Shown piece by piece: positions 1 through 64,000 of a stretch of 64,000 nucleotides of DNA (the stretch's first letter is position 1; each line of letters opens with the position of its first letter). The stretch is from positions 1-64,000 of the forward strand of contig NZ_NHMP01000001.1 in the NCBI RefSeq assembly GCF_002221595.1, read 5' to 3'. Both the position numbers and the translations under genes were made by a program. Source of the DNA: Turicimonas muris (GTDB taxonomy: Bacteria; Pseudomonadota; Gammaproteobacteria; Burkholderiales; Burkholderiaceae_F). Under the pieces are notes generated by a model. That model was not told the DNA's origin. It did not search any database and worked only from the letters and a program-made list of their open reading frames with translations.

Positions 1-116
1 AATTAAGCGTCAAGATACGACACAAAAAAGTTATAAAGCAAGCCGACAATTCTGGCTAATCAAATCCGCTGGAAAGCAAAGAAAAATGGCATTGGAACTC
101 CTAAATTTTCTAAACA

Positions 117-592
117 CTTGGGAACAGTGTAAGTTCGGTGAGCTTGTTAAAAGAATCTCAGGCTCTGCCCTTAGTTCTCCTGAAAACCCCGGCGTGGAGT
201 ACGAGGACATAAATTCTGGAGAAGGTACTCTAAACAAAGATGTTCGATTGAAGGTAGGTACAAAAAAAGGACAACCTTTCGAGCCAGCTGATCTCTTGTA
301 TGGGAAACTAAGACCTTATTTAAAGAACATTCTTTTGCCAGATTTTTCGGGCGTGGCGATTGGAGACTTCTGGGTCCTTCGTCCTGCAAAATATTCTTCC
401 AAGTTTCTGTTTAATTTAATTCAAACTCCAAGATTTGAAGAAAAGGCAAATTGTTCTGCTGGTTCAAAAATGCCTAGAGCGGATTGGAAGTTAGTTTCTA
501 ATTCAATCTTTGCCGTTCCAAAAGACCCTCGGGAAGCAGAAAGAATTGGCGAACTTTTTCTCTCCTTAAACAGTACTATCACTCTTCATCAG
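117..592 (+). repeat. 476-bp inverted repeat, left copy (hsdS TRD1)
   Basis: Position p in this copy pairs with 5934-p in the right copy. I compared both copies base by base: the only difference is G205 here against C (minus-strand sense) at 5729. The match begins at CTTGGGAACAG and stops at CTTCATCAG, which are also the conserved motifs flanking each TRD in the full hsdS. Confidence 0.97.
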
Positions 593-597
593 CGTGA
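585..597 (+). repeat. 13-bp TTCATCAGCGTGA element left of the recombinase gene
   Basis: The same 13 bases occur in inverted orientation at 1571-1583, just after the recombinase stop codon, and a variant ending GCGTAAG lies at the 3' end of hsdS (4724-4740, minus strand). The element spans the exact point where the 476-bp repeat ends. Candidate recombination site; inferred from position only. Confidence 0.6.
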
Positions 598-629
598 GCT
601 TCCTCATCATTAATCTGAAAGGTACTTAT

Positions 630-1562
630 ATGTCCGATACCTCCCCTCCCAAACCTGTCCTTTTTCGTTCGTATTACAGAGATTGGATTGAAGTTTATAA
701 AAAGAATGCCGTTCGGAATGTCACCCTAAGAAAATATCTTCTAACCCTGTCCTGGGTAGAAAGATTAGCTCCCGACCTGAGACTTTCTGAACTCACCAGG
801 CTCGACTATCAAAAGCTCCTCAACGACTTTGCTTCTGAGCATGAAAGACAGACAACGATGGATTTCCACCACAACATTAAGGGTGCAATATTAGACGCCG
901 TCGAAGAAGGCCTACTTGAAAAAGATCCTACCCGAAAGGCCATTATTAAAGGAAGAGAACCAAAATCAAGAAAAACCAAGTACTTGAATCATTTTGAACT
1001 ACATAAACTTCTTGAATCTCTAGAATTATCCTCAACGCCATCCTGGGACTGGCTCATTCTTCTTATCGCTAAAACCGGAATGAGATTTTCGGAAGCCATC
1101 GCTCTGACCCCCAAAGATTTCGATTTTTCCAAACAAACTTTGTCCATTAACAAAACCTTGGATTACAAAACGAGAACGGGCTTCTTGCCGACCAAAAATA
1201 AAGCGTCGATCAGAAAGATTCAGTTGGATTGGCAAGTGTTGATGCAATTTTCGGAGCTAACCAAGCCGATTGAAGAAGACGAATTGATCTTTGGCTCTCT
1301 GGGGAAAATTTTTAATTCAACCGCAAATCACAACCTAGAGAGACGGTGTAAGAAAGCTGGAATATCCGTCATCTCGATGCATGGTCTTCGACATACCCAC
1401 GCCTCCATTTTATTGTTTGCTGGTGTTTCGATTGCTAGCGTAGCAAGAAGGCTTGGTCATGCCAGCATGACAACCACTCAAAAAACTTATCTCCATGTCA
1501 TTCAGGAGCTCGAAAGCAAAGATATCGATCTAGTTATGCGTGCCATGAGCTCTCTGAACTGA
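630..1562 (+). CDS. tyrosine recombinase / phage-type integrase
   Basis: A 310-residue site-specific recombinase of the tyrosine family, which breaks and rejoins DNA through a covalent 3'-phosphotyrosine. The N-terminal half is a SAM-like core-binding domain (about 15-120). The C-terminal catalytic domain shows the first Arg in TGMRFSEA, a Lys-containing turn in PTKNKAS, the box HGLRHTH, the second His in RRLGHAS and the nucleophile Tyr in TTQKTYLHV. I chose ATG 630, which has GAAAGG a few bases upstream, over the ATG at 594 that lies in the end of the hsdS fragment. Sitting inside a type I R-M locus beside an inverted hsdS copy, it is most likely the enzyme that shuffles hsdS, as in phase-variable type I loci of other bacteria. 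A phage-remnant origin is the alternative. Confidence 0.88.
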   Translation: MSDTSPPKPVLFRSYYRDWIEVYKKNAVRNVTLRKYLLTLSWVERLAPDLRLSELTRLDYQKLLNDFASEHERQTTMDFHHNIKGAILDAVEEGLLEKDPTRKAIIKGREPKSRKTKYLNHFELHKLLESLELSSTPSWDWLILLIAKTGMRFSEAIALTPKDFDFSKQTLSINKTLDYKTRTGFLPTKNKASIRKIQLDWQVLMQFSELTKPIEEDELIFGSLGKIFNSTANHNLERRCKKAGISVISMHGLRHTHASILLFAGVSIASVARRLGHASMTTTQKTYLHVIQELESKDIDLVMRAMSSLN

Positions 1563-1570
1563 CCTTTATT

Positions 1571-1583
1571 TCACGCTGATGAA
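1571..1583 (-). repeat. 13-bp inverted partner element right of the recombinase gene
   Basis: The reverse complement reads TTCATCAGCGTGA, identical to 585-597. With that copy it brackets the recombinase gene in inverted orientation. It lies in the 38-bp gap between the convergent recombinase and hsdR genes. Confidence 0.6.
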
Positions 1584-1600
1584 AAGAGCTTATCTCGTCT

Positions 1601-4600
1601 CTAGAACCGAGTTAAAGGACCGATTTCCTCTTTAAACATTTTGTTTGCTGCCTCTCGCAGCTCTTTCTTGTACCGTAATTTATTTTGTTTATTACCTTTC
1701 TCTTTGAAAAGAGGGTAATTCCCTGTCAATTCTATTGCACTGAGTCCATCCCAAGCATCTTTAACGGCATTAAGCTCGGCCATAGTTACCGCCCACTTTT
1801 CACTGAAAGCCTCTAGTTTCTCTAGAATCTTTTCCCCGAGTTTGCGCTCCACAATCTCAAAAGCATTCTGTCCAGTAAAATCATGCGGACTATTTTTTAT
1901 ATCTGCCCAGATTTGTTCGACAATGGAACCAATCCCTGGGTTCTGCTTTTTATAGAGCTCAATATATTTAGAAACTCTCTTCTCTTCTTTTTCACTAATT
2001 CGAGCGACGGCTTCATCGGCGCATTCAGGAATATGGGACTGGATAAGTTCCATTAAATATTTGTAGTTAACCTCAAAGAATTTGACACTTTCCAGCCTAT
2101 AGTCAAAATCAACTAAAATCGGTGACTCTTCCGGATCAATAGGTCCCTCTCCCCTTATTATTTCTAAAGCATTTTTATAAAAGCCCACGTAGCTTTCTAT
2201 CTTCTCGCGTGTGATTCCGAACTGTTCTTGCAGTTTATCCTCCTCAAACTCATCGTAAACTTGTAGGGAGCTAAAAGCTCTGTCCACTGCCTGATATGCC
2301 CGAACAAACTCTTTCAGGTCTTCTAGATCCGTAAGCTCGCCGGCCTTATCTGAAGAAGGCGCAATCTCTTTTAGAACTTTTACCGCTTTTTTAAACTCTG
2401 TCTTTGTTTCTTTCCACGAGGGGGCCGAAACCTCTGCCGTTCCCCCGCTTGAATACAGCACTAAAGCTTCATCAATTTTTCTTGCATATGAAGCGGGAAA
2501 TTGCATTGTCACAATCTGCCCATAACGCTTGACCGGCGTAAAAATACGATTTGTCCGGGAAAAAGCCTGGATAAGGTGCTGAGGTTTCATTGGAGGGCGA
2601 TCCAAGAATATTGTGGATAAACACGGTGCATCAAACCCTGTCAAAAGTCGGTCAACTACTATTACAAGATCCAACTGTTGATCTCGCGTCCTATATCGAG
2701 ATTCTTTTCTCGCCAATCTTTTGTTTAAATCTGCGTTATATGCACCTAACTCATCTAAGCTGGCAGGCGCATCTGGGAACATCTTCTTGTAATCCTCCAG
2801 AGACTCTTTCATCGCCTCTTTGTTAACATCAGCTCCGTCTTCGTTTTCTCCTACCGTATAAGTAATGGCTACCTTCGGAAAATCCGGCAATCGAGACAAA
2901 ATACTTTCTTTGACCTTGTTTTCCGCTTTAAATTGCTTGAACAGCTTGTAGTATGCCTGAGCTTCTTTGATGGAACTGCAAGTCAGAATTCCTTCAAAGG
3001 TATTCCCTTCTCCAGCCACCAAATTTAGCTTTCCTCCGCTCTTATTTATTATGTAATCAACAACCTTTTCGCGATGAGCCGAATTGCTGTACAAACTTTT
3101 GCCATTCTTTTCATAATGGCCAACAACGGCATCTTCCAGTTCCTCCTGGGACATTGAGAAAATTTTTTCTTCAGAAAAAAGTTTGTTTTCCCTGGCTAAC
3201 TCTTGCAAACTCTCCAGTCCATTTCCTAAGGACTGAATCTGAAATCCCAAGACTGCCCCATCATGCAAAGCCTCCTTAATCGTATATTTATGGAGTTCTC
3301 TTTCGTAGAGCTTGAGAGTAGTTCGAGGCAGGTCTCCCAACATTTCCCTTTGGTTCTCAGCAAAAATAGGAGTACCCGTAAACCCATACCATAGACATGG
3401 ATGTTCAAACGAACCAAAGAAATTGCCTAACTCTCGCTTTGTTTGCGGAGATACTGTTCTATGACATTCATCGATGACAAAAGCTAGACGCTTGCTCTGG
3501 AGCTGCTTTTTTAATTTTGCAATTGGCTCTGATAAGTTTTTCGCAGAACATTTTCTAATAATGTTTTGCATCTTCTGAATTGTTGTGACAATCGCCGTTT
3601 TTTCTTTATTACAAAGCTTATTCTCCAAATCTTTAGTGCTTTCCGTCTTATCTACATCCACATCATCATTATGTGCGTAAGATTGGAAACTGTCGGAGGT
3701 TTGTTTATCCAAATCTCTTCTGTCGATCAGAAATATCGCCTTATCAATGGAAGGAATGTCTAGCAAGTTCTTTGTGACTGTATAAGAAGTCAACGTTTTT
3801 CCAGATCCGGTCGTATGCCAGACGTATCCGGATTTGTTTTCTTTAGAAGCTTCGCGAATTTTGCTAATCGCATGTATCTGATATGGGCGCAATAAAACTT
3901 GTCGTTTATTCGTCTCATCAATCACAGAATACCGTCCAATCATCAGATGAGCCATTGGTATATTCAAGGCGGCTTTGGCAAACTCCAGACAAGAATTAAC
4001 TGTTTGATTATCTTCATCAACCCAACGGGTTAAGAACTTTTCACCCATCTCGCCTGTAGTATTTGCTGCTATATAGCGGGTCTCAGCCTCGTTCGAAACA
4101 ACAAACATCTGCACAAAACCAAATAGGCTTCTGAACTGTCCCTCTCTACAATAATTTTGTATCTGTCTAAATGCATCCATGTACGGGTGGTCTGGATTTT
4201 TTAACTCAATATGAATGAGGGGTATGCCATTAATAAGAAGAGAAACGTCGAAACGTCTTTCCCTCTCACCGGTTTCAGGAAGAAATTGGTTGATTACTTC
4301 ATAAGAGGATCTTCCCCCAGCTATCTCTCTGTTATTCAAAGCCATCAGATTAATTTGGCCTAAAGAAGCATCTTCTCTCACTAAAGGTATTTGAGAAATC
4401 CCATGCTCTCCTGCGAGCCAGAGCGCAGCCTTGTAACTGGTAGAGGAATTCTCCAGCATGTAATCTTTGATCTGCTGCATTTCTCCGTCAGTTATCTCGA
4501 CGCCATTTAAAACTCCTAGATTATTTTTATTCAACTTATCTCGGAAGTTTGCCCACAACTGCACATCAGTTTTAATATCAGGACGATGCGTCCACTGCGA

Positions 4601-4660
4601 AATTCCACTAGTTAGTTGATTTATTAGGGACTTTTCAATCTTTGCTTCTAACTCAGACAT
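1601..4660 (-). CDS. hsdR: type I restriction enzyme, R subunit
   Basis: The motor and nuclease subunit (1019 residues) of a type I restriction complex; it translocates DNA by ATP hydrolysis and cuts away from the recognition site. The N-terminal endonuclease core shows Asp in RRFDVSLLI followed by HIELKNP, a PD-(D/E)xK arrangement. The SF2 helicase motor has Walker A in TGSGKTLTS, DECHRT (motif II) and GFTGTPIF (motif III); later motifs include DRLLTGFDAPCL and QAFSRTNR. Length is normal for the family. It is the last gene of hsdM-hsdS-hsdR and begins 9 bp after hsdS, so the three are probably one transcript. It ends 38 bp from the convergent recombinase gene. It lies inside the segment that the 476-bp repeats could invert. 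Confidence 0.96.
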   Translation of the reverse strand: MSELEAKIEKSLINQLTSGISQWTHRPDIKTDVQLWANFRDKLNKNNLGVLNGVEITDGEMQQIKDYMLENSSTSYKAALWLAGEHGISQIPLVREDASLGQINLMALNNREIAGGRSSYEVINQFLPETGERERRFDVSLLINGIPLIHIELKNPDHPYMDAFRQIQNYCREGQFRSLFGFVQMFVVSNEAETRYIAANTTGEMGEKFLTRWVDEDNQTVNSCLEFAKAALNIPMAHLMIGRYSVIDETNKRQVLLRPYQIHAISKIREASKENKSGYVWHTTGSGKTLTSYTVTKNLLDIPSIDKAIFLIDRRDLDKQTSDSFQSYAHNDDVDVDKTESTKDLENKLCNKEKTAIVTTIQKMQNIIRKCSAKNLSEPIAKLKKQLQSKRLAFVIDECHRTVSPQTKRELGNFFGSFEHPCLWYGFTGTPIFAENQREMLGDLPRTTLKLYERELHKYTIKEALHDGAVLGFQIQSLGNGLESLQELARENKLFSEEKIFSMSQEELEDAVVGHYEKNGKSLYSNSAHREKVVDYIINKSGGKLNLVAGEGNTFEGILTCSSIKEAQAYYKLFKQFKAENKVKESILSRLPDFPKVAITYTVGENEDGADVNKEAMKESLEDYKKMFPDAPASLDELGAYNADLNKRLARKESRYRTRDQQLDLVIVVDRLLTGFDAPCLSTIFLDRPPMKPQHLIQAFSRTNRIFTPVKRYGQIVTMQFPASYARKIDEALVLYSSGGTAEVSAPSWKETKTEFKKAVKVLKEIAPSSDKAGELTDLEDLKEFVRAYQAVDRAFSSLQVYDEFEEDKLQEQFGITREKIESYVGFYKNALEIIRGEGPIDPEESPILVDFDYRLESVKFFEVNYKYLMELIQSHIPECADEAVARISEKEEKRVSKYIELYKKQNPGIGSIVEQIWADIKNSPHDFTGQNAFEIVERKLGEKILEKLEAFSEKWAVTMAELNAVKDAWDGLSAIELTGNYPLFKEKGNKQNKLRYKKELREAANKMFKEEIGPLTRF

Positions 4661-4669
4661 CGAGATTAC

Positions 4670-5881
4670 CTATATAAACATTTGTTGGAGAAGTGCTTTT
4701 TTAAGCAATTGCATTTTTTCTAACTTACGCTGATGAAGAGAAATAGCATCATCCAAAGTACGGAAAAAGTTCCCTATAGCCGTTTTTTCTGTCTCAGAAG
4801 TGGGCATAAGGAAGACCATCTGTTTGAGCATCCCTCCAGTTATTTGATTAATAGTAGCTCCTAAGTTCTCCGTGATAGCTTTCTTAAAAGCCTGAGAATC
4901 CATTAAGACACTTATAAAATCCGGCTGTTTTGTGCGGATCCCTGTCATAAATGCTCCAATTACTGCATTATCTAGTGGCGTTTTGACTATTGCATGCTTT
5001 CCAATAAGAGACCTAGAGCCATTTCTCACAACGACTATGATGTCGTTCAGTTGAACTGGAGTTGAGGTAGCTTTTCCCTTTAAGACATAAACGCTATCCT
5101 CTAAGGATATTTCTCCGTCTTTGACATTTGAAGAACGAAGGACTAACGATCCAGGTGACGGAACAACGTCTTTTGGAGAATAAGTGAGCCCTCCGAATAA
5201 TTCAATTTCGTCTATTAACTTACGCTGTTCCCAAGCGTCAGCAAATTCAGGAAAGCGAAGCCTAGGGAAAATCTCCCCCTCTCTAGGGAACATATTTTGA
5301 AGTAAAGATTCCTTCAACTTTTTGAAGTGCTCGAGCTTTTTCTGATGAAGAGTGATAGTACTGTTTAAGGAGAGAAAAAGTTCGCCAATTCTTTCTGCTT
5401 CCCGAGGGTCTTTTGGAACGGCAAAGATTGAATTAGAAACTAACTTCCAATCCGCTCTAGGCATTTTTGAACCAGCAGAACAATTTGCCTTTTCTTCAAA
5501 TCTTGGAGTTTGAATTAAATTAAACAGAAACTTGGAAGAATATTTTGCAGGACGAAGGACCCAGAAGTCTCCAATCGCCACGCCCGAAAAATCTGGCAAA
5601 AGAATGTTCTTTAAATAAGGTCTTAGTTTCCCATACAAGAGATCAGCTGGCTCGAAAGGTTGTCCTTTTTTTGTACCTACCTTCAATCGAACATCTTTGT
5701 TTAGAGTACCTTCTCCAGAATTTATGTCGTCGTACTCCACGCCGGGGTTTTCAGGAGAACTAAGGGCAGAGCCTGAGATTCTTTTAACAAGCTCACCGAA
5801 CTTACACTGTTCCCAAGCGGGAAAATCGCTTCCATCGTCCTTCTTGAATCTCAAGCGGGGGGAACTTAATTCTTTAGTCAT
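4670..5881 (-). CDS. hsdS: type I restriction enzyme, specificity subunit
   Basis: A 403-residue subunit that reads the DNA target for both modification and restriction. It has two TRDs (about 22-170 and 215-370), each opened by a WEQ(C/R)K motif and closed by a LHQ(K/R)KLE coiled-coil segment (LHQKKLEHFKKLKESLLQ after the first and LHQRKLEKMQLLKKALLQ at the C-terminus). This repeated architecture provides short direct repeats at DNA level: CTTGGGAACAG(T/C)GTAAG before each TRD and CTTCATCAG after each. The first TRD is duplicated at 117-592 in inverted orientation with a single Glu/Asp change. It starts at ATG 5881, 11 bp after hsdM. The expressed specificity could change by inversion. Confidence 0.95.
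   Translation of the reverse strand: MTKELSSPRLRFKKDDGSDFPAWEQCKFGELVKRISGSALSSPENPGVEYDDINSGEGTLNKDVRLKVGTKKGQPFEPADLLYGKLRPYLKNILLPDFSGVAIGDFWVLRPAKYSSKFLFNLIQTPRFEEKANCSAGSKMPRADWKLVSNSIFAVPKDPREAERIGELFLSLNSTITLHQKKLEHFKKLKESLLQNMFPREGEIFPRLRFPEFADAWEQRKLIDEIELFGGLTYSPKDVVPSPGSLVLRSSNVKDGEISLEDSVYVLKGKATSTPVQLNDIIVVVRNGSRSLIGKHAIVKTPLDNAVIGAFMTGIRTKQPDFISVLMDSQAFKKAITENLGATINQITGGMLKQMVFLMPTSETEKTAIGNFFRTLDDAISLHQRKLEKMQLLKKALLQQMFI
5342..5817 (-). repeat. 476-bp inverted repeat, right copy (hsdS TRD1)
   Basis: Partner of 117-592. The two copies bracket the recombinase gene, hsdR and the 3' half of hsdS, so recombination between them would invert about 4.75 kb. The near identity implies recent duplication or ongoing exchange. 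Confidence 0.97.
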
Positions 5882-5892
5882 TTTTTTTACCC

Positions 5893-7467
5893 CTATAACT
5901 TAAAACTCAGGCCAAGTTCTTGGAAATATTTATTTAACCCTTCAATAGATTGTTTTTCTTCCATTTCTATCTTATTTAGTTCTGCGAAAACTTCGGCTAA
6001 ATCAATTTCCTCTTCCTCTTCAGAGGTATCCACATAACGTGGAATATTCAAGTTAAATTCATTCTCTTGAATCTCTTGAAAGTTAGCTACGTGAGAAAAC
6101 TTCTCAATATCTTTCCTTTCTTTATAAGCCTCAAAGATTTTGTCTATATGCTCCGGAAGAAGGTAATTTCTTGGCCCCTCTTTCTTAAATTCTTTAGAGG
6201 CGTCAATAAATAAAACATCCCTCTCCTTGCGCCCTTTCTTCAAAACCACTATGCAGGTTGGAATAGATGTAGAAAAGAAAATACCCGGTGGAAGACCGAT
6301 CACGGCGTATATGCTTCCATTTTCAAGCAACTTCTTCCTTATTGTGCCTTCAGAAGATCCTCTAAAAAGAACACCGTGCGGCAAAACAATTCCCATCGTC
6401 CCATTATCTTTTAAGTGATAAAAGCCATGAAGCAGGAATGCAAAATCTGCCTTACTCTTAGGCGGTAAGCTTCCGTAGGGAGAAAATCTCGGATCGGTGA
6501 GAAGCCCCTCATGAGCGTCATAATTTTGAGAATAAGGGGGATTCATCACGACGGCGTCAAAGTTAGTAGGCTCGTCAGTTGGCCAGTCAACACCAAGAGT
6601 ATCGCCTTGTCTCAAATGTTGCTGGGCCCCAGAAACCTTGTGAAGGATCATGTTCATCCTGGCCAAGTTATAGGTTTGGTTCTTCATTTCTTGACCAAAA
6701 TATTGAATCTTGTCCGTAAGAGATACCTCGTCTGTATCCAGCAGAAAATTTTTAGCTTGAAGAAGAAGAGAGCCGGATCCCATTGTTGGGTCGTAAATTG
6801 AAAAGCCGCTTTTCCTCTCCATTCCGTTAGTGACAATCCTTCCTAATAGTTGAGAAACCGCACGTGGGGTATAAAACTCTCCGGCTTTTTTCCCCGATTC
6901 TGAGGCAAAACGCGAAATTAAATATTCGTAGGCATCTCCTAGAGCATCCGCATCGTAATTTCGGAAATTGATGTTGGCCAACTTCTTGATGACGGATGAA
7001 ACTAATACGTTTCTCTCTGCCTGAGTTTTTCCTAAATCTTTCGAGGTAATATCGAAATCTTCAAAAAGCCCTTCATAAAGATGATCTTGGCTTTGCTCAA
7101 TATCTCGAAAAGCTTGGGCAAGGTCGCTAAGCATAAATTTGCGTTCATTTATTTGCTTAGCGAAATTAGCAAACGTATATTTGGGTTCGACGAAACAACC
7201 GAATTGATGCACTATCTCGTTTTTGATGTCTTCTGCGTCATCCGATTGGCAAGCTTCTTCAAAGATTGCTTGTGCTTCTTCTAAATCCTTCGGCTCACGG
7301 TCTTCCAGCAGATCCACAACTTCATAAAGAATATTGTCGGAAAGACTCTTGTAGAAGACAAGGCCTAAAAGATAATCTTTGTATACGTCCGCTGACATTG
7401 TTTTTCTCATTTCATCAGCAGACGCCCACAAAGCACTGTTGAGTTCCTCTTGTTTCAATCCGGTCAT
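5893..7467 (-). CDS. hsdM: type I restriction enzyme, adenine-N6 methyltransferase subunit
   Basis: A 524-residue DNA methyltransferase that, with two HsdM per HsdS, methylates adenine in the target using S-adenosylmethionine. The N-terminal region (about 1-150) is the HsdM helical domain. The SAM-binding motif I is seen in DPTMGSGSLLL and the catalytic motif IV in VVMNPPYSQN, as expected for N6-adenine enzymes. The N-terminal sequence and length resemble type IC enzymes such as EcoR124I; that subclass call is from memory of the family. The start ATG 7467 is preceded by GGAGATAC. It is the first gene of the operon, and its promoter should lie in the 335-bp gap shared with the flavoprotein gene at 7803. 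Confidence 0.96.
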   Translation of the reverse strand: MTGLKQEELNSALWASADEMRKTMSADVYKDYLLGLVFYKSLSDNILYEVVDLLEDREPKDLEEAQAIFEEACQSDDAEDIKNEIVHQFGCFVEPKYTFANFAKQINERKFMLSDLAQAFRDIEQSQDHLYEGLFEDFDITSKDLGKTQAERNVLVSSVIKKLANINFRNYDADALGDAYEYLISRFASESGKKAGEFYTPRAVSQLLGRIVTNGMERKSGFSIYDPTMGSGSLLLQAKNFLLDTDEVSLTDKIQYFGQEMKNQTYNLARMNMILHKVSGAQQHLRQGDTLGVDWPTDEPTNFDAVVMNPPYSQNYDAHEGLLTDPRFSPYGSLPPKSKADFAFLLHGFYHLKDNGTMGIVLPHGVLFRGSSEGTIRKKLLENGSIYAVIGLPPGIFFSTSIPTCIVVLKKGRKERDVLFIDASKEFKKEGPRNYLLPEHIDKIFEAYKERKDIEKFSHVANFQEIQENEFNLNIPRYVDTSEEEEEIDLAEVFAELNKIEMEEKQSIEGLNKYFQELGLSFKL

Positions 7468-7802
7468 TGCCTGTATCTCCTACCAGTTTTCCACTCAGTC
7501 TTTGAGCAGTAAAGAAAGAGCTTTGTAATGTCTTGCTCTTCGGTTTTGAATTAGTTCTGTTTTTTCTAAAAAGATTTCGCAGAGAATGTTGAAATACAAA
7601 CTGTATATTTCCCACAAGTGCAAAGAATAAAGAAAAGCACAGCTCTCGCCAACTTTTCCGAAACTACTCGGTGTTTTTACCCAACTCAATTCTGTTACTA
7701 CGCGCGTAGTTTTATTCCTAGACTCTTCTTCAGAGATGGGTTTTTGGTCTCTCAATCAAATCTTTTTATAAATACAACTTCTCAATCTTTGGAGTATTTC
7801 AC
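7468..7802. promoter_or_regulatory. divergent intergenic region with a perfect 14-bp palindrome (7697-7710)
   Basis: This 335-bp gap separates hsdM (leftward) from the flavoprotein gene (rightward) and should hold both promoters. It contains the perfect palindrome ACTACGCGCGTAGT at 7697-7710, 93 bp before the flavoprotein start, a reasonable place for an activator site. The nearby LuxR-type response regulator (9477-10103) is a candidate binder because such proteins use dyad sites, but I did not find a second copy in this island. A GGAG ribosome binding site lies just before ATG 7803. No gene was seen in the gap. Confidence 0.4.
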
Positions 7803-9386
7803 ATGAATATCACCAAAAGTCAATTCCTCAAAGGATCTGTTGCTTCTGCTTTCGCAATCGGTTCTGTAGCCTCTGCTTCTGCCAAAGCTTTGACTCCGGA
7901 TACAAAATGGGATGATGAAGCTGACGTAGTCGTAATCGGGTTCGGCGGAGCCGGCGCATCCGCTGCTATTACTGCGCATGATGCCGGCAGTAATGTCCTT
8001 ATCATCGAAAAAATGGACGCTCCCGGCGGAAACACCGCAGTTTCTGCAGGCGGCTTTATGATTCCTGACGACATCAATCAGGCCCGCAAGTACCTGGCCG
8101 GAAGCTATCAGTATTGCCACGCTGAAATGGATGAACAGCTTCTCGATGCATTTTGCAAAGGAACCGGCGAACTCCGCGATTGGCTCACAGGCCTTGGTGA
8201 TAACGTCGGCATGTTCGTTTACGGGTATGCCGGCTTCAAAAACCTCGAAGGTGCCGACACCATCAAGAGATATCGTATTCGCGGTCAGAAAGGAGGCCCT
8301 AAGAAAGGAAGCGGTGACTGCCTCTTTGATCTCTTGAAAGGTGCTGTAGAAAAACGCGGCATCCGCACCATGCTCTCCACTCCTGTCGTGGCCATCATCA
8401 GAGACGGTGACGAAGTAGTTGGCGTTGAAGTTCAGAAGAACGGCCAAAAACAAAACATCAAAGCTAAGAAAGGTGTTGTTCTCGCTACCGGCGGATACGA
8501 GTTCGATCCGGAATCTCTCCAGAACTACACAATGGGCTATGGAATCGGTGCTATCGGTAATCCGGGCAACACCGGTGACGGCCTCCGTTTAGCACAGTCC
8601 ATGGGCGCAAAACTCTGGCATATGAACGCTTATTCTGCGTTCCTCGGCGTTCGTTATCCTGGCTATAAGACAAGCGTTTCTATTTCTCCGAAAGGCGCTG
8701 GTTATATCTGGGTTGACCAAGACGGCAAACGCTTCAGCAGCGAAAAAGTTGACGGCCACTGCCAGATGTACGTTGCCTCTCACTTGGACGCTGTCCGCCA
8801 TTGCTATCCGAGAATTCCTTGTTACCTGATTTTCGACCAGGCCACAGCTGACAAAGGACCGATGGGCTCCGGCTTAGGTTCCGGCTACGCCATCAACAGA
8901 GAAGGTCATCGTTGGTCCAAAGATCTCAGCAAAGAAGTTGAAATGGGTCTTCTTAAGAAAGCCAATTCCATCGCAGAGTTGAGCAAGATGCTCAACCTTC
9001 CTGAAGGTCAGTTAGAGAAGACCGTCGAAAAATGGAATACAGACGTCAAAGCCGGTAAAGACACGGAATTCGGTCGTCCAATCCACGCTAAAGGTAAAGG
9101 CTCTTACACCTTCGATGGTCCTGAAATTTCTGCTCCAATCGAAAACGGACCTTTCTACGCTGTAGAACTCTATCCAACATTGGTCAATACACAGGGCGGT
9201 CCGAGAAAGAACGTTAAGGGTCAGGTTTTGGATGCCTTCGGCAATCCAATTCCGCGTCTTTACGTAGCCGGTGAGCTTGGTTCCATGTGGGGTCCGATCT
9301 ACCAAGGAGCCTGCAATAACGCAGAATCTATGGTATTCGGCCGCATCGCCGGTGCGAACGTTGCTCAGGAAACTCCGTTGAAGTAA
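7803..9386 (+). CDS. secreted FAD-dependent reductase of the fumarate-reductase flavoprotein family (substrate unknown)
   Basis: A 527-residue FAD_binding_2-family protein. Residues 1-29 form an export signal (FLKGSVASAFAIGSVASASA) that resembles a Tat leader with FLK but has TKSQ where the twin arginine would be. The FAD Rossmann motif is VVVIGFGGAGASAA near residue 45. It lacks a haem domain, so electrons would come from a separate cytochrome. At the catalytic region where fumarate reductases carry His-Thr-Met-Gly-Gly, this protein has Asn462-Thr-Gln-Gly-Gly, and the later substrate-binding Arg of the GANRLGG motif is absent (GACNNAE), so fumarate is an unlikely substrate. The same variant motifs occur in the stub at 14231-14647. 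It faces away from the sensor/regulator pair, which probably controls it. A terminator follows at 9393. Confidence 0.88.
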   Translation: MNITKSQFLKGSVASAFAIGSVASASAKALTPDTKWDDEADVVVIGFGGAGASAAITAHDAGSNVLIIEKMDAPGGNTAVSAGGFMIPDDINQARKYLAGSYQYCHAEMDEQLLDAFCKGTGELRDWLTGLGDNVGMFVYGYAGFKNLEGADTIKRYRIRGQKGGPKKGSGDCLFDLLKGAVEKRGIRTMLSTPVVAIIRDGDEVVGVEVQKNGQKQNIKAKKGVVLATGGYEFDPESLQNYTMGYGIGAIGNPGNTGDGLRLAQSMGAKLWHMNAYSAFLGVRYPGYKTSVSISPKGAGYIWVDQDGKRFSSEKVDGHCQMYVASHLDAVRHCYPRIPCYLIFDQATADKGPMGSGLGSGYAINREGHRWSKDLSKEVEMGLLKKANSIAELSKMLNLPEGQLEKTVEKWNTDVKAGKDTEFGRPIHAKGKGSYTFDGPEISAPIENGPFYAVELYPTLVNTQGGPRKNVKGQVLDAFGNPIPRLYVAGELGSMWGPIYQGACNNAESMVFGRIAGANVAQETPLK

Positions 9387-9392
9387 TGATTG

Positions 9393-9412
9393 ACTAGAGA
9401 AATCTAGTTTTT
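9393..9412 (+). terminator. intrinsic terminator after the flavoprotein gene
   Basis: Stem ACTAGA / TCTAGT (9393-9398 and 9403-9408) with a GAAA tetraloop, followed by TTTT. It lies 7 bp after the stop codon. Confidence 0.75.
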
Positions 9413-9420
9413 CCTGGTGT

Positions 9421-9453
9421 CGCGGATACGAGAAGTCAGTTCTCGTATCCGCG
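9421..9453. terminator. perfect 14-bp-arm hairpin between convergent genes
   Basis: CGCGGATACGAGAA (9421-9434) is repeated inverted at 9440-9453 around a 5-base loop. There is no U run on either side, so it may be a transcript-end stabiliser or a weak bidirectional terminator between the flavoprotein gene and the response-regulator gene. Confidence 0.6.
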
Positions 9454-9476
9454 TATTCATTTGTGATTGATTAAGA

Positions 9477-10103
9477 TTATTTTTTGATTTTGCCGTACTC
9501 TTCTCTGAACTCCTGGAGAGTAAGGGCATCAAATTTTTTCAAGATATTTTGACGGTGTCTTTCCAGCGTTCTTTCACTAATTCCCAAATGCTCCGAAATC
9601 AGCGAAGACGGCAGTCCTTGTGTCAAATCACCGGCTACTTGTTTTTCTCTATCCGTTAATTTTTCTAATTTTCCAGCCGGAGAGCTCTCAAAATTTGCTT
9701 CTAATCGAGCTCTGTCCTTGCTGACGCCTCTCTCTATCGCCGCAAACAGTTCTTCGGGCACAATGGGCTTTTTGAAAAAATCAAACGCTCCGCCGCGGAA
9801 TGCTTTAACTGCCGTGTCCAACGTCCCGTAATTGCTCATAAAAATGATCGTCAGGCCATTGCCGAGCTTTTCCAGTTTTCTTTGCACTTCCAACCCGTCC
9901 ATTTGCGGCATCTGAATATCCAGCAGCAAACATCCCGGCTGCTGCGGATCCAGTTCTTTAAAAAACGTCTCCGCATCCGAATAACACTTACACGCCCAGC
10001 CTTTATTTGTTAAGGCAAATTCCAAAGCTTCTAAAAGTTCTTGGTCATCATCAAGAATACGGATTAGACAGTCTTCTTTTGCAAAAGAGTTACTCATCTC
10101 CAT
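9477..10103 (-). CDS. two-component response regulator, TtrR/FixJ-like
   Basis: A 208-residue regulator. The receiver domain (about 10-125) shows the acidic pocket LDDDQE, the phospho-acceptor Asp in LLLDIQMPQMDG, and the conserved Lys in FFKKPI. The C-terminal LuxR-type helix-turn-helix (about 145-200) has LTDREKQVAGDLTQG and ISERTLERHRQNILKKF. Its start overlaps the end of the sensor kinase by 14 bp, so the two are translationally coupled. By analogy with TtrSR it should activate respiratory reductase genes next door; the binding site is not known, with 7697-7710 as one candidate. Confidence 0.93.
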   Translation of the reverse strand: MEMSNSFAKEDCLIRILDDDQELLEALEFALTNKGWACKCYSDAETFFKELDPQQPGCLLLDIQMPQMDGLEVQRKLEKLGNGLTIIFMSNYGTLDTAVKAFRGGAFDFFKKPIVPEELFAAIERGVSKDRARLEANFESSPAGKLEKLTDREKQVAGDLTQGLPSSLISEHLGISERTLERHRQNILKKFDALTLQEFREEYGKIKK

Positions 10104-11883
10104 TCACCTTACTTGACGGCAATTCAACTACCACTGCCAGAGCTCCCAACGGACTGACTTCAAACGATATGGTTCCTGAATGAAGCGAAACAATCGACTT
10201 TACAATACCCAGTCCTAAGCCCAAGCCGCCTTTTTGAATCGTTGTCCGGCATCTTGTTTTTTCTCGGATGGCTTCTAAAGTTTCCTCTGATATTTTCGGA
10301 CCAGTATCCCAAATCTTCAGCAACCCCCGATTGTCTTTCTCTTCCAAAGTTAAAAAGATATGCGTCGTTAATCCTGATTGCGCTGCTCTGAAACTGTTTT
10401 TCAGCAGATTCATTACTGCCAACTCCAACTGATCCGAGGAGCAATAGACTTCCAAATCTTTTTTCGGCAATTGATAAGTCAAAATTGTTTGATCCAAGGA
10501 ATACAAAGCGAAGAAGTCGGCTATTGTGCTGCCGATGACTTTATTCAGGCTCTTGTGCTCCAGAACCGCCTCTCCTTTAGCGAACTCTCTGACGAGCTGA
10601 ACGATGCTATTCAGTTTCTCTGCCCGCACTCCTATCTTAGAAACGGCCGCGAGTTCTTTAGAGAAATCGACCGATAAATCTTTTTCTTTTTTTGAAAGCA
10701 TCTGCTTTAAGGTATCTGCAAAAAGCAAAATAGAAGACAGGGGCTGCGACATATCATGGGCTACCGCAGAACAAAGCTGAGAGACTTCCTGTTTGCTCCT
10801 GAACGCCTGATATTTCCCGTCAATCGTTTGTATTCTGTCTTTGAGCTGTCTTTCGCGGTCAAAAGAATTCTGCAGCTGTTGTGTACGTCTGCGAACCAAG
10901 AAAGTGATTCGGATGCTGTGGTAAATATAGAAAAGTGCCGCCAACAGACCAATGAAGAAATAGTTTTTATATTTCTCAAAAAATTCTTGCATCGTCTGTG
11001 AATTTAAATGCGCAAAAGGACCAATCTTCAAATCTCTGTATAGATTGTCAATCAACGTGAAGTCACTGGCTATTTTCCATTCGTAGCCTTTAGGCATCGT
11101 TTTATTCGCCTTTTCGAGTTCCGTGTAGATCTTGTTGACCGTTGTCACGTCCAGATGCGGCGGAATCAGAATGCTGAATCCCGGATACAAAGGTGTACTT
11201 GTCACGCACGCACTGTATGGATTCCTCTTTTCGTTGATTACACGCAAATGTTGTGTCGGGTCAGGCTCGCCTTTTGCTCTCTTATTTTCCGCAAAACAAG
11301 CATTGAGCACGATAGCATCCACTCGGCCTTCTTCCAATGCTTTCAAACGAGCCTTGACATCATCTCCGAGATATAACGTCTTGCTGAAAAAATTATATGG
11401 ATCGTATCCCTGGTCATGCAGCTCTTTGAGAACCGTCAGCTCGCCTCGGTACGCTCCCTGCTTATTCGTACCGAGAATCTTGCCTTTTAAATCCTTCAAA
11501 GAAAATATGCGGTCATCTTGCGCTAAAACATAAATCACGGAACCCATCACATGATCCGGATCGGGACTTAGCGGCGCAGTGGAAGTCAGCAAATCTCTGA
11601 GCCCTGAATGAATATTTCTGCGGTAGGCAGCAGCTCCGGCAATCACGAGATCAGCCTCTTTATGCGAAATCGCATGATCGAGCCCCCTCCAATCCGTCGA
11701 ATAAGTCGAGACCTCTCTCGGATAAACAGCCTTCTGAATGGCGACAATTGTTTTCTCGCAAAACTCGGAACCTTTTTCATCTCCCGTAAAGTCAGCTCCG
11801 TAAATCTTGAAAGGTTCGGCTAGCACGTTTTGACAGGCAAAAATCAAGAAAACCGGCAAAAATCCATTAATGATTTTCTTCAT
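10090..11883 (-). CDS. sensor histidine kinase with PhnD-like periplasmic domain, TtrS-like
   Basis: A 597-residue membrane kinase. It has a signal peptide (1-22), a periplasmic substrate-binding domain of the phosphonate-binding (PhnD) type (about 25-285), one transmembrane helix (about 308-335, IGLLAALFYIYHSI), a HisKA helix with the phospho-acceptor in VAHDMSQPLSS, and a HATPase domain with NLLKNSFRAA, WDTGPKIS and GLGLGLGIVKS. This architecture is that of TtrS, the tetrathionate sensor. No tetrathionate reductase genes are present; the neighbours are flavoprotein reductases and a tetrahaem cytochrome, so the ligand is more likely the organic acceptor those enzymes use. That assignment is an inference from context. 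Confidence 0.9.
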   Translation of the reverse strand: MKKIINGFLPVFLIFACQNVLAEPFKIYGADFTGDEKGSEFCEKTIVAIQKAVYPREVSTYSTDWRGLDHAISHKEADLVIAGAAAYRRNIHSGLRDLLTSTAPLSPDPDHVMGSVIYVLAQDDRIFSLKDLKGKILGTNKQGAYRGELTVLKELHDQGYDPYNFFSKTLYLGDDVKARLKALEEGRVDAIVLNACFAENKRAKGEPDPTQHLRVINEKRNPYSACVTSTPLYPGFSILIPPHLDVTTVNKIYTELEKANKTMPKGYEWKIASDFTLIDNLYRDLKIGPFAHLNSQTMQEFFEKYKNYFFIGLLAALFYIYHSIRITFLVRRRTQQLQNSFDRERQLKDRIQTIDGKYQAFRSKQEVSQLCSAVAHDMSQPLSSILLFADTLKQMLSKKEKDLSVDFSKELAAVSKIGVRAEKLNSIVQLVREFAKGEAVLEHKSLNKVIGSTIADFFALYSLDQTILTYQLPKKDLEVYCSSDQLELAVMNLLKNSFRAAQSGLTTHIFLTLEEKDNRGLLKIWDTGPKISEETLEAIREKTRCRTTIQKGGLGLGLGIVKSIVSLHSGTISFEVSPLGALAVVVELPSSKVNGDE

Positions 11884-11906
11884 TTCTTCCTCTCGTACAG
11901 ACGCCT

Positions 11907-11937
11907 AAAAAAAGGCCCTGATCGAATGACCAGAGCC
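11907..11937 (-). terminator. intrinsic terminator after the fumarate-reductase-like gene
   Basis: On the minus strand GGCTCTGGTC pairs with GATCAGGGCC (two G-U pairs) around a 4-base loop, followed by seven T. It separates the flavoprotein/cytochrome genes from the downstream kinase gene. No other gap is available for a kinase promoter, so kinase expression may depend partly on readthrough. Confidence 0.85.
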
Positions 11938-11976
11938 TGAAAATCAAGGAGAACTAAATTAAAAACCCCAAACTTA

Positions 11977-13752
11977 CTACTTTGCTTGAGCTGCGTTTGA
12001 TCCGGCAATTCTTCCGAATACCATCAAATCAGCTACAGCATTACCGCCTAAACGGTTTGCACCGTGAATACCGCCCGTGACTTCACCGGCAGCATAGAGT
12101 CCTGGAATAATTTCACCCTTAGCATTGACAGCGTGAGCTCCTGTGTCAATGTGGATACCGCCCATGGTGTGGTGGATGGTCGGAACTTTTCTGGCAACAT
12201 ACCATGGTCCTTCAACCATCGGTCTGTCATCAGTATGAGTTGCTTTGAAGCCGAATTTATCTTGTTCAACTTCGTGGCGTGCAACTTGGTTGTAAGACTC
12301 GATAGCTGCTTTCAATCTTGCCGGATCAACGTTGATGATCTTGGCTAATTCATCAAGATTTGCAGCTTTCTTGACGCGGCCCTGAGCAAGCATGTCTCTC
12401 ATGGTGCGTCCGCTTAACAAGTCAATAGCGTTTTCGTCCGGGTATCTGAGCTTGTTCTGCACCAACCAGTATGTAGAACCCGGCTGTGCGAACACGGCTT
12501 TGGACAATACGTCTCTGGCTGCACCTTCGTTAACGAAACGGTCTCCGTTGGTGTTGATGAAGAGACGATTTCTACCGGAGGTCTTAATGTCGAGCATCAA
12601 GCCGGTTCCCGGAGATCCGTTCGGGTGTACCTGAATATCAGACAAGCCAATCAATTCTGCACCGGCTTTTTCTGCTAACTGAAGGCCTTGACCCTGAGCA
12701 GCAACACCAATGTTAGAACAGCCGATTTCTTTGCCGAGGTCAGCTTCTTTCCAAACACCTGTGTTGACTTTCTGACGGAATTCAACGTTGGAACCGAAGC
12801 CGCCTGTGGTAACGATAACGCCCTTATCAGCCACGGCTGTGACATCTTGACCTTTGTGTTTGGCCTTAACACCGACAACTCTGCCGTCTTTCATGATGAG
12901 TTCGGTAGCCGGAGTTTCCAAAAATACTTTGACTCTATCAGGACCGTACTTAGCCAATTGTTTTTCCAAGGTGACGACATAGGTGTTGCCGCCGGCCGGA
13001 TTTGGATAGTGGCTTCTTTGATACAGAGCACCGGTAGCTGCGCCGACTTTAGGATTGAACTTCAAGCCCATGCCTTCAAGCCACAAGAGAGCAGAAGGAG
13101 CATTGTCAGCAAGAACTTTAACCAGTTTCGGATCGCTGACGTTGTGGCCGCCCTTCATAGTTTGTTCGAAATGCTTCTGAGGATTGTCTTCGATTCCCAA
13201 AGCTTTCTGATACTTTGTTCCGGAGGCGTTCAATGCGCCGCCGCAGACGTTGGTGGAACCGCCCAAGAAGCCGAGTTTTTCGATGATGATAACCTTAGCA
13301 CCGTGTTCCAAAGCGGAAACCGCGCTAGCTAAGCCAGCTCCGCCGCCTCCAACGATCACGACGTCAGCACGTTCTGTGACGGGAGCTTTGTTGGCGTCTG
13401 TTATACGCTTGTTGAAGTCACCTTTTTCAGCACCTGCTTGCTTTAAGCAATCCTTAATGGCGCCAAGGAGCTGGAAGCTTGTTACGGAAGCGCCGGAAAC
13501 GATATCAATGTTTGTAGACTGGTTCTTGATAACGCTGTCTTCGAGTTTCTTGATGGCAACTTTACCGACGCCCGGACTTTCCAGGTCTTTAGTTGCGATG
13601 GAAGCAATTTTGCCGCCTTTGATGTCAACGGTCACTGTGATCGGCGCATTGTGGCCCGTAACCGTCTTAGTATATGTACCGTCTTTGACGGCTGCAGAAC
13701 ATGTTCCTGCTATTGCAAAGGCAGCTAAAACGGCCAATGTGATCTGTTTCAT
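11977..13752 (-). CDS. periplasmic fumarate-reductase-like flavoprotein with FMN-binding domain
   Basis: A 591-residue exported enzyme. It has a signal peptide (1-20, ending CSA), an FMN-binding domain (about 21-110) with the attachment-type motif SGASVTS, then a flavocytochrome-c fumarate reductase domain opening with the FAD motif ADVVIVGGGGAGLASA. The catalytic region is canonical: His-His-Thr-Met-Gly-Gly at about 527-532 and GGIHGANRLGG with the substrate Arg near 567. The enzyme should reduce fumarate or a closely related unsaturated carboxylate in the periplasm, with covalent FMN as electron relay in place of a haem domain. The tetrahaem cytochrome gene lies 78 bp upstream on the same strand and is the natural electron donor. 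It ends at a strong terminator. Confidence 0.93.
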   Translation of the reverse strand: MKQITLAVLAAFAIAGTCSAAVKDGTYTKTVTGHNAPITVTVDIKGGKIASIATKDLESPGVGKVAIKKLEDSVIKNQSTNIDIVSGASVTSFQLLGAIKDCLKQAGAEKGDFNKRITDANKAPVTERADVVIVGGGGAGLASAVSALEHGAKVIIIEKLGFLGGSTNVCGGALNASGTKYQKALGIEDNPQKHFEQTMKGGHNVSDPKLVKVLADNAPSALLWLEGMGLKFNPKVGAATGALYQRSHYPNPAGGNTYVVTLEKQLAKYGPDRVKVFLETPATELIMKDGRVVGVKAKHKGQDVTAVADKGVIVTTGGFGSNVEFRQKVNTGVWKEADLGKEIGCSNIGVAAQGQGLQLAEKAGAELIGLSDIQVHPNGSPGTGLMLDIKTSGRNRLFINTNGDRFVNEGAARDVLSKAVFAQPGSTYWLVQNKLRYPDENAIDLLSGRTMRDMLAQGRVKKAANLDELAKIINVDPARLKAAIESYNQVARHEVEQDKFGFKATHTDDRPMVEGPWYVARKVPTIHHTMGGIHIDTGAHAVNAKGEIIPGLYAAGEVTGGIHGANRLGGNAVADLMVFGRIAGSNAAQAK

Positions 13753-13830
13753 AACAAAACCTTTGATTTGAAGTTGATTAGAGAAATTGAGATGAGGTTT
13801 TTTTGGTGACCGGGCCTCTCCGGTTTTTAA

Positions 13831-14163
13831 TTAAGGAACCTTAAGTTCTCTGAATTCGTGGCATTCGTCGCACAAGAGAACTGGTTTCTTATGACCGCGG
13901 TGACAGCTTGTACAATCCGGATTTTCAATGTGTGAGTCGTGCGGATTGATGTCATTCTTGTCGGTACGGGCTGCGACTTTGTCATAGCTTCCGTGGCAAA
14001 CCAGACACTGCTGAGTGGCTACCGCTTTCGGAGGCATTGTGGTATGGCATGCTTCGCACTTACCGCCTCTTTCCATGTGGCGATCAGCGAGCATCTTATC
14101 AGCTGCAAAAGAAGTCGTAGCTGATAAAGCTAAAACTAAGATGGAAACAACGGTCTTTAACAT
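13831..14163 (-). CDS. small periplasmic tetrahaem cytochrome c
   Basis: A 110-residue protein with a signal peptide (1-21, ending SFAA) and exactly four CxxCH haem-attachment motifs (CEACH, CLVCH, CTSCH, CDECH). The size and motif number match the small tetrahaem cytochrome / flavocytochrome-c haem-domain family. It would carry electrons from a membrane quinol dehydrogenase to the periplasmic flavoproteins. It lies between a full fumarate-reductase-like gene and the stub of another flavoprotein, all on one strand, as if one operon supplied the haem and flavin parts as separate polypeptides. The gap before it holds a hairpin with a GCAA loop on the minus strand (14181-14198). Confidence 0.94.
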   Translation of the reverse strand: MLKTVVSILVLALSATTSFAADKMLADRHMERGGKCEACHTTMPPKAVATQQCLVCHGSYDKVAARTDKNDINPHDSHIENPDCTSCHRGHKKPVLLCDECHEFRELKVP

Positions 14164-14230
14164 GATAAATCTCGGGAGGAGTGCCGCTTGCGCGGCACTT
14201 GTTAGTTAAAAGAATTTATTGAAGAGCTTA

Positions 14231-14647
14231 TTACCAGTTTTGTTCGCCGGCAGCTGTGCGTCCTGCAATTCTTCCGAATACGCATGCTTCGGAGTTGTTG
14301 GTAGCACCCTGGTAGATGTGGCCCCACATAGAACCTAATTCACCGGCGCTGTACAAACGTGGAATCGGGTTGCCGAACGGATCAAGAACCTGACCGAGTT
14401 TGTTTCTCTTCGGGCCGCCCTGAGTGTTCAGAATGGCTGGGTAGAGTTCAGCTGCGTAGTATGGGCCTTCACCGATTGGACGAGAAATGATCGGAGCTTC
14501 ACGGCCTTCGAAAGCAACTTTGTCTTTCTTTTCAAGAGGACGTCCGAAGTCTTTATCGGCACCGGCTGTAATCTGTTCATTCCATCTCTTGACGGTTTCA
14601 ACAAGGTTTTCAGCAGAAACGTTGTTCTTCTTCCCGTCTTTAGCCAT
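14231..14647 (-). pseudogene. C-terminal stub of a third fumarate-reductase-family flavoprotein
   Basis: A 138-residue ORF matching only the last quarter of the flavoprotein at 7803-9386 (shared runs include NTQGGP and GNPIPRLY-AGELGSMWG). The FAD-binding N-terminus, export signal and most of the substrate domain, about 390 residues, are missing, so it cannot be an active reductase alone. Oddly the ATG at 14647 is preceded by a good GGAG-type ribosome binding site, so a short polypeptide may still be made. The truncation point lies 43 bp from the left end of an IS1634-type element, suggesting deletion by that element. Like the 7803 protein it has Asn in place of the catalytic His. Confidence 0.8.
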
Positions 14648-14690
14648 GTAAATTCTTCTCCAACCCTTGTGAATGCTTAATTGTTCCCAC

Positions 14691-14722
14691 TTTTTATAGA
14701 AGACAAATTTAACTTATATTTG
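14691..14722 (+). repeat. left terminal inverted repeat of the IS
   Basis: Begins TTTTT, contains AGACAAA and ends CTTATATT-G; pairs with 16591-16622. Confidence 0.75.
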
Positions 14723-14787
14723 ATTTATATTATACTTAGTTTTTACTTTTGTGGTATAATTAATAAAAATTAGATTCTGGAGAGGAT

Positions 14788-16599
14788 ATGCCTACTATTG
14801 CTCTGCAGCACTACAAACGAGGATCGCACTATTACGCCAGCATCATCGAAACCTTTCGAGACCCGGTTACCCGTAAGAACTCTTCTCGGACTTTGGAAGC
14901 TTTAGGAGATATTTCTGAAAAAATGAAGGAGGATCCGAACTACCTTCAATCTTTAAAAGACAGAGTCACAGCTCTGCGCTCGGATGCCTCACGTGCAGAA
15001 CAGCTCCAAGAGGCTGCGGTTCGGCGGATTGCGCCCGCGGTTTTTAATTCTTCGGCAGACGCCTCATCTCCTCGGCTCCATTACGGAATGGCGCCCATAC
15101 GAAAAGTCTGGGAAAAGCTTGGATTAAACGCGTGGTTCCGTAAGGCCGGATACAACAGAAAACTTTCCTGGGATTTAGATTTAGCCGTGTTCTATCAAGT
15201 GGCCAGCCGTATTCTCAGTCCCTTGAGCCGGCGAGGAATGAGGCGTCAATGTCCCCGTAATTTGTTCAAGTTTGACTCTGTCTCACTGGATCATCACTAC
15301 GAAGCTTTAGACATTCTGGCTGCTTCTAAACCGACTATTATCAAAAAACTTGATGAAGCCGTATGCAAAGAAATTTCGCGGGACTGTTCCTTAGTCTTTT
15401 ATGACGTAACCACTTTTTACTTTGAGAGCTTTGAACCTGATTGTTTACGTGAAAGAGGCATGAGTAAAGAACACCGGACTCATGAGACACAGGTTCTGCT
15501 CGGTTTATTAATTGATCGTTGCGGCATTCCTCTCGACTATGAAATCTACCGCGGCAATACGGCAGAAGTTAAAACTTTAATGAAAGTTGTTGAGTCGTTC
15601 CGAGAAAAATGTCCGCAGGGCAAACCCATTGTTGTAGCCGACAGAGGACTCAACAGCAAAGACAATCTCTCCAAACTGATTAAAAACGACTGTGCTTTTA
15701 TCGTGGCGCACAGTCTTCAGCGGCTCAGCAGCAAAGAGTTGGGAAGCTTGTTTAGCGAGGACGGCTGGAAATATAAATTTGATTCAGAAACAGGAGAGAT
15801 GTCATGGAAGATGAAGACAATGGACTGTCCTGATGCGGTTAAGCAAGAAGAATCACAAGAAGCTGTTAAACCGCGTTTGATAGTGACTTGGTCGGCTAAG
15901 CGGTATGCCCATGACATGAAGGAATTAAATTTGCAATGGGAGCAAGCCAAAAAAATGGTAAGTGCCGGCACCGGCAGAATTGATGCCTCTTTTAAACGAG
16001 GCTCGAGACAATTTTTGAAAAGAGTAAAGCAGTCAGATCCAGATGAAAAGGCGCCGGAGGAGCGTTATGAATTAAACCGTGAGCTTTATGAACGAAAAAT
16101 AAGGTTTGCAGGTTATTACGGTTTGATTACTTGCTGCGAAGACTTGAGTGATGAGGAGATTTACTCGAGACTAAGAGAATTATGGAAGATAGAGAACTGC
16201 TTCCGAGTAATGAAATCAGTACTGTGTACGAGACCGATTTATGTAAGAACAGAAGCACATATCCGAGGTCACTTTGTCGTTTGTGTTCTGGCACTGGCTT
16301 TGGAGAGGTTCATGGCATTTAAGCTGCGAGAGCAAGGCATAGAGTACTCTGCGGAGATGATGGTTGAACTGCTGATGTCTCCGACAGTCTCTCCGATTGA
16401 AGGGGTAAAAAACAAAGTGAAGCTGTACCTTAAAACAGGAGAACAAGAGCTGGAGAAACCGGAAAGCAGCTGCTCGAAGAGCGTGGATCTAAACCAAGAA
16501 GCGGAAAAAGTGATGGCTGTCTTTGGAGTTGAGCCGCTTCCAACACTCACCACCGTGGTTGATATTACGAAGCGTCTCGGAGTTAGATTGCCAATATAA
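14788..16599 (+). CDS. IS1634-family DDE transposase
   Basis: A 603-residue transposase of the IS4 superfamily (DDE fold) that cuts and joins the element ends. Likely catalytic residues are Asp in LVFYDVTTFYFES, Asp in IVVADRGLNSKDN and Glu in RELWKIENCFRVMKS, the last in the YREK-like position. Length is right for IS1634 members and the frame is uninterrupted, so the element could be active. ATG 14788 follows GGAGAGG at good spacing. Confidence 0.93.
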   Translation: MPTIALQHYKRGSHYYASIIETFRDPVTRKNSSRTLEALGDISEKMKEDPNYLQSLKDRVTALRSDASRAEQLQEAAVRRIAPAVFNSSADASSPRLHYGMAPIRKVWEKLGLNAWFRKAGYNRKLSWDLDLAVFYQVASRILSPLSRRGMRRQCPRNLFKFDSVSLDHHYEALDILAASKPTIIKKLDEAVCKEISRDCSLVFYDVTTFYFESFEPDCLRERGMSKEHRTHETQVLLGLLIDRCGIPLDYEIYRGNTAEVKTLMKVVESFREKCPQGKPIVVADRGLNSKDNLSKLIKNDCAFIVAHSLQRLSSKELGSLFSEDGWKYKFDSETGEMSWKMKTMDCPDAVKQEESQEAVKPRLIVTWSAKRYAHDMKELNLQWEQAKKMVSAGTGRIDASFKRGSRQFLKRVKQSDPDEKAPEERYELNRELYERKIRFAGYYGLITCCEDLSDEEIYSRLRELWKIENCFRVMKSVLCTRPIYVRTEAHIRGHFVVCVLALALERFMAFKLREQGIEYSAEMMVELLMSPTVSPIEGVKNKVKLYLKTGEQELEKPESSCSKSVDLNQEAEKVMAVFGVEPLPTLTTVVDITKRLGVRLPI

Positions 16600-16622
16600 G
16601 TGACTTTTGTCTGCTTCAAAAA
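16591..16622 (-). repeat. right terminal inverted repeat of the IS
   Basis: Read on the minus strand it begins TTTTT, contains AGACAAA and CTTATATT like the left end. It overlaps the last codons of the transposase gene. Confidence 0.75.
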
Positions 16623-16628
16623 TTATAT

Positions 16629-16660
16629 AACTCTCTGAATTAAGAGAGTTTTGTTTTATT
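16629..16660 (+). terminator. intrinsic terminator just outside the IS right end
   Basis: Perfect 8-bp stem AACTCTCT / AGAGAGTT with a 6-base loop followed by a T-rich tail. It would stop transposase transcripts before the truncated aminotransferase gene. Confidence 0.8.
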
Positions 16661-16672
16661 TTTACAAGCTAA

Positions 16673-17626
16673 AGACGGGATTGGAAGATTGAGTCAGGCT
16701 GGATAACCTATACTCCGGGGATAAACATGGCTATTGTTGTTGCAGTTGAAATGTTTACGGAACCGGGAGAAAAAGTCATTATTCAGTCTCCCGTCTATTA
16801 TCCATATTATGACTATGTTACCTACAAAGGAAGGCAGATTGCCTTCAATCCTTTATTAAACAAGGGTGGAAGATACGAGATGGATTTTGCTGAGCTCGAG
16901 AAAATTGCTTCACAAAAAGATACACGAATGCTAATTCTCTGCAGTCCGCATAATCCTGTTGGAAGATGTTGGGAAAAAGACGAACTGAAAATGGTTCATG
17001 AAATCTGTGAGAGGAACAACGTCAAAGTTGTTGTCGATGAGATACATTCAGACCTCATTCTTGGAGAAAGTAAATTTATTCCATATGCCACTATCTCCGA
17101 AAAAGCCGCAGACAATTGCATTATCTGTACTTCACCTTCGAAGAGTTTCAATTTGGCGGGACTTCTTGTGTCTGACATCATTATTCCGAATGAGAAGATT
17201 CGAAAAGAGTTTCGCTATCGGATGGCTCCTTACTACTTATGGCCCGGCAGTTTTGGTTCCGTTGCTCAGATTGCCGCATACAATGAAGGAGAAACTTGGC
17301 TCGAGGCTCTTCTAACATATCTGCATGGCAATGCTTTGTTTCTTGACAAGTTCTTGAAAGAAAATCTTCCAAAGGTTAAATACAGAGTTCCTGAAGCTAC
17401 TTATTTGGCTTGGCTGGATTTCAGAGCTTATGGATTCTCAACGCAACAGTTAAAAACATTAATTCATCAAAAAGGAAAGGTTGCTACCGACGACGGTACG
17501 ATGTTCGGACCAAATGGTGAAGGAGACGGCTTCCACAGGCTTAATTTTGCTTGTCCCAAAAGCTTATTGGAGAAAGCATTGAATCAAATTGCATATGCAA
17601 TCAACTCTTCTGATTTGAAGCCTTGA
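16673..17626 (+). pseudogene. 5'-truncated MalY/PatB-type PLP aminotransferase (cystathionine beta-lyase family)
   Basis: The frame encodes most of a fold-type I PLP enzyme. Recognisable parts are SPHNPVGRCW, VVVDEIHSDL (PLP-contacting Asp) and the Schiff-base Lys in TSPSKSFNLAGL. A start at ATG 16727 would give 299 residues, but the same frame runs back in-frame to 16673 and encodes RDWKIESGWITYTPGIN, a conserved internal segment of this family. The real start and about 70-80 N-terminal residues are therefore gone. The break lies about 50 bp beyond the right end of the IS. The C-terminal part is intact. The parent enzyme would cleave cystathionine or a related C-S substrate. Confidence 0.82.
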
Positions 17627-17733
17627 TTAGCTTGGCGGAAGGATTACTACAAACACTTCTCGCCAAATGTTCAGCCAATAACGGTTCTTCTGCTTCCTGA
17701 AGTTCACTACTTGAACTATTAGAACTTCTCAGG

Positions 17734-17781
17734 ATTAGCCTTCGTCTTTAAACGGATTGAAGGCTAATTTCTTACTCTTTT
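17734..17781 (+). terminator. intrinsic terminator after the aminotransferase remnant
   Basis: Perfect 10-bp arms ATTAGCCTTC (17734-17743) and GAAGGCTAAT (17759-17768), then a pyrimidine-rich TTCTTACTCTTTT. It may also serve the modD end from the other strand, though without a U run there. Confidence 0.75.
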
Positions 17782-17839
17782 AGATTGAGGAACTTTTTCT
17801 TACAGAAGCCTTTAGGTCATTTAGGCGCAATTTCTCGTC

Positions 17840-18679
17840 TTATCGGCAAGCCGTAATTTCCATCTTGATATCAAACGGTTTTCCAAAGTAAACCCAGGAA
17901 GTGACAAGTACATCCACACCGGTTGCTGCAGCTTCTGCAGCATTATCTGCGTTTATTCCGCCGGCCGCGTTGATGATGAGATTTGGAAAACGTTTCTTAG
18001 CTTCCGTGACGAACTTAGCCAATGTCGGAAAATCGAATCTTTCGCACTGAATAATATCGGCACCGTATTCTGCAAATCTCATTGCATCTGCGTAATTGTC
18101 AGCCTCTACAGCCAGCTTCTTTTCCGGCTCATGAATTTTGGTCCTCCGAAAATCCTCTTCAAAGTCTTGAGAAAACACCCGATGTTGATCAAAAATCAGA
18201 ATCGATCCAGACAGGCCCGCTCGATGCACGATGGCTCCTCCGGCAAGCGCAGCACTTAGAGATATTTTCTTGGTTCCCGGAAAGTGTTTTCTCGTTACGG
18301 CAACCATAACATTAGGATTAACTTTTCTTGCGGCATCGACCATCGCTCGTGCACGGCCCGAAATGCCAGATGAGTATTCCATCACATTTTGAGCGGTTTT
18401 GTAGACTGCATGGATTTTGTCTGCTTTACCTGTGGCTTCCAGCACGACTTCTCTAGCTTTTCTGAATTCACCGTCTTCTGCCTGTAAAAAGACCTTCATT
18501 CCGGCCTTTTCTAAGAGACAAGCCGCAATCTCAACTCCACTTACGATGCCGTCTTTTTTCGGATAGCAGCGAAGACGGCCCGGTTCTTTTGATATCCCAA
18601 GAGACTCTGTGGTGCAGTCATTCAAAGGAATATCTTCAGTAAGCAGATTGTCGATAAAAGCATCGGAAAGATAAAACAT
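17840..18679 (-). CDS. modD: ModD, nicotinate-nucleotide-pyrophosphorylase-like protein of molybdate operons
   Basis: A 279-residue member of the quinolinate phosphoribosyltransferase fold. Its N-terminal region LLTEDIPLNDCTTE and the C-terminal barrel with IINAAGGINADNAAEAAATGVDVLVTS match the ModD group. ModD proteins sit at the ends of molybdate ABC operons and their exact function is not settled. Its start overlaps the stop of modB by one base, so it is co-translated. It is the last gene of the operon. A role in NAD synthesis is unlikely given the context. Confidence 0.88.
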   Translation of the reverse strand: MFYLSDAFIDNLLTEDIPLNDCTTESLGISKEPGRLRCYPKKDGIVSGVEIAACLLEKAGMKVFLQAEDGEFRKAREVVLEATGKADKIHAVYKTAQNVMEYSSGISGRARAMVDAARKVNPNVMVAVTRKHFPGTKKISLSAALAGGAIVHRAGLSGSILIFDQHRVFSQDFEEDFRRTKIHEPEKKLAVEADNYADAMRFAEYGADIIQCERFDFPTLAKFVTEAKKRFPNLIINAAGGINADNAAEAAATGVDVLVTSWVYFGKPFDIKMEITACR

Positions 18680-19353
18680 TAAATAACCTCTTTAGATTGG
18701 ACAAGGTACAAAGCGACATATATAAAACAGGCGAATCCGGCAAGAAGAAGGCAGAGAAAAGTCGCGGTTTCAAAGTCTCCTCTCGAAACGGAATTGAAGA
18801 TTTCTAACGAAAGAGTGTTTGTTCGGTCGGAAATATTTCCTCCAAGCATCATCGTAATCCCTACTTCACCGGATGCTCGCGCAAGGCCGAGAAGAAGGCC
18901 TGCTGCAATGCTGTTACGGATGATCGGCAATGTGATGAAAAAGAAATACTTGAGAGGTGGGGCCCCGCAAAGTCGAGCTGCATCCTCGATTTCTTTCAGA
19001 TTCACGCTCTTGAGAGCACTTTGGACCGGACGGATGAAAAGCGGGAGGCCGGCGATGAATGCTGCAAGCACAATTCCGGTTTGAGAAAAGATCAGTTTGA
19101 TTCCGAATACGTCACTGAAGAACCCACCTAACGGACTTTGTGTACCGAGCACTAAAAGAAGCAGATAACCAAGCGCAATGGGCGGAAAAACCAACGGAAG
19201 CGTCACTAAGAATTCCACGGCTTTGACGATGCTGTGCCGGCTTCTGGCGAACCAGAAAGCCAAAGAGGTTCCCAAAAGCAGAAACAATACGAAACTGAAT
19301 CCGCAAACTTTCAGTGTTAGGTAAATGGGAAAGGAGAGTTCTTCTGCGGTCAT
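18679..19353 (-). CDS. modB: molybdate ABC transporter permease
   Basis: A 224-residue inner-membrane permease with about five transmembrane helices. The EAA coupling loop that docks on the ATPase is visible as EIEDAARLCGAPPLKYFFFITLP, and LPLVFPPIALGYLLLL is typical of ModB. It forms the channel for molybdate delivered by ModA. It begins 5 bp after modA and overlaps modD. Confidence 0.93.
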   Translation of the reverse strand: MTAEELSFPIYLTLKVCGFSFVLFLLLGTSLAFWFARSRHSIVKAVEFLVTLPLVFPPIALGYLLLLVLGTQSPLGGFFSDVFGIKLIFSQTGIVLAAFIAGLPLFIRPVQSALKSVNLKEIEDAARLCGAPPLKYFFFITLPIIRNSIAAGLLLGLARASGEVGITMMLGGNISDRTNTLSLEIFNSVSRGDFETATFLCLLLAGFACFIYVALYLVQSKEVI

Positions 19354-19358
19354 GTGAC

Positions 19359-20081
19359 TTATTTATCGATGCCGTGTTTGACGAGGAGCTTCTTGGCTCC
19401 TTCAGAATTCAAAAAATTCAAAAATGCTTGAACATCTTTATCGTTTTCCTGGCCTTTTACAACTGCAGCAACCATTTCAATCGGTGCGTAACCTTGGGTA
19501 ATTTCAACGCTTCCTCCGATTTTATCTTTTCCTTGTCTGGCGGCCGTGCGATTGAGGAAGCCTGCGTCTACCTCACCTTTGCTCACATAGGCCATGACTT
19601 GAGGAACAGAAGCGATCTGCATGGTTTTGTCTTTAAGAGATGGGACGTTTAAGCCGTCAAGATATTCTTTAGCTGCACGGCCGTATATAGCAGCTTTGGG
19701 ATCGGGATAGGTAAAGGTCTTGACTTTGTCGGTGGTAAGGTCCTGCGGTCCTGTAATAGCGCTTCCTTTCTTCCAGATAAAAACAAGAGGAGTATTGCCA
19801 AGCTTTTGAAGCTTTGAGAATTGAACCGGAGATTTAATGCGTTTGAGAGTACCGAGATCAGAAATTACGATATTGACGCCGTTGCCAGCGGCAACCTGTG
19901 CCAACATCTGACCAATGTTGCCTCCGTAGTTTTCTACAGCTTTCTGACCAGTTGCCTGTTGGTAGGCCTTTGCAAGTTCTTTGCTCATTGGCATGTAACC
20001 TGCGCCGGTTGTGATGCTAACTTCTGCATAAGCACTGGTGCAAAGAAAGGCAGCTGCAATCATGAGTGGTTTAAATTTCAT
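19359..20081 (-). CDS. modA: molybdate ABC transporter substrate-binding protein
   Basis: A 240-residue periplasmic binding protein with signal peptide 1-19 (ending AYA). The mature part starts VSITTGAGYMPMSKELAKAY and resembles ModA; segments such as VSKGEVDAGFLNRTAARQ belong to the second lobe. It captures molybdate for the ModB channel. Its start overlaps the 3' end of modC by 11 bp. ModA-like proteins of related families may bind tungstate; the sequence alone does not decide. Confidence 0.9.
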   Translation of the reverse strand: MKFKPLMIAAAFLCTSAYAEVSITTGAGYMPMSKELAKAYQQATGQKAVENYGGNIGQMLAQVAAGNGVNIVISDLGTLKRIKSPVQFSKLQKLGNTPLVFIWKKGSAITGPQDLTTDKVKTFTYPDPKAAIYGRAAKEYLDGLNVPSLKDKTMQIASVPQVMAYVSKGEVDAGFLNRTAARQGKDKIGGSVEITQGYAPIEMVAAVVKGQENDKDVQAFLNFLNSEGAKKLLVKHGIDK

Positions 20082-20766
20082 TTTGGTCTCCTAGATTCTG
20101 AAGTTTCTGGAAAATTTCTTCGGGCGAATCAATAGGTTCGATTTGCCCGGCATCGATAAAAAGTGATTCGTTTCCAACTTTTTTGGCCTCGTTGGGACTG
20201 TGGGTGATATAGAGGATAGGAATTCTGAGAACACATGGAATTCTTCCGATGTATTCCAGAAGTTCCTTTTTCCTGACGATGTCAAGGCTGCTTAGAGGTT
20301 CGTCAAGAATTAAAAGCTGTTCGCTAGCCAAAATAGCTCGCCCGAGAGAGACCCTTTGAGCCTCGCCTCCAGATAGCTCACCGAGCTTTCTTTTAAGAAG
20401 ACTCCCAAGATCAAGTAGATCGACGAGTTCGTCAAACTTCACTATGGATTTTCTATTGCAGTGACTGAGAGGAAACCGCATATTTTCTTCTGCAGTGAAA
20501 TGAGGAAAGAGCCGGGGGTTTTGAAACACCATTCCTATGCCTCTTTTTTCACACGGCAAGTTGATTCCTTTTTCAGAATCGAAAAAGATCCTACCCTCAA
20601 CCTGAATGCGTCCTTTATCGGGGGAAGAAAGGCCGGAAATCAGAAGAGCAAGCGTGGATTTTCCTGCTCCGCTTTTTCCAACGACAGTTGTGACAGGTCG
20701 GGTCAGCGTCGCCTGAAAAGTGAACTTGTTGGTTCCGAGTGTCTTATCAATATCAAAAAAAATCAT
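20071..20766 (-). CDS. modC: molybdate ABC transporter ATP-binding protein, short form
   Basis: A 231-residue ABC ATPase: Walker A GKSGAGKSTLAL, signature LSGGEAQRVSLGRA, Walker B LLILDEPLSSLD and the switch His in ITHSPNEA. E. coli ModC is about 350 residues with a C-terminal TOBE (Mop) molybdate-binding domain; this one stops after the nucleotide-binding domain and lacks it, so direct molybdate feedback through ModC is probably absent. It is the first gene of modCABD and lies behind the ModE-like palindrome. Confidence 0.9.
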   Translation of the reverse strand: MIFFDIDKTLGTNKFTFQATLTRPVTTVVGKSGAGKSTLALLISGLSSPDKGRIQVEGRIFFDSEKGINLPCEKRGIGMVFQNPRLFPHFTAEENMRFPLSHCNRKSIVKFDELVDLLDLGSLLKRKLGELSGGEAQRVSLGRAILASEQLLILDEPLSSLDIVRKKELLEYIGRIPCVLRIPILYITHSPNEAKKVGNESLFIDAGQIEPIDSPEEIFQKLQNLGDQNEI

Positions 20767-20808
20767 GCTCAGTTATCAAGCGGATAGTTTCCGATTTCTC
20801 CTGGGTTG

Positions 20809-20833
20809 TCGTTATTCTTGTTGAGAATAACGA
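20809..20833. promoter_or_regulatory. ModE-type operator upstream of modC
   Basis: Perfect palindrome with 10-bp arms TCGTTATTCT / AGAATAACGA and a 5-base spacer, centred about 55 bp before modC. The outer TCGTTAT / ATAACGA halves match the known ModE box. ModE with bound molybdate would repress the operon here. No modE gene is in the window. Confidence 0.82.
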
Positions 20834-20999
20834 TTATAACTGAAGACATCGTCTTAACTGGAATAATTAATGAATTAAAAAGGAGGGATTTAGTTCGTTC
20901 TGTCTAATCATAGGAAACCCTTCTCAAAAGTACGTTCTGATGGAAAGTTAAGGCAAACTTGCAGAAGTCATCTTTTCTAAAGAGCTTTGCCGAGGTGGT

Positions 21000-21034
21000 A
21001 AATCTAGAGAAGAGGTGCACAGCTCCGTGCACCT
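21000..21034 (-). terminator. hairpin after recD
   Basis: Perfect 8-bp stem AGGTGCAC / GTGCACCT with a 6-base loop, 40 bp past the recD stop, followed on the minus strand by CTTCTCT...ATTT. The U run is poor, so terminator function is only likely. Confidence 0.5.
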
Positions 21035-21073
21035 ATTTACGGGGAGGAGAAGCGGGAGGAGTCGAGAAAGAGC

Positions 21074-23002
21074 TCAAAGATCCAGCAGTAGATTTTCAGT
21101 AACAGGAGGTTTGGGCGCCGTTATCGAAAACTCCTTCAATCTGTAAGCTAAACCACCGTTTCTCTTAGTTCGCGTACGAATGGAACGAGAAAGGACTTCA
21201 ATACTGCTGAAAATCCAACAAGATGTTTTTGCTCTGGTCACCGCCGTATAAAGAAGCTCTCTGGTTGCCAGTCCGATTGCTTGCGTGTTTTCCGCATTAT
21301 CTCCTTCGATGAACGGCATAAATACACCAATATTGTCGTATCCGGAACCTTGAGACTGATGGACGGTGATACAGAAGCCAACGTCGTACTCTGGCAGCAG
21401 CTGAGCCTTCAAAATCTTTTTAGTATCGCCGATGTAAGCATTCCATTGCCCGGGAATTTCTTTATCTTCAAAAATAATTGCAATATCTCCGTTGGAAACT
21501 CCTAAGGAGAGGTCATTTTTTCTGACAATAATTACTTTCCCGGGATAAAACTCAGAAGAGTTATCCGGACAGTGCAGCCTTGAAAGCAGTAACTTTTGAC
21601 AGTAATTATTAACTGCTTGAACGCTCATGGGGCCTTTTCTCACGGCGGCAATTGGCTTGAAAGAATTGAGCACATGCCATAAGTTTTCTAATTCTTTTTC
21701 TTCTGCACCGTTCTCAGATAAAAGAATATCTTGAACTGCTTCCGCATATCGGCCCATATTCTCTGCAATCCATTTTTCTGCCTCCGAAGTTAAGGCCGTT
21801 TTCGGGTTCAGCTTCAAGTCGGTGCTGAGAAAAATATCTTCGGTCGTGGCTGAACCTGCTTTGCCATTTTTCTGAATCAAAGGGCCGTGATTGTTTAGAA
21901 GACTAAGAATCTCAGAAATCTGGTTCTCCTCATCCGCGGTATTTTGGTTAATGAGCTTGGATAAAGATCCGATCCCGGAGCTTCCTTTAAATCGATGACT
22001 CTCTTTTAGCTCTGTCAGGATGCCTTTAAGAGCATTGTCGGGAGAAGAGATGTCGGCATACACCGCACCCGGTCCCACCGCAGCAAGCTGGTACATATCG
22101 CCAAGGACAATGACTCTGGTTTTCTTAGTATCGATAACATTGAATAAGTTGAATGCGATCTCACTGTCGATCATGGAAGCTTCATCGATGACGAGAATAT
22201 CGCACTCTAAACAATGCGTCTCATCAGGACGCCTGCCTTCATCCGTAGGCGAGCTAAGCCACATATGGATGGTATTTGCCAGAAGCCGGTTATCTTTATA
22301 AGCTCGACCAACGTTCGGGAAAATCTTCGGCCTCTCAATTAAGCTTTCAATTAATCGGCTTTTTGCTTTACCGGTTGGTGCCGTAACATAAATTTTAGCT
22401 TCCGGCTGCCCCTCTAAGAGAGCTTCTAAAATTCGGACAACGGACGAGGTCTTGCCGGTGCCTGGACCTCCCGAAATGATGCTGAGATTATTGCTTAGAG
22501 CTTTTTGAATAGCCTGCAATTGTTCTTTATTAGGACGGTCATAAATGTCCTGGCTTTTAAAGTAGTCGGCAAGTTTTTTGGATTCTGGACGGATTTCGAC
22601 CTTTCTGGAAGCCAATTGAATTAGCTTGCGTCCCAGAAGTGCTTCATGAAAGAAGTTGGTGTGTGAATAGAGTCTCGTCTGCTTTTTTTCACTTCTGTCT
22701 ATAAGAAACGGGATGGCAGGAATACCAAAGTTTCGATGAGGATTTCCGCTGTAACCCGAAACGTTATATGCCAGACCGAAGTCCTCCATTATCTGGACAC
22801 CGAGTTCTTTTTCCTGTGTAGGAGACAGGGCGACACATACGCCTCCTTTTTCTTCTTCCATTTTCCACAGCTGAAGGAACTTCTCTAAAGTGTCCTTCAA
22901 AAGTGTGGCGTCCTTAGACGGATTTTTTCTAACCGCAACTCGGTAAAGAGCGTTTTTAATGCCTTGAAGAGCAGCTTTTTCGGGTGTCCAATCATTCTGC
23001 AT
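21074..23002 (-). CDS. recD: RecBCD exonuclease V, alpha subunit (5'-3' helicase)
   Basis: A 642-residue SF1B helicase, the fast motor of RecBCD that tracks the 5'-ended strand. Walker A is ISGGPGTGKTSSVV near residue 180, Walker B is LVIDEASMID, and late motifs include TVHQSQGSGYDNIGV and LLYTAVTRAK. Length is as in E. coli RecD (608). Its ATG overlaps the end of recB by 11 bp. The three genes recC-recB-recD form one operon. Confidence 0.96.
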   Translation of the reverse strand: MQNDWTPEKAALQGIKNALYRVAVRKNPSKDATLLKDTLEKFLQLWKMEEEKGGVCVALSPTQEKELGVQIMEDFGLAYNVSGYSGNPHRNFGIPAIPFLIDRSEKKQTRLYSHTNFFHEALLGRKLIQLASRKVEIRPESKKLADYFKSQDIYDRPNKEQLQAIQKALSNNLSIISGGPGTGKTSSVVRILEALLEGQPEAKIYVTAPTGKAKSRLIESLIERPKIFPNVGRAYKDNRLLANTIHMWLSSPTDEGRRPDETHCLECDILVIDEASMIDSEIAFNLFNVIDTKKTRVIVLGDMYQLAAVGPGAVYADISSPDNALKGILTELKESHRFKGSSGIGSLSKLINQNTADEENQISEILSLLNNHGPLIQKNGKAGSATTEDIFLSTDLKLNPKTALTSEAEKWIAENMGRYAEAVQDILLSENGAEEKELENLWHVLNSFKPIAAVRKGPMSVQAVNNYCQKLLLSRLHCPDNSSEFYPGKVIIVRKNDLSLGVSNGDIAIIFEDKEIPGQWNAYIGDTKKILKAQLLPEYDVGFCITVHQSQGSGYDNIGVFMPFIEGDNAENTQAIGLATRELLYTAVTRAKTSCWIFSSIEVLSRSIRTRTKRNGGLAYRLKEFSITAPKPPVTENLLLDL

Positions 23003-26000
23003 GGTTTCCTCCTTTGAGCTCGGTTTCGTATTTTTGAACTATTTCTTCGCTGTATCCGTTCCGCAGGATTTCATTCAAGCAGTCGAGTACTTCTTTTTTG
23101 GGTCTATCGAAGTAGATCCCTTGAGAAGGGTTAGATGCCTTGATGCCGCGTAAAAAGAAATAGGCGGCTCCTCCTATAAGGTCATATACATCATTGCGTT
23201 TAAATCGAGTCTCCAGGTATCGCTTAAGAACTACAAGATAAAGAAGATATTGAAGTTTGTAGTGCTTTTTATCCATCGCCTGATCAAGAAGCGATTTTGT
23301 GTAGTTAGACGGATTCTCGTCTAGGAAATTACTTTTCCAGTCGATAACCCAGAACTTACCTTTAGCGAAAAAGATAAGGTCAATCGCACCAATCAAATAA
23401 CCATTAATCTGTTCATCACTTAAGTTCAGTCCGGAATATCGAGGATCCAAGCGGCGAAGAGTCTCTCCGAGCTGTTTTCCGGTAAGACGATGGCAGTCCT
23501 CCGAAATTGCCGGGTTAGATAAAATGAAGTCCATTTCAGCTATTTTCTTGTCCGGCTCTAACTGCGACAGACTAAAGTTTTCCAGCCCGGGAATTCCCTT
23601 GACGTTCATCACGTCGGTGATCATTTCGACTAAAGCCTCCGTATGGGCATCAACTGCAGGTTCTAGGCTCTCACCTTCATCTGTTGAAGAGGCTCCTGCT
23701 GAAACTTCTGTCTCAATCGCATTGGAAAGAAGACGATTTTTGACGAACGGAATTAAGACATCTTCACGTTCAGGATTGCTTATATCTGCTGTTCTGAAAT
23801 CTAATTCTTCAAGCAAACGGTGCAGAAAATCTCCGTATGCAGCTGCCGAAAGTTTTGGGTTTTTAAAACGCAGATTATCTTGAGCCTCGATGACTTGAAC
23901 TTCTTCTTCGATTTCATCTTTAGAAGGAAGTTCATCCATGACTGGAGATTCTTCAGGCAGAACCTCGATCCCTCTGGACAAGGCAGAGAAGCTTGTCCGG
24001 ATCCATTCTGCCGAGAAAATGGGATACGCCTGACCGACTGATAGGTCTGAGGCAGTCAGTTCTTTCGTAAGTTCTTTAGATTGAAACTGCCGCGATGGCG
24101 AAGGTATCAAATCCGGACAGAGCCCGGTTGAGAAGTTTCTAATTAGGGAAGCGGAATAATCGTCCGGAATAATAAAGTCGTCGGAAAGATTTTTGGTTCC
24201 TTCTATTAATGCTTCTTTCACGGAAACATTGTTTTTTTCTAACTCTTCTCCAAGAGTTTTAAACAAAGTTTTAGGACCGAAATATTTATCCGGGTCAAAA
24301 GAGCCCGTCAAAGCCTGGAGGGTCGAGGACTTGGTGTAATTTCCGTGCAAACCTGGGAATGCTTCCTTTTCTCCTTTCAGCTTTGAGTATTTTGTGGTTT
24401 GTTTAAAAAACATGGGAAGAACCAACAAGGATGAGGCCCGAGTCATAGCAACGTAGAGCAACCGAACCCTTTCCATTTGTTCTTCCTGGTAGGCATAGCT
24501 TTGGCCGTTTAAATAAGAACGGATTTGGGTTGCCTCGGCTAAAAATTTTCGAACTTTAACGTCATTAACAATCTCATTTACCTCAGAAACTACGTTTTTT
24601 CCTGCCATAAAAACAGTTCTCGGAAGGATAACCACAGGATATTCAAGTCCTTTACTTTTGTGAATGGTCTCTATCCTGACGAGATCAGAGTCAGATTCTA
24701 GCCTTAATGTTTCTTGATCGACATCATCTGAGGCTTTTCGTTCGAGCCAACGCAATAGTCCTGAGACAGTTTTAATTTTTCTATTTTCTTCATGGAGAAG
24801 CTCAAGGATATGGCGATAGTTTGTTAATGCTCTTTGGCCGTTAATTTGAGGCAGCAGGCGTTCCTCAACTTCGAATTCTTTAAAAAGTTCTGTAAAAGCA
24901 GCGAGTACACCGTATTTTTTTGCTCTCTCATTGGCTTTTTCGATTCTTTCACGTGCAAGCAAACTTGCTTGGACATCTTCTTCAATAAGTTTTATAGAGT
25001 GGCCAAAGATTGGGGTTACTCGGGCTTTCGTCATTGCCGACAAGGATTTAGGGTTCTCCATTGCACTCAAAATAGCCGCAATGTCTTGGGCTTCTTGACT
25101 CTCTAGAACTCGTTCGTCGCTTTGAATAATAAAACGAATCTGACGCTTGGTTAACTCTTCCATGAGTCCGTCAGCATCCTTTCTTCTTCGAACCAAAATT
25201 GCGATGTCACTGGGTTTTAATTTACGCAGGCTGGATCCCACTCTTATATCTTTTTCCAACAGTGATTTGATTTTTTCGGCGAGAAAGAAATCTTCATACT
25301 TTTCTAATACATCGACGTTAGAAGGGTCAGGCTCTTGTGATGACCAGTGCCAAACTTCAAAAGAAGAAAGCGGAATAAGTTTCCCGTTGGACGTGCACTC
25401 GAAAAGAGGAAGTTTGGATGAGTTGAATTCAACATCTGTGTATTGAATTTTGCTGTTTAAGAAGCTGCCGATGCCCGAAGCTGAAGAATTAAGGCCGAAG
25501 AAAGTATTGATTGAGGCCACGAGACCCGGGGTAGAGCGGAAGTTTTTCTTCAGATAAAGGTGATTCTTGATGTCTTTCTTCGAATCCAAATAAGTGTCTA
25601 AATCGGCAGATCTGAAGCCGTAGATAGATTGTTTAGGATCGCCCACGAATACTACCGGGATTTGCCTTTCCGGAGCTTTTAGAAATAGTTCAGAGAAAAT
25701 AGTGTACTGAAGAGGGTCCGTATCCTGGAACTCATCAATGAGGACGGCATCAAACTTCTCTCTTACAGCTTTAACGAATTCAGGATTATCAAGTCTAGCC
25801 TCCATTTCTACGAGGAGATCATCATAAGTGATGGTTCTAGCTGCTGCTTTAAGTTTTTTAAGAAGTGCAGGAGCTTCGTCTCTAAACTTTTCGAGATGTT
25901 GTTTAAAAGAAATAGTATTCTCAAAGATAATGGACTGCGAGGAGGGAGATCTCACTGACAAAGCTGAAACTCTCTCTAAAATCTTTGAAAACCCTGGGTA

Positions 26001-26564
26001 TTTTAGGAAGCCAACTTGATCTACCTGACTTACGTTTTTAATTTCTTTCCTGACAAAAGTGTCAACCACTTCAGAGATAAGGCCGGAAGTATCTCCGATT
26101 TCCGCATCTGAGTCTGACCTGGAAGAGAAAGAGCAGTCTTTTACCATTCTTTGACAAAAGCTATGGATGGTAAAGATTGAAGCGTCTTCGATTTTGGATA
26201 AAGCTTCGGTCACGCTCTCTCGGATAGACTCCGGAGTAATTGCACCGGTTTGAACCCATAATTCAATTTGGCTTTTTAAGGTCTCATCTTCAAGTTTGTC
26301 TAATTCTTGCTTCCAACTGCTTTCATTTTGAAAGATTTCTAAGATATTCAGAAGAGCTTGCTGCAGACGGTTTCTTAGCTCGGAAGTTGCGTTTTTCGTA
26401 AACGTAACAATGAGAATTCTTTCAATATCAATTCTCTTCTCAACGATTAATCGGAGCAGAAGATGCATCAAAGAATAGGTTTTTCCGGTTCCGGCGCTAG
26501 CCTCAATCAGAATAGGCTCTGTAAGAGAAGTATGAATGGGATCAAAGACATTTAATGTTTTCAT
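22992..26564 (-). CDS. recB: RecBCD exonuclease V, beta subunit (3'-5' helicase/nuclease)
   Basis: A 1190-residue UvrD/Rep-type helicase with C-terminal nuclease. Walker A is IEASAGTGKTYSLMHLL at about 21-37, Walker B LIDEFQDTDPLQYT, and motif V/VI regions include THKSKGLEYPVVILP and RLLYVAMTRAS. The C-terminal RecB nuclease motif is GAIDLIFFAKGKFWVIDWKSN, where the Asp and Lys of DWKS are the metal and catalytic residues. It processes double-strand ends up to Chi and loads RecA. It overlaps recC by 4 bp. Confidence 0.97.
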   Translation of the reverse strand: MKTLNVFDPIHTSLTEPILIEASAGTGKTYSLMHLLLRLIVEKRIDIERILIVTFTKNATSELRNRLQQALLNILEIFQNESSWKQELDKLEDETLKSQIELWVQTGAITPESIRESVTEALSKIEDASIFTIHSFCQRMVKDCSFSSRSDSDAEIGDTSGLISEVVDTFVRKEIKNVSQVDQVGFLKYPGFSKILERVSALSVRSPSSQSIIFENTISFKQHLEKFRDEAPALLKKLKAAARTITYDDLLVEMEARLDNPEFVKAVREKFDAVLIDEFQDTDPLQYTIFSELFLKAPERQIPVVFVGDPKQSIYGFRSADLDTYLDSKKDIKNHLYLKKNFRSTPGLVASINTFFGLNSSASGIGSFLNSKIQYTDVEFNSSKLPLFECTSNGKLIPLSSFEVWHWSSQEPDPSNVDVLEKYEDFFLAEKIKSLLEKDIRVGSSLRKLKPSDIAILVRRRKDADGLMEELTKRQIRFIIQSDERVLESQEAQDIAAILSAMENPKSLSAMTKARVTPIFGHSIKLIEEDVQASLLARERIEKANERAKKYGVLAAFTELFKEFEVEERLLPQINGQRALTNYRHILELLHEENRKIKTVSGLLRWLERKASDDVDQETLRLESDSDLVRIETIHKSKGLEYPVVILPRTVFMAGKNVVSEVNEIVNDVKVRKFLAEATQIRSYLNGQSYAYQEEQMERVRLLYVAMTRASSLLVLPMFFKQTTKYSKLKGEKEAFPGLHGNYTKSSTLQALTGSFDPDKYFGPKTLFKTLGEELEKNNVSVKEALIEGTKNLSDDFIIPDDYSASLIRNFSTGLCPDLIPSPSRQFQSKELTKELTASDLSVGQAYPIFSAEWIRTSFSALSRGIEVLPEESPVMDELPSKDEIEEEVQVIEAQDNLRFKNPKLSAAAYGDFLHRLLEELDFRTADISNPEREDVLIPFVKNRLLSNAIETEVSAGASSTDEGESLEPAVDAHTEALVEMITDVMNVKGIPGLENFSLSQLEPDKKIAEMDFILSNPAISEDCHRLTGKQLGETLRRLDPRYSGLNLSDEQINGYLIGAIDLIFFAKGKFWVIDWKSNFLDENPSNYTKSLLDQAMDKKHYKLQYLLYLVVLKRYLETRFKRNDVYDLIGGAAYFFLRGIKASNPSQGIYFDRPKKEVLDCLNEILRNGYSEEIVQKYETELKGGNHAE

Positions 26565-29500
26565 CTTCCTTCCTTCAAAATCTGAGATTCGATGACCTGT
26601 TGAAGTTCATCAATGTCTTCCTCAAGAGGGCGGCCAACGTCCGTTGCCGTTTTCTTGGAATTTTTGGAATTAGGAAATAGTTTCGCCCAAATAGGTTTTG
26701 AGCACGCGCAGGCCGCAGTATGATCAAATCCTGTCCATAAGAGAGTCTGTGTTTTTTCTTGTGTCAGTCCGAGAGAAAAACGTCTTGAAAGATCAAAGAG
26801 ACGCACCATTTGCTTAACATCTTCTTTATTTTCTTCGAAAATTACATCTGGAAGGTGATCGAGAGCTAAAAGAAAATAGTCTTCCTGCGCTGCTTCTGTT
26901 CTCGGATCCGCGACTAAACTCATCACCATGGTTGGTTTCTTTGCAGCTGTCCAGATATTCGCACGAAGTTCCAGCCTGTCAGTTTGGCTGGCTGAAGAAT
27001 TGTCATCAAAAATTACATATCTATTTTGGTGATCTGTATAGACCTCTAGAGGAGAATCCGTAACCTGCGTGATTCTGCAAGAAGGTTTATCAAATTTAAG
27101 GATAATTCCCTCGGTAACTGAAAAGAGTTTGAATTTTTTTATTTTTTCAAGTTTTTTGGCATGAACAAGTTCTGCATTGCTCCACGCATCGTTTGTACTT
27201 GAAAGACGAACATCTTTAATTCCGTTTAACGGATCTAATGAACGCTGACGAGTCAGTTCATCATCACTATAACCTTCTTCTAATTCTCTCAAGTACTTCC
27301 GCTTCCTTAGGGTAAGAGATAACGCGTCATTCGGGGCAAGCCAGGAAAATTCCTCTTCTTCTTGTCCCGAATAAATATCCAGCTTGTGTTTCTTCAACAC
27401 ATACTTATCTGGATTAGAGAGGAACTTAATAAGCTCGGAGGCCGATAAGCTCCCTTTATGAACGATAGATAGACCTAGACTGGTATCGGGAATAGGAGTT
27501 CCTCCGATAGCCGGAAGAGGTAAAGAGTAATTGGCGCTCCTTGCTTTCAAAATGGATTGGAGCATTGAGGAGTCTGGACTGAGCCAAGGGCGTGAAGAAG
27601 TCTTCTTAAAATTTTTTTCAGAGAAGGAATTCAGAGGAAGTTTGACTTCAACAGACTCCCATAGTTTTTTCGCTTTGTCCTTTCCGTTCTCTCCGGTGAG
27701 AGCGTTCGATAAGAAGTAGTTCTTGAAATTTTGAACAACGCTCGAAGGATTCGTCTCCGTCACCGGATCTGTTCCAACCGTATAAGAAATAACTAAATTC
27801 TTTCTCGCGGCTAAAAGAATATCCAAAAATCTTGCTTTATTGTCCTCTCGGCTGTCTCTGTCGGCTCTTCTCTTGAGCTGGTCTACTCCCATGAGGTCGA
27901 ACTCTTGATGGGAAGAACTGCCCGGGAAACCGCTGTTTTCATCAAAGCCGCAAAGTGCGATAACTTTAAAAGGCAACCCTCTTAATTCCTGTACAGACGA
28001 GAAGGTAATGGAACCAGTGGGTTGAGCAAGACTTGGAGTGTTTCTCAGATGAGTTTCGATAACGTTCCAGATAACGGAAAAAGGAACTTTTGTCCCTTCC
28101 TCGAGGCCTTCCTGCATAGCGCCTGATAATCTTTGTAGACTGCTTCGGAAGCTGAGAATTTCCTGCGGGGTTTCATTTGTGACGAAATACTGATTCAGCC
28201 AACCGGAAATGATTTCATGCCATTCTTGAGGCGTCTTTAAACCGCCGTCCTTGAATAATTCTTTTCTTGTCTCTTCTAAAGATTCGGACAAAGCTACAAT
28301 CGTTTTGAAGAGCTTGCCGCGACCATCTGTGACTAAGTCAAAACCGCCTTTCTCATCTCCAAATACAGGAAGAACATCTCCGAAAGTATTTTTCTCAATA
28401 GGGTTAATGAAATAGCCCATGGTCAGACGCTCGACGGCCTGATCTAATGTTCCGTCGGATGCATCCAGATTTAAATCTTTTAAATGCTCCTGAGATAAGC
28501 CGAAGCGGAATCCGGCTGCCTTGAGCCAGGTAGATAAAACGGAAATGTCTGAGAGAGAAAGATCCCATCTTTCTAAGTTAATCGGCAGTTCAAGCCATTC
28601 TTCTAAATCTGCAGCATTGAATCGGGAGTTTAATAATTTCCCAAACCCTAAGATAGCTGCCAGAGAGAGGTAAGTATCTGCAATGGAATTGCCGATAATC
28701 TTATAAGGCAGTCGAAGGTTGTTGGGCAATGCTCCCATTACAGCTTCAATAGCAGGTGTTGCCTTTTCAATGTCCGGAACAATAACGGCAATGTCGGAGA
28801 GGTTGAGCTTTTTCTCGCCGTCTTTATTTTCGGACGATAACCGATAATGAATCCAATCGATTACTCCTTCAATTTCTCGTGGAAAAGAGGGAGCTTTAAA
28901 TACCTTTAAAGACTCATCAGAAGGATCTGCTTCTGTCGGCAGCTTTGAGGAGTCCATAAATAGAATGGAGTTCTGGAATTTGTGCAGATAACTGTCCTGC
29001 GGTTGCTGGAAATAGTAGGCCTGAACATCTTCGGAAGTGAAGAGTTTTAATTCGGGCGAGAGGGGATCAAATTTTTTGCTTAAGTCTTCGATTCTTGCCC
29101 GGTTTCGTTTAATCGCCGGTTTAGTCGGTTTAGGAACCTCTTGCTCCTCGATAGCATCCGTCTCAATGACTTCTCCGTTATCCACATTCAGGAAGCGATA
29201 CAAACGATCGATCATCGCTCGGGTAGACGGACTGTTGGCAGTAAGAAACTTCTGAGCTTTTTCATCCCAATCCTCTTTGCTGCTCCAGTCGAACAGTTCT
29301 ATCGGCATGGACTCAAACCAATACTCCGCACAAGGGTTCATTATGTAAAGCCAGAGCTGAGGAGCATTTTTGTCTTCCGCAAAAGCTTTCAAGAAAGGCA
29401 GAAGTATCGGAGGCAGAGAAAACGGCATGAAGAAATGAAGCGATTTCCCTTTGTCTTTCGGTTCGAAATGGAAGTGCTGCAGAGTATCTTTTATTTTTAA

Positions 29501-30121
29501 CAGGTTGTGAAGATCTTTTGTCTTTCCAGCCTTGGCGACTCTCTCCCAGAGATTTTTCTGCCAGTAATAGTCAGGTTGTTCCTTCATGGCGAGGGCTTTG
29601 TCTGCGGGCAGAGGAAAAGACTTCTCATCAATCCAATTTAATAACCAGTCCATGCGGAATGAGCCATAGGTGGCATAAAGCCGGCTCATTTGATAACAAA
29701 ATTCAATCAGATTAATGTTTCGGAGTTCAGGTTCGGCGTTACGGTGAAGAAAGGTCTCAAGCCGCGCATAGGAGGTCTCCGGAACTACTGCTTTTAATTC
29801 TTCAAAGAATTTTGGGTTTTTGAGGATATTCCAAATCTGCCAGTCCAACGAAGTGCCGATGGAGCCGGGACGGAAGGTTGCACCCATGAAAGGTTTCAGC
29901 CAATCAAAAATTGAGCAAAATCTGATTCCCGGAAGAATAGAAAATTTATCTGCAAGACTGCGAGCGAGTCTGTCTTCAATGGCCGACGAAGCCGGGATAA
30001 TTTCAATTTTCTCGAATATGCGAGATGGATCTCCAGCCATTGCTTCTAAGTCTTGAAAGACGTTTTCTGCCAAAGCGGCTTCTAACCCTTCGTAAACATT
30101 GCAGTAAATCGTGTGAATCAT
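26561..30121 (-). CDS. recC: RecBCD exonuclease V, gamma subunit (Chi recognition)
   Basis: A 1186-residue RecC protein, a catalytically dead helicase-like subunit that splits the strands and reads Chi. N-terminal IHTIYCNVYEGLEAALAENVFQ and internal VQELRGLPFKVIALCGFDENSGFP are typical RecC segments; the latter corresponds to a degenerate helicase motif. Length is close to E. coli RecC (1122). It is first in the operon. An IS200/IS605 element begins within a few bases of its start codon, so its native promoter has probably been displaced and expression may now depend on sequences in the element. Confidence 0.95.
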   Translation of the reverse strand: MIHTIYCNVYEGLEAALAENVFQDLEAMAGDPSRIFEKIEIIPASSAIEDRLARSLADKFSILPGIRFCSIFDWLKPFMGATFRPGSIGTSLDWQIWNILKNPKFFEELKAVVPETSYARLETFLHRNAEPELRNINLIEFCYQMSRLYATYGSFRMDWLLNWIDEKSFPLPADKALAMKEQPDYYWQKNLWERVAKAGKTKDLHNLLKIKDTLQHFHFEPKDKGKSLHFFMPFSLPPILLPFLKAFAEDKNAPQLWLYIMNPCAEYWFESMPIELFDWSSKEDWDEKAQKFLTANSPSTRAMIDRLYRFLNVDNGEVIETDAIEEQEVPKPTKPAIKRNRARIEDLSKKFDPLSPELKLFTSEDVQAYYFQQPQDSYLHKFQNSILFMDSSKLPTEADPSDESLKVFKAPSFPREIEGVIDWIHYRLSSENKDGEKKLNLSDIAVIVPDIEKATPAIEAVMGALPNNLRLPYKIIGNSIADTYLSLAAILGFGKLLNSRFNAADLEEWLELPINLERWDLSLSDISVLSTWLKAAGFRFGLSQEHLKDLNLDASDGTLDQAVERLTMGYFINPIEKNTFGDVLPVFGDEKGGFDLVTDGRGKLFKTIVALSESLEETRKELFKDGGLKTPQEWHEIISGWLNQYFVTNETPQEILSFRSSLQRLSGAMQEGLEEGTKVPFSVIWNVIETHLRNTPSLAQPTGSITFSSVQELRGLPFKVIALCGFDENSGFPGSSSHQEFDLMGVDQLKRRADRDSREDNKARFLDILLAARKNLVISYTVGTDPVTETNPSSVVQNFKNYFLSNALTGENGKDKAKKLWESVEVKLPLNSFSEKNFKKTSSRPWLSPDSSMLQSILKARSANYSLPLPAIGGTPIPDTSLGLSIVHKGSLSASELIKFLSNPDKYVLKKHKLDIYSGQEEEEFSWLAPNDALSLTLRKRKYLRELEEGYSDDELTRQRSLDPLNGIKDVRLSSTNDAWSNAELVHAKKLEKIKKFKLFSVTEGIILKFDKPSCRITQVTDSPLEVYTDHQNRYVIFDDNSSASQTDRLELRANIWTAAKKPTMVMSLVADPRTEAAQEDYFLLALDHLPDVIFEENKEDVKQMVRLFDLSRRFSLGLTQEKTQTLLWTGFDHTAACACSKPIWAKLFPNSKNSKKTATDVGRPLEEDIDELQQVIESQILKEGR

Positions 30122-30154
30122 AAAGAAACCTTTTTAACGAAAGGCCCCGGAATT

Positions 30155-30174
30155 CCGCAGGCTTCAGCCTGCGG
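30155..30174. repeat. left-end hairpin of the IS605 element
   Basis: CCGCAGGC-TTCA-GCCTGCGG, a perfect 8-bp stem with tetraloop, the type of structure bound by TnpA at the left end. Confidence 0.85.
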
Positions 30175-30186
30175 ATGGATAGGAGC

Positions 30187-30600
30187 TTAATTGTTTGTAG
30201 GACGTTTCTGCTTCTGAATGTATTTCTCAATGACTTGTGTCGAGGCTCCATCGCCCACAGAAATCACGCAGTAACTTCTCGTCCAAAACCTATGTTCCCA
30301 TAGGTAGTGACGAATTTGTTGACTGAACTCTTGTCGGATTTTTCTGGAGCAGACTGATTTTAGCGTCCTCACTAAATCTGAAATTCTTACTGAAGGAGAA
30401 ATTTCCACCAATAAGTGAACGTGATCCGATTCCCCCGAAAATTCTCGTAGTTCAGCATTATAGTCTTGGTACATCTCTTTGAAGATTTCACCCATTCGTG
30501 TCAAAATGGACTCTGAAATCACCTTTCTTCTATAAGCAACGACGAAGACGAGATGAATTTTCAGATTGAAAACGCAATGTGCTGAAGAAGAGAAATCCAT
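30187..30600 (-). CDS. tnpA: IS200/IS605 Y1 transposase
   Basis: A 137-residue HUH single-strand transposase. The metal-binding HUH motif is DHVHLLVE and the nucleophile Tyr is in STQVIEKYIQKQ near the C-terminus. It cuts the hairpin ends and joins them to a target on lagging-strand DNA. The start codon is one base away from the tnpB start on the other strand; a GAGG lies upstream within tnpB codons. The ORF is intact. Confidence 0.93.
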   Translation of the reverse strand: MDFSSSAHCVFNLKIHLVFVVAYRRKVISESILTRMGEIFKEMYQDYNAELREFSGESDHVHLLVEISPSVRISDLVRTLKSVCSRKIRQEFSQQIRHYLWEHRFWTRSYCVISVGDGASTQVIEKYIQKQKRPTNN

Positions 30601-30601
30601 A

Positions 30602-31930
30602 ATGCCTCAAAGAGTAGAACGAATCATTATCAACCGCAACCATCCCAACTGGGCGGCATGTGCTCGTTTATGCTCATTAGCCAAGAAGCTCGGCAATTGT
30701 GCTTCATATATCTTACGTCATCGTCTTTTCGATAAGAAAGCTCCGTATACCCGAGCAGAGCTTGATCGAGCATTGCGAGAACAATACCCTCAGGATTACC
30801 GAGCAATGCCTTCGGCAGCTTCAGCTCAAAGGCAAGGTCAGATTGTTGCCAAGCAGTTCAAGTCCTTTGCCAAAGCGTCTGCGGAGTATAAAAAGCATCC
30901 GGAGAAATTCTTAGGTAAACCAAAACTGCCTGGCTACCGAAACAAATATCGTACATTTTGCGTGGGAAGAAACGGCTATAAGATTGAGAACCATCGCCTG
31001 ATTATTACGGGAGGCGATACAGTCGGCTTCAATCCGATAATAGTCAGGAGTTGTTCGAATCAGTCGTTCAACGCAAAAGCTACAGGCAGTTTAGCGGGAG
31101 ACTTGAGGATTATCCCCAAAGGAAACAGTTTCGTTGTAGAACTGACCTATCAAATTAAGGAGAATGAGAGAACAGTCTCGTTGAATCGTCAAGAAGCAGT
31201 CTGTATTGATTTAGGCGTCAATAACTTCGCAGCTATCGTATCGACCAAACCTGGAACAAGACCGATTTTGGTTAAAGGCGGGTTTTTGAAAATGCTCAAT
31301 CAAAGCTACAACAAGCGTGCAGCTCAACTACGATCCAAGGGACATTTGAAACATCTGGCATCAGTATCGTTCAAACGACAGAGGAGAATTGATGATGCCT
31401 TGCACAAGATCAGTCGAACTATTATCGATTTTTGCGTACAGCAAGAGGTCGGTCGTATCGTCATTGGGAAAAATAAATTTTGGAAGCAGTTGAGTAATAT
31501 GGGTCGAAGAAATAATCAGAACTTCGTAAATCTTCCGCATTCCAAATTGATCGAACAGCTTATCTATAAAAGTCAGGAGTACGGAATAGAAGTCAGTGTA
31601 GTTTCTGAGAGTTACACATCCAAAGCAAGTGCTTTAGACTTTGACGATATACCGGATTATGAGAAGGGAGTGAAGAAAACTTTCAGTGGTAAACGTATCA
31701 AGCGAGGCTTATATCTGACTAAACAAGGGAAACAGATTAACGCAGATACGAATTCTGCGGCGAATATTGGACGCAAAGAACTCGGGGATGAGTGGCTGAA
31801 AACGTTGCTCGGACTCGATGAGGGTGTTTTTGTGAACACACCCACGGTGCTTCGAACTCCTTATGGGATGAGAAGATCGTTAGAAGCCGGAGCATGCTCC
31901 GGTGAAGCCGCAGACTTCAGTCTGCGGTAG
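30602..31930 (+). CDS. tnpB: TnpB, RNA-guided nuclease family protein (variant active site)
   Basis: A 442-residue TnpB, ancestor-type of Cas12, guided by an RNA from the element's right end. RuvC-I Asp203 is in CIDLGVNN and RuvC-III Asp382 in NADTNSAANIG. At RuvC-II the usual Glu (IxIEDL) is Gly289 in IVIGKNKFWKQ, while Glu336 in VSESYTSKAS may supply the missing carboxylate. The four-cysteine zinc finger normally between RuvC-II and III is absent. This YTSKAS subgroup is widespread, so the changes need not mean loss of activity. I chose ATG 30602 because the ORF upstream of it overlaps tnpA; it gives a normal length. The stop lies inside the right-end hairpin region. Confidence 0.92.
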   Translation: MPQRVERIIINRNHPNWAACARLCSLAKKLGNCASYILRHRLFDKKAPYTRAELDRALREQYPQDYRAMPSAASAQRQGQIVAKQFKSFAKASAEYKKHPEKFLGKPKLPGYRNKYRTFCVGRNGYKIENHRLIITGGDTVGFNPIIVRSCSNQSFNAKATGSLAGDLRIIPKGNSFVVELTYQIKENERTVSLNRQEAVCIDLGVNNFAAIVSTKPGTRPILVKGGFLKMLNQSYNKRAAQLRSKGHLKHLASVSFKRQRRIDDALHKISRTIIDFCVQQEVGRIVIGKNKFWKQLSNMGRRNNQNFVNLPHSKLIEQLIYKSQEYGIEVSVVSESYTSKASALDFDDIPDYEKGVKKTFSGKRIKRGLYLTKQGKQINADTNSAANIGRKELGDEWLKTLLGLDEGVFVNTPTVLRTPYGMRRSLEAGACSGEAADFSLR

Positions 31931-31940
31931 TTCACAGACT
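31780..31940 (+). ncRNA. probable omega RNA (TnpB guide RNA scaffold), 3' part of tnpB
   Basis: TnpB guide RNAs usually arise from the 3' end of tnpB through the right end, with the guide reading out into flanking DNA. Here the region holds two consecutive stable palindromes (31888-31903 and 31908-31927). If the right end is near 31935, the guide would begin about AGACTTCTGTTG. The 5' boundary is a guess. Confidence 0.4.
31908..31927. repeat. right-end hairpin of the IS605 element
   Basis: CCGCAGAC-TTCA-GTCTGCGG, nearly the same as the left hairpin. It is also translated as the last codons of tnpB. A second palindrome, CCGGAGCATGCTCCGG, lies just before it at 31888-31903. Confidence 0.85.
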
Positions 31941-32057
31941 TCTGTTGATGCTGAACCAAATAAGAAAAAAGCAGAGTCGTCAATCCGCAAAGATGAACGG
32001 ACGATCTCTACTTTCTTTTTACGCCTTAATGCGTCAAAGTATGTCTGAAGAAAGACT

Positions 32058-32771
32058 TTAAGCCTTTAACGGAGGTACCTCAATGCAGGAAACAAAGGGA
32101 TTCTCAGAGATGCAGTCCAGCTTATATCTCTCTCCTTTGATGAGAGTGTAGTAAAGACCGTCTTTTTCAAAGTTAAAGTCAGGGTTTACTTCAAAGCCGT
32201 TTTTCTTGGCATATTCGACAAATTCCTTGCGGCTTTCGTCTACGGTCATACCGGGACGAACATAAAGCCCGACTAAATAAATGTTGGTGAAGTAGTCGTT
32301 AGGTACATTCATGCGATCGTAAGCGGTGACGGCTTCGATGCTTTCTATCGTCATGAATTGCTGTCCGACCAAACTCGGTTCTTCAATTTTTTCTAACTGT
32401 CCGGCAAGAGCTTGGTAAGTCTGTCTCTTCGTTAAAACGATAATGGCGATACTGTTTTCTTCCTGCGGGTCATCGGAAATCATCGAGATGCGAGGGAAAA
32501 CAGAGACCTTGCGTGTGCCGACGCAGAACAATCCGCAATGCTGAAGGAATTTGTCCGGAAAATCTGTTCGTGAAGAGTAGGCCGGATGCATGGTAATGGA
32601 CGCCTGAGCAAAATTGTCAGGACAGAAATCGGCCTCTAAATCAGCAACATCATTCCATACTTGTCTGGCCTGTTCAACAAGCGTTGAGCGGTTGACCGAG
32701 AATGTATAAGGTTTATTTGCGTTCAACAGATTGTTGAGTTGGACGTCTTCGGAATTTGGATTAATGCTCAT
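32058..32771 (-). CDS. conserved hypothetical protein at the end of the ruv operon
   Basis: A 237-residue protein that I do not recognise. There is no signal peptide or transmembrane segment. It is a soluble mixed alpha/beta sequence with an acidic N-terminal half and motifs such as [19 protein letters not shown] and ISENPFVSC near the end. Its start overlaps the ruvB stop (ATGA-type overlap), so it is co-translated with the Holliday-junction genes, but nothing in the sequence links it to recombination. The region after it (31941-32057) ends at the IS605 element. Confidence 0.75.
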
Positions 32772-33805
32772 AAGTTGTCAAATAAATCAGAATAGGAACG
32801 AACGTTCTTAGTAAGGTTAAAGTGGCTGTATGCCTTTGCGGTTGCAATTCTTCCGCGAGGCGTGCGCTGCACAAAACCTTCCTTGATAAGGTATGGTTCT
32901 ACCATATCTTGCAGTGTCTCGGAATCTTCTCCGACGGAAGATGCCAAGTTTTCAATGCCGACGGGACCGCCTTGGAACTTTTCAATAATGGACAGCAAGA
33001 ACTGGCAATCCAGGCTGTCGAGCCCGATAGGGTCGACTTCCAGCATAGTGAGAGCTGCTTTAGCAATTTCTGCGGATAACTGACCGTTGTGGCGTACTTC
33101 CGAATAATCGCGGATGCGCCTGAGAAGTCGGTTGGCAATTCGCGGAGTTCCGCGGGAACGCTTCGCAATTTCAGCAGCGGCTTCTTCATTGGCCGGCATA
33201 TTGAGAAGCTTCATGGAACGAAGAACAATGGAAGTCAGATCTCGCGCAGAATAGTACTGAAGCTGAGAGCGGATTCCAAAACGATCGTTTAGAGGCTTTG
33301 TCAGAGACCCGGCTCGTGTTGTGGCACCGACCAATGTGAAATGGGGAAGGTCGATTTTGATGGAGCGGGCCGCCGGCCCCTCCCCGATCATGATATCGAG
33401 CTTGAAGTCTTCTAAAGCCGGATAAAGAATTTCTTCCACTACCGGAGAGAGTCTATGAATTTCGTCAATAAACAAGACGTCATGCGGCTCTAAGCTGGTC
33501 AGCATCGCCGCAAGGTCACCGGCCTTTTCCAGGACCGGCCCCGAGGTTTGACGCAGATTCACACCTAATTCATTGGCAATAATATTGGAAAGTGTTGTTT
33601 TTCCTAAGCCCGGAGGGCCGAATAATAAAACGTGATCCAGGGCCTCCCCGCGGTTCTTTGCTGCAGTAATAAAAATTTCCAGCTGTTCGCGGATAGCGTC
33701 TTGCCCGACATAATCTTTTAAGCGTGTGGGACGTAAGGCTTTGTCGACAACGTCTTCCTTAGAAACTTTCTCAGAGGAAACGATTCTGTCTTTTTGTTCT
33801 GTCAT
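32768..33805 (-). CDS. ruvB: Holliday junction branch-migration ATPase RuvB
   Basis: A 345-residue AAA+ hexameric motor that drives branch migration with RuvA. Walker A is [16 protein letters not shown], Walker [10 protein letters not shown], sensor/arginine region GATTRAGSL; the C-terminal winged helix ends [15 protein letters not shown]. Length is typical. It is 12 bp after ruvA in ruvC-ruvA-ruvB order. Confidence 0.98.
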
Positions 33806-33817
33806 GTTTTAACGAAT

Positions 33818-34384
33818 CTATTTTGCAAGTTGGACAAGGGCCAGTCTGATGCCTTCAGAGGTGTCAACTCCTTCAGGCAGGTTCTTCAGGGCTGTTCTTG
33901 CTTCACGTTCGTTGAAGCCGAGGGCCGTTAAAGCAGAAAGAATATCGGCCTGAGAAGAAGTTAGAGCTGTAACCGGTCCGGATGCGATGATCTTGTCTTT
34001 TAACTCAAGAACAAGGCGCTCGGCAGTTTTCTTGCCGATGCCCGGAATCTTGGTCAGTAAGGCAGTTTCTCCATTGGTGATGGCATTTTCGAGATCGGCA
34101 ACGGACATGGAGGAAAGCATGGCCAAAGCAGTGCGAGGGCCAATGCCGCTAACCTTTAACAGCTGAAGAAAAAGTGCTTTTTCAGCTTTGGTCAAGAAGC
34201 CAAACAGAAGCTGAGCATCTTCTCTGACAATGAAAGCTGTGTATAACTGGACATTTTCTCCGAGTTCAGGAAGATTGTAGAAAGTCGACATTGGAACATC
34301 GACTTGATAGCCCACGCCGCAACACTCCACAACCACTTCAGGAGGGTTCTTTTCTTTTAACTTACCATTCAACGATGCGATCAA
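33818..34384 (-). CDS. ruvA: Holliday junction DNA-binding protein RuvA
   Basis: A 188-residue protein with the OB-fold N-terminus ([28 protein letters not shown]), two helix-hairpin-helix motifs ([32 protein letters not shown]) and a small C-terminal domain that contacts RuvB. It tetramerises on the four-way junction. It starts two bases after the ruvC stop. Confidence 0.97.
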
Positions 34385-34385
34385 T

Positions 34386-34988
34386 TTATTTCAATCCTCC
34401 GACTAATTTGGTCCATTGTCCTCTGACACGTGAGGAACTCGATCCCTTTCTTGCAACTGCAGTGCCGCTGACACCAAGTTTCTTCTGTGCAGGAAGCATC
34501 CCAAGAATAATTTTGGTATTTGCATAGCAGATGGCTGCCGCAATAGCGTCTGCCTCATCTTCTGAAAATTTCTTATCCTCACAGCGCAGGAGACGAGCGA
34601 CCATTTCCTGGATTTGTTGTTTTTCAGCGGCGCCGTAACCCGTAACTGATTTCTTGATTTCACGAGTACTGAATTCACGGCACTCTAAACCTTGAACAGC
34701 TGCAGCGCAGATGGCAGCTCCGCGGGCATGCGACAGCAGCATACTCGACTGAGCATTTGTATTCAAAAAAGTTTTTTCGATAGCGGAAACAGCAGGCCGA
34801 TTTTTTTCAATTATCTCGGCTAACCCTTTATAGATGTAGGCCAAACGCTCATAAAGTTCGCCCTTCGGGACGTTAAGTACGCCGGAGTCTACTAAGGTTA
34901 TCTTTCCGGGCAGATAGGCAATCACACCGTAACCGGTGTGATTCAAGCCAGGGTCAATCCCCAGAATTTTAAGAGCCTGCGTTTCCAA
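34386..34988 (-). CDS. ruvC: Holliday junction resolvase RuvC
   Basis: A 200-residue RNase-H-fold endonuclease. Catalytic acids are visible in [26 protein letters not shown] and [13 protein letters not shown]. It is slightly longer than E. coli RuvC (173) because of a basic C-terminal tail. First gene of ruvCAB, 2 bp after ffh on the same strand, so it may be read through from ffh. Confidence 0.97.
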
Positions 34989-34990
34989 GC

Positions 34991-36373
34991 TTAGAAGCCT
35001 CCCATACCTGGGAAACGTCCGCCGAAACTCTTAAAGGCGCGCATCATCTTAGCCATGCCGCCTTTTTTCATCATTTTCATCATGTCGCGGCTTTGTTCAA
35101 ATTGTTTCAGCAGCTTGTTGACTTCCTGCACACTAACACCGGCACCTGCGGCAATTCTTCTCTTTCTGCTGGCCTTGATGATTTCAGGCTTGCGTCTTTC
35201 CTTCGGCGTCATTGAGTTGATGATGCCTTCGGTACGAGAAACCATCTTATTAGCTTGCGCATCATCAATGGAACCGGCAGCTTGAGCGAATTGAGCCGGA
35301 AGCTTTTCGATAAGAGAACTGAAGCTTCCGAGATTTTTAACCTGTGCGATTTGTTCTTTGAAATCTTCCAAGTCGAAGGCATCGCCTTTTTTGATCTTCT
35401 CAGCAAATTTCTGAGCCTTTTGGACATCGACAGCATTCTTAACGTCTTCAACCAACGAGACAATGTCGCCCATGCCGAGGATTCTGCCGGCCATCGCTTC
35501 TGGCTCGAATCTTTGGAAGCCTGTGAGTTTTTCACCGACACCGATAAACTTAATAGGCTTGCCTGTGACAAATCGGACGGAAAGGGCAGCGCCGCCCCTG
35601 GAATCGCCGTCCACCTTGGTTAAGATGATGCCGGTTAACGGTAGCTTTTCACCGAAGGCTTTGGCAGTATTAATGGCGTCCTGGCCGACCATCGCATCGA
35701 CTACGAACAAGGTTTCGATCGGGTGAAGATTTTTCTCCAGCTCAGAGACTTCGTTCATCATCTGTTCATCGATGGCTAAACGGCCGGCCGTATCGACGAT
35801 CAGAACATCGTAGAAGTGGCGTTTGGCGTAGTCCAAAGCTCTTTCTGCAATATCTAACGGCTTTTCATTCGGCTGGCTCGGGAAGAAATCAATGTCCGCC
35901 TGAGCAGAAACCGTCTTTAACTGTTCAATAGCGGCTGGGCGGTAGACGTCGGTGGAAACCGCTAATACTTTCTTTTTCTTTTCTTTGACGAGCCAGCGGC
36001 CGAGTTTACCTGCCGTTGTTGTTTTACCGGCACCCTGTAAGCCGGCCAATAAAAGTACGGCAGGAGGCTGAGTGGCAAGATTAAGTTCTCTTTGCTGCGG
36101 AGTGTCGCTGCCCCCGATAACTTCAGTAAGTTCTTTATGAACGATGCCGACTAAAGCCTGCCCCGGAGTTAAAGAACCTACGACTTCTTCTCCCAGCGCT
36201 TTTTCCTTAATACGCTTAATGAGATCTCGAACGACCGGGATGGCGACATCTGCTTCAAGCAGGGCAATTCGAACTTCCCGGAGCATTTCTTGGGTGTTGG
36301 ACTCCGTAATGCGGGCCTGGCCTGTGATGGTCTTAACAACTTTGCTAAGTCTTTGTGTCAGTGAATCGAGCAT
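34991..36373 (-). CDS. ffh: signal recognition particle GTPase
   Basis: The 460-residue SRP54-type protein that binds 4.5S RNA and signal sequences. Start chosen at ATG 36373 (MLDSLTQRLSKVV), the conserved N-terminus; the longer reading from 36445 adds an unconserved tail across the promoter region. G domain: LAGLQGAGKTTTAGKLG, DVYRPAAIEQL, VDTAGRL, TKVDGDSRGGAAL. The methionine-rich M domain follows and ends FPGMGGF. Divergent from the ccsA-like gene. Confidence 0.97.
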   Translation of the reverse strand: MLDSLTQRLSKVVKTITGQARITESNTQEMLREVRIALLEADVAIPVVRDLIKRIKEKALGEEVVGSLTPGQALVGIVHKELTEVIGGSDTPQQRELNLATQPPAVLLLAGLQGAGKTTTAGKLGRWLVKEKKKKVLAVSTDVYRPAAIEQLKTVSAQADIDFFPSQPNEKPLDIAERALDYAKRHFYDVLIVDTAGRLAIDEQMMNEVSELEKNLHPIETLFVVDAMVGQDAINTAKAFGEKLPLTGIILTKVDGDSRGGAALSVRFVTGKPIKFIGVGEKLTGFQRFEPEAMAGRILGMGDIVSLVEDVKNAVDVQKAQKFAEKIKKGDAFDLEDFKEQIAQVKNLGSFSSLIEKLPAQFAQAAGSIDDAQANKMVSRTEGIINSMTPKERRKPEIIKASRKRRIAAGAGVSVQEVNKLLKQFEQSRDMMKMMKKGGMAKMMRAFKSFGGRFPGMGGF

Positions 36374-36438
36374 GAATTTAATTCTAATTAAATGGTTACG
36401 CCTTACAATACAGTCATCAAATAATAAGAGACATATAG

Positions 36439-37266
36439 ATGACAATTTATGCCATATTTTACGTGCTTGCAGCTGTTTTGTATTTAGCGGCAGCCTTTGG
36501 TATTTACAAAAGTTTTCAAGCAGAAACTCCTGAAAATACCTTTTGGATTCGGCCGGTTATTGTAGGCGGATTGATGATTCAGGCTTTTCTCATTTACGAA
36601 GCTTTGTTTACTCACGGTACTCCTCATTTCGGCCTGGCTTTAGCGCTTTCTATCACTCTCTTTACATGCACGCTGATCCTACTTATTGAGACCTTGTTCT
36701 CAAAGATTTCAGCGATGTTGATTTTCATTCTCCCGCTTGCCGCGGTTTCAATGGTGCTTCCTATCATTCTTCCTGGAACACCCTTAGGCCCGGAAACTGC
36801 CAGTTTCTCTTTCCGCATGCACCTACTGTTGGCTATTTTGGCTTACAGCTTGATGACAATGGCATTGGTTCAAGCTCTTTTGCTGGTTTCGGCTCATAAC
36901 TTGCTTCATCAAAAGAAGCTCAGTGATGAACCGGAAGACGGAAAAGTCAGCCTTTTCGAAAGAATGCCTAGCGTCATTGAGATGGAAAAAATTCTTTTTC
37001 GTTTGATATGGGCCGGTTTTATTGCCTTAACTATTGCTATTCTTTTCGGACTGGTTTTTTCAGAGGAGCTTTTCGGACAGGCTTTCCGCCTTGATCACAA
37101 GACAATTGTGACCATCATGGCGTGGATGATTTTCGGTATTCTCCTGTTAGGACACCACTTCTTGGGATGGAGAGGCCGTTTTGCGGCCAGATGGACCGTT
37201 ATTGGGTTCACGCTTCTCATGCTCTCCTACTTCGGTGTTAGATTTGTGCAGGAAGTGATTCAGTAA
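36439..37266 (+). CDS. CcsA/YpjD-like cytochrome c assembly membrane protein
   Basis: A 275-residue inner-membrane protein with about eight hydrophobic helices. It has the pattern of the cytochrome c assembly (CcmC/CcsA) family, including His in FRMHLLLAIL and in LDHKTIVTIMAW and LLGHHFLGWRG that could bind haem. In Proteobacteria this gene typically lies next to ffh, divergently, as here; the specific role is not established. It may take part in haem handling or membrane stress. Confidence 0.8.
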   Translation: MTIYAIFYVLAAVLYLAAAFGIYKSFQAETPENTFWIRPVIVGGLMIQAFLIYEALFTHGTPHFGLALALSITLFTCTLILLIETLFSKISAMLIFILPLAAVSMVLPIILPGTPLGPETASFSFRMHLLLAILAYSLMTMALVQALLLVSAHNLLHQKKLSDEPEDGKVSLFERMPSVIEMEKILFRLIWAGFIALTIAILFGLVFSEELFGQAFRLDHKTIVTIMAWMIFGILLLGHHFLGWRGRFAARWTVIGFTLLMLSYFGVRFVQEVIQ

Positions 37267-37275
37267 GAAGGTGTT

Positions 37276-37533
37276 ATGGGAAGAATTCTATTTTTCGTAG
37301 TTATCGCATCCGCCCTTTATTTCGGCTGGAGAATGTGGAGAGTCAAGCAGATTCAAGAGAACCCTCAGAAAGACAGAACCCCTCATCCCATCACGAAGAC
37401 TCCGGGTCACAAAATGGTTCAGTGCGACCATTGCGGGTTGTATTTGGATGAAGCCGAGGCTATTCGTAAGGATGGTCATTATTACTGCTGCAAGCAGCAT
37501 ATGATTGCTGGACCGAAGAATAATGAAAATTAG
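37276..37533 (+). CDS. small membrane-anchored protein with zinc-ribbon-like motif (PP0621 type)
   Basis: An 85-residue protein with one N-terminal helix (ILFFVVIASALYFGWRMW) and a C-terminal VQCDHCGLYL...YYCCKQHM cluster, which looks like a zinc-binding knuckle. The same arrangement is known in betaproteobacterial small proteins located before ampD. Function unknown. Its last codons overlap the ampD start by 11 bp, suggesting translational coupling. Confidence 0.78.
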   Translation: MGRILFFVVIASALYFGWRMWRVKQIQENPQKDRTPHPITKTPGHKMVQCDHCGLYLDEAEAIRKDGHYYCCKQHMIAGPKNNEN

Positions 37534-38092
37534 TCCTTCAGGCTGGTGCGATTCTGCGCAAGTTCTTCCGTCGCCATTTTTCAATGAAAGACCGGAGGAG
37601 CAGTCTATCGACTTGGTCGTTATTCACAACATCAGTTTGCCCGCTGGAAAGTTCGGTACGGGCGATGTAGACGCTCTTTTTATGGGATGTCTGGACTGTC
37701 AAAAAGATCCTTCCTACGAAGACTTGAAAGATCTCAAAGTGTCATCTCACTTCTTTATTTCAAGAACCGGAGAACTCAAGCAATACGTTTCTTGCAAGGA
37801 GCGGGCTTGGCATGCCGGAGTATCTTGTTTTCAAGGCAGAGAAAACTGCAATGACTTTTCCATCGGTATCGAGTTGGAAGGAACGGATAACACCAAGTTT
37901 GAAAGTGTTCAATATGAAAGGCTGGCAGCATTGCTGGATGCAATTGCAGATGTATATCCTATTAAAGCTGTTGCAGGTCACAGCGATATAGCCCCGAACC
38001 GAAAAACTGATCCGGGTCCTTGTTTTAGTTGGCTGCGTCTGATACGGCTTTGTGAAAATGGCAGAATAATCTCCTTTCCGTATGTGAAGTAA
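37523..38092 (+). CDS. ampD: 1,6-anhydro-N-acetylmuramyl-L-alanine amidase
   Basis: A 189-residue cytoplasmic zinc amidase that removes stem peptides from anhydromuropeptides in cell-wall recycling. Zinc ligands and catalytic residues appear in VVIHNISL, AWHAGVS and AGHSDIAPNRKTDPGPCFSW. I chose ATG 37523 (MKISPSGW), which overlaps the previous gene, over the in-frame ATG 37505. In other bacteria AmpD loss induces AmpC; no beta-lactamase gene is seen here. Confidence 0.93.
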   Translation: MKISPSGWCDSAQVLPSPFFNERPEEQSIDLVVIHNISLPAGKFGTGDVDALFMGCLDCQKDPSYEDLKDLKVSSHFFISRTGELKQYVSCKERAWHAGVSCFQGRENCNDFSIGIELEGTDNTKFESVQYERLAALLDAIADVYPIKAVAGHSDIAPNRKTDPGPCFSWLRLIRLCENGRIISFPYVK

Positions 38093-38176
38093 AAGAATTC
38101 TTTGAGAGTATTCGTCGATGCTCAAAGAGTTAAAACTGTAATAACATTGTGGGAAGGAGAGGAGGTTAGGTTAGAG

Positions 38177-38707
38177 ATGTTTAGTTTATTTTTATTTACG
38201 CTTAAATTAGTTTGCTCCGCATTTGGATGTTTGCTACTTTTACGCGCATACATGCGTTTTATGTGTACACCGTCTAACGATCCTTTGTACGCATTTTGCT
38301 ATTCCTTAACCGAGTGGGCAGTTAGATCCGCTTCAACTTTCATCAAACGAAGAGGTAACATTGACTGGCCGTCAATTTTTGTTTGCTACCTCGTTGCCGT
38401 CCTCTACCAATTCTTCCATTGGCTTGTAGGAAGCGGCTCCTTCGGTATCTTTCCCTTTATCTTGGGCTCGGCAGTACTCGTTGTTTATTGGGCAATTGAG
38501 CTGGCCATGTGGATTGCTTTGGCTTTCTGCATTTTCTCTTGGGTGAATCCCTCCGGGCAGATTTACAGAGTCACAAGTTTCTTGTCTTATCCGTTCTTGG
38601 CTCCCTTCAAGAAATTTATTCCGAACTGGCGCAACCTCGACTTATCGGCTATTGTGTTTTTCATTTTGGCAAATATTGCCTTAGCTGTATTAGCTCCGTT
38701 AACTTAA
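38177..38707 (+). CDS. YggT family integral membrane protein
   Basis: A 176-residue protein with two YggT repeats, each with two hydrophobic helices; SWVNPSGQIYRVTSFLSYPFLAPFKKFIP is the signature. ATG 38177 has a strong GGAGAGGAGG upstream, whereas the longer frame from 38102 does not. YggT proteins are linked to osmotic/ion homeostasis or membrane-protein assembly; the role is not established. A terminator follows. Confidence 0.87.
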   Translation: MFSLFLFTLKLVCSAFGCLLLLRAYMRFMCTPSNDPLYAFCYSLTEWAVRSASTFIKRRGNIDWPSIFVCYLVAVLYQFFHWLVGSGSFGIFPFILGSAVLVVYWAIELAMWIALAFCIFSWVNPSGQIYRVTSFLSYPFLAPFKKFIPNWRNLDLSAIVFFILANIALAVLAPLT

Positions 38708-38737
38708 CCTTTCTTCATTCGCTAGGAACAAAAAATA

Positions 38738-38763
38738 TTCCTTTCCAAAAAGGAAGATTTTTT
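38738..38763 (+). terminator. intrinsic terminator after yggT
   Basis: Stem TTCCTTT / AAAGGAA with a 4-base loop followed by GATTTTTTG. Confidence 0.8.
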
Positions 38764-38919
38764 GTTGGAAAAAATAGAACTGAATAAACTATTCCCATAG
38801 CCTTTAGGAAGAATATTGTGGCAAACGCGGAAAAGAAATCAGTGTTTCTGATGCTGGAATGCGCCGTCGGGGATGCCTCGGGTATTTTTGAAGAAAAATC
38901 TAACAAAGGAATTTTCTCA

Positions 38920-38953
38920 AAAATAAAAAGCTCAAACCGAAATTTGAGCTTTT
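38920..38953 (-). terminator. intrinsic terminator after the tRNA-Asn pair
   Basis: 11-bp stem AAAAGCTCAAA / TTTGAGCTTTT with a 6-base loop; on the minus strand a TTTTTATTTTT tail follows. It lies 5 bp after the first tRNA in + coordinates. Confidence 0.85.
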
Positions 38954-38957
38954 AATT

Positions 38958-39033
38958 TGGCTCCCCGAGTTGGACTTGAACCAACGACCTGCGGATTAAC
39001 AGTCCGTCGCTCTACCGACTGAGCTATCGGGGA
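38958..39033 (-). tRNA. tRNA-Asn (anticodon GTT), copy 2 in transcript order
   Basis: 76 nt with encoded CCA. Acceptor TCCCCGA / TCGGGGA, D-loop GCTCAGTCGGTAGAGC, anticodon loop CTGTTAATC, T-loop GGTTCAAGTCC. The sequence is identical to its neighbour at 39060-39135. Confidence 0.97.
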
Positions 39034-39059
39034 ATGGAAATTTTTCAATTTTTAATCTT

Positions 39060-39135
39060 TGGCTCCCCGAGTTGGACTTGAACCAACGACCTGCGGATTA
39101 ACAGTCCGTCGCTCTACCGACTGAGCTATCGGGGA
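39060..39135 (-). tRNA. tRNA-Asn (anticodon GTT), copy 1 in transcript order
   Basis: 76 nt with encoded CCA, identical to 38958-39033 and separated from it by 26 bp. The two are probably cut from one transcript. Confidence 0.97.
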
Positions 39136-39225
39136 ATCAATGAGAACGTAACTATATACGAGTTTTTTTCTCAGTGCAAATCAAAAATAAGAAAAAATTT
39201 GTTTTTCTACAAAGATGTCCTTTTT

Positions 39226-40428
39226 TTACAACACTTCTTTAATAGCCTTTGCAGTGTAGGCAACATTGGCCTTATTCAAAGAAGCCACGCAGATGCGACC
39301 GGACTTGACGGCATAAACGCCGAATTCATCTTTAAGTCTTTGAACTTGTTCAGGTGTCAAACGCGAGAAGGAGAACATACCGTGCTGATCTTCAATAAAC
39401 GAGAAGTCAACCTTTGCTCCTTCTTTCTTGAGTGCTTCAGCCAGGAGGTGACGCATTTCTTTAATGCGTTCGCGCATCCCTTTTAAATCTTCATGCCACT
39501 GCTGAAGAAGTACCGGGTCGTTAAGGACGGCAGAAACAATCTTGGCGCCGTGAGCAGGCGGATTAGAGTAGTTCGCACGAATGACGGACTTCAGTTTGGA
39601 GTTAACCCTCTTAGCTTCTTCTTCGGATTTGCAAACGACTGTGAGAGCGCCGATTCTTTCCCCGTACAGAGAGAAGGATTTAGAGAAGGAGTTGGAGACG
39701 AAGAAAGGAATGCCTGAATCAGCGAACTGTCTGATGGAGCCGGCGTCTTCGTTAAGTCCTGCACCAAAGCCTTGGTAGGCGATGTCTAAGAACGGAATGA
39801 GGCCTTTGTCGCGGCAAACTTCAACGACTTGTGCCCATTGTTCTTGGGTTAAATCAACACCGGTCGGGTTGTGACAGCAAGCATGAAGAATAACAACAGT
39901 ATCTTTCTTTAAGCCTTTGAGACATTCGAGCATGGCAGGGAAGTCGATTTCACCTGTCTTTTTATCATAATAAGGATAAGAACCTACTTTGAAACCGGCG
40001 GATTCAAAGATGGCAACGTGGTTTTGCCAAGTTGGGGCACTGACGACAGCTTCGGGATTCTTAAGGACTGTCGCCAAGAAGTCGGCGCCGACTTTAAGAG
40101 CACCTGTTCCGCCTAAAGACTGAACGGTGGCAGCACGTTTAGTCTTAACAACTTCAGAATCCGGCCCGAAGATTAATTTCTGAACGCCTGAAGTAAAGGC
40201 AGGTATACCGGAAATCGGTAAATAAGTATGAGGTGCACCTGCTTCAGCAAGTTTTTTTTCAGTCTGCTCAACTACCTTAAGTAAAGGAACCTTTCCTTCC
40301 TCTGTGCAGTAGACGCCAATACTTAAATTAACCTTTTCCTTACGAGGGTCAGTTTTGAACGCTTCGTTTAATCCCAGAATAGGATCGTCCGGAGCCATTT
40401 CAACGACATCAAAAACAGAGGTACTCAT
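39226..40428 (-). CDS. tyrB: aromatic-amino-acid / aspartate aminotransferase
   Basis: A 400-residue fold-type I PLP aminotransferase of subgroup I-alpha. N-terminal PDDPILGLNEAF, the VNLSIGVY segment, LHACCHNPTGVDLT (cofactor-contacting Asn), PFLDIAYQGFG and the Schiff-base Lys in SNSFSKSFSLYGERIG are all present, and the substrate-carboxylate Arg lies near the C-terminus (SRLTPEQ region). It exchanges amino groups between aspartate, tyrosine or phenylalanine and 2-oxoglutarate. The choice between AspC and TyrB is by resemblance only. Confidence 0.88.
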   Translation of the reverse strand: MSTSVFDVVEMAPDDPILGLNEAFKTDPRKEKVNLSIGVYCTEEGKVPLLKVVEQTEKKLAEAGAPHTYLPISGIPAFTSGVQKLIFGPDSEVVKTKRAATVQSLGGTGALKVGADFLATVLKNPEAVVSAPTWQNHVAIFESAGFKVGSYPYYDKKTGEIDFPAMLECLKGLKKDTVVILHACCHNPTGVDLTQEQWAQVVEVCRDKGLIPFLDIAYQGFGAGLNEDAGSIRQFADSGIPFFVSNSFSKSFSLYGERIGALTVVCKSEEEAKRVNSKLKSVIRANYSNPPAHGAKIVSAVLNDPVLLQQWHEDLKGMRERIKEMRHLLAEALKKEGAKVDFSFIEDQHGMFSFSRLTPEQVQRLKDEFGVYAVKSGRICVASLNKANVAYTAKAIKEVL

Positions 40429-40633
40429 CGTTTTTCCTTAAAAAGTTACTAATTGTGAAGATTTGAAACTTAACTTTATAAGACTAATCCAAAATTTGTA
40501 AGGAAATCCGATTCAGGAGAGCTTTTTTGTAGCTCAAAGGAGCGTTGACATGTAGAGATTTTCTTGATTGAAAAGAAAGGTCAAATTCCTCAGCGGTAGA
40601 GAGAGAAAATACGTGTGACCACAAAAGCAACAG

Positions 40634-40698
40634 GGGTTATTGTAACCAAACCCAAATTGAGAAAATTTATTGACAAATATCTCAGAGATATATAGACT
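40634..40698 (+). promoter_or_regulatory. promoter of the leader-speF-potE operon with a palindrome in the spacer
   Basis: A consensus -35 TTGACA at 40670-40675 is followed at 17 bp by TAGACT (40693-40698), a fair -10. The spacer is filled by the palindrome ATATCTC-A-GAGATAT (40677-40691), well placed for a repressor. A second small dyad GGTTA-TTG-TAACC (40634-40646) lies 24 bp upstream of the -35. The predicted start would give a 5' leader of about 40 nt before the leader ORF. The rest of the 240-bp gap to tyrB shows nothing else I can name. Confidence 0.65.
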
Positions 40699-40744
40699 TC
40701 TCTACGTCTGTTAAGACAATCTTAATTTTATTAGGAGTGCTGCT

Positions 40745-40867
40745 ATGTGCATCTTCAACATCGGCAAGTGCCTATTCAACATAGGCATGCGCTGCACTCG
40801 TCATCTGACGCAGTTTTCAATGCGCGATTGCTTTTCCTTCGATAAATTCAGCGGCACGGGCCGCTAG
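40745..40867 (+). CDS. SpeFL-like ornithine-sensing leader peptide
   Basis: A 40-codon ORF upstream of speF with AGGAG 7 bases before ATG 40745. Its C-terminal half matches the E. coli arrest peptide SpeFL (sequence recalled, not searched): R16, T18, H20, F24, R27, F30, F32 and F35 here fall at a constant +4 offset from R12, T14, H16, F20, R23, F26, F28 and F31 there, and both end with Arg before the stop codon. SpeFL binds ornithine inside the ribosome tunnel, blocks release at the stop codon and so turns on speF. The N-terminal third is unlike SpeFL and is a heptad duplication (CIFNIGK, CLFNIGM). The ORF is rich in Cys and Phe. Stop codon TAG lies in the attenuator hairpin. The function is inferred from sequence similarity and position. 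Confidence 0.8.
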   Translation: MCIFNIGKCLFNIGMRCTRHLTQFSMRDCFSFDKFSGTGR

Positions 40868-40888
40868 TCCTCTGCTCCAGCGGCTTTT
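40850..40888 (+). promoter_or_regulatory. attenuator overlapping the leader stop codon (mutually exclusive hairpins)
   Basis: Three elements follow one another: AGCGGC (40850-40855), GCCGCT (40860-40865) and AGCGGC (40879-40884) then TTTT. Segment 2 can pair with 1 (hairpin with ACGG loop) or with 3 (hairpin plus U run, terminator-like). The leader stop codon TAG begins at the last base of segment 2. A ribosome held at the stop codon would cover segments 1 and 2 and prevent the 2:3 hairpin, allowing read-through into speF. Beyond it, to about 40915, the RNA is C-rich and G-poor (CCCTCC, CCTAACC), which could also serve Rho. Mechanism inferred. Confidence 0.65.
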
Positions 40889-41060
40889 AGCCCTCCTGGA
40901 TCCTAACCATTTCCGGTTAAGTTCAAGTTTGTGATTCTCTATGTCTCTCAGTGGGAAGAGATTGGTCGACTATTGCCGTTCATAAACTTGGGCACAAAAT
41001 TCGCTTAAAAATTTTTTGATGGAGTTATTACTTTAAGTAATAAAACCAGAGGACACTATT
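40889..41060 (+). promoter_or_regulatory. speF 5' region after the attenuator
   Basis: A 172-nt stretch with no gene. It contains the small hairpin TAACC-GGTTA (40904-40919) and, just before the AGAGG ribosome binding site of speF, an AT-rich perfect palindrome TTATTACTT-T-AAGTAATAA (41025-41043). Confidence 0.5.
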
Positions 41061-43253
41061 ATGCATAAAATGAAAATTGCTGCTTCCCAGAAAATTAAAG
41101 ACATGCTTCAAGTTGAACGCGAAGTTGTAGATCTTGTTACAGCTGATTTAACTGAAGTTTCTGCAGTAGTTATTAGCCTTGACGACTACCGTAACGGTAA
41201 ATTGAAGAGAGTTGATGCAACTGCATTCGGTCTTCCAATTTTCTTAATGATGGATTCCGATCAGGAAACACCTAAAGAATTGATCGGCCGTATCGTTGGT
41301 GTTATCAATGACGACCCAACAAACCGCCGTCTCTATGGCCGTCAAATCGACGAAGCTGCTAGAGGATATGAAAGCAAAGTTCTTCCTCCGTTCTTTGGGG
41401 CTCTTACACACTATGTAAGACAGGGTAAAGCACAATTTGACTGCCCGGGACACCAAGGCGGTTCTTATTTCCGCCGTCATCCGGCAGGCCGCGCTTTTTA
41501 TGACTTCTTCGGTGAAGAAATTTTCCGTTCCGACCTCTGCAACGCGGACGTTTCCATGGGAGACCTTTTGATTCACGAAGGCGCTCCATGCGAATCTCAA
41601 AAAGCAGCTGCCAAGATTTACAACGCTGATAAGACTTATTTCGTTTTGAACGGTACATCCGCTTCTAATAAGGTTGTGCTGAATGCTTGTTTAACACCGG
41701 GAGACTTGGTTCTTTACGATAGAAATAACCACAAGTCCATTAACCACGGTGCTCTTCTTCAGGCTGGTGCAACACCGATTTATTTGGAAACTGCACGCAA
41801 TCCGTATGGATTTATTGGCGGTATTGATGAAAAATGCTTTGACGAAGCTTACTTAAGAAAGCTGGTTGCCGAAAAAGTTCCTGAAAAAGCAAATGCTAAG
41901 AGACCGTTTAGACTTGCCGTTATTCAGCTCGGTACTTATGACGGAACTATTTACAACGCCCGTCAAGTAGTTGACAAGATCGGCCATCTCTGTGATTACA
42001 TTCTGTTCGATTCCGCATGGGTTGGTTACGAACAGTTTATTCCAATGATGAGAGATTGCTCTCCATTGCTTTTGGATTTGGGACCAGAAGACCCAGGCAT
42101 CTTCGTTACTCAGTCTGTTCATAAGCAACAAGCAGGTTTTTCACAGACTTCTCAGATTCACAAGAAAGACTCTCATATCAAGGGCCAAGACAGATACATT
42201 CCTCATAAAGTCGTTAACAACGCCTTTATGATGCACGCTTCTACAAGCCCGTTCTATCCTCTTTTTGCCGCTCTTGACGTCAATGCCAAGATGCAGGAAG
42301 GTGAAGCAGGAAGAAGATTGTGGGCCGATTGCGTCAGAACAACTATTGAAGCTCGCAAACTTCTATTGGCAACTTGCCACTACATCAAGCCGTTTATTCC
42401 TACAAAGGTTAACGGAACTCCATGGCAGGATTATCCGACAGAACAGATTGCTACAGATCTGAACTTCTTCAAGTTTGGTCCCGGTGAAAAATGGCATGCC
42501 TTCGAAGGATACGGTCAGGATCAATACATGGTCGATCCATGCAAGTTCTTACTCACAACTCCGGGTATCAATCCTGAAACAGGTGAATACGAAGAGTTCG
42601 GCGTTCCGGCAACTATTTTGGCCAACTACTTGCGCGAAAACGGTATCATTCCTGAAAAGAACGATTTGAATTCCATTTTGTTCTTGATGACTCCTGCCGA
42701 AGACAAAGAAAAGATGGACCATCTGGTTACACAGATTGCCCGCTTCGAAAGATTGCTTGACGAAAATGCAGCTCTTGAAGATGTTCTGCCAAGTGTTTAC
42801 AAGGCCAATGAAGAACGTTACAAGGGCTATACAATCAGACAGCTCTGCCAAGAAATGCACGATTTCTACAAAGAGAGAAACATTAAGGAAATTCAAAAGC
42901 AAATGTTCCGCTTTGATTATTTCCCGAAATCTGTTGTTAATCCGCAAGAAGCTCACTTTGCCTTCCTTCGCGGCCAAACTGATCTCATTCCAATGGAGCA
43001 GGCAGAAGGCAGAGTCGCTGCTGAAGGAGCTCTTCCTTATCCACCGGGAGTTCTTTGCTGCTTCCCGGGCGAAGTTTGGGGTGGTCCGGTTCTGCAGTAC
43101 TTCTTAGCATGGGAAGAAGCTATTAACCGTATGCCTGGATTCGCTCCGGAGCTGCAGGGTGTATACCTCAAGAACGAAGACGGCAAGAAGAGAGTTTATT
43201 GCTACGTCCTCAAAGAAGAGGTTGCAAAACGCTTGTCTCAGCCTAAAGCGTAA
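41061..43253 (+). CDS. speF: inducible ornithine decarboxylase
   Basis: A 730-residue fold-type I PLP decarboxylase with the N-terminal wing domain (about 1-110), the PLP domain and C-terminal domain of the bacterial Orn/Lys/Arg group. The Schiff-base Lys355 is in VTQSVHKQQAGFSQTSQIHKK and the surrounding sequence, ASTSPFYPLFAALDVNAK, is characteristic of SpeF/SpeC ornithine decarboxylases rather than of LdcC or AdiA. It converts ornithine and a proton to putrescine and CO2. It is followed by the ornithine/putrescine antiporter gene, the usual acid-resistance and polyamine pair, and preceded by a SpeFL-like leader. Confidence 0.95.
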   Translation: MHKMKIAASQKIKDMLQVEREVVDLVTADLTEVSAVVISLDDYRNGKLKRVDATAFGLPIFLMMDSDQETPKELIGRIVGVINDDPTNRRLYGRQIDEAARGYESKVLPPFFGALTHYVRQGKAQFDCPGHQGGSYFRRHPAGRAFYDFFGEEIFRSDLCNADVSMGDLLIHEGAPCESQKAAAKIYNADKTYFVLNGTSASNKVVLNACLTPGDLVLYDRNNHKSINHGALLQAGATPIYLETARNPYGFIGGIDEKCFDEAYLRKLVAEKVPEKANAKRPFRLAVIQLGTYDGTIYNARQVVDKIGHLCDYILFDSAWVGYEQFIPMMRDCSPLLLDLGPEDPGIFVTQSVHKQQAGFSQTSQIHKKDSHIKGQDRYIPHKVVNNAFMMHASTSPFYPLFAALDVNAKMQEGEAGRRLWADCVRTTIEARKLLLATCHYIKPFIPTKVNGTPWQDYPTEQIATDLNFFKFGPGEKWHAFEGYGQDQYMVDPCKFLLTTPGINPETGEYEEFGVPATILANYLRENGIIPEKNDLNSILFLMTPAEDKEKMDHLVTQIARFERLLDENAALEDVLPSVYKANEERYKGYTIRQLCQEMHDFYKERNIKEIQKQMFRFDYFPKSVVNPQEAHFAFLRGQTDLIPMEQAEGRVAAEGALPYPPGVLCCFPGEVWGGPVLQYFLAWEEAINRMPGFAPELQGVYLKNEDGKKRVYCYVLKEEVAKRLSQPKA

Positions 43254-43266
43254 TTTCTTCCAACGT

Positions 43267-43286
43267 CCGGAGCCGGGAGGCTCCGG
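43267..43286 (+). promoter_or_regulatory. hairpin between speF and potE
   Basis: Perfect 8-bp stem CCGGAGCC / GGCTCCGG with a GGGA loop and no U run. It probably protects or partitions the dicistronic mRNA rather than ending it. Confidence 0.6.
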
Positions 43287-43318
43287 GGATCAACTTACTT
43301 ATTCGGATAAAAAATATC

Positions 43319-44626
43319 ATGTCTGAAAATCGTGCAAAGATGTCCGTCACGCAGTTGACACTGCTTACTGCTATTAATATGATGGGCTCCGGTATTGTTA
43401 TGCTTCCTACAAAGTTGGCAGAAGTGGGAACTATCTCAATCCTCTCTTGGTTAATTACCGCTTTAGGTTCTTTGTGCTTGGCTTATGCATTTGCTAAGTG
43501 CGGTATGTTCAGTAAACGTCCAGGTATGGGCGGCTATACAGAATACGCATTCGGTAAGGCCGGTAACTTCATGGCAAACTACACTTACGGTGTATCTTTG
43601 CTGTTTGCTAATATCGCTATTGCTATTACATGTGTCGGTTATGGCGCTGAATTCTTGGAAATGGAACTAAGCCCGGTAGCCGTGTGTATTTCTACAATCG
43701 TTGTGCTTTGGCTTTGCACAGTAGCAAACTTTGCCGGTGCCTCTATTACCGGTAAATTCAGCTCGGTTGCTGTTTGGTGCGCCATCCTCCCGGTTCTTTG
43801 CTTGTCCGTTATCGGCTGGTTCTGGTTCAGCCCGACAATGTACATCGAAGCTTGGAACCCTCATAACGAACCGTTCTTTAGCGCTGTCGGTGCTTCGATT
43901 TCCATGACTTTGTGGGCCTTCCTTGGATTGGAAAGCGCTTGTGCAAACTCTGACGCCGTTGACAATCCTGAAAAGAATGTTCCAATCGCAGTATTGGCTG
44001 CTACGATTGGTGTGGCAATCATATACATTGTTTCCACCAACATCATCGCCGGTATTGTTCCTAACGCAGAACTCGTGAAATCTAATGCTCCGTTCGGTTT
44101 GACATTTACCATGATGTTCAACTCCACAATCGGTAAGATCGTCATGTTCATGCTGGTTCTGTCTTGTGCGGGTTCTACTCTTGGCTGGCAGTTCACAATT
44201 GCTAAAGTATTCCAGCAGTCTGCTGTTGACGGTTTCTTCCCGAAAGCCTTTGCTAAAGTTAACAAATGGGAAGCTCCGGTTCTCGGTATGCTGATTATTG
44301 TTGCAGTTCAAACAGGTTTCTGCTTCATGACAATCAGCCCTGAATTGTTCAAGCAGTTCAACAGACTCGTCGACCTTGCTGTTGTGACAAACATCATGCC
44401 TTACATCCTGTCTATGGCAGCTCTGCCGGTTATCATGAAGGCAGCTCATGTTGAAGTCACAAAAGCTAAAGTGTATGTCTTTATCGGTTTCGTAGGTGCG
44501 GTTTACAGTTTCTACGCTTTGTTCTCCACCGGCATCAACGAAGTTTTCTGGGGTTCTTTAGCTACATTCCTCGGTTGGACTCTCTGGGGCTTTATCGCAC
44601 CGAAGTTCAGTAAAAATGAAGCTTAA
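43319..44626 (+). CDS. potE: putrescine-ornithine antiporter
   Basis: A 435-residue APC-superfamily transporter with about 12 transmembrane helices. N-terminal MSVTQLTLLTAINMMGSGIVMLP is the basic amino-acid/polyamine antiporter signature, with the unwound helix GSGI. Paired with SpeF it imports ornithine and exports putrescine, consuming protons and generating membrane potential. It starts 65 bp after speF and ends before a terminator. Confidence 0.93.
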   Translation: MSENRAKMSVTQLTLLTAINMMGSGIVMLPTKLAEVGTISILSWLITALGSLCLAYAFAKCGMFSKRPGMGGYTEYAFGKAGNFMANYTYGVSLLFANIAIAITCVGYGAEFLEMELSPVAVCISTIVVLWLCTVANFAGASITGKFSSVAVWCAILPVLCLSVIGWFWFSPTMYIEAWNPHNEPFFSAVGASISMTLWAFLGLESACANSDAVDNPEKNVPIAVLAATIGVAIIYIVSTNIIAGIVPNAELVKSNAPFGLTFTMMFNSTIGKIVMFMLVLSCAGSTLGWQFTIAKVFQQSAVDGFFPKAFAKVNKWEAPVLGMLIIVAVQTGFCFMTISPELFKQFNRLVDLAVVTNIMPYILSMAALPVIMKAAHVEVTKAKVYVFIGFVGAVYSFYALFSTGINEVFWGSLATFLGWTLWGFIAPKFSKNEA

Positions 44627-44663
44627 TAAATCTAACATAGATAGCAATTCTCTAGGGTACGTG

Positions 44664-44688
44664 AAGGCCGCCGTAAGACGGTCTTTGT
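44664..44688 (+). terminator. terminator after potE
   Basis: Stem AAGGCCG / CGGTCTT (one G-U) around an 8-base loop followed by T-rich sequence. Confidence 0.65.
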
Positions 44689-44794
44689 GTCATTGCCTGT
44701 TTTGAAGTTGATTTCACTATAGAAATAAGAATGGTTGAGAAGGATGAGCCGTCTCAGTTGCGGGACATGACGACAGTGTCAACAAAATAAACTC

Positions 44795-44862
44795 AGAAGT
44801 TTTAAGCAAAAAAATTGGACCAAGAGAACTTGAAATTCCAGGCCCAACTTTTTAAAACTTCT
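44795..44862 (-). terminator. nested inverted repeat after the small secreted protein gene
   Basis: On the minus strand TTGGGCC pairs with GGTCCAA before seven T; outside it 11-bp arms AGAAGTTTTAA / TTAAAACTTCT pair perfectly. The inner hairpin is a good intrinsic terminator for 44871-45113. Confidence 0.75.
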
Positions 44863-44870
44863 ATGACAAA

Positions 44871-45113
44871 TTAATTTTTGGCGATAAGGCTCGGTTCTGT
44901 GAAGATTTTTCCCGTGTAATCGATCTTGACCAGAATGTGTTTATTTTCTATCTGGATCCCTTCAACTTTCACCTCTTTCTTGACGAATGCTGTCTTGACC
45001 GGTACAAACTTTCCTTTAGAAAGAGAGTCTGCGTCCCAGCGATGAACGAATTTAGCGTTTGCTGTACCAAAAACTAAAAGACCAGCGGCTAAGATCAAGA
45101 AAATTTTCTTCAT
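44871..45113 (-). CDS. small exported protein of unknown function
   Basis: An 80-residue protein with a clear signal peptide (MKKIFLILAAGLLVFGTANA). The mature part, about 60 residues, is rich in Lys and Val with a beta-strand pattern (VKVEGIQIENKHILVKIDYTGKIF). I chose ATG 45113, which has GGAGGGG upstream, over the longer frame from 45140. No family recognised. It is followed by a strong terminator and seems to be a single-gene unit. Confidence 0.7.
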   Translation of the reverse strand: MKKIFLILAAGLLVFGTANAKFVHRWDADSLSKGKFVPVKTAFVKKEVKVEGIQIENKHILVKIDYTGKIFTEPSLIAKN

Positions 45114-45471
45114 TTTTCCCCTCCTTGGTTCTGAAATCATCCTAACACGTCAATCGAAAGAGAGATATTAGGGTTAAGTCCCCAGTGAATTTTGCCGACG
45201 AGGGAATATTTCACAATTTTTTGTTTGCTAAATTCTTTTGGAACAAGGCGGGACGGGCGCCGCAGAAAATCGGTGAAGAGGAAAGAGACAAAATTAATGA
45301 CTTCAATATGTTGTGGAAAGAATAATACAGTCGAGTCCTTCTCTTGGATATTTTTCTCTAAAGCCATTACAGAAGCTCTGGGAATTGCCTTTCTCATCTC
45401 AAATTGAAAATCTATACTCTTTGGAATTGACTGCGAGTGATAGGATTATCCGAGTAGTTAGGAGAAGTTAG
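45114..45471. other. intergenic region between the small secreted protein and uvrB
   Basis: 358 bp. It contains an 86-codon minus-strand open frame (45137-45397) with no convincing ribosome binding site, listed under rejected items. The promoters of the two divergent genes must lie here. I see no LexA-type CTG-N10-CAG box in front of uvrB. Confidence 0.5.
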
Positions 45472-47517
45472 TTGACAAATATTATTCGTTATCCAAATTC
45501 CCCGTTTGAACTCCACCAACCTTTTGAGCCGGCAGGCGATCAACCTCAGGCAATTAAGGAATTAGTGGAAGGCGTAGAAGACGGACTTGCGGCACAGACC
45601 CTATTAGGCGTGACCGGCAGTGGTAAAACTTTTACCATGGCTAATGTAATTGCCAAAACAGGGCTGCCGACCCTTATCATGGCCCCGAATAAAACCTTGG
45701 CTGCACAGCTCTATTCGGAAATGAGAGATTTCTTCCCGAATAATGCTGTTGAATATTTCGTCAGCTACTACGATTACTATCAGCCGGAAGCCTACGTTCC
45801 CCAGCGCGACCTCTTTATTGAAAAAGATTCTTCAATTAACGAGCACATCGAACAGATGCGTTTGGCCGCTTCTAAGAGCGTGCTAGAAAGACGTGACGTC
45901 ATTATTGTGGCGACCGTCAGTGCAATTTACGGTATCGGAAAACCGGAGTCCTACACGGAAATGCGGCTTATCTTAAAGCGCGGACAAAGAATTGATCAGC
46001 GTGACTTGATTGCTCATTTGGTCAGAATCCAATATCAGAGAAATGATATGGATTTCATTCGAGGGACGTTCCGCGTCCGTGGCGACACTATCGATGTATT
46101 CCCGGCCGAGCATTCAGAATTGGCATTGAGAATTCAGCTCTTTGATGATGAAATTGAGGAAATGTATTTCTTTGATCCGCTGACAGGGAAGGTCAGACAT
46201 AAAGTGGATCGTTTCTCGATTTATCCGACTTCTAACTATGTGACCCCGCGTCATGACATTCTTCGGGCTATTGACACGATTAAGGAAGAACTTAAAGAAA
46301 GAGAAGCCACATTCCTGAGCGAAGGGAAACTGCTGGAAGCTCAGAGAATTAAAGAAAGAACACAGTTCGACCTTGAGATGCTAAATGAACTCGGTTTCTG
46401 TAAAGGCATCGAGAACTACAGCCGTCATTTATCGGGGGCGTTACCAGGAGAACCTCCTCCGACGTTAATTGATTATCTGCCAAAAGATGCCTTGATGTTC
46501 TTTGATGAATCTCATGTCTTGTTGGGTCAGATCGGAGGAATGTACCGAGGAGACGCATCAAGAAAAGACACTCTTGTTCAATACGGCTTCAGACTGCCGA
46601 GTGCTAGAGACAACCGTCCGCTTAAATTTGATGAGTTTGAACGGAAGATGAGAAGAGCAATTTTTGTTTCCGCTACCCCTTCCAAATATGAGGCTGAGCA
46701 TTCGTCCCAGATTGTTGAGCAAGTGGTTCGCCCGACAGGTTTGATCGATCCGGAAGTAGAAGTACGCCCGGCAGGGACTCAGGTGGATGATGTTTTAGCT
46801 GAAATCAAGGAGCGGGTACCCAAAGGACAAAGAGTATTAATAACGACACTTACAAAGAAAATGGCAGAAGATCTGACTGAGTTCTTGGAAGATAACGGAG
46901 TTAAGGTTCGTTACTTGCACTCTGATATTGATACGGTTGAAAGAGTGGAGATCATCCGTGATTTGCGTGCCGGCGTTTTCGATGTATTAGTGGGCATTAA
47001 CTTGCTTCGTGAAGGCTTGGATATTCCTGAGGTTGCTCTTGTGGCTATTTTGGATGCGGATAAAGAAGGATTCCTGCGCAGTGAGCGTTCTTTAATTCAA
47101 ACCATCGGCCGTGCAGCACGTAACGTAGAAGGAAAAGCTATTCTTTACGCCGATAAAATTACCGACTCCATGCGTTTGGCTATGGAAGAAACGGGAAGAA
47201 GACGCAAGAAACAAAGCGACTTCAATAAGGCTCACGGAATTACGCCGAAGAGCGTAAAGAAAGAAATTAAAGACATTATCGATGGAGTCTACAAAGATCT
47301 GGTTGATGATCCGGCTTCAAATCTTGTTGACGGGATGGACTGGGAAAGAATGGATCCCAAAGAGCTGGCCAGAGAGATCAAAAAACTGGAAAAAGAAATG
47401 TTCGAGTGTGCTAAGAATTTGGAATTTGAGAAGGCTGCTGCTATTCGCGACAAACTAAGCACCGTGAAAAAACAAGTTTTTGGTGCTGACGGCCACGACT
47501 CTGATGAAAAAATCTAA
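45472..47517 (+). CDS. uvrB: excinuclease ABC subunit B
   Basis: A 681-residue DNA-damage recognition helicase-like protein of nucleotide excision repair. Walker [14 protein letters not shown], beta-hairpin region [21 protein letters not shown], helicase motif QTIGRAARN, and the C-terminal UVR motif ([15 protein letters not shown]) that binds UvrC. Start is TTG 45472 with TAGGAG upstream; the encoded start is conserved (N-terminus matches other UvrB proteins ending in PFEL). Confidence 0.97.
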
Positions 47518-47696
47518 AAAATTTCGTCACAAAAGAGCGCAAGATAGGAAAATACATACTTTTATTTTTCAATAATTTTGCTTACTATATATCAGTCTTA
47601 AAAGAGGCATTGTCCCTTTTAAGAGCGATTTCTGTGCCTGTTTTAACGTAACTGGTTGGATTTGAAGAAAAAAATTAAAAATTGGCGTAATTAATT

Positions 47697-48194
47697 ATGG
47701 TTAAAGTTTTATTTGTCTGTATGGGAAATATTTGCCGTTCCCCTACTGCTGAAGCGGTTTTTGAAAAAATGGTCCGTGAAGCTGGCTTGAGCGATCGTGT
47801 TATCGTTGATTCTGCCGGTACTCATGGCTATCACGTCGGAGAGGCTCCGGACGTTCGTGCTCAAATCGCAGGAAGGAAGCGCGGATATGATCTTTCCAAC
47901 CTTAAAGCCAGACAAATAACTGTAGATGATTTCCGCGAATGCGACTTCATTTTGGCTATGGACTGGGAAAATCTTACTGCAATGCAGCAGATTTGCCCTC
48001 CTATGTACAAGCACAAATTGGCTCTCTTGATGCGTTATGCGAGCGAAAACGACACGGCTGTTGTTCCTGATCCGTACTATGGCGGCAATGAAGGCTTCAA
48101 CACAGTGTTGGATTATTGCGAAGATGCGTGTGAAGGTCTGCTTGATGTTGTCAAGAAGAGAGCTTCTATGTATACGCCTTCGAGAAACTTCTAA
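47697..48194 (+). CDS. low-molecular-weight protein tyrosine phosphatase
   Basis: A 165-residue phosphatase. The P-loop CMGNICRS (Cys-x5-Arg) near residue 8 binds phosphate and carries the nucleophile Cys; the general acid is in VPDPYYGG. It removes phosphate from tyrosine of proteins or from small molecules. No tyrosine-kinase or capsule genes are nearby. The 179-bp gap before it shows a CTTAAAAG / CTTTTAAG hairpin near 47600-47630 and no clear Shine-Dalgarno. Confidence 0.92.
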   Translation: MVKVLFVCMGNICRSPTAEAVFEKMVREAGLSDRVIVDSAGTHGYHVGEAPDVRAQIAGRKRGYDLSNLKARQITVDDFRECDFILAMDWENLTAMQQICPPMYKHKLALLMRYASENDTAVVPDPYYGGNEGFNTVLDYCEDACEGLLDVVKKRASMYTPSRNF

Positions 48195-48209
48195 AATTAC
48201 GCGCTTACT

Positions 48210-48233
48210 AAAGGACCGAATAGGTCCTTTTTT
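48210..48233 (+). terminator. intrinsic terminator after the phosphatase gene
   Basis: Stem AAAGGACC / GGTCCTTT with a 5-base loop and a T run. Confidence 0.9.
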
Positions 48234-48282
48234 AGTATCTGGGATTTATCTAGAGAAATCCTTCACCCAACAGCTTGCTTGC

Positions 48283-48556
48283 TCAAAACTTTTCCGGCAG
48301 TGACTTCCTTTTCACATTAATTACTTCTTCAACGGCATCATCTTTTTGAATGAGAAAATCGTTCCCCAAATGAGCGGCCTCTATTTCATTGCCTTTTTGG
48401 ACTCAAAATAGTTTCGTTTATTTAACAAACACTTGTAAAGATTCTCGGCAGTCTTACTTTTCTGCTTAATAAAAAATCGCGCAAAGATCTCGGGCTCAGG
48501 ATGAAAAACAACATTTCCGACAGTTGCACTCGGAAATTGATGAGAGTATATTCCCG
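48283..48556 (-). pseudogene. decayed gene remnant upstream of iscR (unknown family)
   Basis: On the minus strand a protein-like reading exists in two adjoining frames. The first (from about 48556) includes TVGNVVFHPEPEIFARFFI and AENLYKCLLNKRNYFESKK; after an A-rich run it continues in another frame as GNEIEAAHLGNDFLIQKDD and AVEEVINVKRKSLPEKF then stop at 48283-48285. A single-base slip in the A run (TCCAAAAAGG) would join them into about 85 residues. There is no start codon and the 5' end is lost against the iscR promoter. I cannot assign a family. The reading is by hand and might be coincidental. Confidence 0.4.
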
Positions 48557-48574
48557 ACTAAATTAATCGGAATA
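48550..48574 (+). promoter_or_regulatory. IscR type 1 binding site over the iscR promoter
   Basis: Centred on GACTAAATTAATC (48556-48568), with CC before and GG after, it fits the E. coli type 1 IscR consensus at most positions. It overlaps a plausible -10 (TAAATT) 17 bp from TTGATG (48537-48542). IscR with a [2Fe-2S] cluster would repress its own operon here. Confidence 0.6.
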
Positions 48575-48579
48575 GGATA

Positions 48580-49053
48580 ATGAAGCTTACTACTAAAGGA
48601 AGATTTGCTGTCACTGCGATGCTTGATATTGCGCTTCAAGCCCCGCAGGAGCATGTCACTATAGCGGAAATAAGTGCTAGAAGACACTTGTCTCCGTCCT
48701 ATCTCGAACAGCTTTTCGGAAAACTGAGAAAGGCAGGTTTGGTCGAAGGCAACCGCGGTCCGAAAGGTGGCTACCGCTTAGCTAAATCTTCCGATCAGAT
48801 TCGAGTTGACGAGATCCTTGATGCGGTCGATTCAACCCTGAAGACTTCCGAATGTACAAAGTCCCGAGCCGGCTGTGACGGTCAGGGAGAATGTATCACC
48901 TTTGATTTATGGGACAGCCTCAATGAAGAAATGCGAAAGTTTCTTCATGACATTTCTCTTAAAGATCTTGCGGAAAAGAAGCTGCTTAAGGATCAAGGTA
49001 TTCAACAAGTAAAGATTGTTAAACCTTCAAAATCTAATTGCTCTAAAAAATAA
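48580..49053 (+). CDS. iscR: Fe-S cluster regulator IscR
   Basis: A 157-residue Rrf2-family repressor. The winged helix is at 1-80 (LTTKGRFAVTAMLDIAL, LSPSYLEQLFGKLRKAGLV, RGPKGGYRLA), followed by three Cys in SECTKSRAGCDGQGEC that ligate the [2Fe-2S] cluster. ATG 48580 follows AGGA. First gene of a complete iscRSUA-hscBA-fdx-iscX operon. Confidence 0.96.
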   Translation: MKLTTKGRFAVTAMLDIALQAPQEHVTIAEISARRHLSPSYLEQLFGKLRKAGLVEGNRGPKGGYRLAKSSDQIRVDEILDAVDSTLKTSECTKSRAGCDGQGECITFDLWDSLNEEMRKFLHDISLKDLAEKKLLKDQGIQQVKIVKPSKSNCSKK

Positions 49054-49065
49054 ATGGAGTCCATA

Positions 49066-50274
49066 ATGAAATTCCCTATCTATCTTGACTACTCTGCAAC
49101 AACTCCAACTGACCCAAGAGTTGTAGAGAAGATGATTCCGTATCTGAATGAACATTTCGGTAATGCGGCTAGCACAAGCCATCCTTATGGTTGGGATGCA
49201 AAGGAAGCCGTTGAAAACGCCCGTGCGGAAGTTGCAAAATTGATCAACGCCGATCCGAAAGAAATCGTTTGGACCAGCGGTGCAACAGAAAGCGATAACT
49301 TGGCTATCAAAGGTGCAGCCAGATTTCACAAGGATAAGGGCAAACATTTAATCACAGTCAAGACAGAACACAAGGCAGTTCTTGACTCCATGAGAGAGCT
49401 TGAAAGAGAAGGTTTTGAAGTTACTTACTTAGGCGTTGGAAAAGACGGTTTAATCGACCTCGACGAGCTCGCTAAAGCAATGCGTCCTGACACAACATTG
49501 GTTTCCGTTATGGCTGTCAACAACGAAATCGGTGTTGTCCAAGATATCGAAAAGATCGGTGAAATGTGTCGTGAAAGAGGCATCCTCTTCCACTGCGATG
49601 CTACGCAAGCAGCCGGTAAGATTCCTCTGGATATGGAAAAACTCAAAATCGATTTGATGAGCTTGTCCGCTCATAAAGTCTACGGTCCAAAGGGCATGGG
49701 AGCTCTTTACGTTCGCCGCAAACCTCGCGCCAGAATCGAAGCTATTATTCACGGCGGTGGCCATGAAAGAGGTATGAGAAGCGGTACGCTTGCTACGCAC
49801 CAGATCGTCGGAATGGGTGAAGCTTATCGTCTGGCCCGTCTTGAATTAGAGCAGGAGGCCGAAAGAGAAAGAAAACTCCGCGACAAGCTCCTCAAAGGCC
49901 TCTCTGAAATTGAAGCCGTTCATGTAAACGGCAGCATGGAACATCGTGCCCCGTTCAATTTGAATATGAGTTTTGAGTTTGTTGAAGGTGAAGCTTTGAT
50001 GGCCCGCTGCAAAGATGTTGCCGTTTCTTCCGGTTCCGCATGTACATCCGCCAGCTTGGAACCTTCTTATGTTCTGAAAGCCTTAGGAATCGATGATGAG
50101 TTGGCTCACAGCTCTATCCGTTTTTCTATCGGCAGATTTACAACCGAAGAAGAAATCGACTACACCATCAAGCTCTTTAAAGAAAATGTAGCAGCATTAA
50201 GAGAGCTCTCTCCGTTGTGGGAAATGCACAAAGAAGGTACAGATCTCAAGTCTGTCGAGTGGAAAGAACATTAA
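49066..50274 (+). CDS. iscS: cysteine desulfurase IscS
   Basis: A 402-residue PLP enzyme that takes sulfur from cysteine for Fe-S clusters and tRNA thiolation. [19 protein letters not shown] start, the PLP Lys in [16 protein letters not shown] and the sulfur-carrying Cys in [17 protein letters not shown] are visible. I chose ATG 49066, which has GGAGT upstream, over the in-frame ATG 49054 overlapping the iscR stop region. Confidence 0.97.
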
Positions 50275-50289
50275 TAAGGAATTGACGTA

Positions 50290-50685
50290 ATGCAATACAG
50301 CGAAAAAGTAATGGACCATTTCAACCATCCGAGAAATGTCGGACGTTTGGATAAGAATGATCCTAATGTCGGAACAGGAACACGTGGCGCACCTGCTTGC
50401 GGCGATGTGCTTAGCCTCCAGATTAAAGTCAATGACCAAGGCGTTATCGAAGACGCTAAGTTCAAAACTTACGGCTGCACTAGCGCTATCGCTTCCTCTT
50501 CTCTGGTCACCGAATTGATCAAAGGTAAGACTCTTGAAGAAGCCCAACAGCTCAAAAATACAGCTATTGCTGAAGAGTTGGAACTTCCTCCTGTCAAAAT
50601 CCACTGCTCAATTCTTGCAGAGGATGCAATTAAGGCAGCCGTAGAAGATTACCGTCATAAACAAGAACAATTAGGAAAGAAATAA
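50290..50685 (+). CDS. iscU: Fe-S cluster scaffold IscU
   Basis: A 131-residue scaffold. The three cluster Cys lie in [17 protein letters not shown] and IHCSILAE, and the HscA-binding LPPVK motif is present (ELPPVKIHC). It receives sulfur from IscS and passes clusters on with HscA/HscB. Its stop overlaps the iscA start by one base. Confidence 0.97.
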
Positions 50686-51008
50686 TGGCAGTTACCTTGA
50701 CTGAAAAAGCCGCTGAACACGTTCAGAAGTTCTTGACAAAGCGCGGCAAGGGCATTGGGATTCGCGTCGGCGTGAAGACCAGCGGATGCTCCGGCATGGC
50801 TTACGCTCTTGAATTTGCTGATGCAGCAGAGCCTGAAGACAATGTTTTCGAGTCTTACGGAATCAAGGTCATTGTCGATCCAAAGAGCCTTGTATACATT
50901 GACGGTACAGACATCGATTTCGTGAAAGAGGGGCTGAACTCCGGATTTAAGTTCACCAATCCGAACGAGAAAGAAAGCTGCGGCTGCGGCAAATCCTTTC
51001 ACGTTTAA
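50685..51008 (+). CDS. iscA: A-type Fe-S carrier IscA
   Basis: A 107-residue protein with the A-type Cys pattern: one Cys in [12 protein letters not shown] and two in ESCGCGKSF. It carries or inserts clusters or iron. Confidence 0.96.
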
Positions 51009-51028
51009 TTCAGTTTAGGAGAGATGAG

Positions 51029-51529
51029 TTGACTGCTTTTAATGCCTTTCAAATTTTTAATATGCCCGTGAGCTTCAAGATTGATGAAGCTGAACTCGGA
51101 CAAAAATACTTCCAGATTCAGAAAATGGTGCATCCGGATAGGTTTGCATCCGCCTCTGAAGCTGAAAAGAGAAATGCTCAGCAGTGGTCAACTCGTTTGA
51201 ACGATGCCTACTCCGTTCTGAAAGACCCCATCCAAAGGGCCAAGCTTGTTTGTGCGCTTTTGGGATCTCCGGTGGATGAAGAATCCAGCGGCTCAATTAA
51301 TGAAGAGTTTTTAATGGATCAGCTGATTCGCCGCGAAGAAATCTCAACAGCTAAAGAAGCAAATGATGAGACCCGGCTGAAGAAGCTAAAAGAAGAAATC
51401 TCCGGGGAAAAAGAAGACTTGCTAAAAAAAGTCGAACATTCTTTGGACGAGGATAAAGATCCAAAAACTGCCAGTGAGAACATTAAAAAAATAATGTTCC
51501 TCGCAAGGCAATTAGAAGATTTGAAATAA
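51029..51529 (+). CDS. hscB: J-domain co-chaperone HscB
   Basis: A 166-residue protein with an N-terminal J domain (HPD in [11 protein letters not shown]) and a C-terminal three-helix domain that holds IscU. The start is TTG 51029 after TAGGAG; no usable in-frame ATG lies nearer the conserved N-terminus. It stimulates the HscA ATPase. Confidence 0.94.
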
Positions 51530-51533
51530 CTTT

Positions 51534-53396
51534 ATGTCTTTATTGCAAATTTCCGAACCCGGTATGTCAACCGCTCCCCATGAGGAGCGGTTAGCCGTAG
51601 GTATAGACCTAGGAACTACCAATTCCTTAGTGGCGACCGTGCGTAATGGCTCACCGGAAGTACTTGTTGATGAAAAAGGAGAAAAGCTTCTTCCTTCCGT
51701 TGTTAGATATCTTGAAAACGGAGAGGTGGAAGTCGGTGAAGAAGCCAGACTGAAATCTTCGGAAGATCCTCTCAATACAATTTCCAGTGTTAAGCGACTA
51801 ATGGGCAGAAGTGCTGACGAAGTCAGACAAGAGGGCTCTTACATCTCCTATGATTTAACAGATGGCGAAGGAATGCTTAGACTTCGCACGGTAAACGGGG
51901 AAAAATCTCCGGTTGAAGTTTCTGCAGAAATCCTTAAAAAGCTTAAATCACGGTCTGAAGAAGCGTTAGGCGGTGAACTTGTCGGTGCTGTCGTAACAGT
52001 TCCGGCTTATTTCGATGATGCTCAAAGACAAGCAACCAAAGATGCCGCCAAATTGGCAGGATTAAACGTACTGCGTTTGTTAGGCGAGCCAACCGCTGCC
52101 GCATTAGCTTACGGGCTTGATAAAGGAGCCGAAGGTCTTTATATCGTGTTCGACTTGGGAGGCGGTACTTTTGACGTCTCTATTCTGCGCTTGTCCAAGG
52201 GAGTGTTTGAAGTTCTTGCCACCGGCGGCAATAGCCAGTTAGGCGGCGATGATTTCGACCAAAGATTGTATTGCTGGATTTTAGAGCAGGCAGGATTGTC
52301 CTTCCTCAATAAATCCGATTCTCGTCTTCTCTTGGGAAAAGCCAAACAAGCTAAAGAACATTTGACTACTCACGAAAGGGCAGTTATTCACGCAACTTTG
52401 AGCGACGGAAAGATTGTTAATCTGACTATTTCCAGAGAGGCTTTTGCCGCTATCACCGCTCATCTTGTTAATAAATGCATTGAAACGACAAAAAACACTC
52501 TTAAAGATGCAGGCTTGAAACGCAGCGAAATCAAAGGGGTTGTTTTAGTCGGCGGTTCAACCCGTATGCCGAATGTTCGTGAAGCGGTAGAAAACTATTT
52601 TGATCAGCCGCCTTTAACCGATATCGATCCGGATGAAGTGGTTGCGGTTGGAGCTGCTATGCAGGCCAACTTGCTTGCCGGCAATCAATCCGGTGAAGAT
52701 TGGCTTTTGCTAGACGTCACTCCGCTATCTCTCGGCATCGAAACTATGGGCGGTCTAGTAGAAAAAGTCATTCCAAGAAATACGGCAATTCCAGTTGCCA
52801 TGGCGCAAGATTTCACAACTTTTAAGGACGGTCAGACAGCAATGTCTTTCCACGTCGTTCAAGGCGAAAGGGACATGGTCGAAGATTGCCGTTCTTTGGC
52901 AAAATTCTCGCTTAGAGGAATTCCTCCGATGGTTGCCGGAGCTGCAAGAATCCGCGTTACCTTCCAGGTGGATGCCGACGGTCTTCTTTCAGTTTCAGCA
53001 AGAGAAAACACCACGGGAGCAGAAGCGTCCGTTTCCGTTAAGCCGTCCTATGGTTTGAGCGAAGATGAAATCACCAGAATGCTTAAAGATTCCCATGGTC
53101 ATGCTGAAGAAGACATGAAACTGAGAGAGCTGCGTGAGCAGAAAGTTGAAGCAGCCCGCTTGCTTGAATCTACAGAGTCCGCTTTAAAGACTGATGCCGA
53201 CTTGCTTAATGCTGAGGAACGTTCTCAAATCGACGCTTTAATTGAGGATCTTGTTCGTGTTAAGGAGCAAGATGACACTGAGGCGATTAAGAAAGCAATC
53301 AATGCCCTTTCTAAAGGGACTGAAGATTTCGCTGCCCGCAGAATGAATCGAACAATCCTTGCAGCTTTGCAGGGTAAGTCTGTTTACGAGGTATAA
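51534..53396 (+). CDS. hscA: Hsp70-type chaperone HscA
   Basis: A 620-residue Hsp70 specialised for Fe-S cluster transfer from IscU. ATP-binding motifs [30 protein letters not shown] and [17 protein letters not shown]; the substrate domain follows from about 395. Five bp after hscB. Confidence 0.97.
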
Positions 53397-53398
53397 AG

Positions 53399-53737
53399 AT
53401 GCCAAAAATTACAGTTCTCCCCCATGAAACTATTTGCCCTAACGGCAAGGAATTTGAAGTACCGGCAGGTACTAACTTAGCTCGTGCTTTATTGGACAAC
53501 GGCGTTCCAATTGAACACGCCTGCGAATTGTCTTGTGCATGTACAACTTGCCACTGTTATATCGACAAAGGATTCGATACCCTTGCTTCGGCTGAGGACG
53601 ATGAGGAAGACTTGCTTGATCAGGCCTGGGGATTGAAGTCTAATTCAAGACTGTCTTGCCAAACTACAGTTGGTGATGAAGACATTACCGTGGAGATTCC
53701 TAAGTATTCTAGAAACCACGCTAGGGAAGCTTTTTAA
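53399..53737 (+). CDS. fdx: [2Fe-2S] ferredoxin of the isc system
   Basis: A 112-residue adrenodoxin-type ferredoxin. The cluster Cys are in [14 protein letters not shown] and RLSCQTTVG. It supplies electrons during cluster assembly. Confidence 0.96.
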
Positions 53738-53739
53738 AT

Positions 53740-53934
53740 ATGAAGTGGTCTGATACAAGAGATATTGCTATTGCTTTAGCGGATGAGTATCCCGATCAGG
53801 ATCCATTGAAGCTTGGTTTTCCGCAGATGCATCAGATGATCTGTGAACTTGACGGGTTTGAAGATGATCCTGAGGCCAGTAATGAAAAGATCCTTGAAGC
53901 GATCTTAATGGCGTGGCTTGATGAAGTTGAGTAA
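53740..53934 (+). CDS. iscX: IscX/YfhJ
   Basis: A 64-residue acidic protein ([22 protein letters not shown]) that binds IscS and tunes its activity or supplies iron. Last gene of the operon, followed by a terminator. Confidence 0.94.
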
Positions 53935-53977
53935 TTCAAGCAGTTAGGGAAGTACCTGGACTTTCCGAGATAAACAA

Positions 53978-53999
53978 AAGCGGCCGCAAGGCCGTTTTT
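53978..53999 (+). terminator. intrinsic terminator of the isc operon
   Basis: Stem CGGCC / GGCCG with a GCAA loop, then TTTTT. Confidence 0.85.
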
Positions 54000-54131
54000 G
54001 TTTAAAGAAAAATGAAATTGGGCTGCCTCTAGCCAAAGCATTCCAAACACACGGGCCTATTCAGAAGAGAGAGTTTGCAGACATGCTTCTTAAGGTTTTG
54101 CACTATTTGACACGTAGGATTAAATCTCCTG
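54000..54131. other. region after the isc terminator
   Basis: No gene that I can support. A + frame reads PLAKAFQTHGPIQKREF then about 20 more residues to a stop at 54139-54141, which looks slightly protein-like but has no start and no known match. Confidence 0.3.
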
Positions 54132-54199
54132 ATAGCTGATAAGACCCGCTGTAAGGCCGTTCTTGTTGGCAATTGATAATAGAACAGTCAGAGAAGATT
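54132..54199 (-). repeat. 68-bp direct repeat, copy 1 (fragment of a Nudix gene 3' end)
   Basis: It matches 54915-54982 at 65 of 68 positions. On the minus strand it reads SSLTVLLSIANKNGLTAGLIS, nearly the same as the Nudix protein C-terminus (SSLSVLLSIANKNGLSADLIS), so it is a leftover of a second Nudix gene copy. Confidence 0.85.
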
Positions 54200-54201
54200 A
54201 A

Positions 54202-54309
54202 ATCCAAAGGATTGTAGTTCTGCATTCTTTTATTAAAAAATCTCAGAAAACTTCTGACAAAGAGCTGAAAATTGCAGGGAACCGCCTTAAGGAGGTTAAG
54301 AATGGCTGA
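54202..54309 (+). pseudogene. C-terminal remnant of a HigB/Gp49-like toxin
   Basis: A 36-codon frame without a start reads VVLHSFIKKSQKTSDKEL and then KIAGNRLKEVKNG, the typical C-terminus of RelE-superfamily Gp49/HigB toxins, which ends shortly before an overlapping antitoxin gene. Here the stop overlaps the antitoxin start by 8 bp. The catalytic N-terminal part is missing, cut at the Nudix fragment, so no active toxin is made. Confidence 0.7.
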
Positions 54310-54598
54310 TAGAACTTCCATGACTCATGAAGAAATGATCGCAAGATGGAAAGAAAACCCTGACTTTTGTAATGCTGTCAAAGAGCTTGACGATCAGTAC
54401 GCTCTCCTTGATGCTGCTTTAGCCGCAAGAAAAGAGCAACAACTTTCCCAAAGTGATGTAGCAAAGAGAATGCAATTGCCTCGGTCTGCGGTTTGCAGAC
54501 TAGAAGCAAACCTTAAAGAAGGAAAACTTCCTACTTTCGCTGTGTTACAACGATATGCGCATGCTATTGGTAAAAAAATCGAAATAAGGCTTATCTGA
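54302..54598 (+). CDS. XRE-type antitoxin, HigA-like (orphan)
   Basis: A 98-residue DNA-binding protein with a helix-turn-helix at about 50-85 (QLSQSDVAKRMQLPRSAVCRLEANL). Architecture and order (toxin then antitoxin) match HigBA-type modules of the Gp49 class. The start ATG 54302 has GGAGG 8 bases upstream, so it remains translatable although its toxin gene is only a remnant. Confidence 0.8.
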   Translation: MADRTSMTHEEMIARWKENPDFCNAVKELDDQYALLDAALAARKEQQLSQSDVAKRMQLPRSAVCRLEANLKEGKLPTFAVLQRYAHAIGKKIEIRLI

Positions 54599-54835
54599 AA
54601 GGCTTAGATTCCTTAGATTCAAAAACGGAGTGGAAATTAAAGTAATTCCAAGAGAGTGAAACAGAGGTTCACTGGATCAAGACAGATAGCACTATATGAG
54701 GCATCCTGTGTGGTCAAGAATAAAGTCAAGACAAAACGATCAGAAAATATCGGAGAATTGATGGAATGAATTAAGAAGAACTGCCCAAAAGACCAGATGC
54801 TGATCGCTTAAAACTTTACAGATGAGATTCCGTGA

Positions 54836-54876
54836 AGCCTGCGGACGATCCAGATAAGAGTGCCTCGGGCTTTTTT
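54836..54876 (+). terminator. possible terminator in the gap after the antitoxin gene
   Basis: AGCCTGCGG pairs imperfectly with CCTCGGGCT (7 of 9) ahead of six T. The rest of the gap 54599-54835 shows no gene; scattered stops in all frames. Confidence 0.55.
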
Positions 54877-54896
54877 CGTCAATACGCCTATGCCCT

Positions 54897-55757
54897 TCAA
54901 AACAAGTGGTTTGTATAGCTGATAAGATCCGCTGAAAGGCCGTTCTTGTTGGCAATTGATAATAGAACAGACAGAGAAGATTCAAATGTGAATGCACCGA
55001 TAGCAGCTCTTTGAATCACTTCTTCTTGTGTTAAAAGTTCGAATTTCTCGACCTCTCCGTCAACGTTGTGAGGAACAAAGTTGTCGCTAACATCAGCATC
55101 GAACATAATCGTATGTTCGAACATCCATCCTTCGGTTACTGCTCTGGAAATCAAATGGCGCTCTAGAAAATGAAATTGGAGAGTGCCTTCTTCGATACCG
55201 GCTTCCTCCCAGCTTTCTCGTGCCATGGCAGTCAGAAATGTCTCGCCGATAGGGACCATGCCGGCTGCGCAATTATCCCAATAGCCCGGGTTTATCGCCT
55301 TCTTAAATGAACGTTGAGACACCCATAGACGGCCGTCTTGTGTGTAAGGATTTAGATGAACGGCAAAGGTTGAAAGAGCAAATGGTCTGGCCATCGCTCT
55401 TTCAATTTCGGCTAATCCCGTGGTTCTGCCGAAGTCTTTGACAGAAACCACCGGTAGTAACTCGTCTCGCCACGCTGTGACAAGACCGCATTGTTTAAAA
55501 ATCTGAGAAATTGCAGCAATTCTTTTAGAGGCTTGCTGCGGATTTTCTGCCAAAATCCGACATCTGGAACACGGTCCGTCAAGCTCTATAAAACGGAATG
55601 TTTTCTTGAGAAAAACGGCTTCTCTGCTCTTCAAATGTCCCACAAGAATATCGTTTAAAAATAAAGAAATTCTTGTCGCCGGAACCTTTTCATCAGCTTG
55701 TTTTCCTAGCGTGGTAAGAAGGTTAACCAACAGATCTTTGGCAGAATTACTCAGCAT
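54897..55757 (-). CDS. Nudix hydrolase with N-terminal DUF4743-like domain
   Basis: A 286-residue protein: an N-terminal domain (about 1-130) of the kind found in fungal and bacterial thiamine-pyrophosphokinase-associated Nudix proteins, then a Nudix domain with box GMVPIGETFLTAMARESWEEAGI (first Gly near 176; the RE-x-x-EE-x-G core is intact). It probably hydrolyses a nucleoside-diphosphate or thiamine-diphosphate derivative. Two bases after the lysS stop on the same strand. A 68-bp part of its 3' end is duplicated 783 bp downstream. Confidence 0.85.
   Translation of the reverse strand: MLSNSAKDLLVNLLTTLGKQADEKVPATRISLFLNDILVGHLKSREAVFLKKTFRFIELDGPCSRCRILAENPQQASKRIAAISQIFKQCGLVTAWRDELLPVVSVKDFGRTTGLAEIERAMARPFALSTFAVHLNPYTQDGRLWVSQRSFKKAINPGYWDNCAAGMVPIGETFLTAMARESWEEAGIEEGTLQFHFLERHLISRAVTEGWMFEHTIMFDADVSDNFVPHNVDGEVEKFELLTQEEVIQRAAIGAFTFESSLSVLLSIANKNGLSADLISYTNHLF
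54915..54982 (-). repeat. 68-bp direct repeat, copy 2 (within the Nudix gene)
   Basis: Forms the 3' end of the Nudix gene; see 54132-54199. Confidence 0.85.
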
Positions 55758-55759
55758 TT

Positions 55760-57283
55760 TTATGACTCGGGACGCATATGTGGGAAGAGAAGAACATCAC
55801 GGATGCTGGCAGAATCAGTCAAGAGCATGACGAATCTGTCTAAACCTACACCGCAGCCGCCTGTCGGAGGAAGGCCGTATTCAAGAGCGCGAACATAGTC
55901 AGCGTCGTAGTACATGGCTTCATCGTCGCCTTCTGCTTTGAGTTTTGCTTGAGCTTGGAAACGAGCGGCCTGATCCTGAGGATCGTTCAATTCGCTGAAG
56001 CCGTTTGCTGTTTCACGTCCGGCCATGAAAAGTTCAAAGCGTTCCGTGATTTCCCGATTCTTGTCGGAAGCTCGGGCTAACGGAGAGATTTCAACCGGAT
56101 AGTCAATGATGTATGTCGGCTGAATCAATTTGGCTTCAGTTGTTGCTTCGAACATGGCCATTTGAAGGGCTCCGATACCAATGTTCTTCTTCTGTGGCTC
56201 TCCGAGTCTTTCCAGTTCTTTGTGCATGAAGTCGGCGTCTTCAAGATTTTCTGCTGTGTACTGCGGGCAGTATTTAAGAACGGCGTCTTTTGCTGTCAGG
56301 CGATCAAACGGCTTGGAAAGGTCGATGGTGTGGCCCTGATACTGAATAATTTCTGTGCCGATAGTCTGGTTGGCAACAAAGCGGAGAAGTTTTTCTGTGT
56401 AATCCATGAGCCAGTGGTATTCCTTGTAGGCTGCATAGAATTCCATCATGGTGAATTCAGGATTGTGACGAACGTCCACACCTTCATTGCGGAAGGAACG
56501 ATTCAATTCAAATACACGTTCAAAACCGCCGACAACCAATCTCTTCAAATAAAGTTCGGGCGCAATACGGAGGTACATGTCCATATCGAGGGCATTGTGA
56601 TGAGTGATGAACGGCTTTGCAGAAGCTCCGCCCGGAATCGGATGAAGCATCGGAGTTTCAACTTCCATAAAGCGGTGTTCCATCATGAACTGACGTGTAG
56701 CTGCAATGGCTTTAGAGCGGATTCTGAATGTCTTGCGTGTGTCTTCGTTCATGATCAGGTCCACGTATCTCTGACGATAACGGATTTCTTGATCGGACAG
56801 ACCATGGAACTTATCAGGAAGCGGACGGATGTTCTTGGTTAAAAGTCTGAGAACTTTGACGCGGACGGAGAGTTCGCCTTTTTGTGTGCGGAACAGTGTG
56901 CCTTTGGCACCGACGATATCACCGATATCAATAGTCTTCTTAAAGAGTTCGTAAGTTTCAGGACCGACTTCTGCAAGAGTGATGAAGAACTGAATAGTGC
57001 CGCTGACGTCTTTGACTGTGGCAAAGCTGGCTTTTCCCATAACTCGCTTAAGCATAATGCGGCCGGCGACTTGAACTTCAACCGGATTGGCTTCTAATTC
57101 TTCTGCAGAAGTGTTTTCGTACTTAGCACGAATATCGCCGAGTTCTTCTTTTTTCTCGAAGTCATTCGGATAAGCGGGACCTGCCTGGCGAAGCTTGTCT
57201 AACTTGGCGAGTCTCTCTTCGATAATGTGGTTTTCCTGCTCTTTGAGCTCTACTTGATCTTTTGCGTTTTCTTGATTTTGCAT
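55760..57283 (-). CDS. lysS: lysyl-tRNA synthetase, class II
   Basis: A 507-residue enzyme that charges tRNA-Lys. N-terminal OB-fold anticodon-binding domain (about 60-150) and the class II catalytic core: motif 1 around [16 protein letters not shown], motif 2 around [22 protein letters not shown] and motif 3 in [20 protein letters not shown]. Two bp after the SDR gene; prfB-(SDR)-lysS order is as in many Proteobacteria, where prfB and lysS are adjacent. Confidence 0.97.
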
Positions 57284-57285
57284 TT

Positions 57286-58053
57286 TTATCCTTCGAAGGA
57301 AATGTTTCTGATATCGGTAATGGTTTCTTGTCCGAAAGCAGGGCTGTCGAGATAGGCCAAAAGTTTGGCGGCAGCCTTATCAGGCGAAGTTAATTTACTC
57401 TCTTCTTTGAGGGTTTTAAATCTTTCGACTTGCGGAAAATCTTCCGAAGAGAGCAAACGAATTTGTTCTTGCATTCCGGTGTCAACGACGCCGGGAGCAA
57501 CGGAGGAAATCTTGAGATCGATTCCGTGGATTTTGGCGTCCTCGGAAACGGTAGAAGAAAATCTGTCTAAGGCTGCTTTGGTCGAACAGTACATGGCCCA
57601 GCCCGGAACGTCTTTTCTAGCGGCGCCGGAAGAAATATTCATGATTCTCTTAGGCGCTTTCCAATTCTTGGTTAATTCTAAAAATCTCTGAATAATAAGA
57701 ACCGGTGCTTCAAAGTTGATGCGGATCGTGTGATCGATGTCCGGAGCAGAGGCCTCAGAAATCGGTCCGACAGGTCCGAGGACTCCGGCATTGTTGATGA
57801 GCCTGACAGAGGAGAATTGCTCCGGCGAGGCTTGGTTAATCAGCCAGGAAACGGTCGATACTGTGGAATTAAGATCTGTTAAGTCAACGGGAAGCTGAAT
57901 TAACTCACAGCCGAGTTCTTTGGCGATGCCGACAAGCTCAGTGTCCGGATGACGCTCAATGGTGGCAACGGTATCGCCCTCCTTCATGCATTGAAGAGCC
58001 AGTTGCTTGCCTAAGCCTTTGGAGGCACCGGTGATGATGGTAAGTGTCGCCAT
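57286..58053 (-). CDS. short-chain dehydrogenase, sepiapterin-reductase-like
   Basis: A 255-residue Rossmann-fold oxidoreductase. NAD(P) motif [20 protein letters not shown] strand, catalytic Ser in NISSGAA and YxxxK in YCSTKAALD. It resembles yeast-type/benzil or sepiapterin-like reductases; substrate unknown. It is inserted between prfB and lysS with almost no spacing, so it is part of that transcript. Confidence 0.87.
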
Positions 58054-58054
58054 C

Positions 58055-59159
58055 TTAGACTCCCTGCTTCAAGCTTGCTTCAATGAATTGCTCTAAGGCA
58101 CCGTCTAGGACAGCAATGGTGTTGCCGGTTTCGACATTGGTTCTTAAGTCTTTAACACGAGATTGATCCAGCACATAAGATCGAATCTGATGGCCCCAAG
58201 AAATATCACTCTTGCTGTCTTCAACCGCTTGCTGAACAGCCTGGCGCTTTCTCAATTCAGCTTCGTAGAGCTTAGATTTCAGAACAGCCATCGCATCGGC
58301 TTTGTTTTGATGCTGGCTTCGGCCATTTTGGCAAACAGCAACAATACCTGTCGGAATATGTGTGATTCGAACGGCCGAGTCTGTCTTCTGAATATGCTGA
58401 CCGCCCGCACCGGAAGCTCGGAAAGTATCAATTCTGAGGTCAGATGGATTGATGTCAATTTCAAAAGATTCGTCAACTTCCGGGTACACAAATACGGACG
58501 CAAAAGAGGTATGTCTTCTGGCGTTTGAATCAAACGGGCTCTTTCTGACTAAGCGGTGAATACCGGTTTCAGTTCTGAGCCAGCCGTAAGCATAATTGCC
58601 GGTAATTTTGATTGTGCAGCCTTTGATGCCGGCCACATCGCCTTCAGTCTCTTCAATGAGCTCTGCTTTGAAATCTTGACGTTCGGAGAACTTGAGATAC
58701 ATTCTTTCCAGCATGCTTGCCCAGTCTTGAGCCTCGGTACCTCCGGCACCGGCTTGAATTTCCAGGAAGCAATTGGCTTCGTCGTGATCTTGGTTGAACA
58801 TACGTTGAAATTCGAGATGCTCAACTTTTTTCCGCATCTCGCCGACGTCATGCTCGATCGCAAGCAGAGTGTCTTCATCATCTTCTGCTTGAGACAATTC
58901 AAAAAGTTCTAAGGAATCTTTTAAGCCGGTTTGCAGGTCTCTCAAACCGAGGACGATGTCTTCTAATCGTTTCTTTTCTTGGCTGATTTCCTGAGCTCTT
59001 TCAGGATTATTCCAAAGGTCAGGATTTTCTATTTCACGGTTGACTTCTTCTAGTTTTCTCTCTTTCTCGTCGAAGTCAAAGATACCCCCGAAGTTCTTCT
59101 ACGCGGGATAAGAGATCTTCCGCAGTGGAAGAAATAAGGTTTAGGCGTTCAACATCCAT
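58055..59159 (-). CDS. prfB: peptide chain release factor 2 (with programmed +1 frameshift)
   Basis: Release factor for UGA and UAA stops, 367 residues once the frameshift is counted. Frame 1 runs from ATG 59159 for 27 codons to UGA at 59078-59076 (ELRGYL-stop). The slip site CTT TGA C with GGGGG three bases before it is the classical RF2 autoregulation signal: when RF2 is scarce, the ribosome shifts +1 and continues as [13 protein letters not shown]. Downstream SPF tripeptide (RKSPFDS) and GGQ (RASGAGGQ, residue before GGQ region Ala rather than the Thr of E. coli K-12) are present. A simple ORF call would miss the N-terminus. Confidence 0.97.
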
Positions 59160-59529
59160 TCGTTTTTCCAATTAAATCAAGAGTGATACAACTTTCAATG
59201 AACCTGACATTTTACCAATGATAGGCATTAAAAACGGCTTTTCCTTAACAACATCGAGCCTGGTGGCCTGCGCAAAATTTTCTAAATAAGCAAGTAGTTA
59301 CTGGCGGTGAATCAAGTCAAGAGCATCTGAAGTTGCAACAAATAGTTTGAGAAAATATTCTCATGCAGGCCTTGAGCCTAAGCGCTTTCAAAGACCTACA
59401 AGGTTGCTCCGAAAGAGGATAAAAACTGCATTAGTGAGCTTTCTTGAACAAATCATATTTTGGCAACGTTCAAGTTTATGAGAGCGATGCAGAGGAGAAA
59501 GACTTGTGATTCTTGCGTTAGTCAAGTTT
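59160..59529. other. intergenic region between prfB and recJ
   Basis: About 370 bp without a gene that I can support in any frame. It should contain the prfB promoter near its right-hand part. No strong repeat or palindrome was seen. Confidence 0.5.
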
Positions 59530-59592
59530 TTTCTACTTTTCAAAAACAAAAACAGAAACTGCTGAAAAGCCTTTATTTCTTCCCAGCAGTTT
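59530..59592 (-). terminator. intrinsic terminator after recJ
   Basis: On the minus strand AAACTGCTG pairs with CAGCAGTTT across a 19-base loop, followed by CTGTTTTTGTTTTT. Confidence 0.8.
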
Positions 59593-59620
59593 TGAGTTTT
59601 GTTTTAGGTGCGGACAAGTC

Positions 59621-61342
59621 CTAAAGAAGCCTTTCTTCCTCGTCTTCCATGTCTTCAATAATGAGCTGGAGAGTTCTCCGGCCGGCCCATTGGTTAACAC
59701 AGATCTTGTAAGCTAGATAAGCTTTTTCAGGCAGCGGTTTCTTTCTTCTAAACCAAATGCCGGAAACGGCTACGCCGTCCATCTCTAAATCGAGTTTCAG
59801 ATGAGTGTCTTTGAGTAGTTTTTGATTTTTAACCACAAAGTGATTAGCAAAAATCGGTTCAGGAAAAGAAGGACCCCAAACAATACTGTCAATGGCGTTT
59901 GCTACTGACATTGTGAAGTCTGACGGTGCAAGTTCGCCATCGACTAAAGTGTTTTTAACAAACGTTCCTGAAGGAGCATTCTTCAGAACCGCCTTTTTGA
60001 AAGCTTTTTCAAACACCGGTAAATCGTTCTCTTTAATTGTCAGACCTGCAGCCAAAGAGTGGCCTCCGAATTTGAGAATCAAGCCCGGATGGTTCTTATT
60101 GATGAGATCCAGGGTGTCCCGCAGATGAATGCCGTTGATTGACCTGCCTGAGCCTTTGATTTCTCCTTCTCGCCCTTCTTCCGCACTCGGCGCAAAAGCT
60201 ATAGTCGGACGGTAATAGCTGTCTTTAATGCGAGAGGCAACCAATCCGACGATACCGGAATGCCAAGTGGGGTCGTACAGACAAATAGCAGGGGCTTCAG
60301 GATCGTCTAAAGTACCGATAGAAGAGAGTGCATCCTGCTGCATCTCGCGCTCTTTGACTTTGCGTTCTTTATTGAGTTCTTCTAACTTCTGCGCAAAATC
60401 AAATGCTGTCGGTGCATCGGCGCTGATAAGACAATAGACGCCTAAGTCATTGGTGGAAAGACGCCCGGCGGCGTTGATTCTCGGAGCTACGGAAAATGCT
60501 AGTTCCGTGGCAGAAATATCAAAACAATTGCGTCCCGCGACTTTGAGCAGAGCCGATAGGCCTGACTGCAGCTTGTTCTGGCGAATTCGCTCAATGCCTT
60601 TGGTAACAATGATGCGGTTATTTCGATCCAGCGGAACAACGTCGGCAATCGTAGCTAAAGCAACCAAATCAATCAGAGTTAAAAGATTGGGCTGGGGTAC
60701 GCGGGAATAAAGCCCTAATTCCCGAAGCGCACTTCGAGTAGCTAAAAGAAGATAGAACATAACACCGGCACCGCATAATGCTTTGCTCGGGAAGTTGTCT
60801 CCGTGCTGATTAGGATTAACAATAAAGTCAGCCTCGGGCAGAGTATCGGCTGGAAGATGGTGATCGGTAACAATAACCGTCAGACCTTTTTCCTTGGCGT
60901 ATTTAACCGCTTCAACCGATGAAATGCCGTTGTCCACAGTCAAAAGAACCTCTGCTTTTTCCATCAGAGCGCGATCAACGAGAAATTTAGACAGGCCGTA
61001 ACCGTCTTTTTCTCTGTCCGGAATCAGAAAATCGGGGAACACCGCTCCTAGAAGTCTGAGGCCTAAAATACCGACTGCAACGCCGGAAGCTCCGTCGCAG
61101 TCATAGTCTCCAATGATGATAATTTTTTTCTTTTCGAGAATGCATTGGGCTAATAGTTTTCCGGCCTCAACGCAGTTCTTCATAAGATGCGGTGGGAGCA
61201 GATCTTTGATCTCTCCGTTTAAATCTTGTGCATGACAAACTCCTCTTGCGGCAAGGGCTCGAGCCACGGGCGCAGGATAGCCGGCACTGGCTAAGCTGTT
61301 TGCGACAACGGAGTTAAAACGCCTAACGCTGAAAAGTGACAT
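59621..61342 (-). CDS. recJ: single-strand DNA exonuclease RecJ
   Basis: A 573-residue 5'-3' exonuclease of the DHH family. Metal motifs GDYDCDGASG, LLTVDNGIS and VTDHHLPAD, and the DHHA1 motif GGHSLAAG. It acts in mismatch repair and RecFOR recombination, alongside the recBCD genes in this window. Three bp after the RpfE-type gene. Confidence 0.96.
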   Translation of the reverse strand: MSLFSVRRFNSVVANSLASAGYPAPVARALAARGVCHAQDLNGEIKDLLPPHLMKNCVEAGKLLAQCILEKKKIIIIGDYDCDGASGVAVGILGLRLLGAVFPDFLIPDREKDGYGLSKFLVDRALMEKAEVLLTVDNGISSVEAVKYAKEKGLTVIVTDHHLPADTLPEADFIVNPNQHGDNFPSKALCGAGVMFYLLLATRSALRELGLYSRVPQPNLLTLIDLVALATIADVVPLDRNNRIIVTKGIERIRQNKLQSGLSALLKVAGRNCFDISATELAFSVAPRINAAGRLSTNDLGVYCLISADAPTAFDFAQKLEELNKERKVKEREMQQDALSSIGTLDDPEAPAICLYDPTWHSGIVGLVASRIKDSYYRPTIAFAPSAEEGREGEIKGSGRSINGIHLRDTLDLINKNHPGLILKFGGHSLAAGLTIKENDLPVFEKAFKKAVLKNAPSGTFVKNTLVDGELAPSDFTMSVANAIDSIVWGPSFPEPIFANHFVVKNQKLLKDTHLKLDLEMDGVAVSGIWFRRKKPLPEKAYLAYKICVNQWAGRRTLQLIIEDMEDEEERLL

Positions 61343-61345
61343 CCT

Positions 61346-62401
61346 TTAATCCTTAGGACAAATCCATTGCCTGGAGAAGTCCTGCTTCTTCCCAAACATA
61401 GGAAAAAATGATTTCTTCAATGATTTTGTGATCGTGCTGACTCTAAGGCCGTCGGTGGCAACAAGGACCGGATTGAACAATTCCAGGTTTTCGATGCCTT
61501 TGGCAGTGGTCAGATGGTTCTCAACATGTTTGCGGATTTTCTCCCAAGCATCAATCCATTTTCTCTTGTCTTTCTTAACGGCCGGATCCAAAAAATCCGT
61601 ACAGATGCTTAAGCGATCCCCTTCAGGACATTCTGCCGGCCACGGCGCGCCCTCGGGCGTGACAAAATTATTGGCAATTCCGCAAGATTTGCAGATTCCT
61701 TTGACAAGAACTGAGTTGGTTTGAACTACTCGAGTGAAAGAGACGTCTTTTATGGCAGTATCAAATCCTCCGCCGCTGATCCATAAACCCTGGACTTCCT
61801 GACGGTCGTTTTCTTTACGGTATTGGTTAAGTTCGCTTCCTTGAAGAAGATTTTTAATTTCGCTGTCAACAGCTTCAAACTCGGATTTGTCTTCTCCGAA
61901 AACCGGTTGAGGTTTTTGATGCAGCTGAGCTTTCCATGGACAAACTTCAATTTTCCAAGCAGTTTTTCTTGCAAAAAAGAATCTTCCGTCTAGTACTTGA
62001 ACTTCTAGCTTATATTTCCGGGCAAGTGGTGCAAGAAGATCACGCAGGTAGCACTCTTCATCTAAATCGAAAGCTTCCGCTGCTTCCTCAATGTTTCCTT
62101 TAGCATCTAGAAAGTAAGGAGAAACTTGCCAGAACTCTTTGGATATTCTTTGTCCGCCGAACCCTTCCCAAAGAAGAGGAGCATAAGGAATAAGGTTCTC
62201 TTTTTTGGCAATATTCATCCATATCCACTGATCGGTGGCTATACCTTGAAGAGCTTCAGTTCCGAAAACGGGAAAACACGTTGGCTCGCTGAAGCCCAGG
62301 CACATATCGCGAAGGGGGCCGGGAATAGCGGCATTGCCCAACTGGTTCCGTTCTTCTTCAGAAAGAAGTGCGTTTGGGAATAAAAATATACAAGAAGACA
62401 T
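61346..62401 (-). CDS. RpfE-type conserved protein
   Basis: A 351-residue soluble protein found next to recJ in beta- and gammaproteobacteria and annotated as RpfE-type regulatory protein in Xanthomonas genomes; its biochemical function is not known. It has a short CKSCG near residue 240 and ends with a Cys. A Gly-rich LWISGGGFDTAI resembles a phosphate-binding loop, but I would not assign a reaction. Upstream recJ and divergent lolC lie with it in a conserved order. The family name rests on synteny and recalled annotation. Confidence 0.65.
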   Translation of the reverse strand: MSSCIFLFPNALLSEEERNQLGNAAIPGPLRDMCLGFSEPTCFPVFGTEALQGIATDQWIWMNIAKKENLIPYAPLLWEGFGGQRISKEFWQVSPYFLDAKGNIEEAAEAFDLDEECYLRDLLAPLARKYKLEVQVLDGRFFFARKTAWKIEVCPWKAQLHQKPQPVFGEDKSEFEAVDSEIKNLLQGSELNQYRKENDRQEVQGLWISGGGFDTAIKDVSFTRVVQTNSVLVKGICKSCGIANNFVTPEGAPWPAECPEGDRLSICTDFLDPAVKKDKRKWIDAWEKIRKHVENHLTTAKGIENLELFNPVLVATDGLRVSTITKSLKKSFFPMFGKKQDFSRQWICPKD

Positions 62402-62467
62402 TCCGCCATTCTAATAGCAGCCTTCTGCAAGTTAAAATGACTTTACCTCTACAGATGGAAAATTTTT

Positions 62468-63742
62468 GTGAAAAATTCTTTTATAAAAAAACTCCCTTTT
62501 GAGTGGGCCGTAGGGCTTCGCTACACGTTTTCCATGCGCGGGAGCAGAAGGGATGGCTTCGTGTCTTTTATTTCCGGGATGTCGGTTTTATCGATTGCTG
62601 TCGGTGTGATGGCATTGATCGTGGTTCTGTCGGTTATGAACGGATTTCAAAAAGAAGTACGCGACAAAATGCTTTCCGTTCTTCCGCATGCAGAAATTGT
62701 TCATACAACTGCCCCGATTTCAGACTGGCAGGCATTGGCAAAAACAGTTGCATCAAAAAATAAAGAAATTATCGGTGCTGCGCCATATGTCAGAAGCCAG
62801 GGGCTCCTCAGCAGCGGAGCCAACATTAAAGGGGTAGCCGTGACCGGTATTGAACCAAAGGCCGAGAAATCCGTCAGCAACGTGGCGACCGTGATGAGGG
62901 TCGGCAAACTCTCTGACCTGAAGCCGGGCTCTTTCAATATCGTAATCGGCACGGATCTGGCCAGAAGCCTTGGTGTAGTTCCGGGTGACAAAATTTCTAT
63001 GATGGTTCCGCAGGGGCAATTCACCCCTGCCGGAATGGTTCCGAGAATGAAACAGTTTACGGTTTCCGGCGTGTTTTCTTCCGGCCATTATGAATATGAC
63101 AGCTCCATGAGTTTTATCCATTTGAATGATGCTGCTGCTCTCTACCGCACCGGCGGTCCTACGGGATTGCGGCTTAAATTGAAAGATATGCAGGAAGCTC
63201 CTGTGGTTGCCCGAAATTTGAATTCTCAGCTTCAAGACGGTTATTACGCTTTTGATTGGTCAAGACAAAACAGAAATTGGTTTGCAGCTGTGCAGGTCGA
63301 AAAAAGAATGATGGGTATTATCTTGTTTCTCATCGTTCTGGTCGGCGCTTTCGGTTTGGTTTCTTCTTTGGTGATGACGGTTAACTCAAAACGCAGCGAT
63401 ATTGCTATTCTCAGAACTCAAGGAGCGTCTCAGGGATCGATTATGAAAATTTTTATGATCCAAGGCATGTTTATCGGTTTTGTCGGCGTTGCAATCGGCG
63501 TGGGACTAGGTTTACTCATTGCTTTTAACGTCGAGTCAATTGTCAATATTATTGAAGCGATGTTTAACGTTCAGTTCCTGCCTAAGGATATTTACTTGAT
63601 TTCCAATATGCCGAGTGAGCCGAGAGCTGATGACATCATTCCGATTGCCGTATTTTCCTTCCTTCTCTCTTTAGCGGCGACTATTTATCCGAGCTGGCGT
63701 GCAGCAAGGATTCAACCGGCGGAGGCTTTGAGATATGAATAA
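62468..63742 (+). CDS. lolC: lipoprotein-releasing system permease, LolC/LolE type
   Basis: A 424-residue inner-membrane protein of the LolCDE lipoprotein extraction complex. One N-terminal transmembrane helix (about 33-55), a large periplasmic domain (about 60-270) and three C-terminal helices, with FRMK-type RTQGASQGSIMKIFMIQG region conserved. GTG start 62468; the first residues KLPFEWAVGLRYTFS match the family. Only this permease gene is seen before lolD; it may act as a homodimer or with a LolE further away. Confidence 0.92.
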   Translation: MKNSFIKKLPFEWAVGLRYTFSMRGSRRDGFVSFISGMSVLSIAVGVMALIVVLSVMNGFQKEVRDKMLSVLPHAEIVHTTAPISDWQALAKTVASKNKEIIGAAPYVRSQGLLSSGANIKGVAVTGIEPKAEKSVSNVATVMRVGKLSDLKPGSFNIVIGTDLARSLGVVPGDKISMMVPQGQFTPAGMVPRMKQFTVSGVFSSGHYEYDSSMSFIHLNDAAALYRTGGPTGLRLKLKDMQEAPVVARNLNSQLQDGYYAFDWSRQNRNWFAAVQVEKRMMGIILFLIVLVGAFGLVSSLVMTVNSKRSDIAILRTQGASQGSIMKIFMIQGMFIGFVGVAIGVGLGLLIAFNVESIVNIIEAMFNVQFLPKDIYLISNMPSEPRADDIIPIAVFSFLLSLAATIYPSWRAARIQPAEALRYE

Positions 63743-64000
63743 ACTGGCAGTTGAAGCGGTTGACGTAAAGAAAACTTATACGGAAGGTAATTCCAAGGTA
63801 TCGGTGCTTAAGGGAGTTACCCTGACGGTTAAGGCCGGTGAAATCGTTGCCATTGTCGGAACTTCCGGTTCCGGAAAATCTACCTTGCTGCAGTGTCTCG
63901 GCGGCTTGGACGTGTTCGACAGCGGAAGAGTCATAATCGACGGGGAAGATCTGGGACATTTAGCTGAAAAAGAAAGAACGATTCTCAGAAACAGAAAATT
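63735..64000 (+). CDS. lolD: lipoprotein-releasing system ATP-binding protein (partial, runs off the window)
   Basis: The first 88 codons of an ABC ATPase overlapping the lolC stop by 8 bp. Walker A is VGTSGSGKSTLLQ and the start MNKLAVEAVDVKKTY is typical of LolD. It would power lipoprotein release with LolC. Confidence 0.93.
   Translation, partial: MNKLAVEAVDVKKTYTEGNSKVSVLKGVTLTVKAGEIVAIVGTSGSGKSTLLQCLGGLDVFDSGRVIIDGEDLGHLAEKERTILRNRK

Follow-up and report, generated by a model that had tools for sequence, protein, structure and literature searches.

To our knowledge, few bacterial arrest peptides are known that sense a small metabolite. The closest described system to the locus reported here is SpeFL/ORF34 of E. 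coli and Salmonella (PF10940, PDB 6TC3/6TBV), for which ornithine sensing and a block of RF1 have both been reported (PMC8429421, PMC7815308). The family was described as conserved among gammaproteobacteria in PMC6386406, the main text of which contains neither "betaproteo" nor "burkholderi". In the open-licence literature, we found no report of SpeFL outside the Gammaproteobacteria or from Sutterellaceae. Salmonella orf34 is also a precedent for masking of the Shine-Dalgarno (SD) sequence, since compensatory mutations support base pairing between leader codons and the speF start (PMC6386406). Two other systems show a partial likeness. The TnaC leader also senses a metabolite and undergoes arrest at termination (PMC8429421), but its ligand, tryptophan, and its operon are different. 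The alphaproteobacterial speF leader RNA motif (Corbino et al., cited in PMC6386406; PMC1273637) also precedes speF-type ornithine decarboxylase genes, but it is an RNA motif and not a peptide, and an Rfam search of positions 40300-41500 of our sequence gave no family match except for one chance microRNA match (E 0.67, with a score well under the gathering threshold).

The window, i.e. the whole stretch of 64,000 bp that was analysed, is from Turicimonas muris. The initial annotation had assumed a betaproteobacterial host, in agreement with the NCBI taxonomy (Betaproteobacteria, Burkholderiales, Sutterellaceae). On the + strand the window contains speF, encoding an inducible ornithine decarboxylase (41061-43253; TIGR04301 1384 bits, cut-off 1310), followed on the same strand by potE, encoding a putrescine-ornithine antiporter (43319-44626; PRK10655 707 bits with a cut-off of 409, TIGR04299 674 bits with a cut-off of 560). 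Upstream of speF lies a leader ORF of 40 codons (40745-40867, + strand) with TAG as stop codon and the translation MCIFNIGKCLFNIGMRCTRHLTQFSMRDCFSFDKFSGTGR. An AGGAG SD (40733-40737, + strand) is located 7 nt before its ATG. The start of speF follows 316 nt after the leader start, with a gap of 193 nt between leader stop and speF, and the ORF, its good ribosome binding site and the spacing were all verified as initially annotated. SD-like bases are also present 5' of the likely starts in most of the listed leaders of other loci. In what follows, "the family" stands for Sutterellaceae. A putative sigma-70-like promoter, TTGACA-17-TAGACT (40670-40698, + strand), ends 46 nt upstream of the leader ATG; it is a consensus match only, and the region 39500-41500 contains 3 such promoter-like matches, where 2.2 are expected. 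No NCBIfam family was found for the leader peptide.

The position of a short ORF before speF-potE is shared with SpeFL/ORF34, and so is the core R-x-T-x-H-[LI]-x-x-F-x-x-R-x-x-F-x-F-x-x-F, with equal spacing. The eight residues pointed out initially (R16, T18, H20, F24, R27, F30, F32 and F35) do match E. coli SpeFL at a single offset of 4. At this offset all six residues of the SpeFL core (Arg12, His16, Arg23, Phe26, Phe28 and Phe31) are found in the window peptide, and the conserved stretch R16-F35 (40790-40849, + strand) aligns to E. coli R12-F31 without gaps. BLASTP of the window peptide against E. coli SpeFL (NC_000913) gave 8/23 identities, also without gaps. Using a profile of 34 distinct gammaproteobacterial peptides, which contains no Sutterellaceae member, the window peptide scored 20.2 bits and the best shuffle 11.9 bits (20,000 shuffles made, 19,250 scored, first Met kept). 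When the whole 2.9 Mb genome of the strain was searched with a gammaproteobacteria-only profile of 12 rows, the leader ORF was the sole match at E ≤ 10 (E 0.0016). Because such a profile lists the leader as the only match in its own genome, the leader is, judged by these comparisons, a homologue of SpeFL and no chance match.

The same held for the relatives. A gammaproteobacteria-only profile, applied to the ORFs upstream of the 35 speF loci of the family, retrieved 14 leaders (E 2.3e-9 to 7.5e-5), including the window leader (19.5 bits, E 2.6e-5), and the next ORF scored only 5.6 bits. PF10940 (SpeFL) was the only Pfam family listed for the window peptide at E ≤ 10, at 17.2 bits (E 0.0045), which is below the gathering score of 25. 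One leader from the Aphodousia group, L025, passes the gathering score (28.1 bits, E 1.7e-6), two further family leaders stay under it (19.0 and 18.7 bits), and all 12 distinct family leaders match PF10940 at E ≤ 1, the best with 2.1e-7. The idea of a homologous but divergent SpeFL is therefore upheld, the homology by the gammaproteobacteria-only profile, PF10940 and the search of the own genome, and the divergence by the departures described below. We regard the leader as a variant of SpeFL, which is itself known.

Comparison with the leader of Turicimonas sp. gave a pS of 0.70 and a pN of 0.11 (37 codons; Fisher p 7.5e-8), and with that of Parasutterella muris a pS of 0.73 and a pN of 0.10 (37 codons; Fisher p 1.1e-8). 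L045, the most distant of the five leaders compared, gave 0.77 and 0.26, respectively. A dN/dS near 1, which had been named as an argument against the annotation, was not what these two nearest relatives showed (pN about 0.1, pS about 0.7), and the pattern indicates that the leader peptide is under strong purifying selection.

For the comparisons within the family 12 of the 14 leaders were used; L033, a near copy of L034, and L036, which lacks a stop codon at the expected position, were omitted. The N-terminal third of the peptide had been thought to occur only in this genome. This proved incorrect, as it is a tandem 7-codon duplication, CIFNIGK / CLFNIGM (40748-40789, + strand; 17/21 nt identical), that is common to relatives and forms an N-terminal extension absent from SpeFL/ORF34. 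In the alignment, judged by eye, both units are present in five of the 12 leaders and a degraded pair in a sixth, two Sutterella leaders have one unit and none was recognised in the four Aphodousia-group leaders.

Within the core, R12, H16 and R23 of SpeFL are retained in all 12 family leaders; in window numbering, H20 and C29 are invariant among them and F24 and F30 nearly so. His10 is present in 34/34 gammaproteobacterial peptides, whereas the family leaders have Gly (8) or Val (4) at this position, the window peptide having Gly14. Arg13, likewise present in 34/34 gammaproteobacterial peptides, is Cys17 in the window, the sole replacement among the 12 family leaders. Position 30 is Phe or Leu in 26/34 gammaproteobacterial peptides and Arg or Lys in 10/12 family leaders. 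The Arg-stop end noted initially is a true feature of the window and E. coli peptides, but it does not hold as a conserved trait: only 2/12 family leaders end in Arg, and none has an Arg at the position of Arg34. With His10 and Arg13 changed in the presumed sensor, caution is needed, and the same ligand strength should not be assumed.

Defining SpeF loci by TIGR04301 at E ≤ 1e-200, we found SpeF in 32 of the 67 family genomes (35 loci). A search of related genomes 5' of speF (≤1.5 kb upstream, as far as the sequence reaches), suggested together with the initial annotation, revealed related leaders at 14 of these 35 loci. They belong to five genera: Turicimonas (2), Parasutterella (3, of which one is broken), an Aphodousia-type genus (4; named members mostly Candidatus Aphodousia), Sutterella (4) and another genus (1). 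A family-profile search of the 67 genomes gave 14 strong matches (E ≤ 1.5e-14), all 14 upstream of a speF, and nothing further better than E 0.005, so no orphan leader copies were seen. No leader was found at the other 21 loci, one of which (L058) is a speF fragment; several of the leaderless loci have ample intergenic space.

At order level, SpeF was present in 10 of 399 sampled genomes, 4 of them in Sutterellaceae, and at the six SpeF loci outside the family no leader was seen within 1,500 bases 5' of the gene. PF10940 gave 6 weak matches, none above the cut-off, over 369 genomes of the class, of which only 4 carry SpeF at E ≤ 1e-200. Among the best 80 of 580 SpeF relatives, 62 of the 64 non-family loci had a leader; this set is biased to close relatives of SpeF because of the way it was drawn, and apart from one record titled Chryseobacterium it consists of gammaproteobacteria. 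In a quick SpeF tree (56 rows, midpoint root, gammaproteobacterial rows thinned by hand) the 34 SpeF of the family form a single clade (95), which is joined first by a long-branched, leaderless gammaproteobacterial row and then by Enterobacterales. Inside the family clade the leader is patchy, with 6 changes. In our reading of this pattern the leader-speF unit arrived once, in a common ancestor, be it by transfer or by vertical descent, and was followed by losses. The leader appears to be dispensable, as 21/35 family loci are leaderless and in Parasutterella excrementihominis a frameshifted leader precedes an open speF.

The P. excrementihominis leader (L036, identical to L075) lacks 11 nt within its duplicated N-terminal part; its core is no longer in frame with the usual ATG, and a stop codon is missing from the expected position. 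This is either a natural loss or an assembly fault. Genome G025, with a Sutterella genus code, carries two speF copies (L041/L054), one with a leader 601 nt upstream and one without. The locus titled Chryseobacterium sp. (L127, CACSKA010000002.1) is an enterobacterial speFL-speF locus; its leader is identical to the one in a Citrobacter record (L133), which probably reflects a wrong title or a mixed assembly.

The initial annotation had also proposed an attenuator. In the window, neither a terminator scan nor a stem plus T-run script detected an intrinsic terminator, and a terminator after the leader was rejected. Over 17 leaders the script gave a match in three (L039, inside the coding part, L030 and E. 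coli L060). Folding pointed elsewhere. The stretch 40700-41090 (391 nt) has a z of -4.8, with 0/100 shuffles as stable, and contains a predicted helix in which GTCCTCTG (40867-40874, + strand) pairs with CAGAGGAC (41047-41054, + strand), the SD region of speF, with 8/8 matches. This putative anti-SD, identified by prediction and covariation only, shares its first base with the last base (G) of the leader TAG; four copies of the 8-mer are present in the window, both strands counted, where 1.7 are expected. Since the local fold of 40840-40960 by itself is unremarkable (z -0.6), the structure that matters would be the long-range one. For SpeFL/ORF34, too, pairing of the speF ribosome site with part of the leader is predicted (1.0 in Salmonella L099, 0.66 in E. 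coli), but there the anti-SD lies inside the coding part, whereas that of the window overlaps the stop; one gammaproteobacterial locus, Cedecea L132, resembles the window in having its pairing at the stop (0.89).

Relatives share this arrangement in part. The predicted probability that the speF SD pairs with the stretch from the stop to +15 was 1.0 for the window, 0.75 for L039, 0.80 for L040 and 0.86 for L031, and in 8/12 family leaders the SD is mostly not paired with this stretch. Out of 300 shuffles, a duplex as good was formed by 2 for the window, 3 for L040, 2 for L031 and 1 for L041; the remaining 8/12 duplexes, among them those of L039 and L034, were unexceptional (42-285 of 300 shuffles as good). 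Pairing is kept with changed letters in L039 (UCCCC / GGGGA), L034 (UAAUCCUC / GAGGAUUA) and L031 (UAAGCCUU / AAGGCUUA). In a cognate test on the 12 family leaders (20,000 permutations, six blocks tried), two blocks, both beginning at the stop, gave better pairing for own leader/SD combinations than for swapped ones (p 0.007 and 0.009, values that ignore relatedness), and the four other blocks showed no effect (p 0.58-0.83). In gammaproteobacteria, where five blocks and 16 of 21 loci hand-picked from 63 were used (L129, L089, L088, L150 and L092 were omitted), the test gave a weak positive signal in two blocks, the final 30 bases of the coding part (p 0.031) and stop to +15 (p 0.023), in accordance with the compensatory-mutation work in Salmonella (PMC6386406).

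Masking a ribosome-sized footprint at 23 positions of the window opened the SD most when the mask sat on the stop (0.15) or 12 nt past it (0.25), with all other positions at ≤0.06. The absolute opening is small: from 0.00 to 0.15 with the stop masked, or to 0.29 with a queued ribosome. Among six family leaders, the stop position stood out in L038, L040 and L031; in L039 the effect was not specific (equalled at four of 24 slid positions), and none was seen in L042 or L026. Taken together, these models suggest an anti-SD that overlaps the leader stop and co-varies in some relatives, a pairing that is not general. Three Aphodousia-group loci (L025, L026 and L027) have a short hairpin directly 3' of the leader stop and no good anti-SD match there.

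The comparisons thus point to a conserved, selected SpeFL-homologous peptide before speF, and to RNA at its stop that is complementary to the speF ribosome-binding site. The ORF probably encodes an arrest peptide of the SpeFL type that has diverged and regulates speF-potE in cis. Without inducer, the leader would be translated and the ribosome released fast, upon which GTCCTCTG would pair with CAGAGGAC and the speF start would be hidden. The untranslated stretch may also let Rho in; the 90 nt from the leader stop contain C at 0.28 and G at 0.20, a possible hint of Rho action. With plentiful ornithine, which we infer to be the ligand from the operon and the homology, the nascent chain and the exit tunnel would capture it via the R-x-T-x-H region, and the Phe-rich end would block release or elongation. 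A ribosome halted on the stop or immediately ahead of it would cover the anti-SD, and speF-potE would be expressed. Ornithine-dependent stalling at or near the leader stop, which would uncover the speF start, is most likely. The leaders of these gut commensals would then be naturally selected variants of the presumed ornithine pocket (His10, Arg13), of the arrest point (moved stop) and of the N-terminus (duplication), and they suggest that ornithine switches the putrescine output of gut Sutterellaceae, a switch that some relatives have lost.

Other explanations of the same peptide were weighed. Because His10 is lost and, in the window, Arg13 as well, the leader could be a re-tuned member of the family, with a constitutive pause or with another cationic metabolite (putrescine, arginine or lysine) as ligand. 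In favour of this, the loss of His10 is uniform in the 12 family leaders and Arg13 is replaced in the window alone; against it, the window operon still encodes an ornithine decarboxylase and a putrescine-ornithine antiporter, and R12, H16 and R23 are conserved. We consider re-tuning quite improbable. Slightly less probable again is a codon-starvation attenuator, in which the ribosome pauses at the Arg codons R16 and R19 when arginyl-tRNA is scarce and the peptide sequence itself is irrelevant. Arginine control has been proposed for Salmonella orf34 with data on codons 12-13 (PMC6386406), and R-R-x-R is found in 9/12 distinct family leaders, five of which have R-R-T-R; in the window, however, the Arg pair is broken (R-C), the most conserved positions of the family include the non-Arg residues H20, C29, F24 and F30, and pN is far under pS across the whole peptide. 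Ornithine control and arginine control are not mutually exclusive. That the leader of this strain is a decayed relic of SpeFL without function is very improbable: the Cys for Arg13 exclusive to the window, the broken P. excrementihominis leader and the leaderless loci would fit, but the frame is open, the SD and both tandem units are intact, the pN against the nearest relatives is low and the anti-SD matches in full.

The point of arrest deserves separate consideration. Like SpeFL, the leader has an RF1-type stop, and the 76 leaders compared (63 gammaproteobacterial and 13 from the family, many closely related) all end in TAA or TAG and none in TGA. This speaks for a role of RF1 and fits the RF1 block reported for SpeFL (PMC8429421); for the 13 family leaders alone the absence of TGA is weak, since TGA accounts for only 7/37 stops in the window. 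The stop of the window leader lies 10 and not 8 residues past the Phe26 equivalent. In the family this distance is 9-11 (nine leaders) or 17 (three), a displacement of 1-9 codons further on compared with SpeFL. In gammaproteobacteria it is 8 in 28/34 peptides and 9, 13 or 15 in the other six, and is thus not strictly defining. Should arrest depend on a constant distance to the peptidyl-transferase centre, the leaders with 17 could not arrest at their stop. It is conceivable, although on balance unlikely, that in Sutterellaceae the SpeFL fold is uncoupled from the stop, with elongation arrest at a sense codon 1-9 codons before it and a pocket rebuilt without His10. If true, effector geometry, and not the release factor, would set the arrest point in natural SpeFL variants. 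Some leaders of gammaproteobacteria, from Shimwellia, Yersinia and Shewanella (L088, L092, L142 and L144), also have a stop shifted 5-7 codons further, and that of Yersinia proxima has lost Arg12 as well. In two Salmonella enterica subspecies (L099 and L109) the leader stop is TAG, whereas the legend to Fig 1 of PMC6386406 gives UGA for orf34 of Salmonella Typhimurium.
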